Source of the DNA: Myxococcota bacterium
GTDB lineage: Bacteria; Myxococcota; B64-G9
Length of the DNA stretch: 64,000 bases
Direction of reading: 5' to 3'
Assembly (NCBI GenBank): GCA_022710975.1
Contig: JAKLGA010000001.1
Span: forward strand, 372,001 to 436,000
The first letter of the stretch is position 1. Each line of letters begins with the position of its first letter. The notes under the pieces are model-generated. The model was given only the letters and a program-made list of their open reading frames with translations, searched no databases and was not told where the DNA came from. Below, one piece after another: positions 1-64,000 of the stretch. A program made the position numbers and the translations under genes.

Positions 1-2034
1 CAGCCCGTGGATCTCGAAGCGCAGCGAGGTGAAGTAGGCGTAGAGCAGGTTCCCGTTGGGGGTCAGCCACGGGGTGTAGGCGCCGCCCAGCACGTTGGTG
101 AGCTGCTTGACCTCGCGCTTGGCCAGGTCGAGCTGGTAGATGTTGAACACGCCGCTGCGGTCCGAGCTGTAGATGACGGACTTGCCGTCCGGGGCGAACT
201 TGCCGTCGCGGTCCTCGGCCCGGTCCCAGGTCAGCGGCTCGAGCCCGCTGCCGTCGGCGTTGATCCACCACACGTCCTGCTGGTTGTTGCGGAACATGTC
301 GAGCACGATCTTCTGGCTGTCCGGGCTCCAGGAGGGCTGCCCGAGCAGCGTGCCGTCGTGCTTCTTGATGAGCCAGGTGATGCAGTTCTCGCGCGGCTCG
401 CCGTCGATCTCGCACTTGCCTTCCTTGGTCACCTCGCGGGCGTTGGCCGGCATGACGCCCAGCCAGTTCTGGCCGTCGAAGAAGTGGATGAAGGCGATGC
501 GGGTGCCGTCCGGGGAGTAGGCCGCCAGCTCCACCCGCAGCTTCTTGGTCAGCCGGGTGACGTCCTCGGTCTCGATGTCGTACTCGTACAGATCCAGGCG
601 CTGGTAGCCGTCCAGCTCGATGCAGGGCAGGTAGGCGCTGCCGCAGAAGCCCGGGTAGAGCACCTTCTTCGAGTCCGGGCTGAAGTCGAAGCTGCCCTCG
701 TAGGACGGCTCGGAGCCCGGCAGCACCTTGGTGTCCTCGCCCAGCTTCTCGTTGACCTTCTTGCCCAGGTAGCGGCCGGCGAACACCGGCCAGTCCTCGA
801 CCGCCAGGGGGTAGAGGGTGATGCCCATCTCGCTGGCGAAGGCGGTGTACTTGCCGTCCGGCGAGGAGCGCGGCCACAGGTTGAAGCCCGGGCGGGGGCC
901 GAACTTGGCCCGGCGCTGGCGCCGATCGAGCCAGGCGGTCTTGGGCTTCTCCTTCTTGCGGGCCTCCTCGAGCTCCTTCTTCTCCTCCTCGTCCGCGGGG
1001 ACGGGGTCCTCCTGGTAGCGGCGGCCCATCTCCACCTTGACCCGGCCGTCCGCGGCCCGCTCGACGACGTCGAGCTCCTCCTCGCGGGAGGTGGTGAAGA
1101 GCTTCCGCCCTACGTGCTCGGCCTTCAGGATGGGCTCGATCTGGCGGTTGTAGCGGTCCTTCATCCACTTGATGTAGCCGTCGAACAGCGCCTTGCCGTC
1201 CACCCCGAGCACGTCCTCGAGGTTCTTGTCCCAGTTGGTGTAGCCGTTGCGGGAGTTGTTCAGCGCGAGCTGGGCGTACTTCTCGGCGCCGAAGTTCTCC
1301 TGGACGTACAGGCCCATGGAGTAGCCCTGCTGGTAGCCCTTCTCGCCGTCGAAGCGGCTGGAGAAGTAGGCGTTCGACATCTCGTCGTAGGTGAGGAAGG
1401 TCTCCTCCAGCACGGCCATGCGCAGGTGCATGTCGCGCGAGGTGGTCCACCAGTTGAAGCCGGTCATGTGGTCGCTGTACTCGGCGATGCCCTCGATCCA
1501 CCAGAAGGGCAGGGTGAAACCGATGGTGAAGGCGATGCCGTAATCGGCGTTGCGGACGCCGTCCTCGATCAGGCCCGAGCCGATCAGCAGCGTGGGCACG
1601 GCCTTCCAGTCGTTGGCCTTGAGCGACACCATGTGGCCGAACTCGTGGGCGAAGCAGTCCGGGATCCAGTCCTGGCGGCCACGCAGGATGTAGTACAGCG
1701 GCTTGGCCCAGATGGCGATCTTGTCGATCAGGAAGGCTGCGTAGCCGTTGGAGTAGTCCTCCTGGTCGCGGATCATGATGCCGAGCTTTTCCTTCAGCGG
1801 GAAGTCGAACAGCGCGGTCACCTTGGGGTAGGACGCCTCGGCGTACTTGGCAGTCATCCGCGCGGTCCACTCCACCTCGGGGTAGTAGTAGATGCGGAAG
1901 TGCTCGGTCTCGAGCGTCAGCCAGTCCACGTCCGGGTAGGTGGAGTAGCTCTGGCCCGTGGCCAGCGAGGGGGTGAGCAGGGCGCCGACCAGCGCGAGCG
2001 CGACCAGGGTCTGGCGGAGCGTGATGGTTCTCAT
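1..2034 (-). CDS. Exported zinc metallopeptidase with TolB-like beta-propeller (C-terminus off the left edge)
   Basis: Only the first 678 codons are present; no stop occurs before the window edge. Residues 1-27 form a Sec signal peptide. HEFGH at 130-134 is an HExxH zinc site, and WIEGIAEY at about 179-186 supplies a plausible glutamate third ligand, as in peptidase MA-like gluzincins. The second half has at least five propeller-type repeats (SPDGKY, SPDSKK, SPDGTR, SPDSQK, APDGKS), the TolB/WD40-like pattern. GGAGG lies six bases before the ATG. It follows the barrel gene 2059-3189 by 24 bases on the same strand, so the two are probably one operon. The protein should act in the periplasm or at the surface; its substrate cannot be inferred. 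Confidence 0.82.
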   Translation of the reverse strand, partial: MRTITLRQTLVALALVGALLTPSLATGQSYSTYPDVDWLTLETEHFRIYYYPEVEWTARMTAKYAEASYPKVTALFDFPLKEKLGIMIRDQEDYSNGYAAFLIDKIAIWAKPLYYILRGRQDWIPDCFAHEFGHMVSLKANDWKAVPTLLIGSGLIEDGVRNADYGIAFTIGFTLPFWWIEGIAEYSDHMTGFNWWTTSRDMHLRMAVLEETFLTYDEMSNAYFSSRFDGEKGYQQGYSMGLYVQENFGAEKYAQLALNNSRNGYTNWDKNLEDVLGVDGKALFDGYIKWMKDRYNRQIEPILKAEHVGRKLFTTSREEELDVVERAADGRVKVEMGRRYQEDPVPADEEEKKELEEARKKEKPKTAWLDRRQRRAKFGPRPGFNLWPRSSPDGKYTAFASEMGITLYPLAVEDWPVFAGRYLGKKVNEKLGEDTKVLPGSEPSYEGSFDFSPDSKKVLYPGFCGSAYLPCIELDGYQRLDLYEYDIETEDVTRLTKKLRVELAAYSPDGTRIAFIHFFDGQNWLGVMPANAREVTKEGKCEIDGEPRENCITWLIKKHDGTLLGQPSWSPDSQKIVLDMFRNNQQDVWWINADGSGLEPLTWDRAEDRDGKFAPDGKSVIYSSDRSGVFNIYQLDLAKREVKQLTNVLGGAYTPWLTPNGNLLYAYFTSLRFEIHGL

Positions 2035-2058
2035 GGGGTTCCTCCGACCTCGCCGCGG

Positions 2059-3189
2059 TTACCAGCGCGCCAGGAGGCTGGCGCCGACCTCGCCCACCAC
2101 GAAACCGCCGAGCAGCTCGGTTCCCAGGGTCTGCATGGGCATGAAGTTCTCGATGGTGGCGTTGTCGCGGTTCTTGTCCACCAGGTAGATGCTGTTCTTG
2201 CCCATGAGGTGCAGCTTGGCGAACAGGGTGACGTCCAGCCAGTCGACCGGCCGGACGATGATGGTCGGCGTCAGCGAGAACATGTAGCCGGCGCTCGAGG
2301 TGGGCTGCATCTGCGGGTCCAGGGTGTCCCAGGTCTTGTACTCGCCGGTGTTGAACACCATGCGCACCTCCTCGATGCTCGTGCCGTCGGGGCCGGTGAA
2401 GCGCACGGTCTCCTTGCGGATGTCGGGGACCGCCAGCGAGCTCTCGAAGCGGTAGGTGAAGCGGGCCGCCAGGTTGACCATCAGGTACTCGAAGCCGCCC
2501 ATCACGCCCAGCTCGGCGTGCAGCTCGTCCCCCAGATCGATGCTGCCGTTGGTCATCGAGGTGTAGCCGTCCAGGATGTACTGCACGGTGCCGGGGAAGC
2601 GCAGGTTGTAGCCGACGCTCCAGTTCAGCGCGATGTAGTCCCAGAGCTGCGCGCGGCCCACGAAGGCCAGCTCCGCGTCCGTGGTGCCGGTGCCGGTGAT
2701 GTTCAGGTTCTGGGTGCCGACGCCCTCGCGCCCGGTGGGCAGCTTCCAGCGCACCTGCGCGCCCATCGACAGGGTGGGATCGTCCGCCCGGTAGAACTGG
2801 TAGATGACGCCGAGCTCGCAGTCGCCCACCTCGCCCTCGGTCGCGCGCGGGCGGGTGGCGTTGGTCTGCTCGCTCCAGACCACCGGAATGTTCCCCCACA
2901 GGGTCCAGTTCTCGGTGAAGCCGAAGCGCATGTTGATGTCCCACGTCCACACGTCGAACTCGTAGGGCGCGGGCTGCAGGTTGCCGTTCGAGTTGAAGTA
3001 CACGTCGCTGCGCAGGTAGCGGAAGCCGCTCTTGATCTCGAGCACCGCGCGGCCGACGCTGACGCCCTTGGCCGTCTCGAGCACAGGCTCCGCTTGCTCG
3101 TGGGTGTGCTCCTCGAAGGCCGCGGCGAGCACGGGCAGAGGCGCCAGGGTGATGGATCCGAGCAGCCAGAATCTCAGCAGCGTTCGCAT
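2059..3189 (-). CDS. Predicted outer-membrane beta-barrel protein
   Basis: 376 residues. A signal peptide (MRTLLRFWLLGS... cleaved near VLAAA) is followed by many alternating polar/aromatic strands such as FRYLRSDVYF, WTLWGNIPVVW and LTPTIIVRPV, and the chain ends in an aromatic residue (LLARW). This is the look of a transporter-type or MetA-pathway-like outer-membrane barrel, but no catalytic motif is visible and the exact family is uncertain. A His/Glu-rich stretch (EEHTHEQ) sits just after the signal peptide and could touch a metal; this is conjecture. It is the promoter-proximal gene of a two-gene operon with the downstream zinc peptidase. Confidence 0.7.
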   Translation of the reverse strand: MRTLLRFWLLGSITLAPLPVLAAAFEEHTHEQAEPVLETAKGVSVGRAVLEIKSGFRYLRSDVYFNSNGNLQPAPYEFDVWTWDINMRFGFTENWTLWGNIPVVWSEQTNATRPRATEGEVGDCELGVIYQFYRADDPTLSMGAQVRWKLPTGREGVGTQNLNITGTGTTDAELAFVGRAQLWDYIALNWSVGYNLRFPGTVQYILDGYTSMTNGSIDLGDELHAELGVMGGFEYLMVNLAARFTYRFESSLAVPDIRKETVRFTGPDGTSIEEVRMVFNTGEYKTWDTLDPQMQPTSSAGYMFSLTPTIIVRPVDWLDVTLFAKLHLMGKNSIYLVDKNRDNATIENFMPMQTLGTELLGGFVVGEVGASLLARW

Positions 3190-3358
3190 CGTTCACCTTC
3201 CGGGGGAGGGGTCAACCCCTTTGTTGCCCCTGGAAAAAATCAGATTACCCACCCCCTGTCAAGCATCCCTTCGCCCCCTCCCCGTCGGGACCGGAAGCTC
3301 CCCTCCTGGAGTAGATTTTCGGTGTCGAAGGGCGCCCGCTGGGCTATCATGGGCCGCC
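3190..3358. promoter_or_regulatory. Divergent intergenic region with a small inverted repeat
   Basis: This 169 bp gap separates two divergent genes. A 6-2-6 inverted repeat, AGGGGT-CA-ACCCCT, lies at 3207-3220, just upstream of the barrel gene start. On the plus strand TGTCGA (3323-3328) and TATCAT (3345-3350) are 16 bp apart and would start transcription close to the permease ATG at 3359. The boxes are weak matches, so the promoter is inferred. Confidence 0.3.
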
Positions 3359-4126
3359 ATGGCGACCGCCAAGCCGACCCTCGCGCCGCTGTCCGCCCCC
3401 GTCCGCCAGGTGGGGGAGTTCGTCTTCTTCCTCGGCGAGGTCCTCTGGGCCGGGGTCCGGCCTCCCTTCCGGCCCGGGCTGATCCTGCAGCAGATGGACT
3501 TCATCGGGGTCGGCTCGCTGTTCATCATCCTGCTGACCGGCACCTTCACCGGGGCGGTCTTCACCCTGCAGACCGTCTACGCCTTCTCGCTGTTCAGCAT
3601 GGAGAGCATGGTCGGCGCCACGGTGGCGCTGGCGCTCTCCCGCGAGCTGAGCCCCGTGCTGGCCGCGCTGATGATCTGCGGCCGGGCCGGCTCGGCCATG
3701 GCCACCGAGCTCGGCACGATGCGGGTGACCGAGCAGGTGGACGCCCTCAAGTCCATGGCGGTCAACCCCATCCAGTACCTGGTGGTGCCGCGTGTGCTGG
3801 CCGCGCTGGTCATGTTCCCGGTGATGACCATGATCTTCAACATGGTGGGCGTGCTGGGCTCCTACACCGTGGCCGTGGAGATGTACGGCATCGATCCGGG
3901 CGCCTTCATCGCGAAGATCCGCCTCATGGTCCTGCCCCACGACGTCCTGTCGGGGCTGGTGAAGGCCGGCCTCTTCGGGGCCCTGGTCACCCTGGTCGCC
4001 TGCCACCGGGGCTACAACGCCGAGGGCGGGGCCCGGGGCGTGGGCGCCGCCACCACCCGCTCGGTGGTGATCGGCTCGGTCGGCATCATGGTGCTGGACT
4101 ACTTCCTGACGCTGGCGATGTACTGA
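3359..4126 (+). CDS. mlaE: MlaE-family ABC transporter permease
   Basis: 255 residues with about five membrane segments, in the family of MlaE permeases that move phospholipids between the outer and inner membranes. Recognisable features are the conserved stretch ALSRELSPVLAALMICGRAG followed by GTMRVTEQVDALKSMAVNP and a final hydrophobic helix ending LTLAMY. The ATG at 3359 was chosen because the homology begins near its N-terminus; the frame is open further upstream, back to 3032, but that part overlaps the divergent gene. There is no clear Shine-Dalgarno sequence and a TATCAT element ends nine bases upstream, so the transcript may be leaderless. The usual partners (MlaF ATPase, MlaD, MlaB, MlaC) are not beside it, so it must pair with subunits encoded elsewhere or have a different role. 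Confidence 0.85.
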   Translation: MATAKPTLAPLSAPVRQVGEFVFFLGEVLWAGVRPPFRPGLILQQMDFIGVGSLFIILLTGTFTGAVFTLQTVYAFSLFSMESMVGATVALALSRELSPVLAALMICGRAGSAMATELGTMRVTEQVDALKSMAVNPIQYLVVPRVLAALVMFPVMTMIFNMVGVLGSYTVAVEMYGIDPGAFIAKIRLMVLPHDVLSGLVKAGLFGALVTLVACHRGYNAEGGARGVGAATTRSVVIGSVGIMVLDYFLTLAMY

Positions 4127-4145
4127 ACCGCCCCGGGGGAGGACG

Positions 4146-5243
4146 GTGATCGCGCCCAGCCAGACCGCAGCGGAGCCGGCCCCCGGCCAGCCCGTCGACG
4201 CCCTGGTGCTGGCCGGCGGCGGGGAGGCGCAGCCCTTCCGGGTGGGCGGGCAGGCGATCCCCAAGCCCTACCTCGAGCTGGGCGGCGAGCCGCTGGTCCG
4301 GCGGGCCGTCCGGGCCGCGCTCGGGGCCCGCGGGGTGGGCCAGGTCTTCGTGGTGGGGGAGCCGGCGGCGCTCGGCCGGGCGCTCGCGCCGCTGGAGCCG
4401 GCCCCGCCCGGCCGCCTGCACCTGGTGCCGCAGGCCAGCGACCTGCTGGGCTCGTGCCTGCGGGTCTTCTTCGGACACCTGTTGCCGACGCGCGGCGTGC
4501 CCGCCCCGGGCGGCGAGGGCCTCGAGCCGGCCGCCATCGACCGCCTGAGCGCGGAGCACCCCGAGCTGCGCCGGACGCCCATCCTGGTGTTGACCTCCGA
4601 CCTGCCCTTCGTGACGGCCGAGGACGTGGAGGCCTTCCTGGCCGCCGTCCCCGCGGAGGGCGCGATGGTGGTGGGCATGTGCGATCACCGGCAGCTGGCG
4701 GAGCTGCTGGCCGACGTGCCCGGCGCGGGGCTGGACCGGTGGAAGCTCGGCGGCCTCCCGCTGTGGCCCTGGAGCGTGCGTCCCAACAACCTGTGGCTGT
4801 TCCGTCCGCTGCTGGCCCAGGCGGCCCTGTACACGCTGGTGGGCGAGGTGTACGCCCACCGCTGGCTGCTCGGGCGGGACGGCCGCATCCTGTGGCGCAA
4901 CTGGTGGGCCATCGTGCGCGCCTTCCTGATCCACGGCCGGCGCACCCGCAGCCCGGGGCGCTACCTGCGCGGGGTGCTGAACTTCGTGCCGGCCGTGCTG
5001 GCCATGGCCGCGGCCCGCGCCCTCGGCCGGGTGGCGCGCCCCCTGGCCTGGCCGTTCCGGCGCCTGCTGCCCCAGCGCGACGTGGAGGCCATCGGCAGCT
5101 GGCTGCTCGACGCCCCCGCCCGCATGCTGGTGGGACCTTCCCCGGGCCCCGCGCTCGACGTGGACGTGGAGGAGAGCTTCGCCTGGCTGGCCGCGGACGG
5201 GCAGGCCGCCTACCGGCGGCTGAGCGAGCGCCTGCGGCGGTAG
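4146..5243 (+). CDS. NTP-transferase domain protein (sugar-nucleotidyltransferase-like)
   Basis: 365 residues from a GTG preceded by GAGG. The N-terminus has the nucleotidyltransferase signature VDALVLAGG followed by KPYLELGGEPLVRRAV, and TSDLPFV with its Asp at about residue 161 fits the metal-binding position. This places it with MobA/GlmU/IspD-like GT-A fold enzymes, but the nucleotide and acceptor cannot be read from sequence. The C-terminal half is Trp/Arg-rich with a short hydrophobic stretch (FVPAVLAMAAA) and may lie on the membrane. It starts 19 bases after the MlaE-like gene, so co-transcription is likely. Its last 34 bases overlap the 3' end of the convergent TIG-repeat gene. Confidence 0.7.
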   Translation: MIAPSQTAAEPAPGQPVDALVLAGGGEAQPFRVGGQAIPKPYLELGGEPLVRRAVRAALGARGVGQVFVVGEPAALGRALAPLEPAPPGRLHLVPQASDLLGSCLRVFFGHLLPTRGVPAPGGEGLEPAAIDRLSAEHPELRRTPILVLTSDLPFVTAEDVEAFLAAVPAEGAMVVGMCDHRQLAELLADVPGAGLDRWKLGGLPLWPWSVRPNNLWLFRPLLAQAALYTLVGEVYAHRWLLGRDGRILWRNWWAIVRAFLIHGRRTRSPGRYLRGVLNFVPAVLAMAAARALGRVARPLAWPFRRLLPQRDVEAIGSWLLDAPARMLVGPSPGPALDVDVEESFAWLAADGQAAYRRLSERLRR

Positions 5244-7099
5244 GCCAGGAGCAGGACCGACCAGAGCCCGGCGCCGGCCGGGCCGCCGGCCGAGGCGCAG
5301 CCGCCGTCGTCCTGGGGGGTGGCGCGGGTGACGCTGAGCGCGCCCTCGCCCACGGCGGTGATGCCGCCCGCGGTCACGCGGACGTCGCGCGGACCGATCG
5401 GGGCGGTCTCGGCCACGTCGAGCACGACGCTCACCCGATCGGGCGCCTCGGGATCGAAGCTGACCGCGCCGACGGTGATGCCCTCGCCCGAGAGGCTCAC
5501 CTGGGCCGAGGCGTCGAGGGGCAGGTCGACGCACTCCACGTGCACCGTCATGTTCAGGGTGCCCGCGGGAATGGCGCTGGGAATCACCCGGCGCACGGCG
5601 GGGTGGTGGACGTCCAGCACGTCTACGCCCAGCGCCACGTCCGGGCCGGTGACCGCCCTGAGGGCGCGCAGCGTGCCCTCGGCCTCGGCCGCCACGCGCA
5701 GGCTGGCGGTCAGCTGGCTGTCGCTGGTCACGCTGATCGAGAGCACCTCGATCCCCTCGGGCGGCTCGAACCGCAGGCTGGTCTGCCCCGCGGCGAAGGC
5801 CGCGTCGACGCCGGTGACGATCACCTCGACGTCGGCGCCGGCCTCGACCAGGGCCGGGGCCACCGACTGGATCGTGCCCGCGGCGCTCACGGTGAAGGCG
5901 TCCGGCAGGCTGACCGACTCGCAGGGGACCACAGGGGCCGCCCAGGTGCAGCGGCCCGTGTTCACCGCGACGGTCCAGCCCCGCACGCCCTCGGCCGCGT
6001 CGTCGGCCAGCACCAGGCTGCCCGACAGGTGGGTGGCATCCGTGGCCATCAACCCCACCATGGCGTCGCCGGTGCCGGTCAGCCCCGCGACGACCTCGCC
6101 GCCGTCGAAGTGGGTGTGCTCGCCCAGGAACTCGATGGCCAGGCCCGGGTGGCCGCGGTCGGCGCGCGCGGGCGTGACCTGGAGCAGGGCGGTGGTCGCG
6201 CCCTGGGTGACGCCGAAGGCGTCGGTGAAGGTGCGCTGTGCGCCGGCCACGCCGAGCACGACGTCCACCAGGCCGACCACGGCGTCGGCCGAGATGCTCA
6301 CCTGGCTCAGGCCGAGCGTGTTCGCATCCGTGGCCGCGAAGCCGCCCACCTGGATGTCGGGCCCGAGGCTCACCGAGGTCACCGTGGTCATGTCCAGCCC
6401 ACCGCCGCTCAGGCTGACCGCCGCCAGGAGCGCGCCCTGGGCCCCGGTCTCCGGGCTGACCAGCAGCGGGGCCCGCTCGACGCGGAACAGCCCGTCGCCC
6501 GTGGCGATCTCGTCGTCCGTGCTGACGGTCGCGTCGCGCGGGCCCTCGGCCGCCGCCGGATCGATCTCCAGCACGGCCTGCAGCACGGTCTCGGACACGG
6601 CGCTGCGGCTGGTGACCTGGATGCCGCCGCCCGAGAAGGACAGCACGGAGCTCGCGCCGAAGTGGGTGCCCTCGCCCAGGACCTCGACCGTGACCTGGGT
6701 CCCCGAGGCGCCGTGGTCCGGGGTGACCGAGAGCAGGCTGGCGCTGGCGCCGCCGGTCACCTCGAAGGCGTCCTCGCCCACGCAGGCGGTGACGCCGCCC
6801 GTGGTCAGCACGCTGACCCGCTGCAGGCCCGGCGTGGCGTCGGCCGGGATGGTGAGCGCCACCGCGATGACGTTGTGCTCGATCGGGGTGATCTCGCCGT
6901 GGGAGATGGTGGCGGCCGGGAAGAAGCCCACCTGCGAGTTGGTGCCGAACACGCAGTCCGGCCCGCCGGTGATGGTCACCGTCAGCTGCGTGCCCGCCTC
7001 TCCCGAGGCCGGCACCACCGAGACGATGCCCATCTGGGCTCGGGCCGCCCCGGGCAGCGCGAGCAGGAGCAGCATGCCGAGCAAGTGCGCGCGTCGCAT
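5210..7099 (-). CDS. TIG/IPT-repeat surface protein with MYXO-CTERM-like sorting tail
   Basis: 629 residues from the ATG at 7099, which has a strong GGAGGTGG before it; the frame is open upstream but a signal peptide begins exactly here (MRRAHLLGMLLLLALPG, cleaved near ARA). The body holds about six repeats beginning VxPxxGxxG (VVPASGEAG, VTPDHGASG, VSPETGAQG, VTPARADRG, VAPALVEAG, VIPSAIPAG), which resemble IPT/TIG immunoglobulin-like domains. The C-terminus is a Gly/Cys motif (GGCASAGGPAG), a hydrophobic segment and an Arg cluster, the layout of the MYXO-CTERM signal that is processed and anchored to the outer surface in myxobacteria. No sorting protease is in the window. Likely role: an adhesin or structural surface protein. 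Confidence 0.78.
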   Translation of the reverse strand: MRRAHLLGMLLLLALPGAARAQMGIVSVVPASGEAGTQLTVTITGGPDCVFGTNSQVGFFPAATISHGEITPIEHNVIAVALTIPADATPGLQRVSVLTTGGVTACVGEDAFEVTGGASASLLSVTPDHGASGTQVTVEVLGEGTHFGASSVLSFSGGGIQVTSRSAVSETVLQAVLEIDPAAAEGPRDATVSTDDEIATGDGLFRVERAPLLVSPETGAQGALLAAVSLSGGGLDMTTVTSVSLGPDIQVGGFAATDANTLGLSQVSISADAVVGLVDVVLGVAGAQRTFTDAFGVTQGATTALLQVTPARADRGHPGLAIEFLGEHTHFDGGEVVAGLTGTGDAMVGLMATDATHLSGSLVLADDAAEGVRGWTVAVNTGRCTWAAPVVPCESVSLPDAFTVSAAGTIQSVAPALVEAGADVEVIVTGVDAAFAAGQTSLRFEPPEGIEVLSISVTSDSQLTASLRVAAEAEGTLRALRAVTGPDVALGVDVLDVHHPAVRRVIPSAIPAGTLNMTVHVECVDLPLDASAQVSLSGEGITVGAVSFDPEAPDRVSVVLDVAETAPIGPRDVRVTAGGITAVGEGALSVTRATPQDDGGCASAGGPAGAGLWSVLLLAYRRRRSLSRR

Positions 7100-7190
7100 G
7101 GTCCACCTCCGGGCGGGGTGCGCCGATGGAGCCGAGGTTAGCACGCCCCGCGCGGGCTGGCTACCCGGCGACGCGCGCCGCCGGGTCGGG

Positions 7191-7220
7191 TTGACCCGGC
7201 CCGCGGACACACGCTATGGT
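7191..7220 (+). promoter_or_regulatory. Promoter of the ECF sigma operon
   Basis: TTGACC (7191-7196), an 18 bp spacer and TATGGT (7215-7220) match housekeeping -35/-10 boxes. The ATG inside the -10 at 7216 therefore cannot be the start codon, which supports initiation at 7249. Confidence 0.55.
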
Positions 7221-7248
7221 GGCTTGCCCACGCGAGAAGGGATCGGAC

Positions 7249-7872
7249 ATGCCAGAGGACAAGCCCGTCGAGAGCAACCCCGCGACCTGGGTGGCGGACC
7301 ACGGGGATGCGCTGTTCCGCTTCGCGCTGCTGCGCCTGCGGGACGCCGCCCTGGCCGAGGAGGCGGTGCAGGACACCTTCCTGGCGGCCCTCAGGGCGCG
7401 CGAGCGGTTCTCCGGCCTGTCCACGGAGCGCACCTGGCTGGTGGGCATCCTCAAGCACAAGATCGTGGATCTGATCCGCAAGCAGAGCCGGGAGAAGCCG
7501 CCCGCGGACCCCGAGGCCCTCGAGCGCATCGGGGAGCAGAGCTTCGACGGGGAGGGGCGCTGGAAGAACGGCCAGCCCGACTGGCAGGTGGACCCCTCCA
7601 TGGCGCAGGAGCGCAGCGAGTTCCGCGAGGTCCTGACCGAGTGCCTGGAGGAGCTCCCCCCGCGCCAGGGCGAGGCGTTCGCCATGCGCGAGCTGGATGA
7701 CCTGACCAGCGAAGAGATTTGTAAGGCCATGGGAATCACCGAGACGAACCTCTGGGTCATGTTGCACCGCGCCAGGTTGCGCCTGCGCGGCTGCATCCAG
7801 GCCAACTGGAGCGAGGGCGGGGCCGAGGGCGGCGCCGGCTCCGGTGGCGAGGGCCCAGAGGACGCCGGATGA
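7249..7872 (+). CDS. ECF-type RNA polymerase sigma factor
   Basis: 207 residues. Region sigma-2 is visible at about residues 18-60 (DALFRFALLRLRD, AEEAVQDTFLAALR), with the core-binding DTFLAAL stretch, and region sigma-4 at about 125-185 (LPPRQGEAFAMRE, TSEEICKAMGITETNL, LHRARLRLR) with its helix-turn-helix. The linker is long and Gly/Trp-containing. The start at 7249 lies 28 bases after a good -10 box. The stop overlaps the start of the zinc-binding gene 7869-8123 (ATGA), so the two are translationally coupled, the standard sigma/anti-sigma arrangement. The promoter is housekeeping-like rather than an obvious ECF autoregulatory one. The target genes and inducing stress are unknown. Confidence 0.9.
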   Translation: MPEDKPVESNPATWVADHGDALFRFALLRLRDAALAEEAVQDTFLAALRARERFSGLSTERTWLVGILKHKIVDLIRKQSREKPPADPEALERIGEQSFDGEGRWKNGQPDWQVDPSMAQERSEFREVLTECLEELPPRQGEAFAMRELDDLTSEEICKAMGITETNLWVMLHRARLRLRGCIQANWSEGGAEGGAGSGGEGPEDAG

Positions 7873-8123
7873 TCACCTGCCTGCAGGCGAGCGCGCTCAT
7901 CTCCAGATCGTTCGACGTCCAGCTCGGCGGCGAGGAGTCCCGCCTGGTCGAGCAGCACACACGGGCTTGCCCGGCCTGCCTGCGGTACGCGCGCGAGCTC
8001 GAGCTCATCCGGCGTTGCTGCCGCGAGCTGGTCGAGGAGGCCCTCGGCGAGGGCGGCGCGCCGCTGCCCGAGGGGAGCCGGCGCCGGCTGCAGGCCCGGC
8101 TGGAGCTGGCCCTGCAGGGCTGA
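7869..8123 (+). CDS. Soluble zinc-finger anti-sigma factor
   Basis: 84 residues. It shows the anti-sigma zinc motif: Cys4, then His30, Cys34 and Cys37 in the H-x3-C-x2-C form (HTRACPAC). Proteins with this pattern (zf-HC2/ZAS) bind and hold the cognate ECF sigma factor in the cytoplasm. Unlike many relatives it is not followed by a membrane segment, so it probably senses an internal redox or metal signal rather than an envelope signal; this is inference. The ATG overlaps the sigma-factor stop codon (ATGA). Only five bases separate it from the end of the convergent gene 8129-9283. Confidence 0.85.
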   Translation: MITCLQASALISRSFDVQLGGEESRLVEQHTRACPACLRYARELELIRRCCRELVEEALGEGGAPLPEGSRRRLQARLELALQG

Positions 8124-8128
8124 GCGCC

Positions 8129-9283
8129 TCAGAACGACAAGCCCAGCTCCCGCAGCAGCGAGTCGTTGTAGGCGCGGACGAGCTGCTCGGCCTCGCCGCG
8201 CTCGAGCAGGTGCTGGTCCGAGGCGCCGCGCTCCAGACCGCCGGCCCTCGGGCCGTACAGCCCCCACAGCACCGCGCCGGCCACGGCCACGGCCAGCCCG
8301 CCGCCCACGGTGCCGATGCCCGCCCCGAAGACCGCGTCGTCCTCCGCCTTGAGGAAGGGCAAGGTCAGGCCGGCCAGCACCACCCCCGCCAGGGTGAGCC
8401 CGATGCCGAGATCGCGGCGGAAGGTCAGCCCGTCCAGCTCGCGCTCGACGCGCGCGACCAGGTCGGGCCGACCCCCTCGCAGGCTGAGCTCGAGGTCCGT
8501 GACGCGCTCCTGCCCGGCCTGGGTCACGCGCCAGCCGTCTCCATCCAACGTGAGCTCCAGGCGCCGGAGCTGGAACGCGAGCCGCGCGTCGGCCCCGCTG
8601 GCCGCGCCGGACTCTTCCGCCGCGGGCCCCGGCGGCGCGGTCCCGTCGGGCGCGAGCTCGGCCGCGGCGGGTCCGTGGGTGGCGTCCGGCACCGTGCGCA
8701 GCGCGTCGCGGGCCGCGCGCAGGCTGTCCTCGAGCGGGGTGGCCGAGATCTCCACGGGGGCGGCCGGAGGCGGCAGGCGGCCCAGCGGAAAGGACTCGTC
8801 CAGGAGGACGCGGCCGCGGGCGTCCACGAGCAGCAGCGCCAGATCGTCCCCCTGGGGGGTCTGGATCAGCCTCCCGCCCAGGGCTGCCTCGAGCCCGAGC
8901 CGCTGGGTGAGGCACGCCAGCCTGTCGCGCTCCTCGCGCCTGTCGCAGTCGGTGGGCACCTCCTCGGGTAGCACCAGCTCGAGCTCCGCGCGACGCCCCA
9001 GGGCGCGCGCGAGGTAGGCCTCGAGATCGGAGGTCGCCCGGCGGCCGCCCTCCTGCTGGAGGCGCGTGACGGCCAGCGAGCGCAGCCCGCCGAGCTCGCG
9101 GGCGATCGCCTGGCAGACGGGCTCCAGGGCCGCCAGGGCTGGCTCGTCAGGCGCAGGCTCGGCGGGCGCTGCCGGGGCGGCGATGGGTGCGGGCTCGGCG
9201 GGCGCAGGCGCCGGCTGGGCTCCCGCCTGGGCGAGCCACACCGCGGCCAGTCCGGCCCAGGGCAGCAGCATGGGGATTGGCAT
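8129..9283 (-). CDS. Exported hypothetical protein with two C-terminal membrane helices
   Basis: 384 residues; family not recognised. The ATG at 9283 was chosen because GAGGGAAGG precedes it and a signal peptide follows (MPIPMLLPWAGLAAVWLAQA, cleaved near GAQP), then a Pro/Ala-rich linker of about 30 residues. The middle resembles the domain of some myxobacterial proteins that test a peptide-like or synthase-like family (ELGGLRSLAVTRLQQE; LVDARGRVLLDESFPLG), without recognisable catalytic residues. Two hydrophobic segments near residues 290-350 (LGIGLTLAGVVLAGLTLPFL and a Gly-rich one) are followed by a short tail ending LLRELGLSF. It is convergent with the anti-sigma gene and divergent from the CheY-like gene. 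Confidence 0.6.
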   Translation of the reverse strand: MPIPMLLPWAGLAAVWLAQAGAQPAPAPAEPAPIAAPAAPAEPAPDEPALAALEPVCQAIARELGGLRSLAVTRLQQEGGRRATSDLEAYLARALGRRAELELVLPEEVPTDCDRREERDRLACLTQRLGLEAALGGRLIQTPQGDDLALLLVDARGRVLLDESFPLGRLPPPAAPVEISATPLEDSLRAARDALRTVPDATHGPAAAELAPDGTAPPGPAAEESGAASGADARLAFQLRRLELTLDGDGWRVTQAGQERVTDLELSLRGGRPDLVARVERELDGLTFRRDLGIGLTLAGVVLAGLTLPFLKAEDDAVFGAGIGTVGGGLAVAVAGAVLWGLYGPRAGGLERGASDQHLLERGEAEQLVRAYNDSLLRELGLSF

Positions 9284-9345
9284 GCCTTCCCTCCTCGGCC
9301 GGAGTCTATCCGCGCGGGCCGCGCTTGTCGATGCGGCCTGCGTTC

Positions 9346-9375
9346 TTGACTTGTTTCTCGGCGGCCCGGTACGAT
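9346..9375 (+). promoter_or_regulatory. Promoter of the CheY-CheX pair
   Basis: TTGACT (9346-9351), 18 bp, TACGAT (9370-9375). The leader to the ATG at 9444 is about 60 bases and contains GGGAGG at the right distance for translation. Confidence 0.55.
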
Positions 9376-9443
9376 GCCCCTGGAACCCTGCTGTGCTTTT
9401 CCGAAGCGGGTCCGAGGGTTGGAGCGTCCCACGGGAGGCTGGC

Positions 9444-9818
9444 ATGGCGCGCAAGGTCCTGTTGGTGGACGACAGTGTGGCCATCGCCCGGCAGCTGACC
9501 AAGCTGCTGACCGACCTGGGGGACTACGAGGTGGTGGCGCACGCCAAGAACGGGGCCGAGGCGGTCAAGCTCTTCAAGACCGTGGCGCCCGACGTGGTGC
9601 TGATGGACATCGTCATGCCGATGATGGATGGCATCCAGTCGCTGCGCACCCTGCTGCGCCTGGATCCCGCCGCGCGGGTGGTGATGGTGTCCTCGCTGGG
9701 AGGGGTGGGCGCCAAGGTCGAGGAGGCCATCCGGCTCGGGGCGCGGGCGGTGATCTCCAAGCCCTTCGAATCCGATCGCATCCGGGCCGTCCTGGACGGC
9801 CTGTTCGCCCAGGAGTGA
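9444..9818 (+). CDS. CheY-like single-domain response regulator
   Basis: 124 residues, a single receiver domain. The acidic pair Asp9-Asp10 (LLVDDS), the phospho-acceptor Asp55 (VLMDIVMP), the Ser/Thr switch (VMVSSLGG) and Lys (VISKPF) are all present, so it should be phosphorylated and act by protein contact, as there is no output domain. GGGAGG precedes the ATG. It is followed eight bases after its stop by the MshEN-CheX fusion gene, so that phosphatase-like protein is its likely partner. No histidine kinase gene is in the window. Confidence 0.92.
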   Translation: MARKVLLVDDSVAIARQLTKLLTDLGDYEVVAHAKNGAEAVKLFKTVAPDVVLMDIVMPMMDGIQSLRTLLRLDPAARVVMVSSLGGVGAKVEEAIRLGARAVISKPFESDRIRAVLDGLFAQE

Positions 9819-9826
9819 GCGCGGTC

Positions 9827-10702
9827 ATGGGCATCCAGTTCTTCGGCGAGTTCCTGCTGGATCGCTGGGTGATCACCCGGGGACAGCTGCTCGAGGCGCT
9901 CGAGCTGCAGGAGTACCGGAACCTCAAGTTCGGGGTGCTGGCCGTGCAGAAGGGCTTCCTGCGCGCGGACCAGGTGGAGGCGATCAACGACTTCCAGCGA
10001 GGCACCGATCGGCGCTTCGGCGATCTGGCCCTGGAGAAGGGCTGGATGAACCCGGAGCAGGTGCGCGAGATCATCACCCTGCAGAAGAACAACTACCTGT
10101 ATCTGGGCGAGGCGCTGCTGGAGCTCGGCCACCTCACCGAGGACGTGCTCGAGCGGGAGCTGGCCATCTTCAAGGAGGAGCAGTCGCGCTACAACCTGGA
10201 GGCGGTGCCGGTGCCCCCGGGGGTGCCGGTGGCCGGGCTGATCGCGGCCTGTGTCGATCTCACCCGCAAGCTGATGCTGCGGGTGGCCGGGATGCTGGCC
10301 AAGACCGGCGAGCCCGCGCTGGTCGCGCCGGGCGCGCCCGATGTCTCGCGCGAGCTCGAGTTCCACCTGACCATCGCGGTGCCGCTGGGCGCGCGGCCCG
10401 CGGTGCGCTACGTGCTCAGCGTCTCCAGCGACGTGGCCGTGACCATCGCCACCCGCATCCTCAAGGAAGACGCCACCCGGGAGTCCGAGGAGGTGGTGGA
10501 GGACGCGGTGCGGGAGTTCTGCAACATCGTGTGCGGCAACGCGGTGGCCAAGATGTCCCAGCAGGGCATGGAGGTCGAGCTCGGGCCGCCGGAGTCGCTG
10601 GAGGGCATCCCGGAGCTCGGCGCCGGCATGTCGGCCGTGTCCTATCCACTCAAGGTCTCGGGAGGCGAGGCGGACCTGCGTTTCGTGATCCTGCCCGCCT
10701 GA
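9827..10702 (+). CDS. Four MshEN-type motifs fused to a CheX/CheC-like phosphatase domain
   Basis: 291 residues. Residues 5-115 contain four copies of a 24-residue motif starting at residues 5, 34, 63 and 92, an exact 29-residue period. Each copy has Gly at its third position; three of four have Gly at the tenth (Trp in the first); the seventeenth position is Leu/Val in all four, and the last residue is Gln in the first three copies. This is the known form of the cyclic-di-GMP-binding MshEN motif (24 residues, five-residue spacer), here as two tandem pairs. Residues about 140-291 look like a CheX phosphatase, with the ExxN catalytic pair at Glu230 and Asn233 (REFCNIVCGNA). It directly follows a CheY-like gene. 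Inference: a phosphatase for that regulator, gated by cyclic-di-GMP. Ligand binding is not shown by sequence alone. Confidence 0.8.
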   Translation: MGIQFFGEFLLDRWVITRGQLLEALELQEYRNLKFGVLAVQKGFLRADQVEAINDFQRGTDRRFGDLALEKGWMNPEQVREIITLQKNNYLYLGEALLELGHLTEDVLERELAIFKEEQSRYNLEAVPVPPGVPVAGLIAACVDLTRKLMLRVAGMLAKTGEPALVAPGAPDVSRELEFHLTIAVPLGARPAVRYVLSVSSDVAVTIATRILKEDATRESEEVVEDAVREFCNIVCGNAVAKMSQQGMEVELGPPESLEGIPELGAGMSAVSYPLKVSGGEADLRFVILPA

Positions 10703-10736
10703 AGGCCGGCCGCGTGGCCGGCCTGGAGGATGCCCC

Positions 10737-11015
10737 ATGAAGCAGTACGCGCTGGCGACGTTCGGGATCTGGGAGCTGCTGATCATCCTGGCCATCGTCC
10801 TGGTCATCTTCGGCGCAGGCAAGCTGCCGCAGATCGGCGAGGCCTTCGGCAAGGCCATCCGCAACTTCAAGCGCTCGTTCAAGGAAGAGGCGCACGAGGT
10901 GCCCGCCGACGCCAAGCGGCTGGAGGAGGGTGAGCGGACCGAGCCCCTGCCGCCCGGCCGGTCGGGGACCTCCGCCGAAGAGGAGCGCGCCAAGTCCTCC
11001 GTCGAGCGCGGCTAG
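10737..11015 (+). CDS. tatA: Twin-arginine translocase subunit TatA
   Basis: 92 residues: an N-terminal membrane helix (IWELLIILAIVLVIF), the TatA hinge FGAGKLP, an amphipathic helix (GEAFGKAIRNFKRSF) and a charged tail. The Phe-Gly hinge is typical of TatA. TatA forms the pore through which folded proteins with a twin-arginine signal cross the inner membrane. It is 27 bases upstream of tatB and 34 bases downstream of the CheX-like gene, so it may be on the same transcript as the chemosensory pair. No tatC is in the window. Confidence 0.9.
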   Translation: MKQYALATFGIWELLIILAIVLVIFGAGKLPQIGEAFGKAIRNFKRSFKEEAHEVPADAKRLEEGERTEPLPPGRSGTSAEEERAKSSVERG

Positions 11016-11042
11016 GCGAGGACCCCCCGCCCGCGGACCGCC

Positions 11043-11423
11043 ATGTTCGGCATCGGTACCTGGGAGCTGCTGATCATCCTGGTGCTGGCCCTGGTCATCC
11101 TGGGGCCGCAGAAGCTGCCTGAGCTCGCGCGCCAGGTGGGCAAGACGGTCCAGAAGCTCCGGCGGACGGCCGACGAGGTGCGCCGGGAGATCGACATCGA
11201 CGGCGTGCGCTCCGAGCTGTTGGGGGATCCCGAGCTCAAGAAGCTCGAGCAGGAGCTGGATGTGCGCGGTGAGATCCGCAAGGCGATGGGTCAGCTCCAG
11301 GACCCGCCCCCGCTGCCCGGCCCCGGGAGCGGGCCGGGCGGCTCCGCCCCGCCCGCGCCCGTGGCCGGCCCCGGCTCCGACCCGCCGGCTGGGTTGCCTC
11401 CGGGAGGCGGCCCTGCCGGCTGA
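11043..11423 (+). CDS. tatB: Twin-arginine translocase subunit TatB (TatA/B family)
   Basis: 126 residues. The start MFGIGTWELLIILVLALVIL carries the conserved Glu in the membrane helix and the hinge is LGPQKLP; the Gly-Pro hinge and longer body favour TatB, the subunit that receives substrate with TatC. The amphipathic helix (ELARQVGKTVQKLRR) is followed by a charged coiled region and a 40-residue Pro/Gly tail. The last bases overlap the proposed start of the barrel gene 11413-12795, so translation of the two is probably coupled. Confidence 0.85.
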   Translation: MFGIGTWELLIILVLALVILGPQKLPELARQVGKTVQKLRRTADEVRREIDIDGVRSELLGDPELKKLEQELDVRGEIRKAMGQLQDPPPLPGPGSGPGGSAPPAPVAGPGSDPPAGLPPGGGPAG

Positions 11424-12795
11424 GCGCGCCTGGCCGCGGCGTCGCCCGCGGACGCTCGGCCCGCGCTCCCTCGGCCCGCTCGTCCTCGGCCTGCTCACCC
11501 TCGGTGGGCTGCTCCCGGGCGCGTCCCCCCCGGCCCGCGCGGACGAGGTGGAGATCCGCCTCGGGCTGCTCGGCCTGGGCTACCAGACCCGCACGGCCAC
11601 GGGTGAGCTCCTGGACCGGCGCCGGATCACCCAGCTCGCGGAGCTGCGCGCCAGCGAGCTGTTCGGGGTGGGCGGGCTGGGGCTGGAGCTCGCGCTGCGC
11701 TTCGACACCGACCTCGGCCTGACGCGCGCGGCGCAAGACGGCGAGGTGCTGGGCTTCGAGCTGCGCGCCGCGGCGGTGACCTGGCGGGGCGCCCTGCCCG
11801 GCCTGGACCTGGCCCTCGGCCGCCAGCTCGTGCTGGACGAGCTCGGCTTCCTGGCCCTGGACGGCCTGCGCGCGGAGCTCGGCCTGCCCTTCGGGCTGAC
11901 CGCCCGCCTCCAGGCCGGGCTGTCGGTGCGTGACCAGGGCTGGCTGGGCGAGGGGCTGCTCGAGCTGGACGGCGTGGAGGGCGACGACACCCCGGCGCCG
12001 GTCCTGGGCGTGGGGCTGGGCTACCGCCGGGAGGAGCTGGCCGTGGGGGTCGATTACCGCCGGGTGGCCCTGTGGACCGACGGCTGGCCGCTGTGGGAGG
12101 AGCGCCTGAGCGGCCACCTGAGCGCGCGGCTGTTCGAGCGCCGCCTGGCCCTGGACGCGGCCGGGATCTTCGACCTGCTGCAGGACCGCTGGGAGCGCGC
12201 CTGGCTGGAGGCCGGCTGGCGCCTGCCCTGGGCGCCGGAGGCCGGGCTGCGGCTGGAGGCCGCGGGCCTCATGGCGCGGCCGTTGTTCGCCGGCGACTCG
12301 ATCTTCAACTTCTTCAGCCCGGAGACCTTCTACGAGGCCCGCGTGGCCGTCGGGGCCTCGCCCGAGGCGCTCGGCCTGGCGCTGCGGGCCGCCTACCACC
12401 GGAGGCTGTACGCCCAGGGCGGGGCGGTGGATGGGCTCGGGCTGGACGGACGCTGGCTCCGGCCGCCCCTGCGCCTCGGCCTGGCCTTCGACTTCGAGGA
12501 CGGCGCCGCCGGCCGCCGCTGGCTGCTGATGCCGTCGCTCAGGTGGCGCGGTCTCCAGGAGCGGCTCGAGCTCGAGGCCCGCCTGCTGCTCATGCAGGCG
12601 CTCGATCCCCGGGTCGAGGGGCTGAGCGCGCTGACCCTCGGCGGCTCGGCCGGGGCGGCCTGGCGCCTGGGTGAAGTGCCGCGCCTGTTGCTGACGCTCG
12701 AGCTGAACGGGAACCGCGTCTCGCCGTTGCAGGCGCGGGTGCTCCTGGTGCTCGACCTGGGCCTGTCGCTGGGTCCGACGGGTGTGCGCTTCTAG
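11413..12795 (+). CDS. Predicted outer-membrane beta-barrel (porin-like) with probable CTG start
   Basis: About 460 residues. No ATG, GTG or TTG lies between the end of tatB and the signal peptide; CTG at 11413 has GGGAGG five bases before it and overlaps tatB, so a CTG start is the best reading (an ATG at 11260 would sit deep inside tatB). A signal peptide (LGPLVLGLLTLGGLLPG, cleaved near ARA-DE) precedes about 20 alternating strands such as IRLGLLGLGYQT, LELALRFDTDLGL, LGVGLGYRREELAVGVDYRR and LLVLDLGLSLG. It is followed 12 bases later by an 11-heme cytochrome and then a lipoprotein, the order of a porin-cytochrome electron conduit, where the barrel holds the cytochrome in the outer membrane. 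That role is inferred from context; no specific family signature is seen. Confidence 0.7.
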   Translation: MPAERAWPRRRPRTLGPRSLGPLVLGLLTLGGLLPGASPPARADEVEIRLGLLGLGYQTRTATGELLDRRRITQLAELRASELFGVGGLGLELALRFDTDLGLTRAAQDGEVLGFELRAAAVTWRGALPGLDLALGRQLVLDELGFLALDGLRAELGLPFGLTARLQAGLSVRDQGWLGEGLLELDGVEGDDTPAPVLGVGLGYRREELAVGVDYRRVALWTDGWPLWEERLSGHLSARLFERRLALDAAGIFDLLQDRWERAWLEAGWRLPWAPEAGLRLEAAGLMARPLFAGDSIFNFFSPETFYEARVAVGASPEALGLALRAAYHRRLYAQGGAVDGLGLDGRWLRPPLRLGLAFDFEDGAAGRRWLLMPSLRWRGLQERLELEARLLLMQALDPRVEGLSALTLGGSAGAAWRLGEVPRLLLTLELNGNRVSPLQARVLLVLDLGLSLGPTGVRF

Positions 12796-12807
12796 GGGAG
12801 GACGGCC

Positions 12808-13743
12808 TTGCGCGTGCTGCCCGGCCTGTTGCTCGTCCTCGCCTCCGCGGCGCCCGCCGCCGCGGCCCGACCTGTCTATCCGGCGCCCGCCGGGGACTCG
12901 CGGGCGCTGCACGCCGGGGCCGCGGGGGCCGCCTGCGAGAGCTGCCACCCGGTGGACGGCCAGCGGGAGCGTCCGCGCGCGGCCAGCCTGCGCTTCTCGC
13001 ACCGGCTGCACCAGGCCACGCCGGGGGGCTGCGTGGCCTGCCACGCGCTGGACGAGGCGCTGCCGGAGCCGGCCATGGCCCCGGGCTACCCGGCCTGCGC
13101 GGCCTGCCACGCCGAGTTGGTGCGCACGCGGCGCTGCTCGGCCTGCCACCCGGCCCGGGCCGATGGCCGGCTGGTGCTCGAGGCCGCCTCCGGGGCCCTG
13201 CGTCCCCGCGGGGGGCACGGTGGCGACGAGCACGGGGCGGGCTGGGAGCACGGCCACGGTCCGGCCGCGCGCGCCCGGGCGACCGAGTGCGACGCGTGCC
13301 ACGCGCGGGCGGCCTGTGACGGCTGCCACCGCGGGGTGCTGCGGCCGATGCGGACGCACCCGGGCGACTGGGCGCTCGCCCACGCGGCCGAGGCGCGCTT
13401 CGCCGCGGATCGGTGCGGCGCCTGCCACCGGGCCCAGACCGACTGCCTGCGCTGCCACCGGCAGGCCGGGCTGGGGGGCCCCCGGTCGGAGCGCGATCTG
13501 CGGGTGCACCCCGAGGGGTTCGCGGCTGCCCACGCGGGGGAGGCGCGGCGCAACCTGCGCGCTTGCGCGGCCTGCCACCCGGAGGGCGACTGCGTGCGCT
13601 GCCACGGCGAGCCGGGGCGCGGCCTGGGGCTCTCGCCCCACCCGCCGGGCTTCACCGGGCGCTGCGGCCTGATGCGCGCGCGCAACCCCCGGCCGTGCCT
13701 CAAGTGTCACCGCGAGGAGCGGCTGGAGGTGCTATGCCCATGA
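12808..13743 (+). CDS. Periplasmic 11-heme c-type cytochrome
   Basis: 311 residues from a TTG start with GGGGAGG upstream. A signal peptide (VLPGLLLVLASAAPAAA) is followed by eleven CxxCH heme sites: CESCH, CVACH, CAACH, CSACH, CDACH, CDGCH, CGACH, CLRCH, CAACH, CVRCH and CLKCH. Many other His residues (FSHRLH, HPGDWALAH, HPEGFAAAH) could be distal ligands for bis-His hemes. Size and heme number are close to MtrA-type periplasmic cytochromes (about ten hemes, roughly 330 residues) that pass electrons through an outer-membrane barrel. The gene lies between a predicted barrel and a lipoprotein, with a ten-base overlap into the latter. No cytochrome-maturation genes are in the window. Confidence 0.88.
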   Translation: MRVLPGLLLVLASAAPAAAARPVYPAPAGDSRALHAGAAGAACESCHPVDGQRERPRAASLRFSHRLHQATPGGCVACHALDEALPEPAMAPGYPACAACHAELVRTRRCSACHPARADGRLVLEAASGALRPRGGHGGDEHGAGWEHGHGPAARARATECDACHARAACDGCHRGVLRPMRTHPGDWALAHAAEARFAADRCGACHRAQTDCLRCHRQAGLGGPRSERDLRVHPEGFAAAHAGEARRNLRACAACHPEGDCVRCHGEPGRGLGLSPHPPGFTGRCGLMRARNPRPCLKCHREERLEVLCP

Positions 13744-14183
13744 GCCCCGCCCGCCCGCTCCCCTGCCTGTCCCTCGCGCTCGGCCTGCTGGCGCTGGGCC
13801 GCTGGCTGGGAGGCTGCTCGCTGGAGGGGCCGGCCCTCTACCCGCCGCTCGACGGGCAGCCCCCGCGGGTGGTGGCCAGCCTGCCCGCGGACGGGTGGAT
13901 CCAGGTGCCGCCCGGGCTGCGACCTCGGGTGTGGCTGTCCGAGCCCCTCGACGAGGACAGCCTGCTCCCGGGCGCGGTCCGCCTGTGGAGCGGCCCGCGC
14001 GAGGAGCGGCTCGGCCTGGTCGCCGGCGAGGACGAGGACGGCCGCGGCGTGCTGGCGCTCGAACCGCGCGAGCCCCTGCTGGGCGGGGTTCGCTACCACC
14101 TGCGCCTGGAGGGTTGGGTCACCGATCGCCTGGGCAATCCCCTGGGCGACGCCTGGGAAGTCGAGTTCGCCACGGCCCCCTGA
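13734..14183 (+). CDS. Lipoprotein with a SbsA-type Ig-like domain
   Basis: 149 residues. The ATG at 13734 has GGAGG four bases before it; a second ATG at 13740 overlaps the cytochrome stop (ATGA). The signal peptide ends in the lipobox LGGC, so the protein is a lipoprotein. The mature part (SLPADGWIQVPPGLRPRVWLSEPLDEDSL as a whole, then RYHLRLEGWVTDRLGNPLGD and EVEFATAP) is the pattern of a Big_5/SbsA Ig-like domain. It contains no CxxCH motif, so if the three genes form a conduit this protein replaces the usual surface cytochrome with a non-heme module, or serves as an assembly factor. Confidence 0.75.
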   Translation: MPMSPARPLPCLSLALGLLALGRWLGGCSLEGPALYPPLDGQPPRVVASLPADGWIQVPPGLRPRVWLSEPLDEDSLLPGAVRLWSGPREERLGLVAGEDEDGRGVLALEPREPLLGGVRYHLRLEGWVTDRLGNPLGDAWEVEFATAP

Positions 14184-14187
14184 GCCG

Positions 14188-14216
14188 TTGCCGGGCCAGG
14201 CGGCCTGTGCTACGTT
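14188..14216 (+). promoter_or_regulatory. Promoter of pilT
   Basis: TTGCCG (14188-14193), 17 bp, TACGTT (14211-14216), beginning five bases after the lipoprotein stop. The leader has GGGAGG seven bases before the pilT ATG. Confidence 0.55.
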
Positions 14217-14244
14217 GCCAGGCGTACAGCCGGGAGGATCCCAA

Positions 14245-15429
14245 ATGGAGCTCAACGACATCCTCAAGGTCGCCATGAAGGCAGGGGCGTCCGACATCCA
14301 CCTCAAGGCGGGCCTGCCGCCCATGTTCCGCATCAACGGCGATCTGGTGCCGCTCAAGGACGAGCGCCGCCTGCCCCCCGAGGAGATCGGGCGCATGGCC
14401 TTCGGCATCATGAACAACTACCAGAAGGAGCGCTTCAAGGAGTTCAACGAGCTCGATCTCGCCTACGGCGTGCCCGGCCTGGGGCGCTTCCGCGTGAACG
14501 TCTTCCAGCAGCGCGGCACGATCGGCATCGTCTTCCGCGTCATCCCCTTCAAGATCAACTCCATCGAGGAGCTGCTGCTGCCCAAGGTGCTGGAGAAGAT
14601 CGCCATGGAGGAGCGCGGGCTCATCCTGGTGACCGGCACGACCGGCTCGGGCAAGTCCACCACGCTGGCGGCCATGGTCGATCACATCAACACGCACGAG
14701 ACCTGCCACGTGATGACCATCGAGGATCCCATCGAGTTCCTCATCCGCGACAAGCGCAGCATCATCAACCAGCGCGAGGTGGGCGTCGATACCATGTCCT
14801 TCGCCCAGGCCCTGAAGAGCGCGCTGCGCCAGGACCCGGACGTGATCCTGGTGGGCGAGATGCGCGATCTCGAGACCATCGAGACCGCGCTGCTGGCCGC
14901 CGAGACCGGCCACCTGGTCATGAGCACGCTGCACACCCTGGACGCCACGGAGACCATCAACCGCATCATCTCGGTCTTCCCGCCCTACCAGCAGAAGCAG
15001 GTGCGCATGCAGCTCGGGGCGGTGCTCAAGGCCATCGTCAGCCAGCGCCTGCTGCCCCGCTCGGACGTCAAGGGCCGGGTGGCCGCCCTGGAGATCCTCA
15101 TCGCCACGGCCCGCGTGCGCGAGCTGATCGAGGACAAGGATCGCACCAAGGAGATCCCCGACGCCATCGCCCAGGGCCACATCGCCTACGGCATGCAGAC
15201 CTTCGACCAGGCCCTGATGGGCCTGCTGAAGCGCAACCTGATCTCCTACGAGGAGGCCCTGCGGGCCTGCTCCAACCCGGACGACTTCGCGCTGCGCGTC
15301 TCCGGCATCTCGGCCACCTCGGACGCCACCTGGGACCAGTTCGAGAGCCAGGCCGGCGGCCAGCCGCAGCAACCCGCGCCCGAGAAGCCGCCCACCGGGG
15401 GCGGAGACATCCCCATCGACCGGTTCTGA
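14245..15429 (+). CDS. pilT: Type IV pilus retraction ATPase PilT
   Basis: 394 residues. The start is set by GGGAGG and by the typical N-terminus MELNDILKVAMKAGASDIHL. Motifs in order: PAS-like N-domain, Walker A GTTGSGKST at 131-139, Asp box (TIEDPIEFL), Walker B (DPDVILVGEMRD at about 198-209) and His box (HLVMSTLHT). This hexameric ATPase depolymerises pili and powers twitching. The C-terminus has a 35-residue Gln/Pro-rich extension. recX follows eight bases after the stop, so the two may be co-transcribed. No other type IV pilus genes are adjacent, except the separate Flp-type pilin 650 bases downstream. Confidence 0.95.
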   Translation: MELNDILKVAMKAGASDIHLKAGLPPMFRINGDLVPLKDERRLPPEEIGRMAFGIMNNYQKERFKEFNELDLAYGVPGLGRFRVNVFQQRGTIGIVFRVIPFKINSIEELLLPKVLEKIAMEERGLILVTGTTGSGKSTTLAAMVDHINTHETCHVMTIEDPIEFLIRDKRSIINQREVGVDTMSFAQALKSALRQDPDVILVGEMRDLETIETALLAAETGHLVMSTLHTLDATETINRIISVFPPYQQKQVRMQLGAVLKAIVSQRLLPRSDVKGRVAALEILIATARVRELIEDKDRTKEIPDAIAQGHIAYGMQTFDQALMGLLKRNLISYEEALRACSNPDDFALRVSGISATSDATWDQFESQAGGQPQQPAPEKPPTGGGDIPIDRF

Positions 15430-15437
15430 GCCCCGCC

Positions 15438-15908
15438 GTGCCGGGTCGCGGCTCCAGACCGCCCGCCGATGCCCACGAGGCGGCGCTGCGGCTGCTCGAC
15501 GTGCGCGAGCGCTCGCGCCGGGAGCTGGCCGGCCGCCTGCGGGAGAAGGGCTTCGAGCCCGCCCAGATCGAGCCGGAGCTCGAGCGCCTGGCCGAGGTGG
15601 GGCTGCTCGACGATCGGCGTTTCGCCTGCTTGCGCGCCCGGGCGCTCGTGCGGCGCGGTCAGGGTCCGCGGCGCATCGAGGCCGATCTGCGCGCGCGGGG
15701 GGTGTCGCGCGAGGACATCGCCGCGGCGCTCGAGCAGGCCCTCGAGGGAGAACGGCCGGCCGAGCGCATGCGGGCGCTGGTGGTGAAGCGCTTCGGCGAG
15801 GGCTGCCTGGGCGCGGAAGCCGACCCGAAGCTGCGCGCCCGGGCCCAGCGCTACCTGCTCCAGAAGGGCTTCGCGCCGGACGAGGTGCTGCCGCTCTTCG
15901 AGAGATAG
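15438..15908 (+). CDS. recX: RecX family regulator of RecA
   Basis: 156 residues from a GTG. It has the tandem three-helix repeats of RecX: LRLLDVRERSRRELAGRLRE, then LAEVGLLDDRRFACLRAR and GPRRIEADLRARGVSREDI. RecX binds RecA filaments and limits recombination. In many bacteria it lies directly after recA; here it is downstream of pilT on the opposite strand to recA, which lies 1.6 kb away with a pilin and a radical SAM gene between. No strong ribosome-binding site is seen, and it may depend on pilT translation. Confidence 0.88.
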   Translation: MPGRGSRPPADAHEAALRLLDVRERSRRELAGRLREKGFEPAQIEPELERLAEVGLLDDRRFACLRARALVRRGQGPRRIEADLRARGVSREDIAAALEQALEGERPAERMRALVVKRFGEGCLGAEADPKLRARAQRYLLQKGFAPDEVLPLFER

Positions 15909-15975
15909 CCCATCCTTTCCGGAGGGTTGGCGCGCCGGCGTCCCATCGGTCAGCTGACGTAGGTCGGGTGGCGGA

Positions 15976-16004
15976 TTGCGCGCTCGGGGGCGCGGGGGTA
16001 CGTT
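15976..16004 (+). promoter_or_regulatory. Promoter of the Flp-type pilin gene
   Basis: TTGCGC (15976-15981), 17 bp, TACGTT (15999-16004), the same -10 hexamer as at pilT. The leader is about 75 bases and carries AAAAGGAGAG before the ATG. Confidence 0.5.
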
Positions 16005-16085
16005 GGGCTCGTGAGGATGAAAACCGAGGATCGAAAACCGGCCCGACCTGGGGCCACTCAGGTTCGAAACGAAAAGGAGAGAGTC

Positions 16086-16325
16086 ATGAAGCTGAACGGA
16101 CGCAGAGGCCAGGGCATGACCGAGTACATCATCATCGTCGCGCTCATCGCCATCGCCGCCATCGGTGTCGTGTCACTGTTCGGCGACAACATCCGCCTGC
16201 TCTTCGCCACCTCGGCGAACGCGCTGGCCGGCAACGAGAACGCCAAGACCAACACCAAGGAGTCGGTGAAGAAGCTGCACGGGCACCGCGGCATGAAGGA
16301 CTTCGCCGAGAACAACAAGCGCTGA
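16086..16325 (+). CDS. Flp/type IVb-like pilin precursor
   Basis: 79 residues. The ATG at 16086 follows AAAAGGAGAG; the upstream ATG/GTG codons have no such site. A short basic leader (MKLNGRRGQG) is followed by MTEYIIIVALIAIAAIGVVS, the Glu+5-type hydrophobic segment of Flp pilins, cleaved after Gly by a prepilin peptidase. The mature tail is short, Asn/Lys-rich and ends FAENNKR. No tad/cpa assembly genes are in the window, so it is an orphan pilin or pseudopilin. A strong hairpin terminator follows 24 bases after the stop, so it is expressed alone. Confidence 0.85.
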   Translation: MKLNGRRGQGMTEYIIIVALIAIAAIGVVSLFGDNIRLLFATSANALAGNENAKTNTKESVKKLHGHRGMKDFAENNKR

Positions 16326-16349
16326 CGCAGCGTACCCGCGACACCCCCG

Positions 16350-16379
16350 GGACCCCCTCCGCTCGGCGCGAGGGGGTCC
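16350..16379 (+). terminator. Hairpin terminator after the pilin gene
   Basis: A perfect 10 bp stem, GGACCCCCTC / GAGGGGGTCC, with a 10-base loop. The T-run after it is weak (GGCGTTT). Its position 25 bases after a short monocistronic gene supports a terminator. Confidence 0.6.
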
Positions 16380-16448
16380 TGGCGTTTCGGCCCCGCGGCC
16401 TGCCCCGGCGCACCCCGGGGAGCCCGAGCCTCTTCATCTTCGAGCTGG

Positions 16449-16583
16449 TTGCCGACCCGCCTGGATATCACCGACCACCTGGACAAATCCCGCACTGTGG
16501 ATAGAATGGCGACGGTCGGGACAGAGGTCGAGCTCCTTGACGAGCTCTTCACGCCGGAGCAGCTCGAGCGAGGTGGGGAATGA
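16449..16583 (+). CDS. Small peptide gene coupled to a radical SAM gene (possible modified-peptide precursor)
   Basis: A 44-residue reading frame from TTG 16449 (or 28 residues from GTG 16497, 25 from ATG 16506). Codon third positions are mostly G/C from about 16449 onward and less so before, which argues for real coding. The peptide is acidic and helical, containing RLDITDHLDKSR, then EVELLDELFTPEQLERGGE at its end. Its stop overlaps the start of the radical SAM gene (AATGATG), a sign of coupled translation. No family was recognised. It could be a RiPP precursor or an accessory subunit. Against it: no clear ribosome-binding site, and a promoter-like element overlaps the later start codons. 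Confidence 0.45.
   Translation: MPTRLDITDHLDKSRTVDRMATVGTEVELLDELFTPEQLERGGE
16480..16507 (+). promoter_or_regulatory. Possible promoter upstream of the radical SAM gene
   Basis: TGGACA (16480-16485), 16 bp, TAGAAT (16502-16507). If used, transcription would start near 16514, giving the radical SAM gene a leader of about 65 bases and excluding the small peptide from that transcript. Confidence 0.35.
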
Positions 16584-17509
16584 TGCCTTGGACGAAGGGC
16601 GCGGAGATGGGCGGTCTGCGCAGGCTGCTCTACTCTCCCTTTCTGGCCCAGATGGTGGTCACCCGGCGCTGCAACCTGGCCTGCGCCTACTGCAACGAGT
16701 ACGACCGCGAGTCTCCGCCGGTGCCGATCGAGACGCTACGCGCCCGGGTGGACAAGCTCCGCTCCCTCGGCACGTTCGCCATCGAGTTCTCAGGCGGCGA
16801 GCCGCTGCTCCACCCGGACATCGTCTCGCTGGTGGCGCACTGCACCAGCCGCGGCTTCTTCAGGCGGATGCTGATCACCAACGGCCTGCTTCTCGACGGG
16901 GTGCGCATCTGGGAGCTGGGCCGGGCCGGCCTGACCGACCTCCAGATCAGCGTGGACGGGGTGTCCCGCAGCGAGGCGACCAAGAAGACCCTGGACGTCC
17001 TGGGCAAGAAGCTCGAGCTGCTGTCGAAGGAGGCCACCTTCCGGGTGACCATCAACGCGGTCATCGGCTCCGCGAACCCGCGCGACGCCGCGGAGGTGCT
17101 GCGCCTGGCCCGCTCGCTGGGCTTCATCCCCAGGGTGGGCCTCATCCACGACGGGGGCGGGGCCATCAAGCTCAACGACGAGCAGCGCGCGGCCTACCAC
17201 GACCTCTCCAGGGCCCTGGGCAAGGGCCAGTTCCGCCTGGCGCGCGAGTACCTCCCCAAGCTTCTCGCGGGCAAGCCCGCGCCCTTCAAGTGCCGGGCCG
17301 GCTCCCGCTACCTCTACGTGGACGAGCTCGGCAAGGTGAGCTACTGCTCCCAGAAGCGGGACTGGTTCTCGAAGGATCTGCTGGACTACACCTGCGCGGA
17401 TCTGGTGCGCCAGTTCCACCAGCCGAAGGCCTGCGCAGACTGGTGCACCATCGGCTGCGTGCGGAACAACAGCAAGCTGGACGAGCTGCGCTCCCAGCGG
17501 GGTTCGTGA
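16580..17509 (+). CDS. Radical SAM protein with SPASM/twitch-like C-terminus
   Basis: 309 residues. The radical SAM cluster motif CNLACAYC is at residues 31-38 and the SAM-binding GGEP at 72-75; TNG at 100-102 and ISVDG at 123-127 complete the barrel. Six Cys in the C-terminal part (238, 256, 272, 285, 289, 293; for example FKCRAGSR, YCSQKR, CADWCTIGC) suggest one or two auxiliary iron-sulfur clusters, as in SPASM or twitch enzymes that modify peptides. GAGGTGG lies just before the ATG. The start overlaps the end of a small reading frame. It converges on recA. Substrate unknown; a peptide substrate is inferred from the architecture and the coupled small gene. Confidence 0.85.
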   Translation: MMPWTKGAEMGGLRRLLYSPFLAQMVVTRRCNLACAYCNEYDRESPPVPIETLRARVDKLRSLGTFAIEFSGGEPLLHPDIVSLVAHCTSRGFFRRMLITNGLLLDGVRIWELGRAGLTDLQISVDGVSRSEATKKTLDVLGKKLELLSKEATFRVTINAVIGSANPRDAAEVLRLARSLGFIPRVGLIHDGGGAIKLNDEQRAAYHDLSRALGKGQFRLAREYLPKLLAGKPAPFKCRAGSRYLYVDELGKVSYCSQKRDWFSKDLLDYTCADLVRQFHQPKACADWCTIGCVRNNSKLDELRSQRGS

Positions 17510-17545
17510 GCGCGGCCGCGGGCGCTCCGCCCCGGCCGGCGCGGC

Positions 17546-18700
<1,155 letters not shown>

Positions 18701-18719
18701 GGAGCCTCCCTGGCTTTAC

Positions 18720-18736
18720 CTGTTCAGGTGTTCAGT
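18720..18736 (-). promoter_or_regulatory. SOS (LexA)-like operator of recA
   Basis: On the plus strand the sequence contains GTTCAG twice, two bases apart (CTGTTCAGGTGTTCAGT). The GTTCAG half-site matches the asymmetric LexA motif described for Myxococcus xanthus better than the E. coli CTGT-N8-ACAG box. It begins right after the -10 box, where a repressor would block RNA polymerase. Confidence 0.55.
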
Positions 18737-18765
18737 ATCCTAGCGGCCGAGAGGGAAGCTGTCAA
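18737..18765 (-). promoter_or_regulatory. recA promoter
   Basis: Read on the minus strand: TTGACA (18765-18760), exactly 17 bp, TAGGAT (18742-18737). This is the best -35/-10 match in the window. The TAG of the -10 is also the stop codon of thpR. Confidence 0.75.
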
Positions 18766-19321
18766 GCACCGTGTATACAGGCCCGCTCGGCCTCAGCTCA
18801 CTCTTCATGAGGTATACACGCTCGATCTGACATCGCCCCAGCTCCCGCTCCGCCAGGCCCGCCAGGCAGGGGCCCAGGTCCCCGGGGCGGCTGCCATCCT
18901 TGATGCGCCCCAGCGTGATGTGCGCCTTGAAGGGCCGATCCTCGGCCGGAAAGCCCAGCGGCCCGGTCACCCCGCAGGTGGCCGACACCAGGGCCTTCAG
19001 TCCGTCGACCCCGCGCCGGCAGCCCGCCCACAGCACCCGCGGGCGGCCCGGGCTGGGGAAGGCGCCCGCCCCGGCCATCTCCACCTCGAAGGGCGGCGTG
19101 TCGCCGAACCCGCCCCGCAGGCTGTCGACCAGCTTGGGGAGCAGCCCCTCGTCCACGTCACCCAGGAACTGGAGCGTCAGGTGCATGAGCCCGGGCGGCA
19201 CCCACTTCACCTGGGCCAGCCGTTCGACCGGCCGCCGGAGCTCGTCCTGGAGCTTGCCCAGGCTCTGGCGGACTTCCTCCGACAGGTGCACCGCCACGAA
19301 GCTGCGGATGCGCGCTCCCAT
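18740..19321 (-). CDS. thpR: RNA 2',3'-cyclic phosphodiesterase (2H family)
   Basis: 193 residues from the ATG at 19321, preceded by GAGGAGGTGG. Both catalytic HxT motifs of the 2H superfamily are present: HLTL at 47-50 and HITL at 134-137. ThpR (formerly LigT) opens 2',3'-cyclic phosphate ends of RNA and can join tRNA halves in vitro. Its stop codon forms part of the recA -10 box, so the recA promoter starts within this gene; read-through into recA is also possible. Confidence 0.92.
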   Translation of the reverse strand: MGARIRSFVAVHLSEEVRQSLGKLQDELRRPVERLAQVKWVPPGLMHLTLQFLGDVDEGLLPKLVDSLRGGFGDTPPFEVEMAGAGAFPSPGRPRVLWAGCRRGVDGLKALVSATCGVTGPLGFPAEDRPFKAHITLGRIKDGSRPGDLGPCLAGLAERELGRCQIERVYLMKSELRPSGPVYTVLDSFPLGR

Positions 19322-19421
19322 GCGCCACCTCCTCGCGTGCTCGTCCGGGCGAGAGTAGCACGCGGCGCCCGGGGTTGATATCCTCGGCCCAGGGGGGGAG
19401 CCCCGGGGCAGGGAGGACGCC

Positions 19422-20522
19422 ATGCATCGCAGGGTCGGCGCGGGTAGACAGCTCGTGGCGCTCTTCACCAGCGGGGCGATCCTGTGCGCGGGCTGCGCCT
19501 CGCTCCGCTACCAGGCCAGCTACAGCTCCGCGGTGCGCCACGAGGTGCTGCCGCTGCGCGCCACGGTGACCGTGGTGCTCGATCCCGCCCTGCGCGAGTC
19601 CTGGGACGAGGACCGCCGCCCGCAGCTCGAGGCCGTCCGCCAGGGCTTCCAGGAGGCGCTGCAGCAGGATCTGCGCGCGAACGGCCCCGTCACCCCGAGC
19701 TCCGACCAGCCCGAGGCCCGCCTGGTGGTGACGCTGCGCGAGGCCAAGGCCACGGAGCTCAAGCTGTACTGGATGATCTGGTTCCTGGCCCCCCTGTGGC
19801 TGCTGGGCGTGCCGGTGTGGAAGGGCTCCGTGGAGCTCGGGGCCGAGCTGCAGCTCACCTCCCTGAAGGGCGATCCGCTCTACCGGCTCGCGGAGCGGGC
19901 GGGCTGCTCGCAGCACCAGGGCGTGTACTACGGCCACGAGGATCTCAGCTTCGGCTGCCCGGCCCGGAAGCTGGCCGAGGCCTTCCGCGATCGGCTGTCG
20001 CTGAACCGCAGCGAGATCCTGGGCCTGCTGGCCCGCTCCGCGCCGCCCCCCGTGCCCGCGGCGCCCCCGCGGGCGCTCCTCGAGGAGCGCCCGGCCAGCG
20101 CGTCCATCGCGGTGGTGTTCCAGATCCGCGACGTGACCGGTCTGTTCGGGGCGCCGCTCATGGAGCAGCTGACCGAGATCCTGTCCACCCAGCTCGTGGC
20201 CCAGCTCGGGCTGCGCGTGACCAGCGCGGAGCAGCTCCGCGGGCAGCTGACCGAGGTCAAGGTGGCCAGCTACAAGGAGTGCTTCGACCGGGCCTGCCAG
20301 ATCGAGCTGGGCAAGGCCCTGGCGGCCAACAAGGCCGTGGCTGCCAGCCTGCTGCGCTTCGGCCAGAGCTGCTCGCTGTCCGTCACCATCCTGGACATCC
20401 GGAGCGAGGCCACCGAGCGGGCCGCGTCGGTGAAGCTCCCCTGCCTGGAGGCCGAGCTGCCGGACGGCGTGCTGCGCGTGGTGCAGGCGCTCCAGAAGCC
20501 CGCCGCCTCCGGCGCTCCCTAG
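19422..20522 (+). CDS. Lipoprotein with CsgG/LpoB-like C-terminal domain
   Basis: 366 residues. The signal peptide ends in the lipobox LCAGC. Residues about 50-190 form one domain containing a hydrophobic stretch (YWMIWFLAPLWLLGVPVW) that may touch a membrane. Residues about 225-355 (VVFQIRDVTGLFG, LSTQLVAQLGLRVTSAEQL, ECFDRACQIELGKALAANKAV as separate blocks) match a domain often seen in deltaproteobacterial lipoproteins related to CsgG/LpoB, which bind partners in the periplasm. The four-base CTAG at its end is shared with the stop of the convergent radical SAM gene. GGGAGG lies shortly before the ATG. Function unknown. Confidence 0.7.
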   Translation: MHRRVGAGRQLVALFTSGAILCAGCASLRYQASYSSAVRHEVLPLRATVTVVLDPALRESWDEDRRPQLEAVRQGFQEALQQDLRANGPVTPSSDQPEARLVVTLREAKATELKLYWMIWFLAPLWLLGVPVWKGSVELGAELQLTSLKGDPLYRLAERAGCSQHQGVYYGHEDLSFGCPARKLAEAFRDRLSLNRSEILGLLARSAPPPVPAAPPRALLEERPASASIAVVFQIRDVTGLFGAPLMEQLTEILSTQLVAQLGLRVTSAEQLRGQLTEVKVASYKECFDRACQIELGKALAANKAVAASLLRFGQSCSLSVTILDIRSEATERAASVKLPCLEAELPDGVLRVVQALQKPAASGAP

Positions 20523-21604
20523 GCCCCGCCCGGGGGCTCCACCAGGGCCAGGCTGCAGCAGCCGGTCTGGCCGGCCTCCGCGTCCCACAGGTGCAGCGAG
20601 TTGCCCTGGCAGCGCCGCCAGTGCGCGCAGGTCACGCACGGGCCCGCGCGCATCCAGCGCCGGTCGCGGAAGGGCTGGAAGCGGGTCTCCCAGACCTCGA
20701 GGAAGTCGTGCGTGCGGATGTTCCCCTGCACCAGGGAGCGGCTGACGTTGGGGCAGGCCGAGATGGCCCCGTCGCACAAGACCGAGCCGATGGCGATCCC
20801 CGCCCGGCAGAAGTAGGGCTCGTCGCGCACCGCGGCGTCCAGCGCGGGCGGCAGGAACCCCTCGCAGCAGAAGTCCACCCGCGGGCCGCGGCCCGCCCGG
20901 CGGGCCTCGGCCACGAAGTCGAGCAGCCGCCGGAAGCCCTCGGGCGGCAGCAGGAGCTCCGCGTTCCCGCGCGCGCGGCCCTTGGGGAAGATCGAGAACA
21001 GGCGCCAGGCGGGCACCCCCAGGCGGCCGAGCAGCGCGAGCACCTCGGGCAGCTCACCAAGGTTGCGCGGGTTGGTGCAGGTGACCACGTCCAGGAAGGG
21101 CAGGCCGGCGCGGACCAGGTGCTGGAGGCCGGCCACGGCCCGGGCGAAGGAGCCCGGCCGGCCGCGCAGCCAGTCGTGGTTCGCCTCGAGCCCGTCCAGG
21201 CTGACGGTCACCGAGACGAGCCCGCGCTCGCGCAGCGCCCGCAGGCGCCCGGGCTCGAGCGCCCAGCCGTTGGTGACCATGCCCCAGCGCAGGCCGTGCG
21301 CCCGCAGGCCGTCCGCCAGGCGCTCGAGCTCCGGGTGGCAGAGCGGCTCGCCGCCGGTGACCACCAGCATGAGCCGGCGTGGATCCACGCCGCGGGCCAG
21401 GCGCTCGAAGAAGGCCAGCCACTCGTCCGTGTGGAGCTCGTCCGGGTGCGCCTCGCGAGAGCAGTCGCTGCCGCAGTGCAGGCAGCGCAGGTTGCAGCGC
21501 TGGGTGATCTCGACGAACAGGTAGCGCAGCGGGTGGACGGTGGTCTCCAGCCTCCGGTAGAGCGGGTGGAGCAGCCGCCGTAGCCGCGCGCGCGCCATCG
21601 TCAC
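20519..21604 (-). CDS. Radical SAM/SPASM enzyme of the rSAM/lipoprotein system
   Basis: 361 residues from GTG 21604 (an ATG two codons later, at 21598, is the alternative). The cluster motif is CNLRCLHC at 37-44, GGEP at 84-87, TNG at 111-113 and VSLDGLEANHDWLRG at 134-148. SPASM cysteines are at about 266, 277, 284, 323, 326, 332 and 349/350. The blocks HCGSDC, WGMVTNG, RLFSIFPKGRA, CCEGFL, SACP, QGNI, VWETRFQPFRDR and CQGN match, from memory, the radical SAM member of the Bacteroidetes rSAM/lipoprotein system. The start overlaps the stop of the upstream secreted-protein gene (GTGA). A YGAP lipoprotein is two genes upstream in the same direction. The chemistry is unknown. Confidence 0.85.
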   Translation of the reverse strand: MTMARARLRRLLHPLYRRLETTVHPLRYLFVEITQRCNLRCLHCGSDCSREAHPDELHTDEWLAFFERLARGVDPRRLMLVVTGGEPLCHPELERLADGLRAHGLRWGMVTNGWALEPGRLRALRERGLVSVTVSLDGLEANHDWLRGRPGSFARAVAGLQHLVRAGLPFLDVVTCTNPRNLGELPEVLALLGRLGVPAWRLFSIFPKGRARGNAELLLPPEGFRRLLDFVAEARRAGRGPRVDFCCEGFLPPALDAAVRDEPYFCRAGIAIGSVLCDGAISACPNVSRSLVQGNIRTHDFLEVWETRFQPFRDRRWMRAGPCVTCAHWRRCQGNSLHLWDAEAGQTGCCSLALVEPPGGA

Positions 21605-22707
21605 ATCCGCGAGAGCTCGAAGCGGGACTCGGTCTGCATGCCGCCCATGCCGCCGACCGACATGCGCGTCTTCAGCGTGCCGGACATGCGCAGCAGCCGT
21701 CCGGCCGCGGTGTCGAAGTCGGTGCGCACGTCGGCGTCCATGTCGACCCGCGCCTCCCCGGGCGCGCCGGCACCCGCGGCCCCGGCCGCGCCGGGCATGC
21801 CCAGCCCGCCCAGCCCGGGCATGCCGCCCATGCCCGGCATGCCGCCCATCCCGGGCATGGCGTCCTCGTCCGCCCCGGCCTCCTCGTCGGCCTCGGCGGG
21901 GTCGCCGCCCTGGGCCTGCACGGGCGCCGCGGCGGCCGTCTTGGTCTCGAGCCGTAGCTTCGCCACCGGGCCCGCCATCTCCTGGAGGTTCACCGTGAGC
22001 GCGACGAAGGGCAGGGTCACCTCGACGGTCTGGCCGGGCGCGAGCTCGCCATCGGGCAGCACCATCATCTCGAAGATGTTCTTCGGCAGCACGTCCACGG
22101 CCGGGTCGTCCTCGCGGATCTTGACCTTGCGCAGCTCCGGCGGCCGCTCCTCGACCGAGGCCGAGGCGGTCAGCTTGCCGGTCTTGGGATCGATGGTGGC
22201 CACGAGGTCGACCGACACCCCGCCCTCGGGCGTGTCGGCGCCGGCGGACACGGCCACCCGGCCCGGGCCGGCCTCGGCCTTGTGGATGCCCATGTAGAAG
22301 CGGTCGTCGCGCAGGTACACGGTCACCATGCGGAGGAAGCGCGCGTGGCCCTTGCGGTCCACCTCGGCCCGCACGACCCGGGCGGGCCTGGGGATCTCCT
22401 TCAGCCCGGCGAGCTGCTTGTCCCCCTGGAAGACCGAGAGCTTCTCCACGGTCAGCTCCACCTCGGCCACGCCGTCCGGGCGGACCGCCAGCACCTTCTG
22501 GCTGAACTCGGTCTCCACCCTGAGGGCGGCGGACGCGCCCGCCATGGCGCCCATGCCCCCCATGCTCATCTGCATGTGGGTGGTGTCCTGGTAGCGGAAG
22601 CGGTGCACGTCACCTGGCTTCCAGGTGTAGCTGAGCTCGACCGCCGAGGCGCTGGCGGCCAGCAGGCAGATCCCCAGACCGAGAACGAGGCGCGGCAGCT
22701 TGTTCAT
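21601..22707 (-). CDS. Secreted protein resembling DUF6263, with Met/Gly-rich repeats
   Basis: 368 residues from the ATG at 22707 with GGGAGG upstream. Signal peptide about 1-22 (cleaved near ASA-VE). The mature N-terminus (YTWKPGDVHRFRY, then a Met-rich MQMSMGGMGAM) resembles DUF6263 proteins. Residues 283-316 are a low-complexity block of GMGGMP-type repeats followed by GAAGAAGAGAPG, and another MSVGGMGGM lies near the C-terminus. The Met/Gly block may be a flexible or metal-binding linker; this is conjecture. Its stop overlaps the start of the SPASM radical SAM gene, so they are translated together, and it lies 92 bases downstream of the YGAP lipoprotein gene. Confidence 0.7.
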   Translation of the reverse strand: MNKLPRLVLGLGICLLAASASAVELSYTWKPGDVHRFRYQDTTHMQMSMGGMGAMAGASAALRVETEFSQKVLAVRPDGVAEVELTVEKLSVFQGDKQLAGLKEIPRPARVVRAEVDRKGHARFLRMVTVYLRDDRFYMGIHKAEAGPGRVAVSAGADTPEGGVSVDLVATIDPKTGKLTASASVEERPPELRKVKIREDDPAVDVLPKNIFEMMVLPDGELAPGQTVEVTLPFVALTVNLQEMAGPVAKLRLETKTAAAAPVQAQGGDPAEADEEAGADEDAMPGMGGMPGMGGMPGLGGLGMPGAAGAAGAGAPGEARVDMDADVRTDFDTAAGRLLRMSGTLKTRMSVGGMGGMQTESRFELSRM

Positions 22708-22799
22708 GGCTCGACCCTCCCTCAGGGTGCGCGGTGGGACGCCGACCGCCCGGGCTGAATTCACCCGCCGGGCCATTGGACCACAGGAGGGGTCGGGGC

Positions 22800-23153
22800 T
22801 CAATCGTGCAGCTCGACTGTGATCTCGGTGCAGCCCGGGTCGAGGGTCACGGTGCGCTGCACGTAGAGGCCGCCGTTCTCGGCGCCGTCCAGGTCCTCGA
22901 AGCGGACCTGATCGCAGCTGTCCCAGAGGGCGAAGGAGCCGTCCAGGTCCGTGTAGTCGGTGGTGAAGGGCTGGCCAGCGCGTAGGCAGGTCACCTGGAT
23001 GCCGTAGATGCCGCCCTGGGTGGTGCCGTCGAGGACCTTGCCCGTCAGGGTGGCGCCCGAGAAGTCCGCCGGGGCGCCGTAGCAGGCGGCGATGAACACG
23101 GGCACGAGCAGGTTGAGGAGCCACAGGAGTGGGCGGGCGAGGAATCGAAGCAT
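22800..23153 (-). CDS. YGAP lipoprotein of the rSAM/lipoprotein system
   Basis: 117 residues from the ATG at 23153 (GAGGTG upstream). The hydrophobic leader ends in the lipobox IAAC with Cys24, directly followed by YGAP (25-28). A transthyretin/CarboxypepD-like fold is suggested by LTGKVLDG, TDLDGSFAL and the strongly acidic RFEDLDGAENGGLYV at 84-98. The YGxP motif after the lipid Cys and the FEDxDGxENGG block are, from memory, the hallmarks of the lipoprotein partner in the Bacteroidetes rSAM/lipoprotein system. Further Cys are at 56, 80 and 108. It is the first gene of a likely three-gene unit ending with the SPASM enzyme. Confidence 0.78.
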   Translation of the reverse strand: MLRFLARPLLWLLNLLVPVFIAACYGAPADFSGATLTGKVLDGTTQGGIYGIQVTCLRAGQPFTTDYTDLDGSFALWDSCDQVRFEDLDGAENGGLYVQRTVTLDPGCTEITVELHD

Positions 23154-23343
23154 GACACGCACCTCGTGGTTCGGTCGTGATGTCCGTGGACGGAGCAATC
23201 GGCGTGCCGCCAGGCCGCCAGCGCGTATCTGCTTGTCTCTTCGATAAAATAAAGTGGCTGGCACCTTTTCTCGGGGCGGGATGTGTGATCCGGATGTCAG
23301 GCCTGGAAGGGCTCGGACGTGGGCGCGAGGCCCCGGGGCTGCC
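23154..23343. other. Intergenic region with an AT-rich core
   Basis: 190 bp between two minus-strand genes. Most is GC-rich, but 23239-23255 is A/T-rich (CGATAAAATAAAGTGG on the plus strand) and lies about 90 bases upstream of the YGAP lipoprotein start, so it may hold the promoter of that operon. No clear pair of boxes was found. A TGGCAC motif at 23260 lacks the TTGC needed for a sigma-54 site. Confidence 0.3.
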
Positions 23344-23838
23344 TCACCGCAGCAGGGGGCCCACGGCCTGGGCCTCGTCCGGGCAGGCCAGCGCGAAGGC
23401 CTTGGCGCTGGGCAGGAAACGCCGGGCCGCGCGGTACAGGGTGACCGCGGTCTGGAGCGCGAACTGCTGCTGCTGGCCGGGTCCCATGGACGCCACCTTG
23501 CCCATGAGCTGGGTCGGGTCCATGGCCGCGGCCCGCTCCCGCTGGCGGGCGGCGCTCCCCTCCAGGGCCTGGCGCGCGGCCTGGCAATCGGGCGCGGCGC
23601 GGTCCAGGGCCTCGGCCGACTCCTCCATCCCGAGGCCCGCCGCGCGGATCCACTCGGGCACGGCGGCCGGGTCGACCAGGTGGGCCACCGCCTCCACCTT
23701 GGCGCGGCCCTCCTCGAGCTTGGCCTCGGCCGCCTCCAGGTCGTCGACCGCGTCCGGCCGGCCGGCCAGGTGCCAGACCATGCAGGCGACCGTCAGCAGC
23801 AGCGTGCCCAGGAACAGGAGCTTGCCCATGCCCCGCAT
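23344..23838 (-). CDS. Hypothetical membrane-anchored or lipoprotein, helical
   Basis: 164 residues; not recognised. An N-terminal hydrophobic segment (LLFLGTLLLTVACMVW) contains a lipobox-like TVAC, so it may be a lipoprotein or be anchored by an uncleaved helix. The rest is Ala/Glu-rich and probably helical (VDDLEAAEAKLEEGRAKV, ARQALEGSAARQRERAAAM) with two Cys (DCQAA, LACPDE). A second ATG three codons in (23829) is possible. It is divergent from the SGNH hydrolase gene. Confidence 0.6.
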   Translation of the reverse strand: MRGMGKLLFLGTLLLTVACMVWHLAGRPDAVDDLEAAEAKLEEGRAKVEAVAHLVDPAAVPEWIRAAGLGMEESAEALDRAAPDCQAARQALEGSAARQRERAAAMDPTQLMGKVASMGPGQQQQFALQTAVTLYRAARRFLPSAKAFALACPDEAQAVGPLLR

Positions 23839-23906
23839 GCTACCCCGCCCGCGGGCGGAGGCGCAACCGGGCGCGGCGCGATCCCGGCGTGCTAGACTGG
23901 GCGGCG

Positions 23907-24524
23907 ATGCCGATTCACCCCTACCTCCGAGCGCTGCGCGAGCGCCTGGCCCGGGGAGAGCGCGTGCGCCTGCTCGGCCTGGGGGACTCGCTCACCGCCG
24001 GCTGGGAGGTGTCGCGGGGCTTCTTCGACCGCTTCGCGGACGGGCTGGCCGCGCGCTTCCCGCGGGCCTCGCTGGTGCCAGTCCAGGCCGGGGTTCCGGG
24101 AGATACGGCCGAGGGTGGGCTCGGGCGGGTCGGCCGCCTGCTCGCGCCGGCTCCCGAGCTGGCCGTGGTGCAGTTCGGGCTGAACGACGCGTCCATGGGC
24201 GTGCCCGTGGCAGCCTACGCCGGGGCCCTGGAGGGGATCGGTCGGCGCCTGCTCGACGCGGGCAGCGCGGCGGTGCTGGTCACCTCCTGCCCGCTGCCCG
24301 ACCCGGAGGGCAACCGCTGGATCCGCCCCTACTACGACGCCGTGCGCCGGGTGGGTGCGGCGCTCGGTTGCGCCGTGGCCGAGCTGGACCGGCACTGGAC
24401 GGCGCGGGCCGGGTCGCGCGCCGCCCGGGCGCTGTGGGGTCGGGACGGGGTGCACCCCACCGACGACGGCCACGCGCTGCTGGCCGAGGGGCTGCTCGCG
24501 CTCCTGGACGACGGACCCGCTTGA
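23907..24524 (+). CDS. SGNH/GDSL-family hydrolase
   Basis: 205 residues. The four SGNH blocks are visible: GDSLTAGW with the nucleophile Ser28, a Gly in block II (VPGDTAEGG), GLND in block III (QFGLNDAS) and the Asp/His pair of block V (GRDGVHPTDDGH). It is probably an esterase or lipase acting on a small ester. There is no signal peptide. A TAGACT hexamer ends nine bases before the ATG and there is no Shine-Dalgarno sequence, so the mRNA may be leaderless. Confidence 0.85.
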   Translation: MPIHPYLRALRERLARGERVRLLGLGDSLTAGWEVSRGFFDRFADGLAARFPRASLVPVQAGVPGDTAEGGLGRVGRLLAPAPELAVVQFGLNDASMGVPVAAYAGALEGIGRRLLDAGSAAVLVTSCPLPDPEGNRWIRPYYDAVRRVGAALGCAVAELDRHWTARAGSRAARALWGRDGVHPTDDGHALLAEGLLALLDDGPA

Positions 24525-24548
24525 CCCTCCCGGGCCCGGTGGTAGCCT
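24521..24548 (+). promoter_or_regulatory. Promoter of the MORN lipoprotein gene
   Basis: TTGACC (24521-24526), 16 bp, TAGCCT (24543-24548). The -35 box overlaps the stop codon of the SGNH hydrolase gene. Confidence 0.5.
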
Positions 24549-24567
24549 GGGGGCCGGAGGGAAAACC

Positions 24568-25014
24568 ATGAAGACGTTCGTCGCTTGGATGGCCTGGGGA
24601 CTCGCGCTGGCGTTGTGCGCCGGCTGCAGCAAGCCCGCGGAGCCCGCGCTGGACGACTCCGGCGCGGCGCCGGCCGAGGACGCGGGCGCGCTCCAGCCGC
24701 CCGAGCCGGTGGCCGACGCGGGCGCGCAGGTCGCGCCGGCCGGTCCGCTGCCCCAGGGCGAGGAGAAGGACGGCCAGCGGGTGGGTCGCTGGACCTTCTT
24801 CCACGCCAACGGGAAGAAGTCGGCGGAGGGCGAGTACCAGGCCGGGCAGAAGCACGGCCCCTGGACCTACTACTACGACAACGGGCAGAAGACGGCCGAG
24901 GGGACCTTCGAGCGCGGGGAGAAGAGCGGGCGCTGGGTGGAGTGGGACGAGGCCGGCCAGCAGGTGTCCGACAAGAACTTCGTGGACGGGCTCGAGGCCC
25001 TGCCGCCTCGCTGA
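24568..25014 (+). CDS. Lipoprotein with MORN-type repeats
   Basis: 148 residues. GGAGG precedes the ATG; the signal peptide ends in the lipobox LCAGC (Cys20). A Pro/Ala/Asp-rich linker leads to three repeats with a 24-residue period, each with GxxxGxWxxxxxxGxxxxxG (GRWTFFHANGKKSAEGEY; GPWTYYYDNGQKTAEGTF; GRWVEWDEAG), the bacterial MORN_2 form also seen in YwqK-like proteins. Such proteins are often surface or immunity-like, but no toxin is adjacent. It is followed 17 bases later by the lamin-tail lipoprotein gene. Confidence 0.82.
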   Translation: MKTFVAWMAWGLALALCAGCSKPAEPALDDSGAAPAEDAGALQPPEPVADAGAQVAPAGPLPQGEEKDGQRVGRWTFFHANGKKSAEGEYQAGQKHGPWTYYYDNGQKTAEGTFERGEKSGRWVEWDEAGQQVSDKNFVDGLEALPPR

Positions 25015-25031
25015 GCGGAGGGAGGAGCCCC

Positions 25032-26828
25032 ATGGCCCGACCCGCGCTCCCGGCTGCCTGGCTCGCCCTGCTCGCGCTCGGCGCCGCGGCCTGCGGCTCG
25101 GGCGGCGCCGCGACCGATCCCTGCGACGGGGTGGCCTGCGACCATCCGCCCGCGGCGCGCTGCGAGGGCGGCGTGCGGCTGACCTTCGGCGCGGGTGTGT
25201 GCTCCGTGGGCGTGTGCCGCTACGACCCGGCCTCCGAGGTCTGCCCCGTGGCCTGCCTGGCGGGCCAGTGCGTGACGGACGAGTGCGATCCGCTTGCGTG
25301 CACCTCGCCGCCGGCCGACGAGTGCGAGGGCACGGACACGCTGCTCGACTACCCGGCCCAGGGCGTGTGCGATCCGGGCGGGGGCTGCGCCTACGCCCCG
25401 GAGCGGGTGGCCTGCCCCTTCGGCTGCGCGGCCGCGGCCTGCGCCCAGTGCCGCCAGGACGGGGACTGCGGGGCGCAGCCCCCGGTGTGTACCTCGGGCA
25501 CCACCCGCGAGGTGTACGAGCCGCGCTGCCTGGCGGGCGCCTGCCAGCAGGAGCCGACCCCGGAGGACTGCGGCGCCCAGGGCCAGGTGTGCGAGAACGG
25601 CCTGTGCAGCACCCAGGTGCGGCGCCCCGGGCCGGGCGATCTGGTCGTCACCGAGCTCATGCCCAACCCGGCGGCGGTCGGGGACACCCTGGGCGAGTGG
25701 TTCGAGATCGCCTCGACCCACGCCGAGGTCCTGGAGCTCTCGGGCGTGCGGGTGGGGGACGCGGACACGGTGGCCTTCACCCTGTCGCCCAGCGCCTCGC
25801 TGCCCCTCCAGCCCGGGGCCCGCCTGGTGCTGGGGGCCAACGCCGACGAGGCCACCAACGGCGGCCTGCCGGTGGACTGGGACTACGGCTCCTTCACCCT
25901 CGCCAACACGGCCGACTCCATCGCCCTGACCGCCGCGGACGGCCAGCTCATCGACGCCGTGGCCTACGACGCGGCCCAGGGCTGGCCGCTGCGGGCGGGG
26001 GCCTCCCTGCTGCTGCGGGACGGGTTCCTCGACGCGCAGCAGAACGACGCCCCGGCCGCCTGGTGCCCGGCCGCGGACCCCTACGGGGACGGGGACCAGG
26101 GCACCCCGGGCGAGGCGGGCGGGGGCTGCGCCTTCTGCGCCGAGGACACGGACTGCCCGCCGCCGCCGTCCTTCTGCCGCGACGGCACCCACCTGGTCGA
26201 GTACCTGACCGCCTGCGAGGGCGGCGAGTGCGTCCAGGTGGACGTGGAGACCGACTGCGCGGCCACCGAGCGGATCTGCCGCGTCGACGCCTGCGCGAGC
26301 GCCTTCGCGCCTCCTGCCGCGGGCGAGCTGCTGGTGAACGAGTTCCTGGCCAACCCGGGCGCCGCGGGCGACGCGGACGGGGAGTGGGTGGAGCTGCTGA
26401 ATGTGAGCGGCCGCACCCTGGAGCTCTCGGGCGTGGTGCTCCGGGACGACGGCACCCAGCGCACCACGCTGGCCGCCGACCGCTCGCTGCCCGTGCCCAC
26501 CGGCGGGCTCCTGGTGGTCGCCGCCAGCGACGACAGCGCGGTCAACGGCGGCTTCAAGCCGGACCTCGTCTGGGGGAGCTTCGGCCTCGCCAACACAGCC
26601 GACGAGATCGTGCTCGAGGCCCCGAACGGGACGGTCGTCGACGCGGTGCGTTACGACACGTCCCAGGGCTGGAGCATGCCGTCCGGCGCCTCGCTGCAGC
26701 TCGATCTCGCTTGGCAGACAGCCGCGGGCAACGACGTCCCGGGCCACTGGTGCGCGGCGACCACCCCCTTCGGCGCCGGCGACCTGGGCACCCCCGGCTC
26801 GGCCAACCGGTTCTGCGACAAGCATTAA
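25032..26828 (+). CDS. Cys-rich lipoprotein with two lamin-tail domains
   Basis: 598 residues. Signal peptide with lipobox AAAC near residue 21. The first about 200 residues are Cys-rich (CDGVACDHPPAARCEGG, CPVACLAGQCVTDECDPLAC) and repeated later (CAFCAEDTDCPPPPSFCRDG). Two lamin-tail (LTD) domains follow, near residues 205-350 and 430-590, each containing GEWxE(I/L), LELSGV, a VxxAxDxxxNGG-like stretch, SFxLANTAD and AVxYDxxQGW. This modular layout is common in large surface lipoproteins of myxobacteria and relatives and suggests a cell-surface binding role. It lies 17 bases after the MORN lipoprotein gene, so they are likely co-transcribed. Confidence 0.8.
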   Translation: MARPALPAAWLALLALGAAACGSGGAATDPCDGVACDHPPAARCEGGVRLTFGAGVCSVGVCRYDPASEVCPVACLAGQCVTDECDPLACTSPPADECEGTDTLLDYPAQGVCDPGGGCAYAPERVACPFGCAAAACAQCRQDGDCGAQPPVCTSGTTREVYEPRCLAGACQQEPTPEDCGAQGQVCENGLCSTQVRRPGPGDLVVTELMPNPAAVGDTLGEWFEIASTHAEVLELSGVRVGDADTVAFTLSPSASLPLQPGARLVLGANADEATNGGLPVDWDYGSFTLANTADSIALTAADGQLIDAVAYDAAQGWPLRAGASLLLRDGFLDAQQNDAPAAWCPAADPYGDGDQGTPGEAGGGCAFCAEDTDCPPPPSFCRDGTHLVEYLTACEGGECVQVDVETDCAATERICRVDACASAFAPPAAGELLVNEFLANPGAAGDADGEWVELLNVSGRTLELSGVVLRDDGTQRTTLAADRSLPVPTGGLLVVAASDDSAVNGGFKPDLVWGSFGLANTADEIVLEAPNGTVVDAVRYDTSQGWSMPSGASLQLDLAWQTAAGNDVPGHWCAATTPFGAGDLGTPGSANRFCDKH

Positions 26829-26861
26829 TCGACCGTCCACCGGTCGCCCTGTGCAGGCGGG

Positions 26862-26910
26862 TTGACTTGGGGCGCCCGAAGGGGCACCTTGGGGCACCCG
26901 AAAGGCACCC
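26862..26910 (+). repeat. Tandem 22-bp repeat next to a -35-like box
   Basis: TTGACT at 26862-26867 runs into two adjacent 22 bp units (26867-26888 and 26889-26910) that both begin TTGGGGC and share CCCGAA. They differ at a few positions. The pair ends 27 bases before the DHCR24-like gene and could be a regulator-binding site. No clear -10 was found at the expected spacing. Confidence 0.45.
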
Positions 26911-26937
26911 AGGCAGCACCCTGCAGGGAGGACGACC

Positions 26938-28293
26938 ATGGCGTGGCTCAACCTGATCGACAGCCCGAGCGCCGGAGAGCGCGTGGATCACGAGCAGAAG
27001 GTGGCGCGGGTGGTCGCGCAGCTGCGCGCCCAGCGGGGCGACCGGCCGCTGTCGCTGCGCAAGAAGGCCCCGAGCCACCAGGTCCCCAAGGCCCGCGATC
27101 GGAAGTACCACGACGACAAGATCGACCTCTCGGACCTCGACCGCATCCTGTCCATCGACGTCCAGGCGCGCACCTGCACCGCGGAGCCCGGGGTGACCTT
27201 CGTCGATCTGGTGGAGGCCACGCTGGCGCACGGCCTGGTGCCCCTGGTCGTGCCCGAGCTCAAGACCATCACCCTGGGCGGCGCGGTCTCGGGCTGCTCC
27301 ATCGAGTCGATGTCCTTCCGCTGCGGCGGGTTCGCCGACACCTGCCTGGAGTACGAGATCATCTCCGCCCAGGGCGACGTGCTGCACTGCACGCCGGACA
27401 ACGAGCACCGGCTCGTGTTCCAGATGATGCACGGCTCCTTCGGCACCCTCGGCATCCTGTCGAAGCTCACCTTCCGGCTGGTGCCGGCCACCCCCTTCGT
27501 GCGGGTCGACTACCACACCCACCGCGACCTGCCGGGCTACCAGGCCGAGATCGCCGCCGTGGCCGCGGGCCGGGGCGTCGACTTCATGGACGGCATCATC
27601 CACGGGCCCGAGCAGCACGTGCTGTCGCTGGGGCGATTCGTCGAGAGCGCGCCCTACACCAGCCGGTACGAGTGGGTGAAGGCCTACTACGAGACCACCG
27701 CCGAGCGGAGCGAGGACTACTTCCGCACCGCCGACTACTTCTTCCGCTACGACCGCGGGGTGACCAACGTCCGCCCGCGCTCCAAGGTGGGGCGCCTGCT
27801 GGTCGGCCCGTTCTCGCGCTCGACCCCGCTGCTCAGGCTGGCCGAGAAGTTCTACTGGATGCTGCCGGCCGAGCGGCCCTCGGTCACCGTGGACGTGTTC
27901 GTGCCCTCCTCCCGCTTCGGCGACTTCATGAGCTGGTACTGGCGCGAGTTCGGCAACCACCCGCTGTGGTGCGTGCCCTACCGCCCTGCCCGGCGCTACG
28001 AGTGGCTGGCGGACGAGTGGTGGGCGAAGATGCAGGACGAGATGGTGATCGACCTGGCCATCTACGGCTTCGAGCAGCGCGACGGGCGCAACTACTACCG
28101 CATGCTCGAGGAGAAGCTGCTGGAGCTGAACGGGATGAAGACCCTCATCTCGCACAACTTCTACGCGCCGGATGAGTTCTGGAGCACCTGGAGCCGCCCC
28201 AACTACGAGGCGGTCAAGAAGATCACCGATCCGCGCAACCTGTTCCGCGACGTGTACACCAAGACCTGCCGCGCCGCCCGCGGGCTCGACTGA
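26938..28293 (+). CDS. FAD-linked oxidoreductase of the DHCR24 (sterol delta-24 reductase)-like family
   Basis: 451 residues with GGGAGG before the ATG. The FAD-binding type-4 (VAO) domain spans about residues 45-200: VEPGVT-like AEPGVTFVDLVEATL, then VPELKTITLGGAVSGCSIES, then ADTCLEYEIISAQGDVLHCT and GSFGTLGILSKLTFRLVPA. The PEL...GGxxxGxxIESxSxxxG block and the order of motifs are those of DHCR24/DWF1-type sterol side-chain reductases; there is no N-terminal membrane anchor. A flavin-dependent reduction or oxidation of a sterol-like or other lipid substrate is likely, but the substrate is inferred. A tandem repeat lies in its promoter region. The convergent neighbours (28369, 29487) belong to families often seen with steroid-like metabolism. 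Confidence 0.78.
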   Translation: MAWLNLIDSPSAGERVDHEQKVARVVAQLRAQRGDRPLSLRKKAPSHQVPKARDRKYHDDKIDLSDLDRILSIDVQARTCTAEPGVTFVDLVEATLAHGLVPLVVPELKTITLGGAVSGCSIESMSFRCGGFADTCLEYEIISAQGDVLHCTPDNEHRLVFQMMHGSFGTLGILSKLTFRLVPATPFVRVDYHTHRDLPGYQAEIAAVAAGRGVDFMDGIIHGPEQHVLSLGRFVESAPYTSRYEWVKAYYETTAERSEDYFRTADYFFRYDRGVTNVRPRSKVGRLLVGPFSRSTPLLRLAEKFYWMLPAERPSVTVDVFVPSSRFGDFMSWYWREFGNHPLWCVPYRPARRYEWLADEWWAKMQDEMVIDLAIYGFEQRDGRNYYRMLEEKLLELNGMKTLISHNFYAPDEFWSTWSRPNYEAVKKITDPRNLFRDVYTKTCRAARGLD

Positions 28294-28301
28294 GGGGATC
28301 T

Positions 28302-28326
28302 CGCAGCGGGCTCAGGCCCCGCTGCG
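28302..28326. terminator. Hairpin between convergent genes
   Basis: A 9 bp stem CGCAGCGGG / CCCGCTGCG with a seven-base loop, nine bases after the oxidoreductase stop. No T-run follows on either strand, so termination is plausible but unproven. Confidence 0.4.
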
Positions 28327-28368
28327 CGGGGTGAGAGACTCTTCGCGCGGGGAGGCGCGCTCGAGTTT

Positions 28369-29490
28369 CTATACCTTGCCGTCCAGGAAGCCCTCCAGGC
28401 CCGAGGGCCGGTGGGGGCCGAGGATCACGGTCTCGAGCGTGCTCACCCCCACCCGGTCACCGAAGCGCGCCCGGCAGATGGTGTGCACGTGGTTGTTCTC
28501 GAGCGCCTCGGGGTCCAGCCCCGCGACCTCGAAGCTCTCGCCGCCCAGCGCCTCCTCGCCCTTCCAGCGGGCGTGGCCCCACTCGGGGTGCTGGTAGCCG
28601 ATGCCCTTCATGTGGAAGCGGAAGAGCGGCTCGAGCTCGATCCGCTCCTGCTCGCCGCTCCGGTGGGTGAGCCGGAGCGTCGCGCCCTCGGGCCAGCGGG
28701 TGCCCTTGCGCATGCGCAGCTCGAGCTTGCCCGCGCCCAGCTCCTGCGCCCCGGGATCGTCGCCCTCGGGGATCTGTGCGGGCGTCCGGTGGAGCGGCAG
28801 CAGGGCGGCGCTGGCCTGCAGCGGCCAGCCCAGGCTGTCCTCGAAGGTGCCGAAGTGCACCCCCAGGTCGTCGAAGTGGTTCACGTTCCAGAACCAGGCC
28901 ACCCCGGGCAGCTCGGTCGCGGGCGCCCCGGGCTCGGGCTCACCCACCGGGCGGACCCCCCAGGAGCGGTCGCGCGCGCCGGGGAAGCGCTCGCGCCGGA
29001 GTGCGAGCTTGCGGCCGTGCACGCGCAGCTCGCCCTGCCAGGCGCCGAGCTGGGTGAAGCGGCAGGTCTCCAGCATCACCCGCCCGCCGGAGGTGAGCCG
29101 CGAGGGCGGCTCCTGGTAGGCCGAGGAGGCGGCCTGGAACACGAGCTCGCCCTCCAGGCCCGCGTCGTTCGGGGCCACGCGGATGGCGATGCGCCGCAGC
29201 GGCTCCTGCACCTCGAGCTGGAACGGCCCCACGCGCGTGTCGCGGCGCTCCTCGGGGGCACGGCGCGAGGCGTGCAGGCTGTGCTGGACCCCATCGAGGA
29301 GCACCGACAGGTGGGCGTCCATGACGCCCCGGTTGGGGTACAGGCCCAGGCCGGCGCCCACGTAGACGCCGGCCTCGGCGTCGAAGGCGTTGAACCAGTA
29401 GCGGTCGTAGAAGTTGCGCTCGCCACCGGCCGGCCGGGCCACGGGCGCGGGCGCCTGGTGCACGGGGAAGTCGTCGAAGCGGGTGATCAC
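28369..29490 (-). CDS. DUF7064/DUF7065-type protein
   Basis: 373 residues. The N-terminus (ITRFDDFPVHQ, then RNFYDRYWFNAFD, LGLYPNRGVMDAHLSVL, DGVQHSLHASRRAP) and the centre (RDRSWGVRPVGEP) match, from memory, a two-domain family annotated DUF7064/DUF7065 in actinobacteria and proteobacteria. The fold is probably a lipocalin-like beta-barrel pair (as in CrtC/AttH proteins that hydrate or bind hydrophobic compounds); that is inference. The ATG overlaps the stop of the upstream phosphotransferase gene (ATGA), so both are made together. Confidence 0.7.
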   Translation of the reverse strand: MITRFDDFPVHQAPAPVARPAGGERNFYDRYWFNAFDAEAGVYVGAGLGLYPNRGVMDAHLSVLLDGVQHSLHASRRAPEERRDTRVGPFQLEVQEPLRRIAIRVAPNDAGLEGELVFQAASSAYQEPPSRLTSGGRVMLETCRFTQLGAWQGELRVHGRKLALRRERFPGARDRSWGVRPVGEPEPGAPATELPGVAWFWNVNHFDDLGVHFGTFEDSLGWPLQASAALLPLHRTPAQIPEGDDPGAQELGAGKLELRMRKGTRWPEGATLRLTHRSGEQERIELEPLFRFHMKGIGYQHPEWGHARWKGEEALGGESFEVAGLDPEALENNHVHTICRARFGDRVGVSTLETVILGPHRPSGLEGFLDGKV

Positions 29491-31922
29491 GCAGCACCTC
29501 CGTGGTTCTGTGGGGAGTCGGGCGCCAGGCTCAGGCTGCCGCGATCCGCGTCGAGCACCACCCGATCGCCGGTGCGGAAGGTGCGGGTGGCGTGCCGCAG
29601 GCCGACCACGGCCGGCAGCCCGAACTCCCGGGCCACCACCGCGCCGTGGGACACGCTCGAGCCCACGTCGGTGGCCAGGCCGGCGATCACGGCGAAGTAC
29701 GGACTCCAGGCCACGTCGGTCACCGGGGCGATCAGGATCTCGCCGGGCCGCAGGCCGGCGGCTTCTTCCACGGTTCGCGCCACCCGGGCCGGGCCGGTCA
29801 CCACCCCGCGGCTGACGGGTTTCCCGCGCAGCTCACCCCCCCGGGGCGGATGCTCCTCGGGGCTGATGGGCTCGGGCGAGTGGGTGAACACGTCCGGCAG
29901 CTCCAGGCCCATCTGGTAGTCGAGGGCGCGCCTCCGGCCCTCGGCCCGGCCCGCCAGGGCGCGCTCGCCCGCGAGCAGCCGACCGAGCTCCGCGTGCGTC
30001 AGGAAGAAGACCAGATCCTCGTCGGGCAGCAGCCCCTCGGCGGCCAGGCGCGCCCCCAGGTGGCGGTAGGCGGCCTTGAAGCGGGCCACCACCTTGACCA
30101 GCAGCGACTTGGTGTGCTCCCGGCGGCGCACCGCGGACTGGGTCCAGCGCACCAGGGTGCGCAGCCAGCCCGCCAGGCGGGGCGCCGGGCGCCCGGTCGG
30201 CCGGCCGGCCGGGCGCGGCCCGGAGCGGCCGGACTGCAGCCGGGCGCGGCAGGAGCTCTGGATCGACTCCACCAGCGGCAAGGGATCCGCGGCCCACTCG
30301 GGCTGGCGCAGCTCCAGCTCCCGGATGGAGCGGTGCCCGTGCCGGGCCAGGTGGTCGGCGAAGCGCCTCCCGGCCTCGCCGGCCCCGGGGCCGCGCAGCC
30401 AGGCCAGGGCCGCGGCGGCGGGCAGCCCGGCCAGCTCGGCCAGCCCCCGGGGCGCCTGCTCGAGGGCGTCCACCACCCGCTCCACGCCGGCCAGGATGTC
30501 GGCGCTCTCCACGTCGTGCGCGCTGGCCTGGGCCAGCAGATCGGCCATGAGCGCCAGGGCCTCGTCCAGCGAGCGCCCGCCGCGCGCCAGCAGCTCGGGC
30601 AGGGCCGACTCCAGGGCGCCCGCCCCGGCCGAGGATCCCAGGTGGGCCTCGAAGGCCTCGAACAGGCAGGGCAGCGCGGCCCCGATGGCCGCGTGGGCCT
30701 CCTGGGCGCTCGCGGGCTGGGGGATGTCGAGCCCGGCCACGAGCCGCTCGAGCTCCCGGGCGAAACGCTCGCCCGAGGCCAGGTAGCGCGCGTAGCGCAG
30801 GCCGTTGCGCAGGCGGGTGAGCCTGGCGGCCGGTGGGCCCGGATCGAGGTCGGGCACGTGCCGGCCGGTGATGGCCAGGCCCAGGCGCTCGGCGCTGGCC
30901 CCGACCACCTGCGTGCCGATGCGGCCCATGGCGGTCAGGTTGAGGAACAGCCGGCCGTAGTACAGGCGCGACATGGTGAAGCGCTCGACCACGCTCGCGC
31001 GGGCGCCGGCCTCCACCTGCATGACCTGCAGCCCGCGGTCGTTGGCCCACCAGACCGTGGAGAAGGCCAGCGGGGTGATGGCCCCCGGCATGCACTCGCC
31101 GACGTTGCCGCTGGTGTAGTGATCGCCGGGCGCCTGCATGCAGTCGAGCTCGTTGGGATCGGCCGGCAACGCGGTGATGGGCCGGGCCTGCAGCCAGTAC
31201 AGCCGCCCGTCGCGGTCGAGGGCCCACTCGAGGTCCAGCGGCTGGCCGAGCGCGGCCTCGGCCGTCAGCGCGCCGGCCACCAGGGCGCGGAGCTGCTGCT
31301 CGTCGAGCAGCGGGCGCGCACCCTGCGCCTCGGCCCGCAGCAGCCGACCGTCGCGCCCGAGCCGGTAGCGATCCGGCTCCGCGTGGCCGCTGACGAGCTG
31401 CTCGCCCTGTCCCGCCACGGCGTCCACCAGCACGCAGTTGCGCCGGCCCGAGACCGGGTCCGCGGTGAACAGCACGCCCGCGGCCCGGCTGGCCACCATG
31501 CGCTGCACCACGACCGACATGCGGCGCTCCGCCCGCTCCGCGCGCCGCTCCCGGTAGGCCTCGGCCCGCCGGCTGTCCAAGGAGGCCAGGCAGTCCCGCA
31601 CCGCCTCCCTGAGCGCCGTGAAGCCCTGCACGTCCAGGATGGTCCGGTACTGCCCGGCGAAGGAGGCCTCGGCCGAGTCCTCGCCGAGCGCCGAGGAGCG
31701 CACCGCCACCGGACCGCCGCCCAGCCCCTCGAGGGCCTGCTCCAGGTCGTGGGGCAGCTCGGCCAGGCTGGCGCCCAGGATCACGAAGCCGGCCGGCACC
31801 GGCAGGCCCAGGCGCAGCAGGTGGGACAGCCCCTGGGCCTTGCCGCCCACGGGCAGGTCGTGGGCCTGCGCCAGCGGGATGCAGGCCGCCTTGCCGTTTC
31901 CGCCGATCCTCGCCGTGCTCAT
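29487..31922 (-). CDS. PEP-synthase/rifampin-phosphotransferase-like enzyme
   Basis: 811 residues. The N-terminal ATP-binding domain (pyruvate phosphate dikinase type) shows VGGKAQGLSHLLRLGLPVPAGF at its start (split here: VGGKAQGLSH, VPAGFVI), AVRSSALGEDSAEASFAGQ and VVVQRMV...GVLFTADP. A long middle domain of about 300 residues follows. The C-terminal swivelling domain carries the catalytic His in GSSVSHGAVVAREFGLPAVVG (written in part: SSVSHGAVVAREFG). Order and size are close to rifampin phosphotransferase (about 865 residues), which moves phosphate from ATP to a substrate hydroxyl. The substrate here is unknown; the coupled DUF7064/7065 gene suggests a hydrophobic molecule rather than an antibiotic. 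Confidence 0.78.
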   Translation of the reverse strand: MSTARIGGNGKAACIPLAQAHDLPVGGKAQGLSHLLRLGLPVPAGFVILGASLAELPHDLEQALEGLGGGPVAVRSSALGEDSAEASFAGQYRTILDVQGFTALREAVRDCLASLDSRRAEAYRERRAERAERRMSVVVQRMVASRAAGVLFTADPVSGRRNCVLVDAVAGQGEQLVSGHAEPDRYRLGRDGRLLRAEAQGARPLLDEQQLRALVAGALTAEAALGQPLDLEWALDRDGRLYWLQARPITALPADPNELDCMQAPGDHYTSGNVGECMPGAITPLAFSTVWWANDRGLQVMQVEAGARASVVERFTMSRLYYGRLFLNLTAMGRIGTQVVGASAERLGLAITGRHVPDLDPGPPAARLTRLRNGLRYARYLASGERFARELERLVAGLDIPQPASAQEAHAAIGAALPCLFEAFEAHLGSSAGAGALESALPELLARGGRSLDEALALMADLLAQASAHDVESADILAGVERVVDALEQAPRGLAELAGLPAAAALAWLRGPGAGEAGRRFADHLARHGHRSIRELELRQPEWAADPLPLVESIQSSCRARLQSGRSGPRPAGRPTGRPAPRLAGWLRTLVRWTQSAVRRREHTKSLLVKVVARFKAAYRHLGARLAAEGLLPDEDLVFFLTHAELGRLLAGERALAGRAEGRRRALDYQMGLELPDVFTHSPEPISPEEHPPRGGELRGKPVSRGVVTGPARVARTVEEAAGLRPGEILIAPVTDVAWSPYFAVIAGLATDVGSSVSHGAVVAREFGLPAVVGLRHATRTFRTGDRVVLDADRGSLSLAPDSPQNHGGAA

Positions 31923-32021
31923 CTTCGGTCCTCGCGCCCCGCCACGGGCCGGCGAAGACTAGTGCATTCCAAAGGGTAGGAGAAGGGGATTTTCCGTCCG
32001 CTTGGGGAGCGCCCTAGATCG

Positions 32022-32693
32022 TCAAGGAATCTGGGGCGGTGGACCTGGAGCCTTCAGCCTGGTGGCCAGGAAGTCCCGCAGTCGCTGGCGGGCTCCGGAA
32101 CCCTCCGCGACGAAGTGCCTGGCGTGGGCCACCCCGTCCTCTCCGGACAGCCCGTCCCAGGCCGCCTGGATCCCGCGCGGCAGGGTCAGCCCCGGGGCCA
32201 CCACCTCGGTGCGCTCGTCCACGCCGAGGAACTGGAGCCGGCCCTGGCGGGCCAGGTCCGCGATCCGCCTGGCCTCGGCCAGGCCCTCCTCGTAGCCCGC
32301 CAGACCGCCCAGGGAGATGCGCAGCCGTCCCTCCTGGATGGCGGTCTGGATGACCGGCGCGAACAGCACTTCGCCGTCGAGCGCGATGGCCAGCCTCTCC
32401 CGGAGGTGGGCGGCCGTGTAGGCCGCGAAGGCCCTGGCGCCGGCGGGGTCGAGCACCACGCTCACCTCGGGCTGGCCCATGGACGGGTCCACCACGGCGC
32501 GCGCCTCCGCGATGCGCAGGCCCGCCAGCTCCGGGGTCGGGACCACCAGGTAGGAGCGGTAGCGCTCGGGCTGTCCTCCCGAGCCGGGATCGCGGCCGAC
32601 CAGGAAGCGCGCGCCGGTCCCCTCCGGGCCGGCCAGGGCGGCCCGGCCGGGCAGGCCGCACAGCAGCGCCAGCATCAGGCAGCAGGTCCTCAT
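32022..32693 (-). CDS. Free-standing SecD P1-head-like periplasmic protein
   Basis: 223 residues with a signal peptide (cleaved near RAALA-GP). Residues about 60-145 (VVLDPAGARAFAAYTAAHL, then RLAIALDGEVLFAPVIQTAI and GRLRISLGG) match the SecD P1 head, the periplasmic domain that helps pull exported proteins during Sec transport. SecD normally carries six membrane helices; none are present here, so this is a soluble or loosely attached copy of the head alone. It starts four bases after the stop of the GH31 lipoprotein gene and is probably its operon partner. Function unknown; a chaperone for exported proteins is conjecture. Confidence 0.68.
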   Translation of the reverse strand: MRTCCLMLALLCGLPGRAALAGPEGTGARFLVGRDPGSGGQPERYRSYLVVPTPELAGLRIAEARAVVDPSMGQPEVSVVLDPAGARAFAAYTAAHLRERLAIALDGEVLFAPVIQTAIQEGRLRISLGGLAGYEEGLAEARRIADLARQGRLQFLGVDERTEVVAPGLTLPRGIQAAWDGLSGEDGVAHARHFVAEGSGARQRLRDFLATRLKAPGPPPQIP

Positions 32694-32697
32694 GCGT

Positions 32698-35154
32698 TCA
32701 CTCGCCTCTCAGCACGATCTTCAGCCGCCGCGCCGCGCTCCCCCCGGTGACCGTGAGCTGGCCCTGGCCGTCGAGCTCGAGCGTGCCCTGGCCGGTCAAC
32801 TCCACGCTGCCGTCGGCGGCGATGGACACCGCCTGGCCGTTCCAGCGGGCCTCGGTCAGGGGGGGCTCGGCGCCGCCCGGGCTCCAGGCGTAGCTGAGCC
32901 CGGACTCCTCGGTGAGCGCGCCCTGCGCTGCGCTGGCCTGGCCGGGCCACAGCCACAGCTCGCGGTCGTCGCCGATGTCCAGGTGGGTCACCACACCCGC
33001 TCCGACGGCGCCCGGCACCAGGCTGTTCACCTGCCCGGGCAGGAGCACGAGCAGGGCGCCCGCCGGCACGAACACCGGGATCTCCTCGAGCGGGGCCGCG
33101 ACCTCGAGCTCGCCGCCCTGCAGGCCGGGCCCGCCCAGCAGCGGGAAGTAGGTGCCCGCGGGCAGGCTCACCCGCCGGGTGCGCGCCTGATCCACGACGA
33201 CCGGCGCCACGTACAGCCGATCCCCCAGCAGGTACTGGTCGGTCGCCGACCAGCCCGGCTCGAAGTCCGGGTGATGGAGCGCGAGCGGGCGCATGAGCGG
33301 CAGGCCCGTGGCGGCCGCCTCCACGGCCAGCGCGCGCAGGTAGGGGTAGAGCCGGAGGTGCAGGCTGGCCCAGCGCCTGAGGTGCGCGATCGACTCCGCG
33401 TCGCTCTCCCAGCTCCAGTTGGCGAAGGCCATGCGCCCGTGGTGGGTGCGCATGACCGGCGTGAGCGCGCCCAGGGTCACCCAGCGGAACCACAGCTCCC
33501 GGGTGGTCGGCGGGGCGATGTTGCCGGTGTAGCCGCCGATGTCGTGGGCGAAGTAGGGGAAGCCGCTGAGCCCCAGGTTCAGGCCCATGGGGATCACCGA
33601 GGGCAGCCCGTCGCCCTGCGAGAAGTCGGTGAGCTGGTCGCCGGCCCAGAGCACCGACACCAGCGGCTGGGAGCCGAGGTAGGCCGAGCGCACGAAGAAC
33701 AGCCGCTCGATGCCGTCCTCGGCGCGCAGCTCGTCCAGCAGCTCCTTGTTCAGCCGCTGGTAGGCGACCGGGTACAGGTTGTGGGCAAGCGCCGCGTCCT
33801 CGCCCGAGGCGAGCACTGCGTCGGGCGGCAGCCACTCGGCGAAGTCGGCCATGTACCCGTCCGCACCGAGCGCGAGCCCGTCGCGGTGCTTCTGCTTGGT
33901 CCAGGCCACGGCCGCGGGGCTCGAGAGGTCCACCAGGCTGGTCGGGGTGAACTTGCCGCTGGTGAACAGGTAGGGCGCGCCGGCCGCGTCCCGGATGGTG
34001 TGGTCGAGGGACACGGCCTCGGCGTAGGTGCCCACCTCCGAGTCCAGGAAGGTGTTGTAGTAGGTCAGGAACTTGAAGCCCTGCGCGTGCAGGTCGGCGG
34101 CCAGCGCCTCGAAGTCCGGGTACAGCGCCCGGTCCACCTCCCAGTCCTCGTCGAGCGTGTAGGCGTCGCCCGAGCGTGTGCCGCCGCGCCAGTCCTCGGT
34201 CCAGATCGCGGAGCAGGGCACGCCCTCGCTGCGGAGCCTGGCCGCCACGCGGCGCACGTTCTCCGAGCCGAACAGGGCGTCCAGCCACGGGGCGAAGGCG
34301 AAGGCCGGCGGCAGCTCGGGCCGGCCGAGCCGGGCGGTGAGCCGCGCGAGCGCGCCGGGCAGATCGGGGCCGTCGAACAGGTGCAGGCGAATCGTCCCCT
34401 CCCAGGCCTCGACGCGCACCTCGTCCCCGGCCTCGGAGGCCACGTGGAAGATCGAGCGGGCCGGGGTGTCGAGCAGCGCGGCGTAGCCGCGGCTGGACAG
34501 GCACAGCGGCATGGGCGAGTGGGTGGTGTGCCGCCGGCCGGTCAGGAACCAGGCCACGGGGTCGTAGTCGTCGGTCGGGTTCTTGCCGATGCCGTCCTCC
34601 TCGACCCACAGGGGCAGGCGCTGGCCGCGGTGGTCCACGTCGAAGCTCATGCCGCCGAAGCCCAGGAAGTGCTCACCCGCCTCCGCGCGGAACCCGAGGC
34701 TGGCCCGGTTGTGGTTGGGGTTCGCGGCCGTGAGCGTGAGCAGCAGCTCCCCCTCGGCCACCCGCTCGACGGAGCCCTCGGCCAGCGCGCCGGCCGGGCC
34801 GTGGAGGGAGAAACGGATCACCTCGCCGTCCTGGCCGTGCAACGCGAGCCGGGTCGCCCCGCTCCACGCGCGGCCGTCCTCGCTGATGCGGAAGGAGCCG
34901 AAGCTGTGCTCGAAGGTGGCGGTGGCCGCGCGGAAGGCGGCCAGCACGCGGGGCGCCTCGGCGGCCCCCGCCTCGCCCGCCGCGGGCAGGGCGTCCAGCA
35001 GCACCCGCCCGTCGGAGGCCAGGATCTGCAGGCCGGCCGGGTCCTCGGTGAGGATCACCTCGAACCCGTCGAGCGCGTACCGCCCGTCGTCGCCCGCCCC
35101 GCACCCGGCGGTGCAGGCGAGCAGGACAGCCTGGAACACGAGCCGAACGCGCAT
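32698..35154 (-). CDS. GH31 glycoside hydrolase lipoprotein, sulfoquinovosidase-like
   Basis: 818 residues from the ATG at 35154 (GGAGG upstream), with lipobox TAGC near residue 18, so it is a lipoprotein. The GH31 barrel has the nucleophile in DGYMADFAEW (Asp437) and the acid/base in WAGDQLTDFS (Asp506), followed by DGLPSVIP, DIGGYTGN and MRTHHGR. The AGDQ and YMADF forms are those of sulfoquinovosidases (YihQ) rather than the usual GDN of alpha-glucosidases. Alpha-glycoside cleavage is likely; sulfoquinovose specificity is only suggested. The only close neighbour is the SecD-head gene; no sulfoquinovose catabolism genes are nearby. Confidence 0.85.
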   Translation of the reverse strand: MRVRLVFQAVLLACTAGCGAGDDGRYALDGFEVILTEDPAGLQILASDGRVLLDALPAAGEAGAAEAPRVLAAFRAATATFEHSFGSFRISEDGRAWSGATRLALHGQDGEVIRFSLHGPAGALAEGSVERVAEGELLLTLTAANPNHNRASLGFRAEAGEHFLGFGGMSFDVDHRGQRLPLWVEEDGIGKNPTDDYDPVAWFLTGRRHTTHSPMPLCLSSRGYAALLDTPARSIFHVASEAGDEVRVEAWEGTIRLHLFDGPDLPGALARLTARLGRPELPPAFAFAPWLDALFGSENVRRVAARLRSEGVPCSAIWTEDWRGGTRSGDAYTLDEDWEVDRALYPDFEALAADLHAQGFKFLTYYNTFLDSEVGTYAEAVSLDHTIRDAAGAPYLFTSGKFTPTSLVDLSSPAAVAWTKQKHRDGLALGADGYMADFAEWLPPDAVLASGEDAALAHNLYPVAYQRLNKELLDELRAEDGIERLFFVRSAYLGSQPLVSVLWAGDQLTDFSQGDGLPSVIPMGLNLGLSGFPYFAHDIGGYTGNIAPPTTRELWFRWVTLGALTPVMRTHHGRMAFANWSWESDAESIAHLRRWASLHLRLYPYLRALAVEAAATGLPLMRPLALHHPDFEPGWSATDQYLLGDRLYVAPVVVDQARTRRVSLPAGTYFPLLGGPGLQGGELEVAAPLEEIPVFVPAGALLVLLPGQVNSLVPGAVGAGVVTHLDIGDDRELWLWPGQASAAQGALTEESGLSYAWSPGGAEPPLTEARWNGQAVSIAADGSVELTGQGTLELDGQGQLTVTGGSAARRLKIVLRGE

Positions 35155-35182
35155 CGCGCAACCTCCTGACGGGATGCTGGAG

Positions 35183-35893
35183 CTAGTTGTTCTCACAGTA
35201 AGTGTAGTACCGGGGCGATACCTGTACGGTCACCTCCCGACGGTTTCCATTCGCGTCGAGAAACACCACATCGAAGGCAAGCCTGAAAGGGTCCTCGGAG
35301 AGTACGGTGGCGGATCCCGAGACGGAGACCGACTGGTAGTCGGGAAAACCCCAGCCGGATTCGTCCCAGCTCGCGTAGATCGCCGGAGGTTCGGCTGGTG
35401 GCATGCCCACGTTCTGCCAGATGTGGTGCTGAACTGGATAGCTCTCTCCTCGTCTTTTCGGGCCCGCGATGTACTGGTACATCGTCACATGGGCGCAGTA
35501 CTTGGCCAGGGAACCAGGCTCACAGTAGGGCGGCAAGATGCCGAAGCCGATGACCACCCAGCACACACCTGTGTTGCTTCCCGGCGAGTTCACCATCGCG
35601 AGCTGACAGGTCCAGTCATCTGCCCCCTCGCCTGCGACGAATCCCATATACTCTTCTCTGTGCGGCTGCTCGGGGTAGAGGCTCTGGCCCGAGATCTTGA
35701 AATCGGAACGATCCCAGTACACGCGGCCCTCCTCCCAGGTCGGGCAATCATCACAGCCCGCCGCGAGGACGCACTGGCAGAGGACCCCGACCAGCGGCAA
35801 ACCCAGCTTCCCCCACTTCCAGGTGCCACCCGATTTCAGCGCGGACTTCGCCGCTTGATGCCGCCGTCTCCAGTGCTCGCAACTCGCCGCCAT
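35183..35893 (-). CDS. Hypothetical lipoprotein in a lower-GC patch
   Basis: 236 residues, not recognised. The long N-terminal region (MAASCEHWRRRHQAAK, then LGLPLVGVLCQCVLAAGC) ends in a lipobox AAGC. The body has six more Cys and Trp/Tyr-rich stretches (RVYWDRSDFKISG, HIWQNVGMPP, VQVSPRYYTYC). A row of the sequence around 35221-35280 is about 57% G+C against roughly 70% for most of the window, so the gene may have arrived by transfer. It ends 28 bases before the GH31 start, and a wrecked transposase lies just upstream of it. Confidence 0.55.
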   Translation of the reverse strand: MAASCEHWRRRHQAAKSALKSGGTWKWGKLGLPLVGVLCQCVLAAGCDDCPTWEEGRVYWDRSDFKISGQSLYPEQPHREEYMGFVAGEGADDWTCQLAMVNSPGSNTGVCWVVIGFGILPPYCEPGSLAKYCAHVTMYQYIAGPKRRGESYPVQHHIWQNVGMPPAEPPAIYASWDESGWGFPDYQSVSVSGSATVLSEDPFRLAFDVVFLDANGNRREVTVQVSPRYYTYCENN

Positions 35894-35995
35894 GCCTCGA
35901 TTGTCAGGCTACAACCGCTGCCGGGTCAACGGCTCAGGCCGGTCTCGCCCCGAGCTGGCAAGCGGTTTGCTTGGCAAGCCGTTCGGGGAGGAGCC

Positions 35996-36255
35996 TTGCC
36001 GAGGCCGCTGCGCTTCGTTCCCGAGGAGGGAACCCTCTTCGAGATCACCAACCGCACTCTCCATGGTCGCCTCTTGCTCAGGCTCTCCGAGGAGATCGGC
36101 GCAATCATCTTGGGCTGCCTCGGCCGGGCACTGGCCCGCTGTCCGGAGATCTGTCTCCTTGTCTTCCTCCTTGCCTCGGCCCACGGGATGCAAGGAGGAT
36201 CTGGTGCTCCGGCCTGCGGATTGGCCAGGGGTCACCTGCTGCGACTGTCAACGCG
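35996..36255 (+). pseudogene. Decayed Y1 (RAYT-like) transposase remnant
   Basis: TTG 35996 has GGGGAGGAG before it and opens a frame reading PRPLRFVPEEGTLFEITNRT, HGRLLLRLSEE and LGRALARCPEICLLVFL, the N-terminal pattern of REP-associated tyrosine (IS200-like) transposases. The homology stops near 36170 before the catalytic His-x-His (NHxH) block. After 36188, one base out of frame, it resumes as CKEDLVLRPADWPGVTCC, the C-terminal pattern (CKEGLV..P..WPGV) of the same family. So the middle, including the catalytic Tyr, is deleted and the junction is frameshifted. No end repeats were found. The remnant ends 10 bp before the cinA stop. It cannot be functional. Confidence 0.7.
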
Positions 36256-36264
36256 GGGCGGGGG

Positions 36265-37518
36265 TCAGCGCGCCAGGTGGCGGCGGACGAGGTCGAGGGC
36301 GGCGTGGGCGGCCAGCGCGCGCACGAAGTCGCGGTCGCGGTAGGGGAACTGGCGGCGGTGGTGCTCGGTGCCGCCCGCGTGGGCCAGCGCCAGGTGCACC
36401 AGGCCGACCGGCTTCTCGGGCGTGCCGCCGTCCGGCCCGGCGATGCCGGTGAGGGCCAGCGCCAGGTCCGCGCCGCTCACCCGCCGCGCCCCCTCGGCCA
36501 TGGCCCGGGCCACGGGCTCGCTCACCGCGCCGTGCGCGGCCAGCAGCTCCGCGCGCACGCCCAGGACCGCCGTCTTGGCCTCGTTCGCGTAGGTGACCGC
36601 CGAGAGCACGAAGGCGCGGGACGCGCCCGGCACATCGGTCAAGAGCTTCGCCAGCAGCCCGCCGGTGCAGCTCTCGGCCGCGGCCAGCTTGAGCCTCCGG
36701 GCGACCAGCGCGTCCAGCACCACCTCGGGCAGCGAGCGCCCGTCCGCGCTGAACACCAGGATGCCCAGCCGCTCGCGCACCCACCGCTCGGCCTCGTCCA
36801 GCACCGCGGCCACCGCCGCCGGCGTGGGCCCGCGGCTGCGCAGCTTGACGTGGATCTCCGGGACCGCCGCCCGGTAGCCGAGCACCAGCCCGGGCACCGC
36901 GGCCTCGAGGTCGCCCAGCAGGTGGGCCACGTGGCCCTCGCCCTTGCCGAACACCTTGAGCACCCGCTGGCCGTGGGCCGCGCGCTCCCCGCGCCGGACG
37001 CGCTCGGCCTCCAGCGCGGGCAGCACCGCCTCCTCGAGCATGGGCCGGTACTCGCCCGGCGGCCCGGGCAGGCAGAAGACGAGCCGCCCGTCGGACCGGG
37101 CCAGGCGCACGCCCGGGGCCGTGCCGCGCGGGTTGGGGATGCTCTCCCCGCCCGCGGGCAGGCGCGCCTGGCGGGCCTGGTTGGGGGTCATGTCCACGCC
37201 CATGGCCTCGAACTTGCGGCGCACGTCCGCGAGCAGCGCGGGGTCCTCGAGGAGCGGGAGCCCGAGCGCCGCGCCGAGCGCGTCCAGGGTGCGGTCGTCC
37301 ACGGTCGGCCCCAGCCCGCCGCACACCAGCACGGCGTCGGCCTCGGCCATCGCCAGCAGCAGCACGCTGACGTTGTCCGCCAGCGCGTCCCCGCAGGTGT
37401 GGCGGCGGACGACCTCGAAGCCGTGCAGATCGAGCAGCGCCGCGGCGTGCGTGGCGTTGGTGTCCTGCACCTCGCCGCGCAGGATCTCCTCCCCGGTGCT
37501 GATGAGGCTGACGCGCAT
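36265..37518 (-). CDS. cinA: CinA: MoCF-like domain plus nicotinamide-nucleotide amidase
   Basis: 417 residues. The N-terminal domain (VSLISTGEEILRGEVQDTNA, VCGGLGPTVDDRT, LPGPPGEYRPML) is the molybdopterin-binding-like/ADP-ribose pyrophosphatase part, and the C-terminal about 150 residues (AAAESCTGGLLAKLLTDVPG, VTYANEAKTAVLGV, GIAGPDGGTPEKPVG) are the PncC amidase that recycles NMN from DNA ligation. Full-length CinA is 400-420 residues. It follows proS by seven bases on the same strand. Confidence 0.93.
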   Translation of the reverse strand: MRVSLISTGEEILRGEVQDTNATHAAALLDLHGFEVVRRHTCGDALADNVSVLLLAMAEADAVLVCGGLGPTVDDRTLDALGAALGLPLLEDPALLADVRRKFEAMGVDMTPNQARQARLPAGGESIPNPRGTAPGVRLARSDGRLVFCLPGPPGEYRPMLEEAVLPALEAERVRRGERAAHGQRVLKVFGKGEGHVAHLLGDLEAAVPGLVLGYRAAVPEIHVKLRSRGPTPAAVAAVLDEAERWVRERLGILVFSADGRSLPEVVLDALVARRLKLAAAESCTGGLLAKLLTDVPGASRAFVLSAVTYANEAKTAVLGVRAELLAAHGAVSEPVARAMAEGARRVSGADLALALTGIAGPDGGTPEKPVGLVHLALAHAGGTEHHRRQFPYRDRDFVRALAAHAALDLVRRHLAR

Positions 37519-37525
37519 GGCGCGC

Positions 37526-38962
37526 TCAGTAGGCCTTGGCGTAGATGACCCGGCGGGTGGAGGGCTTGCCGCAGAAGGGGCAGGCGCCCTGCTCGGGCTT
37601 GGCGTCTAGCGGGATGCAGCGGATGGTGGCCTTGGTCTCCTCCTGTACCTTGCCCTCGCACACCCCGTCGCCGCACCAGTGGGTCCGCAGGAAGCCGCCC
37701 GGAGACTCGAGCTTCTGCCTGAACTCGTCGGCCGAGTCGACGTCGAAGGTGAACTCGTCGCGGTAGGCCTTGGCCCGCGCGTACAGGCTGCGGTGGATGT
37801 CCTCCAGCAGGTCGGCCAGCGCCTGGGCGATGCCAGCCCGCGGCACGGGCTTCTTCTCGCCCGTGTCCCGGCGCACCAGGACGGCCTGGCCGCTGTCGAT
37901 GTCGCGCGGCCCCAGCTCGATGCGCACCGGCACGCCGCGCTGCTCCCAGTGGTTGTACTTCCAGCCCGGGCTCTGGTTCTCGCGGGCGTCCACCTGGATG
38001 CCGCGGCCCAGGCCCGTCTCGTCGGCCAGTTTCCGCGCCTCGGCGAGGACGACGGCCGGGTCGGCCTTCTTGCCCAGGATGGGGATGACGACCGCCTTGG
38101 TGGCGGCGATGCGCGGCGGCACCACCAGGCCCTTGTCGTCCGAGTGGGCCATGATGAGCGCGCCGATGAGCCGGGTGCTCACACCCCAGGAGGTGGCCCA
38201 CACGAGCTGGCGCTGGCCGGCGTCGTCCTGGAAGGTCACGTCGAAGGCGCGGGCGAAGTTCTGCCCCAGCATGTGGGAGGTGCCGGCCTGCAGCGCGCGG
38301 TGATCCTGCATCATGGCCTCGATGCAGTAGGTGCGCACGGCCCCGGCGAACTTCTCCCGATCCGACTTCAGCCCGGGTACGACCGGGATGGCCAGGTGGT
38401 CCTCGGCCAGGCGCTGGTAGACGCCCAGCATGCGCCGGGTCTCCTCCTCGGCCTCGGCCTCGGTGGCGTGCGCGGTGTGGCCCTCCTGCCAGAGGAACTC
38501 GGTGGTGCGCAGGAACAGCCGGGTGCGCATCTCCCAGCGCACCACGTTGGCCCACTGGTTGATCAGGATGGGCAGATCGCGGTGCGAGGCGATCCAGCGC
38601 TTGTACATGCTCCAGATGATGGTCTCGCTGGTCGGGCGGATGAACAGCGGCTCCTCGAGCTTCTGGCCGCCGCCGTGGGTGACCACCGCGCACTCGGGCG
38701 CGAAGCCCTCCACGTGCTCGGCCTCCTTCTTGAAGAAGCTCTCCGGGATGAGCAGCGGGAAGTAGGCGTTCACGTGACCCGTGTCCTTGAACATGCCGTC
38801 CAGCACCCGCTGGATGTTCTCCCAGAGGGCGTAGCCGGTGGGGCGGATGACCATGCAGCCCTTGACCGGGCTGTAGTCGGCCATCTCGGCCGCCTGGATC
38901 ACGTCGATGTACCACTGGTTGTAGTCCTGGGCCCGCGGGGTGATCTTGGTCTCCTGGCTCAT
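37526..38962 (-). CDS. proS: Prolyl-tRNA synthetase, archaeal/eukaryotic type
   Basis: 478 residues. Class II motifs are clear (motif 2 region [15 protein letters not shown] and [21 protein letters not shown], given in parts; motif 3 [13 protein letters not shown]...[13 protein letters not shown] region). It lacks the large editing insertion of the bacterial E. coli type and ends in the zinc-binding tail ([13 protein letters not shown]) and Tyr terminus of archaeal/eukaryotic ProRS. It attaches Pro to tRNA-Pro. It lies 16 bases after the small membrane-protein gene and seven before cinA. Confidence 0.95.
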
Positions 38963-38978
38963 GGGGGCATCTCCGTGC

Positions 38979-39230
38979 TCAGTGGAACAGGCTCGAGGCG
39001 ATCACCACGACCAGGGCGAGGGCGGTGAGCACCACCACCACCACGCCGGCCGGGTCGAGGTGGAAGGAACGCTGGGCGGCGTCCAGGCGCTCCACCTCGG
39101 GCGCCTGGGCCGTCTGACGGGCCTTGTCGAGCACCCGGCGGGCGCGCTGGAAGTCCCCGGTGGCAGCCAGGGCATGCGCCTCTTCGATCGAGGTCGGCGT
39201 CTGGACGCTGGGATCGCTCGGTGTGTCCAT
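38979..39230 (-). CDS. Small tail-anchored membrane protein
   Basis: 83 residues from the ATG at 39230; longer versions have no ribosome-binding support. The N-terminal part is helical and TPR-like ([20 protein letters not shown], split: [23 protein letters not shown]). The C-terminus is one membrane helix ([21 protein letters not shown]), so it is probably tail-anchored. It is the first gene of an operon with proS and cinA, divergent from mraZ. Family not recognised. Confidence 0.6.
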
Positions 39231-39395
39231 CGGTCGGGCAGCATACGGGAGAGGCCGGGTCCAGATCAACCAAAACCAGCCTGGAACGCCGTTTTTCGGC
39301 CCTAAATCAGGGAAAAACGCAGGCCGACCTGGAAGGCATGCGATAGTGCCCGGATTGCCTTCTTGCAATCCATAGCAATGTCAAGTCGTTATGTC

Positions 39396-39424
39396 TCGAC
39401 AATAAAGTATCGTATGTATATATA
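39396..39424 (+). promoter_or_regulatory. Upstream mraZ promoter
   Basis: TCGACA (39396-39401), 17 bp, TATATA (39419-39424) in the most AT-rich stretch of the window. A long leader of about 180 bases to mraZ would result. Confidence 0.45.
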
Positions 39425-39484
39425 TGAGGTTCTCCCCCGTTTCCTCGCGTTTTTTCGTATCCCCCAGTTTTCAATGTGTTTTTC

Positions 39485-39513
39485 TTGACTTCCCGAGTCG
39501 AATGGAACACGAT
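39485..39513 (+). promoter_or_regulatory. Proximal mraZ promoter
   Basis: TTGACT (39485-39490), 17 bp, CACGAT (39508-39513). It lies just upstream of the TGGGA repeats, the same order as in the dcw promoters controlled by MraZ. Confidence 0.5.
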
Positions 39514-39523
39514 GCCCGGAAAG

Positions 39524-39569
39524 TGGGAGATGGTGGTAAATCGTGCCGTATCGTGTAGACCATCTCCCA
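39524..39569 (+). promoter_or_regulatory. Inverted MraZ-type repeats in the dcw leader
   Basis: TGGGAGATGGT (39524-39534) and its exact inverse ACCATCTCCCA (39559-39569) are separated by 24 bases. Each arm contains TGGGA followed five bases later by TGGT or TGGTC, like the TGGGN-N5-TGGGN boxes bound by MraZ. ATCGTG occurs twice inside the spacer. It could be a repressor site or an RNA hairpin. Confidence 0.55.
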
Positions 39570-39610
39570 TGACAGGCCGCAGCGTGACACCGCGCGGCCA
39601 GGACCACTGA

Positions 39611-40057
39611 ATGTTCAACGGGCGCTACGAGCACACCATCGACTCGAAGGGCCGCGTGAGCATCCCCTCGCGCTTCCGCGAGGTGCTCTCCGCGCGCTAC
39701 CGCGACGAGCGCCTGATCGTCACCTCGTTCAACGAGCCCTGCCTGATGGCCTTCCCGCCGGCGGAGTGGCAGGCGCTCGAGCAGAAGGTGCGGGCCCTGC
39801 CTCGTTTCGACCCCAAGGTGATGCAGTTCAAGCGCCTGTTCATCTCGGGCGCCAGCGAATGCGCGATCGACAAGAACGGCCGCATCCTGATCCCGCCCGT
39901 GCTGCGCGACTTCGCCGGCCTGGGGCGCGAGGTGATCTGGGCCGGCATGGTGGAGTCCATCGAGATCTGGTCCAAGCAGAACTGGGACCGGATGTTCGAG
40001 CAGTCCCGCGGCCAGGGGCCCGACCTGGGTGGAGCCCTGGGCGAGCTCGGGTTGTAG
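39611..40057 (+). CDS. mraZ: Transcriptional regulator MraZ
   Basis: 148 residues, the usual size, with two SpoVT/AbrB-like halves: FNGRYEHTIDSKGRVSIPSR and ASECAIDKNGRILIPPVLRD, each with the DxKGR or DKNGR loop. MraZ forms a ring that binds repeats upstream of its own gene and represses the dcw operon; such repeats lie at 39524-39569. No strong Shine-Dalgarno sequence precedes the ATG (GGACCACTGA). It is the first gene of the division cluster. Confidence 0.95.
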   Translation: MFNGRYEHTIDSKGRVSIPSRFREVLSARYRDERLIVTSFNEPCLMAFPPAEWQALEQKVRALPRFDPKVMQFKRLFISGASECAIDKNGRILIPPVLRDFAGLGREVIWAGMVESIEIWSKQNWDRMFEQSRGQGPDLGGALGELGL

Positions 40058-40160
40058 GCCGCGGAGGTTGAGGTCGCGGACCGGATGCGCGTCCGGGCCG
40101 CACGGTTCCTCGCCGGACGATGCGCGTCGGCCGGCAGGGACCGCTCGGAGGGAAGCCAGG

Positions 40161-41093
40161 GTGGGTTCCATCCCGCACCAGCCGGTGTTGCTCGAGCCGA
40201 CCATGGCGCTGCTGCAGCCGCGCTCCGGTGGCACGTACGTGGACGTGACGGTCGGCGCGGGCGGCCACGCCGCGGCCATCCTCGAGCGCTCGGCGCCCGA
40301 GGGGCGGCTGCTGGGCGTCGACCGCGATCCGCGCGCCCTGGAGCTGGCCGCCGAGCGCCTGCGGCCCTTCGGGGCGCGCGCCCGCCTGGTGCACGGACGC
40401 ATGTCCGAGCTGCCCGCGCTGCTGCTGCGCGAGGGCGTGGGCCCGGTGGACGGGGTGCTCGCGGATCTGGGCGTGTCCTCGATGCAGCTCGACGACCCGG
40501 CCCGGGGCTTCAGCTTCCAGGCCGATGGACCGCTGGACATGCGCATGGACCCGCGCGACGACGAGCCGCTGTCCGCCTGGCTCGCGCGCCTGGACGAGGA
40601 CGCGCTGGCCCGCGCCCTGGCGGAGCTGGGCGAGATCGCCCGGCCGCGGGCGGTGGCCCGGCGGGTGCTCGAGGCCTTCCAGGCGGGGCGCCTGACCGGC
40701 ACCCGGGCGCTTGCTGAGGTGGTCGCCCTGGGGGAGCGCCCGGGCCACATCCACCCGGCCACGCGGGCCTTCCAGGCCCTGCGGCTGCTGGTGAACGACG
40801 AGCTGGGCGAGCTGCGGGCGCTGCTCGGGGCCCTGCCGGAGCCCCTGGCCCTGGGCGGGCGGGTGGTGGTGCTGGCCTTCCACAGCCTGGAGGACCGCCT
40901 GGTCAAGACGCGGCTGGCGGAGCTGGACGGGCGCTGCAGCTGCCCGCCCGGCCTGCCCGTGTGCGGGTGCGGCGCCCGGGTGCGCCTGCGCCGGCTGACC
41001 CGGCGCGCCCTGCGGCCCGGGCCCGAGGAGGAGTCCCTGAACCCACGCGCGCGCAGCGCCCGGCTGCGGGCGGCCGAGCGGGTGGCCGCATGA
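40161..41093 (+). CDS. rsmH: 16S rRNA (cytosine-1402-N4)-methyltransferase RsmH
   Basis: 310 residues from GTG 40161, preceded by GGAGGG; upstream codons lie in unrelated sequence. The N-terminus HQPVLLEP, the SAM-binding loop DVTVGAGGHAAAIL, LADLGVSSMQLDD and the C-terminal block VVLAFHSLEDRLVK are characteristic. It methylates C1402 in the ribosomal decoding centre. The 103-base gap after mraZ has no gene. The ftsL start overlaps its stop (ATGA). Confidence 0.95.
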   Translation: MGSIPHQPVLLEPTMALLQPRSGGTYVDVTVGAGGHAAAILERSAPEGRLLGVDRDPRALELAAERLRPFGARARLVHGRMSELPALLLREGVGPVDGVLADLGVSSMQLDDPARGFSFQADGPLDMRMDPRDDEPLSAWLARLDEDALARALAELGEIARPRAVARRVLEAFQAGRLTGTRALAEVVALGERPGHIHPATRAFQALRLLVNDELGELRALLGALPEPLALGGRVVVLAFHSLEDRLVKTRLAELDGRCSCPPGLPVCGCGARVRLRRLTRRALRPGPEEESLNPRARSARLRAAERVAA

Positions 41094-41473
41094 AGGCCAC
41101 GCCGGCCAGGAACCGCGCCGCCCGCGCGGACAAGGCCCGGCAGGCCGCCGCGCCGCGTTCGGCCTGGCCGCGGCGCTGGTGGGCCTGGAGCCTGGTGCTC
41201 GTGTTGCTGGCCGCGGCCGCGGCCCTGCAGGTGCGCGCCAAGCTGTCCGTGGTCGAGCTCGGCTACGCCCTGTCCCAGGCCGCGCGCGAGAACCGCGAGC
41301 TGCTGGTCGAGGCGCGCGAGCTGCAGGTCGAGGTGGCCACCCTGCGCAGCCCCCGGCGGCTGCGCAAGCTGGCCATGGAGCAGATGGGCCTGCTGGAGCG
41401 CAACCCCCAGCAGATCATCCGCCTGGAGCAGGCGGCGCCGCGCAAGCTGGCCCTGGGCCAGCCGGCGCGCTGA
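41090..41473 (+). CDS. ftsL: Cell division protein FtsL
   Basis: 127 residues: a basic cytoplasmic N-terminus (MKATPARNRAARADK), one membrane helix (WSLVLVLLAAAAALQV) and a coiled-coil periplasmic part (LSQAARENRELLVEARELQ) ending in PRRLRKLAMEQMGL, a motif of this family. It links FtsQ/FtsB to FtsWI. It is identified by position between rsmH and ftsI plus topology. ATGA overlap with rsmH. Confidence 0.88.
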   Translation: MKATPARNRAARADKARQAAAPRSAWPRRWWAWSLVLVLLAAAAALQVRAKLSVVELGYALSQAARENRELLVEARELQVEVATLRSPRRLRKLAMEQMGLLERNPQQIIRLEQAAPRKLALGQPAR

Positions 41474-41485
41474 GGAGGAGCGAGG

Positions 41486-43519
41486 GTGCCCGACAGGCGA
41501 CAGATGCGCTGGATGCGGGTGCGGTTGCTCGTGGTGGTGGGCCTGCTGGGCCTCGCCACCGCCGGCCTGGTTTGGCGCTTCTGGACCCTGCAGGTGTCCC
41601 AGGCGGACTGGCTGCGCGGGCTGGCCCAGGATCAGTACCTCAAGGAGATCACCCTCGAGCCCATGCGCGGGCCGATCCTCGACCGGCACGGCGCGCCGCT
41701 GGCCGTCAGCGTGATGACCGAGTCCATCTTCGTCATGCCCCAGGAGGTGCAGGATCTGCCCGGCACCGCCGCCGCCCTGGCCAAGACCCTGGGCCTCGAC
41801 GCCCGCGCGCTGGAGCGCAAGCTGGCCGGGCGCCGCCAGTTCACCTGGGTGAAGCGGCGCATCCCCGCGGCCGAGGCCGAGGCGGTGCAGGCCCTGGGGC
41901 TGCCCGGCGTGCACGCGACCGCCGAGAGCCGACGCTACTACCCGGCCCGCGAGCTCGCCGCCAGCGTGGTGGGCTTCGCCGGCGACGGGCGCGGGCTGGA
42001 GGGCCTGGAGCTCCTGTTCGACGGCCAGCTGCGCGGCTCGACCGTGCTGGCCCAGGGCCTGCGCGACGCCCGCGGCAACGTGCTGTTCGCCGAGGCGGCC
42101 GGCGCCGACACGGCCAGCGAGGGCACCGGGCTCACGCTGACCCTCGACCTCACCCTCCAGGAGCTGACCGAGGCCGAGCTGGAGCGCGCCGTGCGCGAGT
42201 CCGAGGCGCGGGCCGGTTCGGCCGTGGTGCTCGAGCCCCACAGCGGGGAGATCCTGGCCCTGGCCAACTGGCCCGGGTTCAACCCCAACACCTTCGCCAA
42301 GGTGCCGCGCGAGCGCTTCCGCAACCGCGCGGTGACCGACTGTTTCGAGCCCGGCTCGACCCTGAAGGTGTTCTCCCTGGCCGCGGCCATGCAGGCCAAC
42401 GCCCTGCGGCTGGACGAGACCTTCGACTGCCAGGGCGGCGCGTTGACCATCGGGCGCCACACCATCCACGACTCGGGCGGGCACCGCCTGCGGGTCGCCT
42501 CGGTGCGCGACATCCTGGTGCAGTCCAGCAACGTGGGCATGGCCCGCATCGGCCTGCGCCTGGGTCGCGAGCGGCTGTGGCAGGGGCTGGATGCCTTCGG
42601 CTTCGGCCGGCGCACGGGCGTGGATCTGCCCGGAGAGTCGGGCTGCCGCCTGCGGCGGCCCGGCTCCTGGAGCGAGGTCGGCCTGGCCAACATCTCCTTC
42701 GGCCAGGGGGTGAGCGCCACCCCGCTGCAGCTCGCCGCGGCCCTGGGGGCGGTGGCCAACGGTGGCGTGTGGCTGCGCCCGCTCATCGTCAAGGAGATCC
42801 GCGCCCCGCGCGGCCGGCTGGTGCAGGCTTTCCAGCCCGACCCGGCCGGGCGCGTGCTCGAGGAGCGCTGGGCCAGGGCGCTGGCCAACATGATGGTGGG
42901 GGTCACCGAGCCCGGCGGGACGGGCACCCGGGCCGCCCTGGCCGGCTTCCGCGTGGCGGGCAAGACGGGCACCGCCCAGAAGCCCGACGCCATCGCCGGC
43001 GGCTACTCCGACAAGCGGGTGGCCTCCTTCATGGGATTCGTGCCCGCGGAGGCGCCGCGCGTGGCCATCCTGGTGCTGATCGACGAGCCCCAGACGAGCC
43101 CGTACGGCGGCGTGGTGGCGGCCCCGGCCTTCGCCCGCATCGCCGAGGGCGCGCTGGCCTACCTGGGCGTGTTCCCCGCCCAGGCGGCCGTGGCCGACGC
43201 GCGGCCGGCCCTCCAAGCATCCCCGCGTCAGGACGAGGAGGCGGTGGCCCTGGACGAGGAGCCGGTCGAGGCCGCGCCGGTGGGGTCTGCGGCCGGGCGC
43301 ATGCCGGACGTGCGCGGGCTGTCGGCGCGCGAGTCCCTGCAGCGGCTGAGCGCGCGGGGGATCGAAGTGGCGCTGCTCGGCAGCGGCCGGGTCGCGCGCC
43401 AGGAGCCGGCCCCGGGGACCCCGCTGGTCGCGCCCGCCCGGGTGCGGCTGCTGCTCGAGCGTGGCGCGGACGCGGGTGGTGAGGGCGGAGGAGGGCGGCC
43501 GACGTGGCGGCTGAAGTGA
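41486..43519 (+). CDS. ftsI: Septal transpeptidase FtsI (PBP3) with C-terminal PASTA domain
   Basis: 677 residues from GTG 41486 with GAGGAGGAG upstream. A membrane anchor (RLLVVVGLLGLATAGLVW) precedes the dimerisation domain. Transpeptidase motifs: STLK at 291-294 (active Ser291), SSN at 347-349 and KTG at 493-495. Residues about 610-670 (MPDVRGLSARESLQRL ... VRLLLER) form one PASTA domain, which binds muropeptides and is absent from E. coli FtsI. An Asp/Glu-rich linker (QDEEAVALDEEPVEAA) precedes it. Its 3' end overlaps murE by 16 bases. Confidence 0.95.
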   Translation: MPDRRQMRWMRVRLLVVVGLLGLATAGLVWRFWTLQVSQADWLRGLAQDQYLKEITLEPMRGPILDRHGAPLAVSVMTESIFVMPQEVQDLPGTAAALAKTLGLDARALERKLAGRRQFTWVKRRIPAAEAEAVQALGLPGVHATAESRRYYPARELAASVVGFAGDGRGLEGLELLFDGQLRGSTVLAQGLRDARGNVLFAEAAGADTASEGTGLTLTLDLTLQELTEAELERAVRESEARAGSAVVLEPHSGEILALANWPGFNPNTFAKVPRERFRNRAVTDCFEPGSTLKVFSLAAAMQANALRLDETFDCQGGALTIGRHTIHDSGGHRLRVASVRDILVQSSNVGMARIGLRLGRERLWQGLDAFGFGRRTGVDLPGESGCRLRRPGSWSEVGLANISFGQGVSATPLQLAAALGAVANGGVWLRPLIVKEIRAPRGRLVQAFQPDPAGRVLEERWARALANMMVGVTEPGGTGTRAALAGFRVAGKTGTAQKPDAIAGGYSDKRVASFMGFVPAEAPRVAILVLIDEPQTSPYGGVVAAPAFARIAEGALAYLGVFPAQAAVADARPALQASPRQDEEAVALDEEPVEAAPVGSAAGRMPDVRGLSARESLQRLSARGIEVALLGSGRVARQEPAPGTPLVAPARVRLLLERGADAGGEGGGGRPTWRLK

Positions 43520-45057
43520 GCACGAGCTGCAGCCTGGTGGAGCTGCTGGCGGAGCTGCCCGGGGCGCGCCTGGAGGGCGAGCCCTCCCTGCGCATCACGG
43601 GCGTGGAGCACGACTCGCGCCAGGTGCGGCCCGGCCACCTGTTCGTGGCCCTGCCCGGCCAGCGCGTGGACGGCCACGCCTTCCTCGAGGCGGCGGCCGC
43701 AGCCGGGGCCGTGGCCGCGGTGGTGGAGCGGGAGGCGCCGCGCGGCCGGCTGTCGGCCCTGGTGCGCGTGCCCGAGGCCCGCGAGGCCCTGGCCCGCCTG
43801 GCGGCCCGCTTCTGGCGGCACCCCACGCGGGCGCTGCGCCTGGTGGGGGTGACCGGCACCAACGGCAAGACCACGCTCACCTACCTGGTGGAGCAGGTGG
43901 TGCGGGCCGCGGGCGGCTCGCCCGGGGTGATCGGCACGGTGGAGGTGCGCTTCGCCGGCCAGCGTCAGGACAGCCAGCACACCACGCCCATGGCGACCGA
44001 GCTGCAGGCCCTGTTCGCGCGCATGCGCGCGGCCGGGGTGAGCCACGCCATCATGGAGGTGTCCTCGCACGCCCTCGAGCTGCAGCGGGTGCGCGGCTGC
44101 GACTTCGAGGTGGCGGCCTTCACCAACCTGAGCCGCGATCACCTCGACTTCCACGGGGATCTCGAGCGCTACGCCGCGGCCAAGGCGCTGCTGTTCTCCC
44201 GGGAGCTGATGGAGAGCCAGGCGCCCCGGCGGACGGCCGTGGTCAACCGGGACGACGAGCGCGCCGAGCGCATGCTGCGCGACCACCGCGGCCCGGTGCT
44301 GGGCTTCTCGCGCCGGGGGCCGGCGGACGTGTGCGTCGAGGGTCCGGTGCACCAGGGCCTGGACGGCATCCGCGCCCGGGTGAGGTGCCCCGCCGGTGCG
44401 CTGGAGCTCGCAAGCCCGCTGACCGGCGCGCACAACCTGGAGAACCTGCTCACCGCGGTCGCCGTGGCCTGCGCCCTGGAGCTGCCGGTCGAGGTCATCC
44501 AGGCCGGGCTGGCGGCCTGCGCGCGCGTGCCCGGTCGGCTGGAGCGCGTGCCCGTCGCGGGCGGGCCGGCGGTGTTCGTGGACTACGCCCACACCGACGA
44601 CGCGCTGCGGAACGTGCTGGGCGCCCTGCGGCCGCTGACCCGGGGGCGCCTCTGGGCGATCTTCGGCTGCGGCGGCGATCGGGATCGCGGCAAGCGGCCG
44701 CTCATGGGCGCGGCGGTGGCCCGGGGCGCGGACGTGGCGGTGGTCACCTCCGACAACCCGCGCACCGAGGAGCCGGACGCCATCATCGCCCAGATCCTGC
44801 CGGGGCTGGAGCGGGAGGGGTTCGCGCGCTGCGAGCTCGCGGCGCTGGCCGGGCGCTCGCGGGCCTACGCGGTCGTGCCCGACCGGCGCGCGGCCATCCG
44901 CGGCGCCCTGGCGATCACCCGGCCCGAGGACGTGGTGCTGGTGGCCGGCAAGGGCCACGAGAACTACCAGATCGTGGGCCGCGAGAAGCACGACTTCGAT
45001 GACCTGCAGGAGGCCCGGCTGGCGCTGGAGGCGCAGCGAGGAGGGCGAGCGGAATGA
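43504..45057 (+). CDS. murE: UDP-MurNAc-tripeptide synthetase MurE
   Basis: 517 residues from GTG 43504. ATP loop GVTGTNGKTT at 115-124; HTTPMATELQ; and DNPR at 417-420, the motif that selects meso-diaminopimelate. So the wall is of the common Gram-negative A1-gamma type. The start overlaps ftsI and the stop overlaps murF (ATGA). Confidence 0.96.
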   Translation: MAAEVSTSCSLVELLAELPGARLEGEPSLRITGVEHDSRQVRPGHLFVALPGQRVDGHAFLEAAAAAGAVAAVVEREAPRGRLSALVRVPEAREALARLAARFWRHPTRALRLVGVTGTNGKTTLTYLVEQVVRAAGGSPGVIGTVEVRFAGQRQDSQHTTPMATELQALFARMRAAGVSHAIMEVSSHALELQRVRGCDFEVAAFTNLSRDHLDFHGDLERYAAAKALLFSRELMESQAPRRTAVVNRDDERAERMLRDHRGPVLGFSRRGPADVCVEGPVHQGLDGIRARVRCPAGALELASPLTGAHNLENLLTAVAVACALELPVEVIQAGLAACARVPGRLERVPVAGGPAVFVDYAHTDDALRNVLGALRPLTRGRLWAIFGCGGDRDRGKRPLMGAAVARGADVAVVTSDNPRTEEPDAIIAQILPGLEREGFARCELAALAGRSRAYAVVPDRRAAIRGALAITRPEDVVLVAGKGHENYQIVGREKHDFDDLQEARLALEAQRGGRAE

Positions 45058-46505
45058 GCCCTGGCAAGCCCAAGGAACAGACGCGCGCGGTGTGCACGGC
45101 GGCCGAGGCCGCCGCCGCGACGGGCGGGGCGCTGGTGCAGGGGCCGGGCAGCGCGGCCGCCCAGGTGGTCAGCACCGACAGCCGCCGGCCGGCGGCGGAC
45201 TCCCTGTTCCTGGCCCTGCGCGGGCCGAGCTTCGACGGGGCCCGCTACGCCGCCCAGGCCGTGGCGGGCGGCGCGCGCATCGTGGTGCTCTCCCGGGCGG
45301 CCTGGGAGGCGCGCCTGTGCGGCGAGCTGCCCGCCGAGGTGGCCGTGGTGGCCGTGGAGGACAGCCTGGCGGCGCTGGGCGCGCTGGCCGCCTGGCACCG
45401 CCAGCGCCAGCCCGCCCGGGTGGTGGGGGTGACCGGCTCGAACGGCAAGACCTCCACCAAGGAGATGACCGCGGCCGTGCTCGGCGGCGAGCCCGGGGTG
45501 CTGTCCACCCGGGGCAACCTGAACAACCTGGTGGGCCTGCCGCTGACCCTGCTGCGGCTCGGGCCCGCCCAGCACCACGCCGTGCTGGAGATGGGCATGA
45601 ACGCCCCCGGGGAGATCTCGCGCCTGGCCGCCACGGCCCGGCCGCAGGTGGGCCTCATCACCAACGTGCACCCGGTGCACCTGCAGGGGCTGGGCAGCCT
45701 CCAGGCCGTGGCCGAGGCCAAGGGCGAGCTGGTGGCCACCCTGGGCGCCGGGGCCGTGGCGGTGCTGAACGCGGACGATCCTTACGTGCTCAAGCAGGGC
45801 GAGCGCACCGGCGCCCGCCGGGTGACCTTCGGCCAGAGCCCGGCCGCGGACGTGCGCGTGGCCGAGGTACACCAGGAGGCCGACGCGGTGACCTTCCAGC
45901 TCAGCCTGGCCGGGCGCGCCTGGCCGGTGCGCCTCGAGCGCCTCGGGGCGCACAACGCGCTGAACGCGGCGGCGGCGGCCGCGGTGGGCTGGGTCGAGGG
46001 CGTGCCGCCCGAGCAGATCGTCGAGCGCCTGGCGCACGCGCCGGTGCCGCCCATGCGCATGGAGCGGCTGGACCTCGGCGACGCGCACCTGCTGGTGGAC
46101 TGCTACAACGCCAACCCCCGCTCGGTGCAGGCGGCCCTGCAGTCCCTGGCGGAGATCGCCCGGGGCCGGCCCAAGCTGGCGGTGCTGGGCGACATGCTCG
46201 AGCTGGGCGAGGCCTCCGAGCAGCTCCACCGCCAGGTCGGCCGGGCCGCGGCCGAGGCCCGGCTGGACGGGCTGTGCGCCTTCGGGCCCCAGGCTCGCTT
46301 CCTGGCCGAGGGCGCCCGCGAGGCTGGCCTCAAGGCCGTGGTGCACACGCGCGAGCTGGACGAGGTCCTGGCCTGGCTGCGCGAGCAGATGGGGGTGGGG
46401 AGCTGGGTGCTGCTCAAGGGCTCGCGCGGCATGCGCCTCGAGCGCGTGGCCAGGGCGCTGGCCAGCGAGCTGGGTGTCCCCTGGGACCGGGGCGAGGAGC
46501 ACTGA
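45054..46505 (+). CDS. murF: UDP-MurNAc-pentapeptide synthetase MurF
   Basis: 483 residues. ATP loop GVTGSNGKTSTKEM; LEMGMNAPGEISRLA; VDCYNANPRSVQAAL; and LGDMLELGEAS, the family blocks. It adds D-Ala-D-Ala to the tripeptide made by MurE. ATGA overlap with murE; mraY follows six bases after the stop. Confidence 0.96.
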   Translation: MSPGKPKEQTRAVCTAAEAAAATGGALVQGPGSAAAQVVSTDSRRPAADSLFLALRGPSFDGARYAAQAVAGGARIVVLSRAAWEARLCGELPAEVAVVAVEDSLAALGALAAWHRQRQPARVVGVTGSNGKTSTKEMTAAVLGGEPGVLSTRGNLNNLVGLPLTLLRLGPAQHHAVLEMGMNAPGEISRLAATARPQVGLITNVHPVHLQGLGSLQAVAEAKGELVATLGAGAVAVLNADDPYVLKQGERTGARRVTFGQSPAADVRVAEVHQEADAVTFQLSLAGRAWPVRLERLGAHNALNAAAAAAVGWVEGVPPEQIVERLAHAPVPPMRMERLDLGDAHLLVDCYNANPRSVQAALQSLAEIARGRPKLAVLGDMLELGEASEQLHRQVGRAAAEARLDGLCAFGPQARFLAEGAREAGLKAVVHTRELDEVLAWLREQMGVGSWVLLKGSRGMRLERVARALASELGVPWDRGEEH

Positions 46506-46511
46506 GGCGCC

Positions 46512-47600
46512 ATGCTCTACTACCTGCTCTACCAGCACGATCAGTGGCTCAACGTGGTGCGCTACCCGTCCTTCCGCGCCATCGCCGCGGGGGCCACGGC
46601 GCTCATCGCCGGCCTGCTGCTCTACCCGCCCTTCATCTCCTGGCTGCGGCGGGTGCAGCACGGCGCCTCCAACGTGCGCGAGGACACGCCCGAGGCGCAC
46701 CAGGCCAAGAGCGGCACGCCCACCATGGGCGGCGCGCTGCTGCTGGCGGCCATGCTGGTGAGCTGCCTGCTGTGGGGGGACCTGACCGATCTGCGGCTGT
46801 GGGTGGTCATGGGCATGACCATCTGCTTCGGGCTGATCGGCTTCGCCGACGACTTCCGCAAGCTCACCCGCAAGAGCTCCAAGGGGGTCAGCGGCAAGCT
46901 GCGGCTGCTGCTCGAGCTCGGCCTGACCACCGGGGTCATGGTGCTGCTCTACCTGCAGCCGGACTTCGACTCGCGCGTGTCCTTCCCGGTCATCAACTTC
47001 GAGCGCTTCAACCCGGACATCGGCGCCTTCTACGTGCCGCTGGCGGTGCTGGTCATCGTGGGCACGGCCAACGCGGTCAACATCACCGACGGCCTGGACG
47101 GCCTGGCCATCGGTCCGTCGATCACCTCGGCCTTCGTGTTCCTGGTGCTGGCCTACGCGGCCGGGGCCGTGCTGAAGGGCTTCGTGATCGCGGACTACCT
47201 GCGCATCCCGCACATCGAGGGGGCCGGGGAGCTCACCATCTACTGCGCCGCGCTGATGGGGGCGGGCATCTCCTTCCTCTGGTACAACTCCTACCCGGCC
47301 TCGGTCTTCATGGGGGACGTCGGCTCGCTGGCGCTCGGCGCCGGCCTGGGCACGCTGGCGGTGCTGACCAAGAACGAGCTCACCTCGGCCATCATCCACG
47401 GCGTGTTCCTGATGGAGATCCTGTCGGTGATGATCCAGGTCTGCTCCTTCAAGCTGACCGGCAAGCGCGTGTTCAAGATGGCGCCGCTGCACCACCACTA
47501 CGAGCTGAAGGGCTGGCCCGAGCCCAAGATCATCGTCCGCTTCTGGGTCGTGTCGATCATGCTGGCCATGATGGGCCTGGCCAGCCTGAAGCTGCGCTGA
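46512..47600 (+). CDS. mraY: Phospho-MurNAc-pentapeptide translocase MraY
   Basis: 362 residues with about ten membrane helices. Catalytic blocks: GGALLLAAMLVSC near TPTMGG, FADDFRK, NITDGLDGLAIGPS, SVFMGDVGSLALG and the HHHYELKGWPE loop. It joins the pentapeptide to undecaprenyl phosphate, forming lipid I. Length is standard. murD follows ten bases later. Confidence 0.97.
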   Translation: MLYYLLYQHDQWLNVVRYPSFRAIAAGATALIAGLLLYPPFISWLRRVQHGASNVREDTPEAHQAKSGTPTMGGALLLAAMLVSCLLWGDLTDLRLWVVMGMTICFGLIGFADDFRKLTRKSSKGVSGKLRLLLELGLTTGVMVLLYLQPDFDSRVSFPVINFERFNPDIGAFYVPLAVLVIVGTANAVNITDGLDGLAIGPSITSAFVFLVLAYAAGAVLKGFVIADYLRIPHIEGAGELTIYCAALMGAGISFLWYNSYPASVFMGDVGSLALGAGLGTLAVLTKNELTSAIIHGVFLMEILSVMIQVCSFKLTGKRVFKMAPLHHHYELKGWPEPKIIVRFWVVSIMLAMMGLASLKLR

Positions 47601-47610
47601 GGGAGGACGG

Positions 47611-49017
47611 GTGGAGCGCCTCGCCCACATGCTGAGCTCGCCCGCGGGTCGCCGGATCCTGGTGGTCGGCCTGGCGCGCAGCGGCCGCGCGGCCGCCCTG
47701 GTGCTGGCCGCGCGCGGGGCCCGGGTGGTGGCCACCGATCGGCGGGCCGCCCTCGAGGGCCTGGAGCCGCTGCGGGCGGCCGGCGTGGAGCTCGCCCTGG
47801 GCGCCGACCGGCCCGAGCTGACGGCCGCGGCGGAGCTCGTGGTGCTCAGCCCGGGCGTGCCGCTGGCCGCGCCCGTGCCGCGCGCGGCCCTGGCCGCGGG
47901 CGTGCCGGTGCTGGGCGAGCTCGAGCTGGGGGCCCGCCTGTGCGGCCTGCCGCTCCTGGCCGTCACCGGCACCAACGGCAAGTCCACCACCACGGCGCTG
48001 TGCGCGCACCTGCTGGCGCGCGCCGGCCTGGCGCCCTTCCTGGGCGGCAACATCGGCCGGCCGCTGTGCGATCTGCTGCTCCTGCCCGAGGCCGAGCGGC
48101 GCGCCTGCCGCTGGGCGGTCGTGGAGGTGTCCAGCTACCAGCTCGAGCACCTCAGCGCGCCGGCGGCCCTGGCGCCCAGGGTCGCGGTGTGGCTCAACCT
48201 GACCCCCGATCACCTGGAGCGCCACGGCTCGCTCGAGACCTACGCCGCCATGAAGCGGCGCCTGCTGGAGGGCCAGGACGCCCGGGCAGCCGCCGTCGTC
48301 TTCCGCGATGATCCCGTCGTGTCCCGCGCGGCCGAGGGGCTGGCCTGCCGGGTGCGGGGCTTCGGCCACGCGCCCGCCCACCTGGCGGCCGACGACGCGC
48401 TCATCATCCAGGAGAGGCGGCAGGGGCGGCGGCTCGAGCTCGGCGCGCTGGGGCTGCGGCTCGAGCTCGGCAACCCGCGCCTGGCCGGGGCGCACAACGC
48501 GGAGAACGCGGCGGCGGCCGTGCTGGCCGTGCTGGAGGCCGGGGCGGACCCGGCCTGCCTGCAGGCCGGCCTGGACGACTTCCCGGGCCTGCCGCACCGC
48601 ATCGAGCCGGTGCGCGAGCTCCAGGGCGTGCGCTGGGTGAACGACTCCAAGGGCACCAACGTGGACGCGACCCTGAAGTCGCTGGGCGCCTTCGAGGTGC
48701 CCGTCGTGCTGATCGCCGGCGGCCTGGGCAAGGGCACCGGCTACCTGGCCCTGCGCGAGGCGGTGCGCCAGCGGGTGCGGCACCTGATCCTGCTGGGCCA
48801 GGACGCGCCGCGGCTCGAGGCCGAGCTCGCGGGTTGCGCGCCCACCCACCGGGTGGCCGATCTCGCCGCGGCGGTGGCGCTGGCGCGGCGCCTGGCCGAG
48901 CCCGGGCAGGTGGTCCTGCTCAGCCCGGCCTGCGCCTCCTTCGACATGTTCCGCGACTTCGAGCAGCGCGGCGAGGTGTTCGCCGAGCTGGTGCGCGCGC
49001 TCCCGGAGGGTGCATGA
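47611..49017 (+). CDS. murD: UDP-MurNAc-alanine D-glutamate ligase MurD
   Basis: 468 residues from GTG 47611, with GGGAGGACGG upstream. ATP loop AVTGTNGKSTTTAL; GNIGRPL; VVEVSSYQLEHL; NDSKGTNVDAT. It adds D-Glu to UDP-MurNAc-Ala. The stop overlaps the ftsW ATG (ATGA). Confidence 0.96.
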   Translation: MERLAHMLSSPAGRRILVVGLARSGRAAALVLAARGARVVATDRRAALEGLEPLRAAGVELALGADRPELTAAAELVVLSPGVPLAAPVPRAALAAGVPVLGELELGARLCGLPLLAVTGTNGKSTTTALCAHLLARAGLAPFLGGNIGRPLCDLLLLPEAERRACRWAVVEVSSYQLEHLSAPAALAPRVAVWLNLTPDHLERHGSLETYAAMKRRLLEGQDARAAAVVFRDDPVVSRAAEGLACRVRGFGHAPAHLAADDALIIQERRQGRRLELGALGLRLELGNPRLAGAHNAENAAAAVLAVLEAGADPACLQAGLDDFPGLPHRIEPVRELQGVRWVNDSKGTNVDATLKSLGAFEVPVVLIAGGLGKGTGYLALREAVRQRVRHLILLGQDAPRLEAELAGCAPTHRVADLAAAVALARRLAEPGQVVLLSPACASFDMFRDFEQRGEVFAELVRALPEGA

Positions 49018-50147
49018 CCGAGCGACCGGCCATGGACTCCGTGCTGCTGTTCGGCGTGCTGGGCCTGGTCGGCTTCGGCCTGGTGATGGTGTACTCGGCC
49101 AGCGCGGTGTACGCCGGGGCCGAGCTCGGCGACCCGCTGTTCTACGCCAGGCGTCAGCTGCTGCACGTCGGCCTGGGCCTGGCCGCGCTGTGGCTGGGCT
49201 GGCGCTTCGGCTACCGCCGGCTGGTGCGCTGGGGCTACCCGCTGCTCATGCTGACCGTGCTGCTGCTGGTGGCGGTGCTGATCCCGGGGCTGGGGACGCG
49301 CGTGGGCGGCTCGTCCCGCTGGCTGCGCCTGGGGCTGATGAACTTCCAGCCGGCCGAGCTGGCCAAGGTGGCCTTCGTGGTCTACCTGGCCTGCTCGCTG
49401 ACCCGCAAGAAGGAGCAGATCCAGGCCTTCTCGGTGGGCTTCCTGCCGCACATGCTGGTCAGCGGCCTGCTGCTGGTGCTGCTCCTGCTGCAGCCGGACT
49501 TCGGCACCGCCGCCACCCTGACCATCCTGCTGTTCTTCCTGCTGTTCGTGGCGGGGACGCGCCTGTCCTACCTGGCGGTCTCGGCCCTGGCGGCCCTGCC
49601 CATGGCCTACATGCTGGTGACCGGCTCGGATTACCGCATGCGGCGGCTGCTGGCCTTCATGGACCCCTGGGCGGACCGCTACAACGTCGGCTACCAGATC
49701 ACCGAGAGCCTGATGAGTTTCGGCTCGGGCGGGGTGGCGGGCGTGGGGCTGGGCGAAGGGAAGCACAAGCTGTTCTTCCTGCCGGCGGCGCACACCGACT
49801 TCATCTTCTCCCAGGTGGGCGAGGAGCTGGGTTTCGTGGGCGCCACGGCGCTGGTGGCGGTCTTCGGGGTGGTGGTGTGGCGCGGGGTGCGCGCCGCCTG
49901 GCGGGCGCCGGATCTGTTCGGCACCTACCTGGCCTTCGGCCTGACCGCGCTCATCGGCATGCAGGCGCTCGTCAACATGGGCGTGGTCACCGGCCTGCTG
50001 CCCACCAAGGGTCTGACCCTGCCGTTCGTCAGCTACGGCGGCAGCTCGATGATCTGCATGATGCTGGCGGTCGGCCTGTTGCTGGACATCTCGGCCTCGA
50101 CGGCGCCCGAAGGGGCCGAGGCCGGCGCCAAGGTGACCTGGCCATGA
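49014..50147 (+). CDS. ftsW: Lipid II polymerase FtsW
   Basis: 377 residues, SEDS family, about ten membrane helices. Blocks: VMVYSASAV near the start, RWLRLGLMNFQPAELAK, LQPDFGTA, GVGLGEGKHKLFFLPAAHTD and LPFVSYGGSSM. It polymerises septal peptidoglycan with FtsI. The ATG at 49014 overlaps the murD stop. Longer frames upstream lie inside murD. Confidence 0.95.
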   Translation: MTERPAMDSVLLFGVLGLVGFGLVMVYSASAVYAGAELGDPLFYARRQLLHVGLGLAALWLGWRFGYRRLVRWGYPLLMLTVLLLVAVLIPGLGTRVGGSSRWLRLGLMNFQPAELAKVAFVVYLACSLTRKKEQIQAFSVGFLPHMLVSGLLLVLLLLQPDFGTAATLTILLFFLLFVAGTRLSYLAVSALAALPMAYMLVTGSDYRMRRLLAFMDPWADRYNVGYQITESLMSFGSGGVAGVGLGEGKHKLFFLPAAHTDFIFSQVGEELGFVGATALVAVFGVVVWRGVRAAWRAPDLFGTYLAFGLTALIGMQALVNMGVVTGLLPTKGLTLPFVSYGGSSMICMMLAVGLLLDISASTAPEGAEAGAKVTWP

Positions 50148-50169
50148 GGCCAGGCGGGAGCACGAGCGA

Positions 50170-51279
50170 ATGCGGGTCCTGATCGCAGGCGGCGGCACCG
50201 GCGGGCACCTCTTCCCGGGCATCGCGCTCGCGGAGGAGCTCACCGGTCGCAACCAGGGCCACCAGGTGCTGTTCGTGGGCACCGCGCGCGGCCTGGAGAC
50301 CCGCCACGTGCCCCGGGCCGGCTTCGAGCTCCAGCTCATCGAGGTGGGCGCGCTCAAGGGACGCGGGCTCCTGGGCTGGCTGCGCGGGCTGCTGCGCATC
50401 CCCCGCGCCCTGTGGCAGTCGCGCCGTATCCTCGCGCGCTTCCGCCCGCACGTGGTGGTGGGGGTGGGGGGCTACGCCTCCGGGCCCGTGGTGCTGGCCG
50501 CCTGGCTCCGGCGCCTGCCCACCATGGTGCTCGAGCAGAACGCGCTGCCCGGCTTCACCAACCGTTTCCTGGGCCGGCTGGTGCGGCGGGCGGTGGTGGC
50601 CTTCCCCGAGGCCCAGGCCCGCTTCCCGCGCGGCAAGGCGGTGCTGCTCGGCAACCCGGTGCGCCGCGCGGTGGTGGAGAACTTCCTGCGCAGCAAGGAG
50701 CCGCACGACGCGCCGCACCTGCTGGTGTTCGGCGGCTCCCAGGGCGCGCGCACGCTCAATCGCGTGGTGCCGGAGGCTGCAGCGCTGCTGCGCGCGCACC
50801 TGCCGACGCTGCGGGTGGTGCACCAGACCGGCGAGGCCGAGCTCGCGACCGTGCGCGAGCGCTACGCGGCGCTGGGCCTGGCCGGGGCGGCCGAGGTGCT
50901 GCCGTTCATCGAGGACATGGCGGCGGCCTACCGGCGCGCTGACCTGGTCATCTGCCGCGCGGGGGCCACCAGCGTGGCCGAGCTCAGCCTGTGCCGGAAG
51001 CCCTCCATCCTGATCCCCTTCCCGCACGCGGCCGACAACCACCAGGAGCTGAACGCACGCTCGCTGGTGGACGCCGGCGCGGCCGAGATGCTGCGCGAGG
51101 CCGAGCTCGACGCCGCCGGGCTGGCGGAGCGGACTGCTGCCCTGCTGGCCGATCCGGCCCGGCTGGGCGAGATGCAGGCGGCCGCCGGGCGGGTGAGCCG
51201 GCCCGAGTCGGCCCGCGAGATCGCGGACACCTGCCTGGAGCTCGGGGCCCCACGGGCGCTGCGCGAGGGGGTGGCCTGA
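50170..51279 (+). CDS. murG: Lipid II synthase MurG
   Basis: 369 residues. N-terminal [62 protein letters not shown]; and [10 protein letters not shown]. It transfers GlcNAc to lipid I at the inner membrane. The last base of its stop is the first of the murC ATG. Confidence 0.97.
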
Positions 51280-52670
51280 TGCCGCTGCGCCGCACCTACC
51301 GCGTGCACTTCGTCGGCATCGGCGGCATCGGCATGAGCGGCATCGCCGAGGTGCTGCTGAACCTGGGCTACCAGATCAGCGGCTCCGATCTGGTCGAGAG
51401 CGAGACCACCCTGCGGCTGGAGAACCTGGGAGCCCGGGTGTGCACCGGCCACCGCCTGGAGAACCTGGGCGAGGCCGACGTGGTGGTGGTCTCCGGCGCC
51501 GTGGCCGAGGACAACCCCGAGGTGCTGGCCGCCCGGGAGCGCGGCATCCCCGTCATCCAGCGGGCCGAGATGCTGGCCGAGTTGATGCGCATGAAGCACG
51601 CCGTGGCGGTGGCGGGCTCCCACGGCAAGACCACCACCACCTCCATGCTGGGCTCGATCCTGGCCGAGGCTGGCCTGGATCCCACCCTGGTCGTGGGGGG
51701 ACGACTCAACTCGCTCGGCAGCAACGCCCGCCTCGGACAGGGCGAGTTCCTGGTGGCCGAGGCGGACGAGAGCGACGGCTCGTTCCTCAAGCTCACCCCC
51801 ACCTTCGCGGTGGTGACCAACATCGATCCGGAGCACCTGGATCACCACGGCACCTTCGAGGCCCTGGTGGACGCCTTCGCGGAGTTCGCCAACAAGGTCC
51901 CGTTCTACGGCCAGGCCGTGCTGTGCCTGGATCACCCCAGCGTGCAGGGCTTGCTGCCGCGGGTGCACAAGCGGGTGGCCACCTACGGCATCGCCTCCCA
52001 GGCGGACTTCCGGGCCGAGGAGCTGCGCTTCGAGCCCGGCGCGGTCCGCTTCCAGGTGCGACGGCGCGGGGAGGCCCTGGGCGAGGTCCGCCTGCACATG
52101 CTGGGCGAGCACAACGTGCTCAACGCCCTGGCCTGCGTGGCCGTGGCAGACGAGCTGCGCGTCCCGTTCGAGGTGGTGCGGCGGGCGCTGGAGCAGTTCC
52201 AGGGGGTCCAGCGCCGCTTCAGCGTGAAGGGCACGCAGCGCGGGGTGACCGTGGTCGACGACTACGGCCACCACCCCGAGGAGATCAAGGCCACGCTGCA
52301 GGGCGCGCGCCGCTCCTACTCCAACCGGCTGGTGGTCGTGTTCCAGCCCCACCGCTACACCCGCACCCAGCTCCTGGAGCGCGAGTTCTACTCGGCCTTC
52401 AACCTGGCCGACGTGCTGGTGGTGATGGACGTGTACCCGGCCGGCGAGCCACCCATCCCGGGCGTCAGCGGGCAGGCGCTGTTCGAGGGCATCCGCCGGC
52501 ACGGTCACCACAACGCCCACTTCATCTCGGACCGCAAGCTGGTGGTGGACTGGCTGCTCGAGCACACCCGGGCGGACGACTACCTGATCACCATGGGGGC
52601 CGGCGACGTGTGGCGGGTGGGGGACGACTTCCTGGCCCGCGCGCAGGCAGGGGAAGGGAGGACGGCGTGA
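51279..52670 (+). CDS. murC: UDP-MurNAc-alanine ligase MurC
   Basis: 463 residues. N-terminal [20 protein letters not shown] loop [39 protein letters not shown]; and FQPHRYTRT. It adds L-Ala to UDP-MurNAc. The ddl start overlaps its stop (GTGA). The murB gene, which commonly lies between murC and ddl, is absent here. Confidence 0.97.
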
Positions 52671-53587
52671 AGGCGAAGCGCATCGGCATGCTGATGGGCG
52701 GGCACAACGCGGAGCACGAGATCTCGCTGCGCACGGGCGCGGCCCTGGCCAAGGCGCTGCGCGCGCGCGGCTACCAGGTGGCCGAGATCGTGGTGGACAC
52801 GGAGCTGCCGGCCGCGCTCAGGCACGAGAAGATCGAGGTGGCCTTCGTGGCCCTGCACGGGCGCTGGGGCGAGGACGGCTGCGTGCAGGGGCTGCTGGAG
52901 GCCATGCGCGTCCCCTACACCGGCAGCGGCGTGCTGGCCTCGGCCCTGTCCATGGACAAGATCGTGGCCAAGCGCATGTTCCGCGCGGCCGGCCTGCGCG
53001 TGGTCGAGGAGCAGGTGGTGCCGCAGCGGGAGCTGCCGACCTTCCGGCCCGAGGATGTGCGGCTGCCCTACCCGATCGTGGTGAAGCCCGCCTGCGAGGG
53101 CTCCAGCGTCGGGGTGAGCGTGGTCAAGGGCCCGGCCGAACTCGGCGCCGCGCTGGCGGCGACCCGCGGGCTGGCCGGGGACGTGCTGCTCGAGCGCTTC
53201 GTCAAGGGGCGCGAGATCCAGGTGGCGGTGCTGGACGATCGGGCGCTGGGGGCCATCGAGGTGGTGCCAGCCGAGGAGTTCTACAACTACAAGGCCAAGT
53301 ACGACAAGGGCTCGGGCACCCGCTACCTGTTCCCCGCGCCGCTGACGCCGGCCGAGCAGGCGCGCGCCCTGGCGGTGGGCCTGGGCGCCCACCGGGCGCT
53401 GGGCTGCGCCGGGGTGAGCCGGGTGGACACCATCCTGGCGCCGGACGGGGAGTGCTACCTGCTCGAGGTGAACGCCATCCCGGGCATGACCGAGACCAGC
53501 CTGGTGCCCAAGATCGCCGCCGGGCTGGGGATCTCCTTCGAGGAGCTGGCCGAGCGGCTGCTCCTGGGCGCGGCCTTGAAGGCCTGA
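52667..53587 (+). CDS. ddl: D-alanine-D-alanine ligase
   Basis: 306 residues from GTG 52667 (GGGAGGACGGC upstream), DdlB size. ATP-grasp blocks: [56 protein letters not shown] and [14 protein letters not shown]. It makes the dipeptide used by MurF. ftsQ follows 16 bases later. Confidence 0.96.
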
Positions 53588-53603
53588 GGACGGACGAGAG
53601 GGC

Positions 53604-54461
53604 ATGGGCAAGCGGAACCGCAAGCTGAGGGCCCCCGAGGAGCGCCGCGCCGGTCGCGCGCGGCTGGTCTCCCTCCTGGTGTGGTGGCCGCTCAAGGCGC
53701 TGCTCCTGGCCGCCGTGGGCGGTGGCCTGGGGATCGGCGCCTACGCGGTGACGCACTACCTGCGCACCTCGCCGGCCCTGTCGGTGCGCTGCATCGAGGT
53801 GCACGGCGCCACCCGCACCCACCGCGAGGAGCTGCTGCGGCTCGCGGACCTGCGCGAGGGCAGCAACGTGTTCGCGGTCGATCTCGCCAGCGCCGAGGAG
53901 CGCCTGCTGCGCCACCCCTGGGTGCGGCGGGCGGTGGTGCGGCGCGTGGTGCCCGATCGGCTGGTGGTGGAGATCGAGGAGCACCAGCCGGCCGCGCTGG
54001 TGGCGCTCGAGGACCTGTACGTGGCCGACTCCGAGGGGCGGCTCTTCAAGCGGCTGCAGCCGGCGGACGGCCTCGACCTGCCGGTGCTGACCGGCTTCGA
54101 CCGCGACACCTTCCGCCGGGAGCCGGAGCGCGTGGCGCAGGGCGTGCGCGCCTGCCTGGGACTGCTGCGGGCGATCGAGGCGAACACCTGCCTGGCCGAG
54201 CGGCGGGTGGCCGAGGTTCATCACGACGAGCTGACCGGCCTCGGGCTGACGCTCGATCCCGGGGCGGTGAGCGTGCGCCTCGGGCGGGAGGCGCCCGCGG
54301 CGCGCCTGCCGTGGCTCTGCCAGTTGCTGGACGAGCTGGCCGAGCGGCGCCTGGTCGCGCACAGCATCCTGCTGGACCACGGCGCCACCGCGCGCTGGGC
54401 GACCGTGCGGGTGGAGGGCCTGCGGGCCGACGAGACACTGGAACCCAAGAATCCGGGTTGA
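53604..54461 (+). CDS. ftsQ: Cell division protein FtsQ
   Basis: 285 residues: basic N-terminus, one membrane helix (LKALLLAAVGGGLGIGAYAV), then a POTRA domain starting RCIEVHGATRTHREELLRLA and ending RRVVPDRLVVEIEEHQP, followed by the beta-domain. It anchors the FtsBL complex. Position between ddl and ftsA supports the call. Confidence 0.93.
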   Translation: MGKRNRKLRAPEERRAGRARLVSLLVWWPLKALLLAAVGGGLGIGAYAVTHYLRTSPALSVRCIEVHGATRTHREELLRLADLREGSNVFAVDLASAEERLLRHPWVRRAVVRRVVPDRLVVEIEEHQPAALVALEDLYVADSEGRLFKRLQPADGLDLPVLTGFDRDTFRREPERVAQGVRACLGLLRAIEANTCLAERRVAEVHHDELTGLGLTLDPGAVSVRLGREAPAARLPWLCQLLDELAERRLVAHSILLDHGATARWATVRVEGLRADETLEPKNPG

Positions 54462-54485
54462 GGCACACGTGGAGCGAGGTGACAC

Positions 54486-55718
54486 ATGAGCAAGGGCAGC
54501 GAGCTGGTCGTGGGGCTGGACATCGGTACGACGAAGATCTGCGCCGTCGTCGGAGAGGTCCAGACCGACGGGAACGTGGACATCATCGGCATCGGCACCT
54601 CCCCGTCGCGCGGTCTGCGGCGAGGGGTGGTGATCAACATCGAGTCCACCGTCTCGTCCATCAAGCGCGCCATCGAGGAAGCCGAGATGATGGCCGGCTG
54701 CGAGATCAAGTGCTGCTACATCGGCATCGCCGGCGGGCACATCAAGGGCATCAACTCCCACGGCATCGTGGCCGTCAAGGAGAAGGAGATCCGCGAGGAC
54801 GACATCCGCCGGGTGATCGAGGCGGCCCGCGCGGTGGTCATCCCGCTCGACCGCGAGGTGATCCACGTCCTGCCCCAGGAATTCATCGTCGACAACCAGG
54901 ATGGCATCAAGGAGCCGCTGGGCATGAGCGGCATGCGCCTGGAGGCCAAGGTGCACCTGGTCACCGCCGCCTGCTCCTCGGCCCAGAACCTGATCAAGTG
55001 CGCCAACCAGACCGGCCTGGACGTGGCCGATCTGGTGCTCCAGCCGCTGGCCTCGGCCATGGCCGTGCTGGCCGACGACGAGAAGGACCTGGGCGTGGTG
55101 CTGGTGGACATCGGCGGCGGCACGACCGACATCGCCGTGTTCGCCAACGGCAGCATCGTGCACACCTCCGTGCTGGCGCTGGCCGGGAACCACATCACCA
55201 ACGACATCGCCATCGGGCTGCGCACCCCGGCGCCGGAGGCCGAGCGGCTGAAGATCAAGCACGGCTGCGCCATGGCCTCGATGGTGGACAAGGACGAGAT
55301 GATCGAGGTGCCCTCGGTGGGCGGCCGGTCGCCGCGCAACCTGTCCCGCCAGATCCTGTGCGAGATCATCGAGCCTCGGGTCGAGGAGATCTTCGGCCTG
55401 GTCAAGCGCGAGATCCAGCGCTCGGGCTACGAGGAGCTGCTGGCCTCCGGGGCGGTCATCACCGGCGGCTCCACCATCATGGAGGGCATGCCCGAGCTGG
55501 CCGAGGACGTGCTGGGCATGCCGGTGCGGCGCGGCGTGCCGGAGAAGGTCCAGGGCCTGGTGGACGTGGTGCGCTCGCCCGTGTACGCCACCGGCGTGGG
55601 GTTGGTGCACTACGGCCGCGGCCACCTGAACAACCGGTTCTTCCCCATCCGGCCGGATCGCAACCTGTACAAGCGCATCAAGGAACGGATGAAGACCTGG
55701 ATGCAGGACTTCTTCTGA
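54486..55718 (+). CDS. ftsA: Cell division protein FtsA
   Basis: 410 residues, actin-like. ATP blocks: GLDIGTTKICAVVGE, VLVDIGGGTTDIAVF and GAVITGGSTIMEG. The C-terminus is an amphipathic helix (KRIKERMKTWMQDFF) that binds the membrane. It tethers FtsZ. GGAGCGAGG lies upstream of the ATG. Confidence 0.97.
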   Translation: MSKGSELVVGLDIGTTKICAVVGEVQTDGNVDIIGIGTSPSRGLRRGVVINIESTVSSIKRAIEEAEMMAGCEIKCCYIGIAGGHIKGINSHGIVAVKEKEIREDDIRRVIEAARAVVIPLDREVIHVLPQEFIVDNQDGIKEPLGMSGMRLEAKVHLVTAACSSAQNLIKCANQTGLDVADLVLQPLASAMAVLADDEKDLGVVLVDIGGGTTDIAVFANGSIVHTSVLALAGNHITNDIAIGLRTPAPEAERLKIKHGCAMASMVDKDEMIEVPSVGGRSPRNLSRQILCEIIEPRVEEIFGLVKREIQRSGYEELLASGAVITGGSTIMEGMPELAEDVLGMPVRRGVPEKVQGLVDVVRSPVYATGVGLVHYGRGHLNNRFFPIRPDRNLYKRIKERMKTWMQDFF

Positions 55719-55741
55719 GGCACATGGCCCGGTAACCCCAT

Positions 55742-55761
55742 GGGCCCGTGCGCGCGGGCCC
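55742..55761 (+). other. Hairpin between ftsA and ftsZ
   Basis: Stem GGGCCCG / CGGGCCC with a six-base loop, no T-run, 20 bases before the ftsZ ATG. It could be an RNA processing or attenuation element that adjusts the high FtsZ:FtsA ratio; this is inference. Confidence 0.35.
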
Positions 55762-55780
55762 GTTGTCCAAGGAGGGACGC

Positions 55781-57034
<1,254 letters not shown>

Positions 57035-57043
57035 GACTCTACT

Positions 57044-57076
57044 AAGAAAAAGGCCCCGTCCGAAAGGACGGGGCCT
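57044..57076 (-). terminator. Terminator between ftsZ and the exbB operon
   Basis: A perfect 11 bp stem AGGCCCCGTCC / GGACGGGGCCT with a GAAA loop (57051-57076). On the minus strand it is followed by TTTTTCTT, a classic rho-independent terminator for the exbB-exbD-exbD operon; on the plus strand it may also stop ftsZ transcripts, without a T-run. Confidence 0.85.
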
Positions 57077-57116
57077 CGGGTGCTCTCGAGCGGGCCCGGT
57101 TCGGGGGAGGAGGGGG

Positions 57117-57710
57117 TCAGCCCTCCGCGGAGCCCCCGGCGGGCGCGGTCTCGCCGCCCTCGCCAGGAGGAGGACCACCGCCGCCCGTGGGCAGCACCGC
57201 GAAGTTGATGTTGGTGTAGCCCACCGAGGTGCAGGTGAACATCACCTTCTTCAACACGCGGAAGGGCACCGTCTTGTCGCCCTGGATGATGATCTTGCCG
57301 GCGAAGGTCTGGTTCGGGTGCAGCTGCGTGTACTGCTTCTTGAGGTTGTTCAGGATCTCGGACAGGTCGGCGATCTCGAAGTTCTCGTCCTCGGCGATGT
57401 CGTCCATGCGGCCGACTGCCTTGCCTTCGATGACCACCTGACCGCTGCCGATGATGATGGCCGGGGCCTGCTCCAGCTCGTCCGTGCGGGTGGCCTTGGG
57501 CAGCTCGATGTCCTTCTGGATGAACAGGATCTCGCCCGAGGTGGAGAAGGTCATCAGCAGGAAGATGGTCAACACGACGAACATGTCGATCATCGGGGTC
57601 AAGTTGAGCGACGTGTCCACCGAGCGGCCGGCCTTCTTGGCCAGCTTGGACTTGGCGAACTTGAGCTTGACGCTCTTGAAGTGCTGAGAGCCTGGCTTCT
57701 TGATCGGCAT
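57117..57710 (-). CDS. exbD: ExbD/TolR-family protein (first copy)
   Basis: 197 residues. A basic cytoplasmic N-terminus, then one membrane helix LNLTPMIDMFVVLTIFLLM with the conserved Asp42 that carries protons. The periplasmic domain (IIIGSGQVVIEGKAVG, GKIIIQGDKTVPFRVLKKVM) is the TolR/ExbD fold, and a Gly/Pro-rich tail of about 25 residues follows. It works with an ExbB/TolQ motor. Last gene of the operon; the terminator is 40 bases after its stop. Confidence 0.9.
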   Translation of the reverse strand: MPIKKPGSQHFKSVKLKFAKSKLAKKAGRSVDTSLNLTPMIDMFVVLTIFLLMTFSTSGEILFIQKDIELPKATRTDELEQAPAIIIGSGQVVIEGKAVGRMDDIAEDENFEIADLSEILNNLKKQYTQLHPNQTFAGKIIIQGDKTVPFRVLKKVMFTCTSVGYTNINFAVLPTGGGGPPPGEGGETAPAGGSAEG

Positions 57711-57732
57711 GGCGTCTCCGCTCTTTCCGGAC

Positions 57733-58203
57733 TCAGATGGTGCCCGACACCGAGATGTTCGGGAAGTCGGTGGCCAGGCACACGTCCATCACGTCGATGA
57801 GGTCCTGGTAACTGATCGAGTCCTCGCTCATCACCACGATGTCGCTCTTGTCCGGGAACTGGCCGTGGATCTCCTTGAGTTTCTGGCCGAGCGTCTTGGT
57901 GTCGTACTTGTCATCCTTCTTCAGGATGTCCGCGATGGTCGTGCCGTTGCCGGTCACCAGGTAGCTCTGCGGGGTGATGGCCACGACCAGGTTGAGCCGG
58001 TCGCGGTCTTCCTGGGTCTGATCCTGCGGCGCGCCTTGCCCGGACTGGGTGACTGAGATCTTGCCGATCTGGATCCACACCGCCGCCATCAGCAGGAAGC
58101 AGATCAGGCAGGTGAGCAGATCGATGAACGGCACGAGGTTCAACTCGACGTTCAGCGACTTCTTGCCGCCGCTGCGACCGCCGGGTGCGCTGAAGCTTGC
58201 CAT
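57733..58203 (-). CDS. exbD: ExbD/TolR-family protein (second copy)
   Basis: 156 residues. Membrane helix LNLVPFIDLLTCLICFLLM with the proton-carrying Asp28, then a periplasmic domain (LNLVVAITPQSYLVTGNGTT, SDIVVMSEDSISYQDLIDVM). It is clearly diverged from the other ExbD-like gene (only the helix aligns well), so the stator probably contains two different subunits. It lies between exbB and the first copy, gaps 70 and 22 bases. Confidence 0.9.
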   Translation of the reverse strand: MASFSAPGGRSGGKKSLNVELNLVPFIDLLTCLICFLLMAAVWIQIGKISVTQSGQGAPQDQTQEDRDRLNLVVAITPQSYLVTGNGTTIADILKKDDKYDTKTLGQKLKEIHGQFPDKSDIVVMSEDSISYQDLIDVMDVCLATDFPNISVSGTI

Positions 58204-58273
58204 CTCCGTCCTCCTTCACGCCGTTTCGAGGCGCCCCGGCCCGAAAAGTTCCCCCGGCCGGGGCGGGCCCGCG

Positions 58274-58933
58274 TCACTCCGCGGCGCGCACGTCGGAGGT
58301 GTTGAGCTTGTCGCGGTTCGCCAGGATCAGGTTGAGCATCCGCACGGTGCTCTCGTTGATGTCGTCCACCAGGTTCTGGGTGGTGCCCGACAGGATCGAG
58401 AACAGCACCAGGCCGGTGATGGCGGTGCCCAGCCCGAAGGCGGTGCAGTTCATGGCCTCGGAGATGCCCTTGGCCAGCAGCACGGCCTTCTCGGCGGCGT
58501 CGGCGAAGGACACGGCCGCGAACGCGCGGATCAGCCCGGTGATGGTGCCCAGCAGGCCGGCCAGCACCGCCACGTTGCCGAGCATGGCCAGGTAGCCGGT
58601 GCGCTTCTCGATGCGCGGCAACTCCTGCAGGGCCACCTCGTCCATGGCCGACTGGATCTCGGCCTCGGTGCCGTCGATGCGCAGCAGGCCGGCCTTCACG
58701 ATGTTGGCCAGCGGCGCCCGGTTGGAGGAGCAGTAGGTGATGGCGCGCTGCAGGTTCCCCTGGAACAGGTACTTGTGCATCGTGTTCAAGAAGTCATTCT
58801 TGTTGATGCGCGCCTTGAAGAACAGGAACGAGATGCGCTCGGCCGCGACGGCGATGATGAACACCAGGCACGCCGCGATCGGGTACATGCCCCAGCCGCC
58901 CTCCTTGAAGGCCTCCGCGATGGACTCGAACAT
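58274..58933 (-). CDS. exbB: ExbB/TolQ/MotA-family proton channel
   Basis: 219 residues with three membrane helices: YPIAACLVFIIAVAAERISF, then LAMLGNVAVLAGLLGTITGL and an AFGLGTAITGLVLFSIL segment. The GLLGTITGLI-type motif is that of TolQ/ExbB. It is the first gene of the three-gene operon. One channel plus two different ExbD-like subunits recalls the aglRQS gliding motor of myxobacteria, though Tol or TonB roles are equally possible. Confidence 0.9.
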   Translation of the reverse strand: MFESIAEAFKEGGWGMYPIAACLVFIIAVAAERISFLFFKARINKNDFLNTMHKYLFQGNLQRAITYCSSNRAPLANIVKAGLLRIDGTEAEIQSAMDEVALQELPRIEKRTGYLAMLGNVAVLAGLLGTITGLIRAFAAVSFADAAEKAVLLAKGISEAMNCTAFGLGTAITGLVLFSILSGTTQNLVDDINESTVRMLNLILANRDKLNTSDVRAAE

Positions 58934-59224
58934 GACTCTGACTCCTTTTCTCCGCTCAAAGGGGTCGATGGGTTGAGGCTCCGAGCACCCGTTCGGAACC
59001 CGTTCTGCCGCTCAAAACAAGAGGCAACATCCCTCGGCGAGTCCGGCCAAGTCAAGAAAAAAAAGGGCCTGCGCCGATGTCCAGGAGTCCGCATGTGGTA
59101 CTCCCTGCTACACTTTTTTGACACCAAGCGTCTCGGACAACATCGCGCCGGCGCGGTTCCCCGCCGGACCGCTCGCCGGCGCCCGCGGTTGAGGGCCACG
59201 GGGCGGCCGTGCTAGCGTGGGCCG
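58934..59224. promoter_or_regulatory. Divergent control region of exbB and the radical SAM gene
   Basis: 291 bp without a gene. For exbB (minus strand): TTGACT (59055-59050), 18 bp, GATGTT (59031-59026). For the radical SAM gene (plus strand): TTGAGG (59189-59194), 18 bp, TAGCGT (59213-59218), which ends six bases before the ATG, so that mRNA is probably leaderless. TTTTTTGACA at 59114-59123 is another -35-like box with no good -10. Confidence 0.45.
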
Positions 59225-60898
59225 ATGCCTCGCCGCCGCCCCCGCCAGGCCGATCAGGGTCCGCCGCCCACCGGGCGTAGGCACCTGCGCACGCGGGGGG
59301 CGGGCGGGCTGAGGGTGGCCGTGGTGCACCCCGCGCCGGCCGGCGAGGGGCTGGCCAGCCTGGCCGTGCACGCCCTGGTCGCCCTGGCCGAGCAGGCGGG
59401 CGCCGAGGCGGAGCCGGTGTTCCTGCCCGTCCGGCCAGGCGAGCGCCCGCGCGGGCTGCTGAGCGGCCTGCCGCTGGGGGAGTTCGATCTCCTGGCCGTC
59501 TCCGCGGCCTTCGAGGAGCAATGGCCGGTGTTGCCCCACCTGCTCGCCCGGGCCGGCCTGCCCGCCCGCGCGGCGGCCCGCGACGAGGGGCAGCCGATCG
59601 TCCTGCTGGGCGGCGTGGCCGCACGGTTGAACCCCCGCCCGGTGCTGCCCTTCGTCGATCTGCTGGCCCCCGGCGACGCCGAGGCCGTCCTGCCGTCGCT
59701 GCTCGCGCGGCTGGAATCCGGGCGTGGCTCGAGCCGGGCCGCCCTGCTGGACTCACTGCGCGATCTGGGCGGCCTGGGGGTGCAGCCCTTCGCCGCCCCG
59801 GTGCAGGCCCGCTTCAGCTCCCCGCCCCGGCCGGTGGTCGAGCACCTGGCGCGCGGGCGCTCGCTGCTACCGGGCATGCGGCTGGTCGAGACCGGGCGCG
59901 GCTGCCCGGCCGGCTGCCGCTTCTGCGCCCTGGGCTTCTCGCGGCGCCCGCCCATGTTCTTCGCGCCGGCCGCCATCCTCGAGGCGGTGCGCGCGGCCGG
60001 GGGCGGGCGGGTGGGCCTGGTGGGGGCCAGCCTCGGGCGCCACCCGGGCCTGGGCGAGCTGCTGGAGGGGCTGGCCGCCGAGGGCGCGGACCTGTCGCCC
60101 GCCTCGCTCGATCCGGCCGTGCTGGCCGGGCCGGACGGGGAGCGCCTGGCCGCGGCGCTGGCCCGGGGCGCCCAGCGCACTGTCACGCTCGCGCCCGAGG
60201 CCGGGTCGGAGCGGCTGCGGCGGGTGCTCGGCAAGGCCTACACGGACCAGGAGCTCGAGGCCGCAGTGCGCCGGCTCGGAGAGGCAGGGGTGATCCACCT
60301 CAAGCTCTACCTCATGTTCGGCCTGCCGACCGAGGTGGACGAGGACCTGGACGCCGCCGCGGCCCTGGTCGGCCGGGTGCGCGGCTGGCTGGACGCGGCC
60401 CACCACGGGAGGGGCGGGACCGGGCGGGTGAGCGTGTCGCTCAACCCCTTCGTGCCCAAACCCCACACCCCGTTCGCGCGCGAGCCCATGCCGGCCGCGG
60501 ACGAGCTGCGCCGCCGCCGCGCCCGGCTGCTCGCGAGCCTGGGCCGCGCCGGCGGGGTGCAGGTGGGTGGTCTGGGGATCCGGCGGGCGGTCCTGCAGGC
60601 CGGCCTCACCCGCGCCGACGAGGGCGTGGCCGGGTTGCTCGAGGCCTGCCAGGGGCGCTGGCCGCCGCCCGCCGGGCTGCTGGCCGGGCCAGGCGAGGTG
60701 CTCCTCGCCCGGGCGCACGCGCCCTGGCCGGAGGGCCTGCCGGCGCCCTGGGAGGTGGTGGCCTGCGGCGTCGCGCCCGCCTTCCTGGCGGCCGAGCGGG
60801 CCCGGGCCCTGGAGGGGCGTCCTGGCCCGAGTTGCCCCGGAGGGGACGCCTGCCGCGCCTGCGGCGCGTGCGGGACCGGGGCCGAAGGGGTGCCTTGA
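59225..60898 (+). CDS. Radical SAM protein with B12-binding-like N-domain
   Basis: 557 residues. The N-terminal about 190 residues (LRVAVVHPAPAGEGLAS, EFDLLAVSAAFEEQW, PIVLLGGVAARLNPRPV, LAPGDAE) resemble the cobalamin-binding-like domain of B12-type radical SAM enzymes. The cluster motif CPAGCRFC is at 227-234, followed by a barrel (LAPEAGSERLRRVLGK, HLKLYLMFGLPTEVDEDL, VSVSLNPFVPKPHTPF) of the TIGR03960-like kind. The C-terminus is Cys-rich (CPGGDACRACGACG), perhaps a further metal site. It is probably translated from a leaderless mRNA. Substrate unknown. Confidence 0.82.
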   Translation: MPRRRPRQADQGPPPTGRRHLRTRGAGGLRVAVVHPAPAGEGLASLAVHALVALAEQAGAEAEPVFLPVRPGERPRGLLSGLPLGEFDLLAVSAAFEEQWPVLPHLLARAGLPARAAARDEGQPIVLLGGVAARLNPRPVLPFVDLLAPGDAEAVLPSLLARLESGRGSSRAALLDSLRDLGGLGVQPFAAPVQARFSSPPRPVVEHLARGRSLLPGMRLVETGRGCPAGCRFCALGFSRRPPMFFAPAAILEAVRAAGGGRVGLVGASLGRHPGLGELLEGLAAEGADLSPASLDPAVLAGPDGERLAAALARGAQRTVTLAPEAGSERLRRVLGKAYTDQELEAAVRRLGEAGVIHLKLYLMFGLPTEVDEDLDAAAALVGRVRGWLDAAHHGRGGTGRVSVSLNPFVPKPHTPFAREPMPAADELRRRRARLLASLGRAGGVQVGGLGIRRAVLQAGLTRADEGVAGLLEACQGRWPPPAGLLAGPGEVLLARAHAPWPEGLPAPWEVVACGVAPAFLAAERARALEGRPGPSCPGGDACRACGACGTGAEGVP

Positions 60899-60923
60899 GC
60901 GTGCCGGCTGGACGTAGTAACCT
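60895..60923 (+). promoter_or_regulatory. Promoter of the VWA/MopE lipoprotein gene
   Basis: TTGAGC (60895-60900), 17 bp, TAACCT (60918-60923). The -35 overlaps the stop codon of the radical SAM gene. The leader of about 28 bases has GGAAGGAG before the ATG at 60958. Confidence 0.5.
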
Positions 60924-60957
60924 GTCGTGGGTCATGGATTTTCGGGAAGGAGCGAGC

Positions 60958-63639
60958 ATGCGCCTGGACGGCCTGCGGCAGGGTGTTCTGGCGGGGGTCC
61001 TCGGGCTGGGCCTGGGGCTGCTCGGCTGCCAGGGCGGTGGGGGAGGCTCGGACGCCGGACTGGACGGAGTGGAGGACGGCGAGGACGGGCAGAGCGCGGA
61101 CGAAGGCGGTGGCCAGGGCGACCTCAACCCCACGGAGGATGATCGCGACGGGGACGGCGTCCCGGACGAGCTGGAGGACGCGGATGGGGACGGCGAGGTG
61201 GACGCGGGCGAGACCGATCCCGACGACCCGGACACGGATCGCGACGGGCTCTACGACGGCCAGGAGGATCGCAACCACAACGGCCGCGTGGACTGGGGCG
61301 AGACCGACCCGCGCGCGGCGGACACGGACGGGGACGGGCTGGCCGACGGCGTCGAGGACGCGAACCGCAACGGCCTCCGCGATCCAGGGGAGGCCGACCC
61401 GCTCAAGGCCGACAGCGACCGCGATGGCCTCCTGGACGGCGTGGAGGACGGCGACCACGACGGGCAGGTGGACGCGCACGAGACCGACCCGAACGCCGAG
61501 GACACGGACGCCGACGGGCTCGCGGACGGGCTGGAGGACCGCGATCGGGACGGGCTGGTCGATCCGGGCGAGACCGACCCGGTGGTGGCGGACGGGGACG
61601 GCGACGGGGTGCTCGACGGCGACGAGGACCGGGACGGCGACGGGCAGCTCGGCGACTGCACGCGGGTCTGCCACGCCGCGGGCGACTGCGCGGAGGGCGA
61701 GGTCTGCAGCCCTCGGGCCCGGGTGTGCTACTCGGCCGGCTGCTCGCGCGGCGAATCTGATCCCTTCGACGCCGACACGGATGGGGACGGGGTGGGCGAC
61801 GGCCAGGAGGCGGCCACCCTGGTGTGCGCCGCCGAGCGGCTCAAGCCCGTCGCCTTCCACGGCTCCGAGCCGGCCGACTTCCGCCTGGCGCTCGAGCTCG
61901 GCTTCGACCAGGTCTCGCCGCTCGTCGGCGGTGGGGGCGAGGTGGGCCTGGTCTTCCTGGACGGCACCCAGCGGCTGGCCGGCTTCCTGGTGCGGCGGCC
62001 GGCCGGCGCCGGGGACGCCGGGGCCGAGGAGGCCCACGACCGCGGCGTGCTGGGCGGTCTGGCCGAGATCCGGGCCGCCAGCGCCCGTGCCCTGACCAGC
62101 TTCGACGGGTACCCGGCCGTGCTGGCCGAGTACGAGCTGGGCCTCGGGCCGGCCAGCGGCCCGGAGGTGGCAGGCCAGCTCGCCCAGGCCCTGTTCGGGG
62201 CCGAGCCGCTGTCCGGCCTGCTCCCGGCCGCCGGTCCGGCCTCGGACGACTGGCGGTTGTCGACCGAGACCGTGGTGCGCGGGGCGGCGGTGCTGGTGCT
62301 GGGCCTGCTGCTCTCGGACGGCGACGCGGATGAGTCCCACCTGGTGCGCCAGGCCGACGTGACCAACGCCACGGCCCTGGCGGGCTACACCGACCAGGCC
62401 GCCCTGCAGTGCGACGCCTTCGGCTCCCTGGGGGTGCAGCCCCTGGACATCATCTGGGTGGTGGACAACTCGGACTCGATGGGCGAGGAGCAGCAGGCGG
62501 TCGCCAACGCGGCCGCCGCCATGGCCGACCTCCTGGCCACCACCAGCCTGGACTGGCGCATCGGGGTGACCATCACCGACACCGCCACCTGGGGCGGCTC
62601 GCTGTGGTCCGGGTTCATCCGCGACATCGACCGGTTCCGCACCGACATCCGCCAGGGGACGAGCGGCTCGCCGCTCGAGCGCACCCTGGAGGCGGGGCTC
62701 CTGGCCATCGACAACTCGCTGCCCTGCACGGCGCCGGGCCAGGCCGAGAACCAGTACCGGCTGCGCTGCGCTGCCAGCCGCGTGGTGGTCGTGCTGACCG
62801 ACGAGGAGGACGAGACCATCGAGGACGCCACCGGGGGTGTCGAGGACTACCCAGGCCCGCCGGACCCGGCCCAGGTGGCCGACTTCATCGCGCGCTACCG
62901 GCAGCGCTCGGTCACCCTGTTCTCCATCTCCGGGGGCGATCCGAAGTGCCCCACGGCCATGAACCACTCCCGCGGCATCGACGCCGTGGTGCGCGGCGTG
63001 GGCAGCGGCTCGGTGGGCTCGATCTGCGAGGTGGACCAGACGCGCAACATGGAGAACATCATCCGGGCGGCCTTCGGGGCGTCCTCGACCTACCGCCTGA
63101 CCCAGCCGCCCATCTCCGCGACCCTCGAGGTGGCCGAGGTGCTGCAGCCCGGCGGCTCGCCCGTCGAGGTGCCGCGCAGCCGCACCGACGGGTTCGACTA
63201 CGACGGGGTGTCGAACGCGGTCGTGTTCTACGGCAGCTACCGGCCCACCGTGGACGGTCTGGACGTGGTGGCTTCCTACCAGCGCTTCATCGACTGCGTG
63301 CCGCAGGCCGAGGACTGCAACGCCCTGGACGACGACTGCGACGGGCTGACCGACGAGGGTTTCGACGCTGACGCCGATGGTTTCACGCGCTGCGGCGGGG
63401 ACTGCGACGACGCCCTGGCGGCCGATCACCCCGGCGCCGAGGAGCTGTGCGACGGCCGGGACAACGACTGCGATGGCGACACCGACGAGGGTTTCGACGG
63501 GGACGGAGACGGGTTCCGCACCTGCGACGACGACTGCGAGGTGAACGACGCCAGCGTGTTCCCCGGCGCACCCGAGCTGTGCGACGGCAAGGACAACGAC
63601 TGCGACGGCGAGATCGATCCGGAGTGGGCTTGCGGGTGA
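60958..63639 (+). CDS. Large Ca-binding, VWA and MopE-repeat lipoprotein
   Basis: 893 residues from the ATG at 60958 (GGAAGGAG upstream; ATG 60934 is less likely). Lipobox LLGC gives lipid Cys24. Residues about 45-275 are thrombospondin type 3-like Ca-binding repeats ([26 protein letters not shown] and variants), DNA-level repetitive. A VWA domain at about 495-690 has the MIDAS motif [11 protein letters not shown]. The end has three MopE-type repeats ([43 protein letters not shown]), metal-binding units named from a copper-regulated surface protein. Likely a surface adhesion or metal-binding protein. Confidence 0.85.
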
Positions 63640-63670
63640 GCGGACGGGGCGGAGAGGGGAAAAAAAGATC

Positions 63671-63700
63671 TTGCATTGACGGCGGGATTCGTCCTATAGC
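63671..63700 (+). promoter_or_regulatory. Promoter of the IHF-alpha gene
   Basis: TTGCAT (63671-63676), 18 bp, TATAGC (63695-63700), within an AT-richer stretch. AAGGAG lies eight bases before the ATG at 63747. Confidence 0.5.
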
Positions 63701-63746
63701 TGCATTCCGCCAACGTAATGATATCGCTGGACAAGGAGTGCCGGAC

Positions 63747-64000
63747 ATGGCCATGACGAAGGCGAACATCGTCGAGGAAGTCTACAAGAAGGTCGGCTTC
63801 TCGAAGAGCCAGGCGGCCGAGATCGTCGAGTCGGTCTTCGAGACGATGAAGGAGACCCTCGAGCGCGGCGAGAAGCTCAAGATCTCCGGGTTCGGCAACT
63901 TCACGCCCAGGGACAAGAAAACCCGCATCGGCCGCAACCCGAAGACGGGCGAGGCCATCGAGATCTCCGCCCGGCGGGTGGTGACCTTCAAGGCCAGCCC
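63747..64000 (+). CDS. ihfA: Integration host factor alpha subunit (C-terminus off the right edge)
   Basis: The first 84 codons are present. The order [40 protein letters not shown] and [20 protein letters not shown] is that of IHF-alpha; the [10 protein letters not shown] arm and ARRVVTF strand separate it from plain HU. IHF bends DNA at specific sites. The second Met (63753) is an alternative start. The remaining about 15-20 residues lie outside the window. Confidence 0.9.

Follow-up and report, generated by a model that had tools for sequence, protein, structure and literature searches.

A conserved CheY and MshEN–CheX fusion gene pair as a candidate c-di-GMP-regulated phosphatase module

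The two adjoining genes and their domains

Two adjoining genes lie on the forward strand of the window, the 64,000-nucleotide stretch of DNA analysed here. The first (9444..9818) encodes a 124-residue CheY-type protein matching Pfam Response_reg (88.6 bits, E 3.9e-25), a complete receiver-only single-domain response regulator whose DD/D/S/K site comprises the acidic residues D9 and D10, the phospho-acceptor Asp55 (9606-9608), S83 and K106. After a gap of 8 bp, on the same strand, follows a gene (9827..10702; ATG 9827, TGA 10702) encoding a 291-residue fusion of four MshEN-type motifs with a CheX-type phosphatase domain.

The 24-residue motifs start at residues 5, 34, 63 and 92 of the fusion protein with an exact period of 29, leaving three 5-residue linkers. 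Motif 1 (residues 5-28, FFGEFLLDRWVITRGQLLEALELQ) is encoded at 9839..9910, and motif 2 (residues 34-57, with K34, G36 and Q57) at 9926..9997; motif 3 (residues 63-86, with R63, G65 and Q86) occupies 10013..10084, and motif 4 (residues 92-115), in which the aromatic F115 replaces the Gln of MshEN, 10100..10171. Across the four motifs, 38 of 44 relaxed MshEN key positions were matched, while 5000 shuffles of the fusion protein, taking the best offset of each, had a mean score of 23.8 (sd 1.4) and a maximum of 32, ruling out chance periodicity and upholding the array first read from the letters. By the relaxed pattern motifs 1 to 4 match 9, 10, 11 and 8 of 11 key positions, and by the strict one 8, 6, 5 and 8 of 11. 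The four motifs are not equivalent, since each deviates at ligand positions: motif 1 lacks the Arg (F5 there) and the turn Gly (W14 there), motif 2 has N54 at a Leu position, motif 4 carries F115, and motifs 1 to 3 all have Phe at motif position 2, a conservative change relative to MshEN as judged from the sequence.

The sequence-only reading had proposed Pfam matches to both halves of the protein as a check. For the C-terminal half these were obtained, with CheX (PF13690) at 49.9 bits against a cut-off of 27 and CheC at 28.4 against 22, but T2SSE_N gave no match to the fusion protein up to E 10. Relatedness to MshEN was established instead by the MshE-related NCBIfam model NF053729 (c-di-GMP_motif; 70.9 bits against a cut-off of 38), together with the structural matches to MshE and PilF given below. 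An AlphaFold2 model of the fusion (mean pLDDT 90, pTM 0.64) contained both an MshEN-type bundle and a CheX fold.

The CheX-type domain spans about residues 135-291 (10229..10699) and is the only CheX in the window genome. In a Foldseek comparison, the C-terminal part of the model matched Thermotoga CheX (1squ) with E 1.8e-10 and TMt 0.79, and the model also matched Borrelia CheX, which was solved as a complex with CheY. A profile match of the domain to 3hm4 (E 7e-15) placed E230 (10514-10516) and N233 (10523-10525) within the ExxN..GN segment that aligns with solved CheX proteins. The Thermotoga CheX equivalog model NF041094 scored 26.5, far under its cut-off of 280, so the domain is not an equivalog of the Thermotoga protein. 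Because the CheX fold is matched, the ExxN pair (10514..10525) is kept and a CheX–CheY complex structure is available, dephosphorylation of the adjoining CheY by this domain would be the natural reading of its sequence and model.

Conservation of the pair and of the catalytic residues

We assembled 47 homologues for motif spacing and residues, 44 full-length homologues for family scans and 35 loci from named genomes, the last including eight of the nine same-family genomes. An orthologue of the fusion occurs once per genome in 9/9 genomes of the same family, at 53-63% identity; most of the phylum lacks it or has a diverged form. Full-length homologues were found in three further Myxococcota families, with one genome carrying eight copies (G034, family f19; L031 and L033-L039). 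The 35 loci come from Myxococcota, Nitrospirota, planctomycete-type bacteria (Uabimicrobium, Brocadiia, Planctomycetota) and the candidate lineages Auribacterota and Fischerbacteria. All 44 full-length homologues matched NF053729, and 42 of them Pfam CheX. Motifs 1 to 4 together span exactly 111 residues, free of indels, in 47/47 homologues.

A CheY gene immediately precedes the fusion, in the same orientation, in 9/9 same-family genomes, in 2/2 genomes of a second family and at 32/35 loci across phyla, which excludes an accidental neighbour and substantiates the claim of a CheY-like regulator next to the fusion. The gaps range from -4 to 71 bp apart from a single one of 253 bp, and the DD/D/S/K site of CheY is invariant in the window and 31 loci. 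Two of the three remaining loci have no CheY at all; at the third (L089:3705-4001) an internal deletion in the upstream receiver joins its start to the GKPF end, reflecting either gene decay or an assembly error. Pairwise distances of CheY and fusion proteins correlated over 29 loci (r 0.92; permutation maximum 0.28), a correlation that shared descent alone could cause. The genes flanking the pair differ between phyla, so the module consists of CheY and the fusion gene alone. The CheY gene and the MshEN–CheX fusion gene thus form a real, conserved module.

In the window, the pair is followed by two TatA/B-type genes, a protein without Pfam match, a cytochrome c7-type protein, a Big_5 protein, a PilT-type ATPase and RecX. 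The tandem TatA/B-type genes (10737-11423) lie downstream of the module in several same-family genomes and in none from other phyla. The PilT-type ATPase and RecX genes (14188-15908) are also neighbours near the module in L071, where a RecA-like gene comes next. A function shared with the TatA pair, PilT or RecX was rejected, because these genes recur within the same family only and not in other phyla. Upstream, at 7216-8123, an ECF-type sigma factor gene overlaps a small putative zinc-finger anti-sigma gene, whose zf-HC2 match falls just under the Pfam cut-off. Just upstream of the homologue in G040 (L047:1102-1500) lies a low-complexity tandem repeat reading RSSVVGHRSSVIG, and the locus contains further repeats of a similar kind.

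The ExxN pair was intact in 39/44 homologues, the five exceptions all being paralogues from G034. Together with the Pfam, fold and alignment results, this conservation confirms the CheX-type domain with Glu230 and Asn233 that had been proposed from sequence. A different role for the domain has to be weighed here, in which it acts mainly as a receptor that binds CheY~P and not as an enzyme, CheY~P then controlling the MshEN region or an attached partner. The CheX/CheC superfamily does include the CheY-binding switch proteins FliM and FliY, both of which matched the fusion model in Foldseek, and the five G034 paralogues without ExxN point the same way, suggesting from their sequences a switch from enzyme to other roles. 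However, ExxN is present in 36/36 evaluable homologues outside G034, and L035, the one G034 copy that has a CheY as its neighbour, retains the pair. We therefore consider a receptor role for the CheX domain improbable at this locus.

Motif pairing and the putative ligand site

Both models of the fusion protein matched c-di-GMP-bound MshE (5htl) and PilF GSPII-B (8pfa) over 56 residues at 0.7-0.9 A with a Foldseek probability of 1.00. As Foldseek reports percentages and not the aligned residues, we assigned the bundle indirectly, by computing the identities that each of the three adjacent motif pairs would give and comparing them with the reported values. The reported identity was 27% for MshE and 26-28% for four PilF variants, values that only motifs 2+3 reproduce; for motifs 1+2 the figures would be 23% with MshE and 30-34% with PilF, and for motifs 3+4 they would be 34-39%. 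Since the identities for all five c-di-GMP-bound structures fit this central pair only, the layout suggested earlier, an MshEN domain simply doubled (1+2 and 3+4), ranks lower and is probably wrong, and the closed MshEN-type bundle of the model is probably formed by motifs 2 and 3 (residues 34-86), each supplying one half. Sequence profiles, for their part, matched motifs 3+4 to MshE better than any other pair. The Gln at the end of the motif is kept in 46/47 homologues at Gln57 and 47/47 at Gln86, in 27/47 in motif 1, and is always replaced by Phe or Tyr in motif 4, a sequence pattern that agrees with a bundle of motifs 2+3.

Whether such a bundle would bind c-di-GMP can be judged against two mutated systems. 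In MshE, binding depends most on the two Gly and the hydrophobic cluster: losing a single guanine-stacking hydrophobic residue weakens affinity by more than 10-fold, against less than about fivefold for changes of Arg or Gln (PMC5013675). In PilF GSPII-A, regained binding needed the first-position Arg and both Gln, and Gly was needed for high affinity (PMC12002112). Motifs 2+3 have a charged first residue, Gly and Gln in both halves (K34, R63, G36, G65, Q57, Q86) and so pass both lists, except at N54, which replaces the guanine-stacking Leu; most homologues have N, H, S or Q there. The complete set of Gln, Gly and first residue is found in 18/47 homologues at motifs 2+3 and in 0/47 at motifs 1+2 or 3+4, and the first residue of motif 3 varies among Pro, Arg, Gln and Met. 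At motifs 3+4, an all-hydrophobic ligand surface is kept in 37/47. From sequence and model, motifs 2+3 are preferred over motifs 3+4 as the putative c-di-GMP site. With the ligand-facing Leu replaced by Asn or His, binding of c-di-GMP by the four-motif region is plausible but uncertain; we would put it at about even, leaning somewhat in favour.

An MshEN-like domain need not bind c-di-GMP, as the relatives XpsE and PilF GSPII-A, both of which have lost binding, illustrate by analogy. The four-motif region may likewise be a degenerate MshEN serving dimerisation, localisation or partner binding, with the CheX domain unregulated or regulated by a partner. The ligand-position deviations in every motif would fit such a region, and so would the strong conservation of FFG in motif 1 (46/47, 47/47 and 45/47) and of the aromatic residue in motif 4, which suggests a role away from an MshE-type site. 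What speaks against degeneration is that Gln57 and Gln86, ligand contacts in MshEN without evident structural need, are near-invariant, that the ligand-contacting Gly are kept in 40-47 of 47 homologues, and that the protein scores well over the curated c-di-GMP_motif cut-off. We hold loss of binding to be a serious possibility, somewhat less likely than regulation by c-di-GMP.

The region might also bind another cyclic dinucleotide or nucleotide, with Asn or His at position 54 shifting its specificity. The guanine-stacking Leu of MshEN has a conserved polar counterpart here, and MshEN can bind cGAMP weakly according to a figure legend in the MshE paper (PMC5013675). On the other hand, GGDEF proteins were present in every module-bearing genome tested. 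The window genome, of about 7.1 Mb, has 24 MshEN-type, 23 GGDEF and 9 CheW matches; GGDEF proteins occur in 23/23 other module-bearing genomes tested and CheW proteins in 24/24, both being common and only weakly diagnostic. We regard a ligand other than c-di-GMP as unlikely.

Proposed mechanism and relation to known systems

The reading we prefer, from sequence and model, is that CheY and the fusion protein act as one signalling module in which a CheY~P phosphatase is regulated by c-di-GMP, a proposal whose chance of being right we place just short of even. A chemosensory or other histidine kinase would phosphorylate the stand-alone CheY on Asp55, and the CheX domain would dephosphorylate this partner through E230 and N233. 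The N-terminal four-motif helical region would be a sensor derived from MshEN, in which motifs 2 and 3 form an MshEN-type four-helix bundle most likely binding one c-di-GMP. Binding would then alter the CheX domain, through its orientation or its dimer, and thereby change the lifetime of CheY~P. The phosphatase activity, with CheY as its probable substrate, we infer from knowledge of the family; binding of c-di-GMP, gating by it and a site at motifs 2+3 are more weakly inferred.

Since the sensor-like region is related to a known c-di-GMP receptor, the fusion may link two bacterial signalling languages. More broadly, and with more reserve, we suggest a widespread two-gene module in which c-di-GMP bound at the central motif pair might directly control how actively a CheX-type phosphatase works on the partner CheY. 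If true, c-di-GMP would thereby be tied directly to an aspartyl-phosphate phosphatase of chemosensory signalling. The routes by which c-di-GMP is known to meet chemosensory phosphorylation are mainly PilZ proteins, CheY-like effectors of c-di-GMP and kinases, CckA among them. A conserved pair of CheY and sensor–CheX, found in several phyla and as one copy per genome in its own family, would offer a simple, self-contained route from a second messenger to the lifetime of a response regulator. The fusion is also a natural continuous array of MshEN motifs, in which sequence does not readily tell which motifs pair, nor therefore by what rule ligand sites could be predicted, and the module is small, two proteins that are tractable in vitro.

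The sequence-only reading had taken the arrangement to be undescribed. This does not hold for the domain combination, because Wang et al. 2016 name CheX, together with REC, HD-GYP, CheA, cyclases and kinases, among the domains with which MshEN occurs and also mention a tandem (MshEN_N)2; in the text of that paper, the MshEN–CheX combination takes one sentence with no function tested, and neither a CheY neighbour nor a four-motif array is mentioned (PMC5013675). Among the papers covered by our literature search, none studied MshEN–CheX experimentally. The conserved CheY partner, the four-motif array free of indels across phyla and the probable bundle of the central pair do appear to be new; the module is a novel variation on known parts and does not amount to a new kind of system.

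MshE of Vibrio cholerae (5HTL; NF053729) shares with the fusion the 24-residue motif, the 5-residue linker, the conserved Gly and the two Gln, and its bundle superposes on the model at 0.8-0.9 A over 56 residues. Unlike MshE, the fusion has an unbroken four-motif array with no match to a T2SSE_N-type C-terminal subdomain, Phe at motif position 2, N54 and F115, and its predicted closed bundle consists of motifs 2+3. PilF GSPII-C of Thermus thermophilus (6f8l) also strings more than two motifs together without a break, and the fusion gave a profile match to PilF residues 303-384, but PilF is a traffic ATPase and not a phosphatase, with three motifs against four. CheX of Thermotoga maritima (1squ, 1xko) and the CheX–CheY complex of Borrelia burgdorferi (3hzh) share the fold (TMt 0.65-0.80) and ExxN, whereas these CheY~P phosphatases consist of a single domain and lack a sensor region. 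In CckA of Caulobacter, c-di-GMP binding switches on dephosphorylation in a phosphorelay (PMC4853435), but CckA is a bifunctional histidine kinase with a PAS-B receptor, unrelated to CheX-type phosphatases. A Myxococcaceae protein of about 500 residues (L056:403-1884, reverse strand) carries two ordinary MshEN units, apparently followed by a receiver and a nucleotide-cyclase-type domain; the spacer between the two units is longer than in the CheX family.

Follow-up and report, generated by a model that had tools for sequence, protein, structure and literature searches.

Why should the head of the SecD P1 domain, a part of a membrane motor, occur in a bacterium as a separate protein with an export-like start, and why should its gene follow that of a glycosidase? 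Both questions are raised by a 64,000-nucleotide stretch of contig JAKLGA010000001.1 from a Myxococcota bacterium (here called the window). The answer developed below is that the protein probably belongs to a small group of P1 derivatives in which head and base have exchanged places, and that its neighbor does not account for it.

A SecD P1 head without a membrane part

The two genes lie on the minus strand. The GH31 gene comes first (32698..35154; 818 residues with a lipobox-like N terminus, assigned by its family match and by alignment to YihQ), and four bases separate its stop from the start of the gene for the SecD-P1-derived protein (P0001; 32022..32693; 223 residues, an open frame with a PF22599 match). 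A preliminary description of the locus had placed a SecD P1 head directly behind a lipoprotein glycosidase, and the searches bear out both the arrangement and the head. PF22599 (SecDF_P1_head) matches residues 45-151 (32241..32561, minus strand) with 68.2 bits against a cut-off of 27, and the closest solved structure by sequence is the Thermus SecDF P1 crystal structure 3aqo (E 3.2e-12). In an AlphaFold model the head is confident, with block means of pLDDT of 80-96 over residues 31-160, and the top Foldseek match of this model is 3aqo_A (E 4.2e-7). The tail is modeled with low confidence (block means of 36-52 from residue 161 on), and pLDDT is below 50 at residues 1-18. A signal-peptide-like segment, recognized by eye, occupies residues 1-21 (MRTCCLMLALLCGLPGRAALA; 32631..32693, minus strand). 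The core head motif (ERLAIALDGEV..APVIQ) is retained, and GC at third codon positions is 0.93.

As the preliminary description had also claimed, no membrane helix follows the head. The SecD translocase features that were looked for, the SecD_SecF_C Pfam domain and the GG motif, gave no Pfam match in the 223-residue protein and are present in the SecD of the same genome; TIGR01129 reaches 64.7 bits, below its cut-off of 244.4. A plasmid search with P0001 found no match, PADLOC returned nothing for three window proteins (a 236-residue ORF among them), and the whole window contains no Rfam match at the gathering threshold.

Is a complete SecD encoded elsewhere in this genome (7.1 Mb, completeness given as 98.63)? 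PF22599 matches at two places, the window gene and a 729-residue frame on another contig, and the latter is a complete SecD that carries PF21760, PF22599, PF02355 and PF07549. SecD-TM1 (PF13721) has no match in this genome, and among 14 control genomes E. coli alone has one. A third, more diverged P1 protein (G000:C11:152023-152910; L214:1486-2436) was found only with another profile; it has a lipobox-like start and is encoded directly behind tyrS. Named relatives from the same family have been deposited as Deltaproteobacteria or Myxococcales MAGs.

Permuted relatives and the tail of the window protein

In SecD proteins of this family, the chain runs from helix 1 through the base of P1, an extended linker in which Ala, Pro, Lys or Glu abound, and the head, to as many as five hydrophobic helices. 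This linker is Ala/Pro- or Ala/Lys-rich in L036, L044 and L128-L133, and by eye about 200 residues long in genome G007. Two related proteins follow another order: L134 (= L035; JAFGRB010000268.1, G007), with 385 residues, and L135 (= L037; JAFDKH010000262.1, G005:C279), with 451 residues, each consist of a signal-like start, the head and then the base, without C-terminal helices. Both open exactly at the linker that joins base and head in SecD.

Considering that a plain multiple alignment cannot show a permutation, and puts the base pieces partly on the head, separate profiles were used. A profile of the region before the head, built from nine SecD proteins of the family, matches after the head in both proteins, with 109.9 bits on L134 and 75.3 bits on L135. 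PF21760, the N-terminal part of P1, is likewise found behind the head (63-173) of L135, at residues 289-345 (E 0.004), where its 17 bits remain below the cut-off of 27. A P1 lipoprotein profile with no permutants in it also reads L135 head-first and SecD base-first. On this sequence evidence, L134 and L135 are circularly permuted P1 domains without membrane helices.

AlphaFold models of L135, computed from an alignment of 17 rows that are mostly fragments cut to head or base, reached a pLDDT of 87.8 and a pTM of 0.77 in the best of five, and pLDDT values of 75.9-81.1 in the other four. In this model strands 176-184 and 187-194 are consecutive, about where the last head-side strand runs into the first base strand. 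Foldseek and VIA-align, which keep chain order, recovered the head alone when the model was compared with SecDF (Z 11.8 to 5yhf), so the base of the permutants is supported by sequence and not by fold comparison. The permutation itself is a hint that neither head nor base needs the membrane part in order to fold.

Does the window protein belong with these permutants? Behind its head, and overlapping the head's end, lies a segment that matches a part of the P1 base found ahead of the head in SecD (residues 146-210; 32064..32258, minus strand; LEF..D-LPxGI-..VA-..RLxDF). A base profile made from SecD only gives 9.2 bits on the whole window protein (residues 147-210) and 8.5 bits on the tail alone; the best of 2000 shuffles scored 4.0 and the best of 5000 others 5.0. 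The same profile was run against 1392 segments of 71 residues, cut from the ORFs of the window, including spurious ones, and from genes in the neighborhood of other P1 genes. Five segments beat the window tail, all of them derived from other P1 proteins; the highest score of an unrelated segment was 7.4 bits. With the two permutants in the profile, the window protein scores 16.6 bits (residues 146-210), a rise that comes from adding two presumed kin, and the tail alone 12.6 bits, with 3.9 bits for the best of 5000 shuffles and 7.3 for the best unrelated segment. The preliminary description was correct that a SecD head is present, but the protein is not a head alone: its tail resembles part of the P1 base, placed in permuted order.

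The head points in the same direction. A tree built from 54 heads pairs the window head with the head of L134 (G007_C404) as sisters, at 97/90 there and at 95/86 in a second tree without eight long rows; the window row is itself a long branch (2.14), so its position is less sure. Both trees omit G071_C118 and G004_C513, which are short and partial; the second also omits the long-branch rows G132_C73, G140_C311, G182_C767, G102_C442, G183_C254, G004_C534, G134_C92 and G008_C36, and keeps the window row and SecD_G102 though both were flagged as long branches. A clade of all three permuted heads is absent from the free tree, in which the third permutant groups apart, and is not rejected (p-AU 0.18).

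Since its tail matches the base and its head is sister to that of L134, the window protein is quite probably a truncated permutant of SecD P1. It resembles SecD and SecDF P1 (PF22599, PF21760; Thermus 3aqo, 3aqp) in head fold and core sequence, and differs in having no helices after the head, in the absence of most of the base, and in the position of the remaining base segment behind the head. With L134 and L135 it shares the signal-like start and the order of head and base; these proteins, however, are longer, keep part or most of the base, and have other neighbors. Part of the base is gone in L134 and most of it in the window protein, which suggests stepwise shortening.

How might such a protein have arisen? 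A copy of SecD would have lost its membrane helices, and the two ends of P1 that enter the membrane would have become joined. With new ends created in the linker that connects base and head, the head would have come to follow the signal peptide and the base to stand last. This head-then-base form may survive as L135 and, in a version that lacks some of the base, as L134; deletion of most of the base in the window lineage would then have left the head and one base segment. We infer both the export of the window protein and the order of these steps.

The main rival explanation is that the protein is a relic, a decaying SecD-P1 paralogue that has no function and is open by chance. Decay would be in keeping with the long branch, with a base of which, compared with the permutants, little is left, and with the different gene context of every permutant. 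It would also suit the finding that the genomes searched contain no close orthologue; a scan of the genome contigs with P0001 alone revealed no relative. On the other hand, the frame is intact, its start is signal-like and its third-position GC bias is strong, while the core head motif is kept and the head is modeled with high confidence. A functionless relic seems to us unlikely, and we continue with the reading of the protein as a shortened permutant.

P1 domains outside SecD

How unusual is a P1 domain outside SecD? Among 195 genomes of the phylum, PF22599 matches in 185, with two or more matches in 25; the profile missed G000:C11 and G006:C26, so these counts are lower bounds. The 25 multi-match genomes contain 55 places, of which 25, one per genome, were taken for SecD (frames of 582-993 residues, one cut by a contig end, with helices checked in 8 of the 25 and the rest called by frame length). 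The other 30, every one of which was inspected, comprise the window gene, the two permutants, G102:C442, in which helices precede P1, and 26 more; of these 26, two are short and partial (G071:C118 and G004:C513) and one is cut by the end of its contig (G062:C79). Most of the remaining P1 proteins have about 260-345 residues and a head that falls within the C-terminal half, with no helix set behind it and a lipobox-like start as judged by eye; in at least two (G064:C198 and G132:C73) an N-terminal helix takes the place of this start. The protein with helices before P1 (L080:3281-4972) has 564 residues and several hydrophobic stretches ahead of the domain, and its membrane part is without a Pfam match. 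Free-standing P1 proteins are not peculiar to this genome, as the permutants and the lipoproteins of other genomes show.

One orthologous set of P1 lipoproteins has a fixed position. Of 9 genomes of the family, 7, including the window's own (G000:C11), have its gene immediately after tyrS or, in G006 and G007, separated from it by one gene; tyrS was identified by PF00579 in 3 of the 7 and by eye in the others. Like the window protein, these lipoproteins have an export-like start and no C-terminal helices; unlike it, they have the canonical base-then-head order, a conserved context and a lipobox-like start. In several family genomes the lipoprotein gene faces a gene that by eye is transketolase-like. 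G006 has a scramblase-like gene (PF03803) between tyrS and the lipoprotein gene, and a small gene whose start looks similar by eye occupies the same spot in G007 (the two loci are L213:2418-3059 and L038:5784-6380).

Among the best 80 of 253 named relatives, 76 have three or more hydrophobic helices behind the head, as in SecD. The remaining four are the two permutants, a protein cut by a contig end, and a fusion to SecY. The fusion protein (L201:3192-5309; JAAFHV010000001.1, a Myxococcales MAG) has 706 residues and combines a SecY domain (PF00344, E 3.4e-19) and a P1 head (E 1.7e-16); its genome (G195) also encodes an ordinary SecY. The fusion could be a translocon paralogue with a substrate-gripping domain of its own. 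A search with the SecY-P1 fusion at E 1e-25, run without a positive control, found nothing in the 195 phylum genomes, a set that perhaps excludes the fusion-bearing genome.

Some database entries carry the name of the P1 head domain. The literature titles and abstract openings searched, in a collection that covers few subscription journals, describe no P1 protein that is free-standing, permuted or fused to SecY. In the intact motor, pulling and holding by SecD are hard to separate, and the soluble permuted P1 proteins, together with the tyrS-linked lipoproteins of the 7 genomes, are natural tests of P1 acting alone. One could imagine that these bacteria have made of SecD P1 a set of components separate from the motor, namely lipoproteins with a conserved gene position, secreted permutants (one trimmed almost to the head) and a SecY fusion, which together would form an unpowered layer for polypeptide handling outside the inner membrane; we offer this as a speculation that is more doubtful than not.

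Function and the glycosidase neighbor

What could a soluble P1 head do? In SecD, the substrate-binding pocket lies in the head, which has been proposed to move as cations flow (PMC7793623, PMC11470409). The window protein has no proton-driven membrane part and so cannot pull substrates. A soluble head can keep the pocket and not the motor, and for this reason passive chain binding is judged the likeliest function. Binding would use the same pocket as in SecD, and this functional assignment, made by analogy, is a tentative one to which we would give somewhat less than an even chance. Taken as a whole, the reading toward which we lean is that of a secreted, shortened, circularly permuted SecD P1 derivative, most plausibly a passive periplasmic binder of unfolded or emerging chains.

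Perhaps the soluble head instead acts on the Sec system itself, as a regulator or decoy; in competition with SecD, it would bind PpiD-like chaperones or emerging chains. The P1 head of E. coli SecD contacts the chaperone PpiD and is described as a substrate-binding site (PMC7793623), and a P1 domain also occurs fused to a SecY paralogue. Considering that the window holds no sequence sign of Sec contact, and that no Sec gene was recognized among the tested neighbors of the three permuted proteins, we find such a role improbable.

The neighbors of the other permutants are of a different kind. The gene for L134 lies directly behind genes for a PAS histidine kinase and a sigma-54 response regulator, all on one strand (L035:1527-6057), and that for L135 precedes a gene for a 212-residue exported-looking protein. 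These contexts bear on a further explanation, in which the P1 head would be a dedicated partner of the GH31 lipoprotein and would aid its folding, its crossing of the periplasm or its substrate binding, as the four-base spacing on one strand, GH31 first, might suggest. The preliminary description had said that a pair without conservation would refute its reading, and the pair is not conserved: orthologues of the GH31 protein with 62-64% identity occur in G007 and G008 without the head gene, the PF22599 matches of both genomes being on contigs other than that of GH31 and the ORFs that flank their GH31 genes being different. In 11 further genomes with GH31 relatives of 39-46% identity, there is at most one PF22599 match each. 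The orthologues of G007 and G008 rule out a conserved GH31-head gene pair, and, with the permutants in other contexts, it follows that the GH31 neighbor does not explain the head. A dedicated partnership is thus very improbable, and the placement of the head gene after GH31 seems specific to this lineage rather than a sign of an obligate partnership.

The GH31 protein itself starts with MRVRLVFQAVLLACTAGC, in which TAGC is lipobox-like and Cys18 is invariant in three aligned orthologues. Its nearest solved structure is YihQ (5aed, E 1.2e-94), whose catalytic D405 and D472 align with D437 and D506, so that both the family match and the catalytic Asp pair are present. From the family, the substrate is likely an alpha-glycoside. 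The preliminary description had gone further and spoken of sulfoquinovosidase-like motifs. The motifs that it named are those that surround the catalytic Asp residues. We take Q262, Q288, R301, W304 and Y508 to be the sulfoquinovose-binding set of YihQ, which was reportedly given by Abayakoon in 2018. In the GH31 protein the first four are replaced by L294, E320, T333 and E336, the two Glu residues being invariant in three orthologues, and only Y508 is kept, as Y542. With four of the five residues replaced, sulfoquinovosidase specificity is unsupported. The NCBIfam model NF007746 (alpha-glucosidase, presumably the old name of YihQ) scores 437.7 on this protein, below its cut-off of 553. The residue set finds no confirmation in the accessible parts of PMC9061262, PMC11968277 and PMC9594981, and does not occur in PMC13219744.

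Other genes on the minus strand surround the pair. Upstream of GH31, the 236-residue ORF (35183-35893) has no Pfam match at E up to 1, no PADLOC match, and in NCBIfam a single match, at chance level. On the other side, 29487-31922 encodes a protein with PEP-synthase-like ATP-binding and PEP-utilising mobile domains, which resembles the models of PEP synthase, RedH and rifamycin phosphotransferase at scores far below their cut-offs. The gene at 28369-29490 encodes a protein of the Rv3169 family, with 353 bits against a cut-off of 150.
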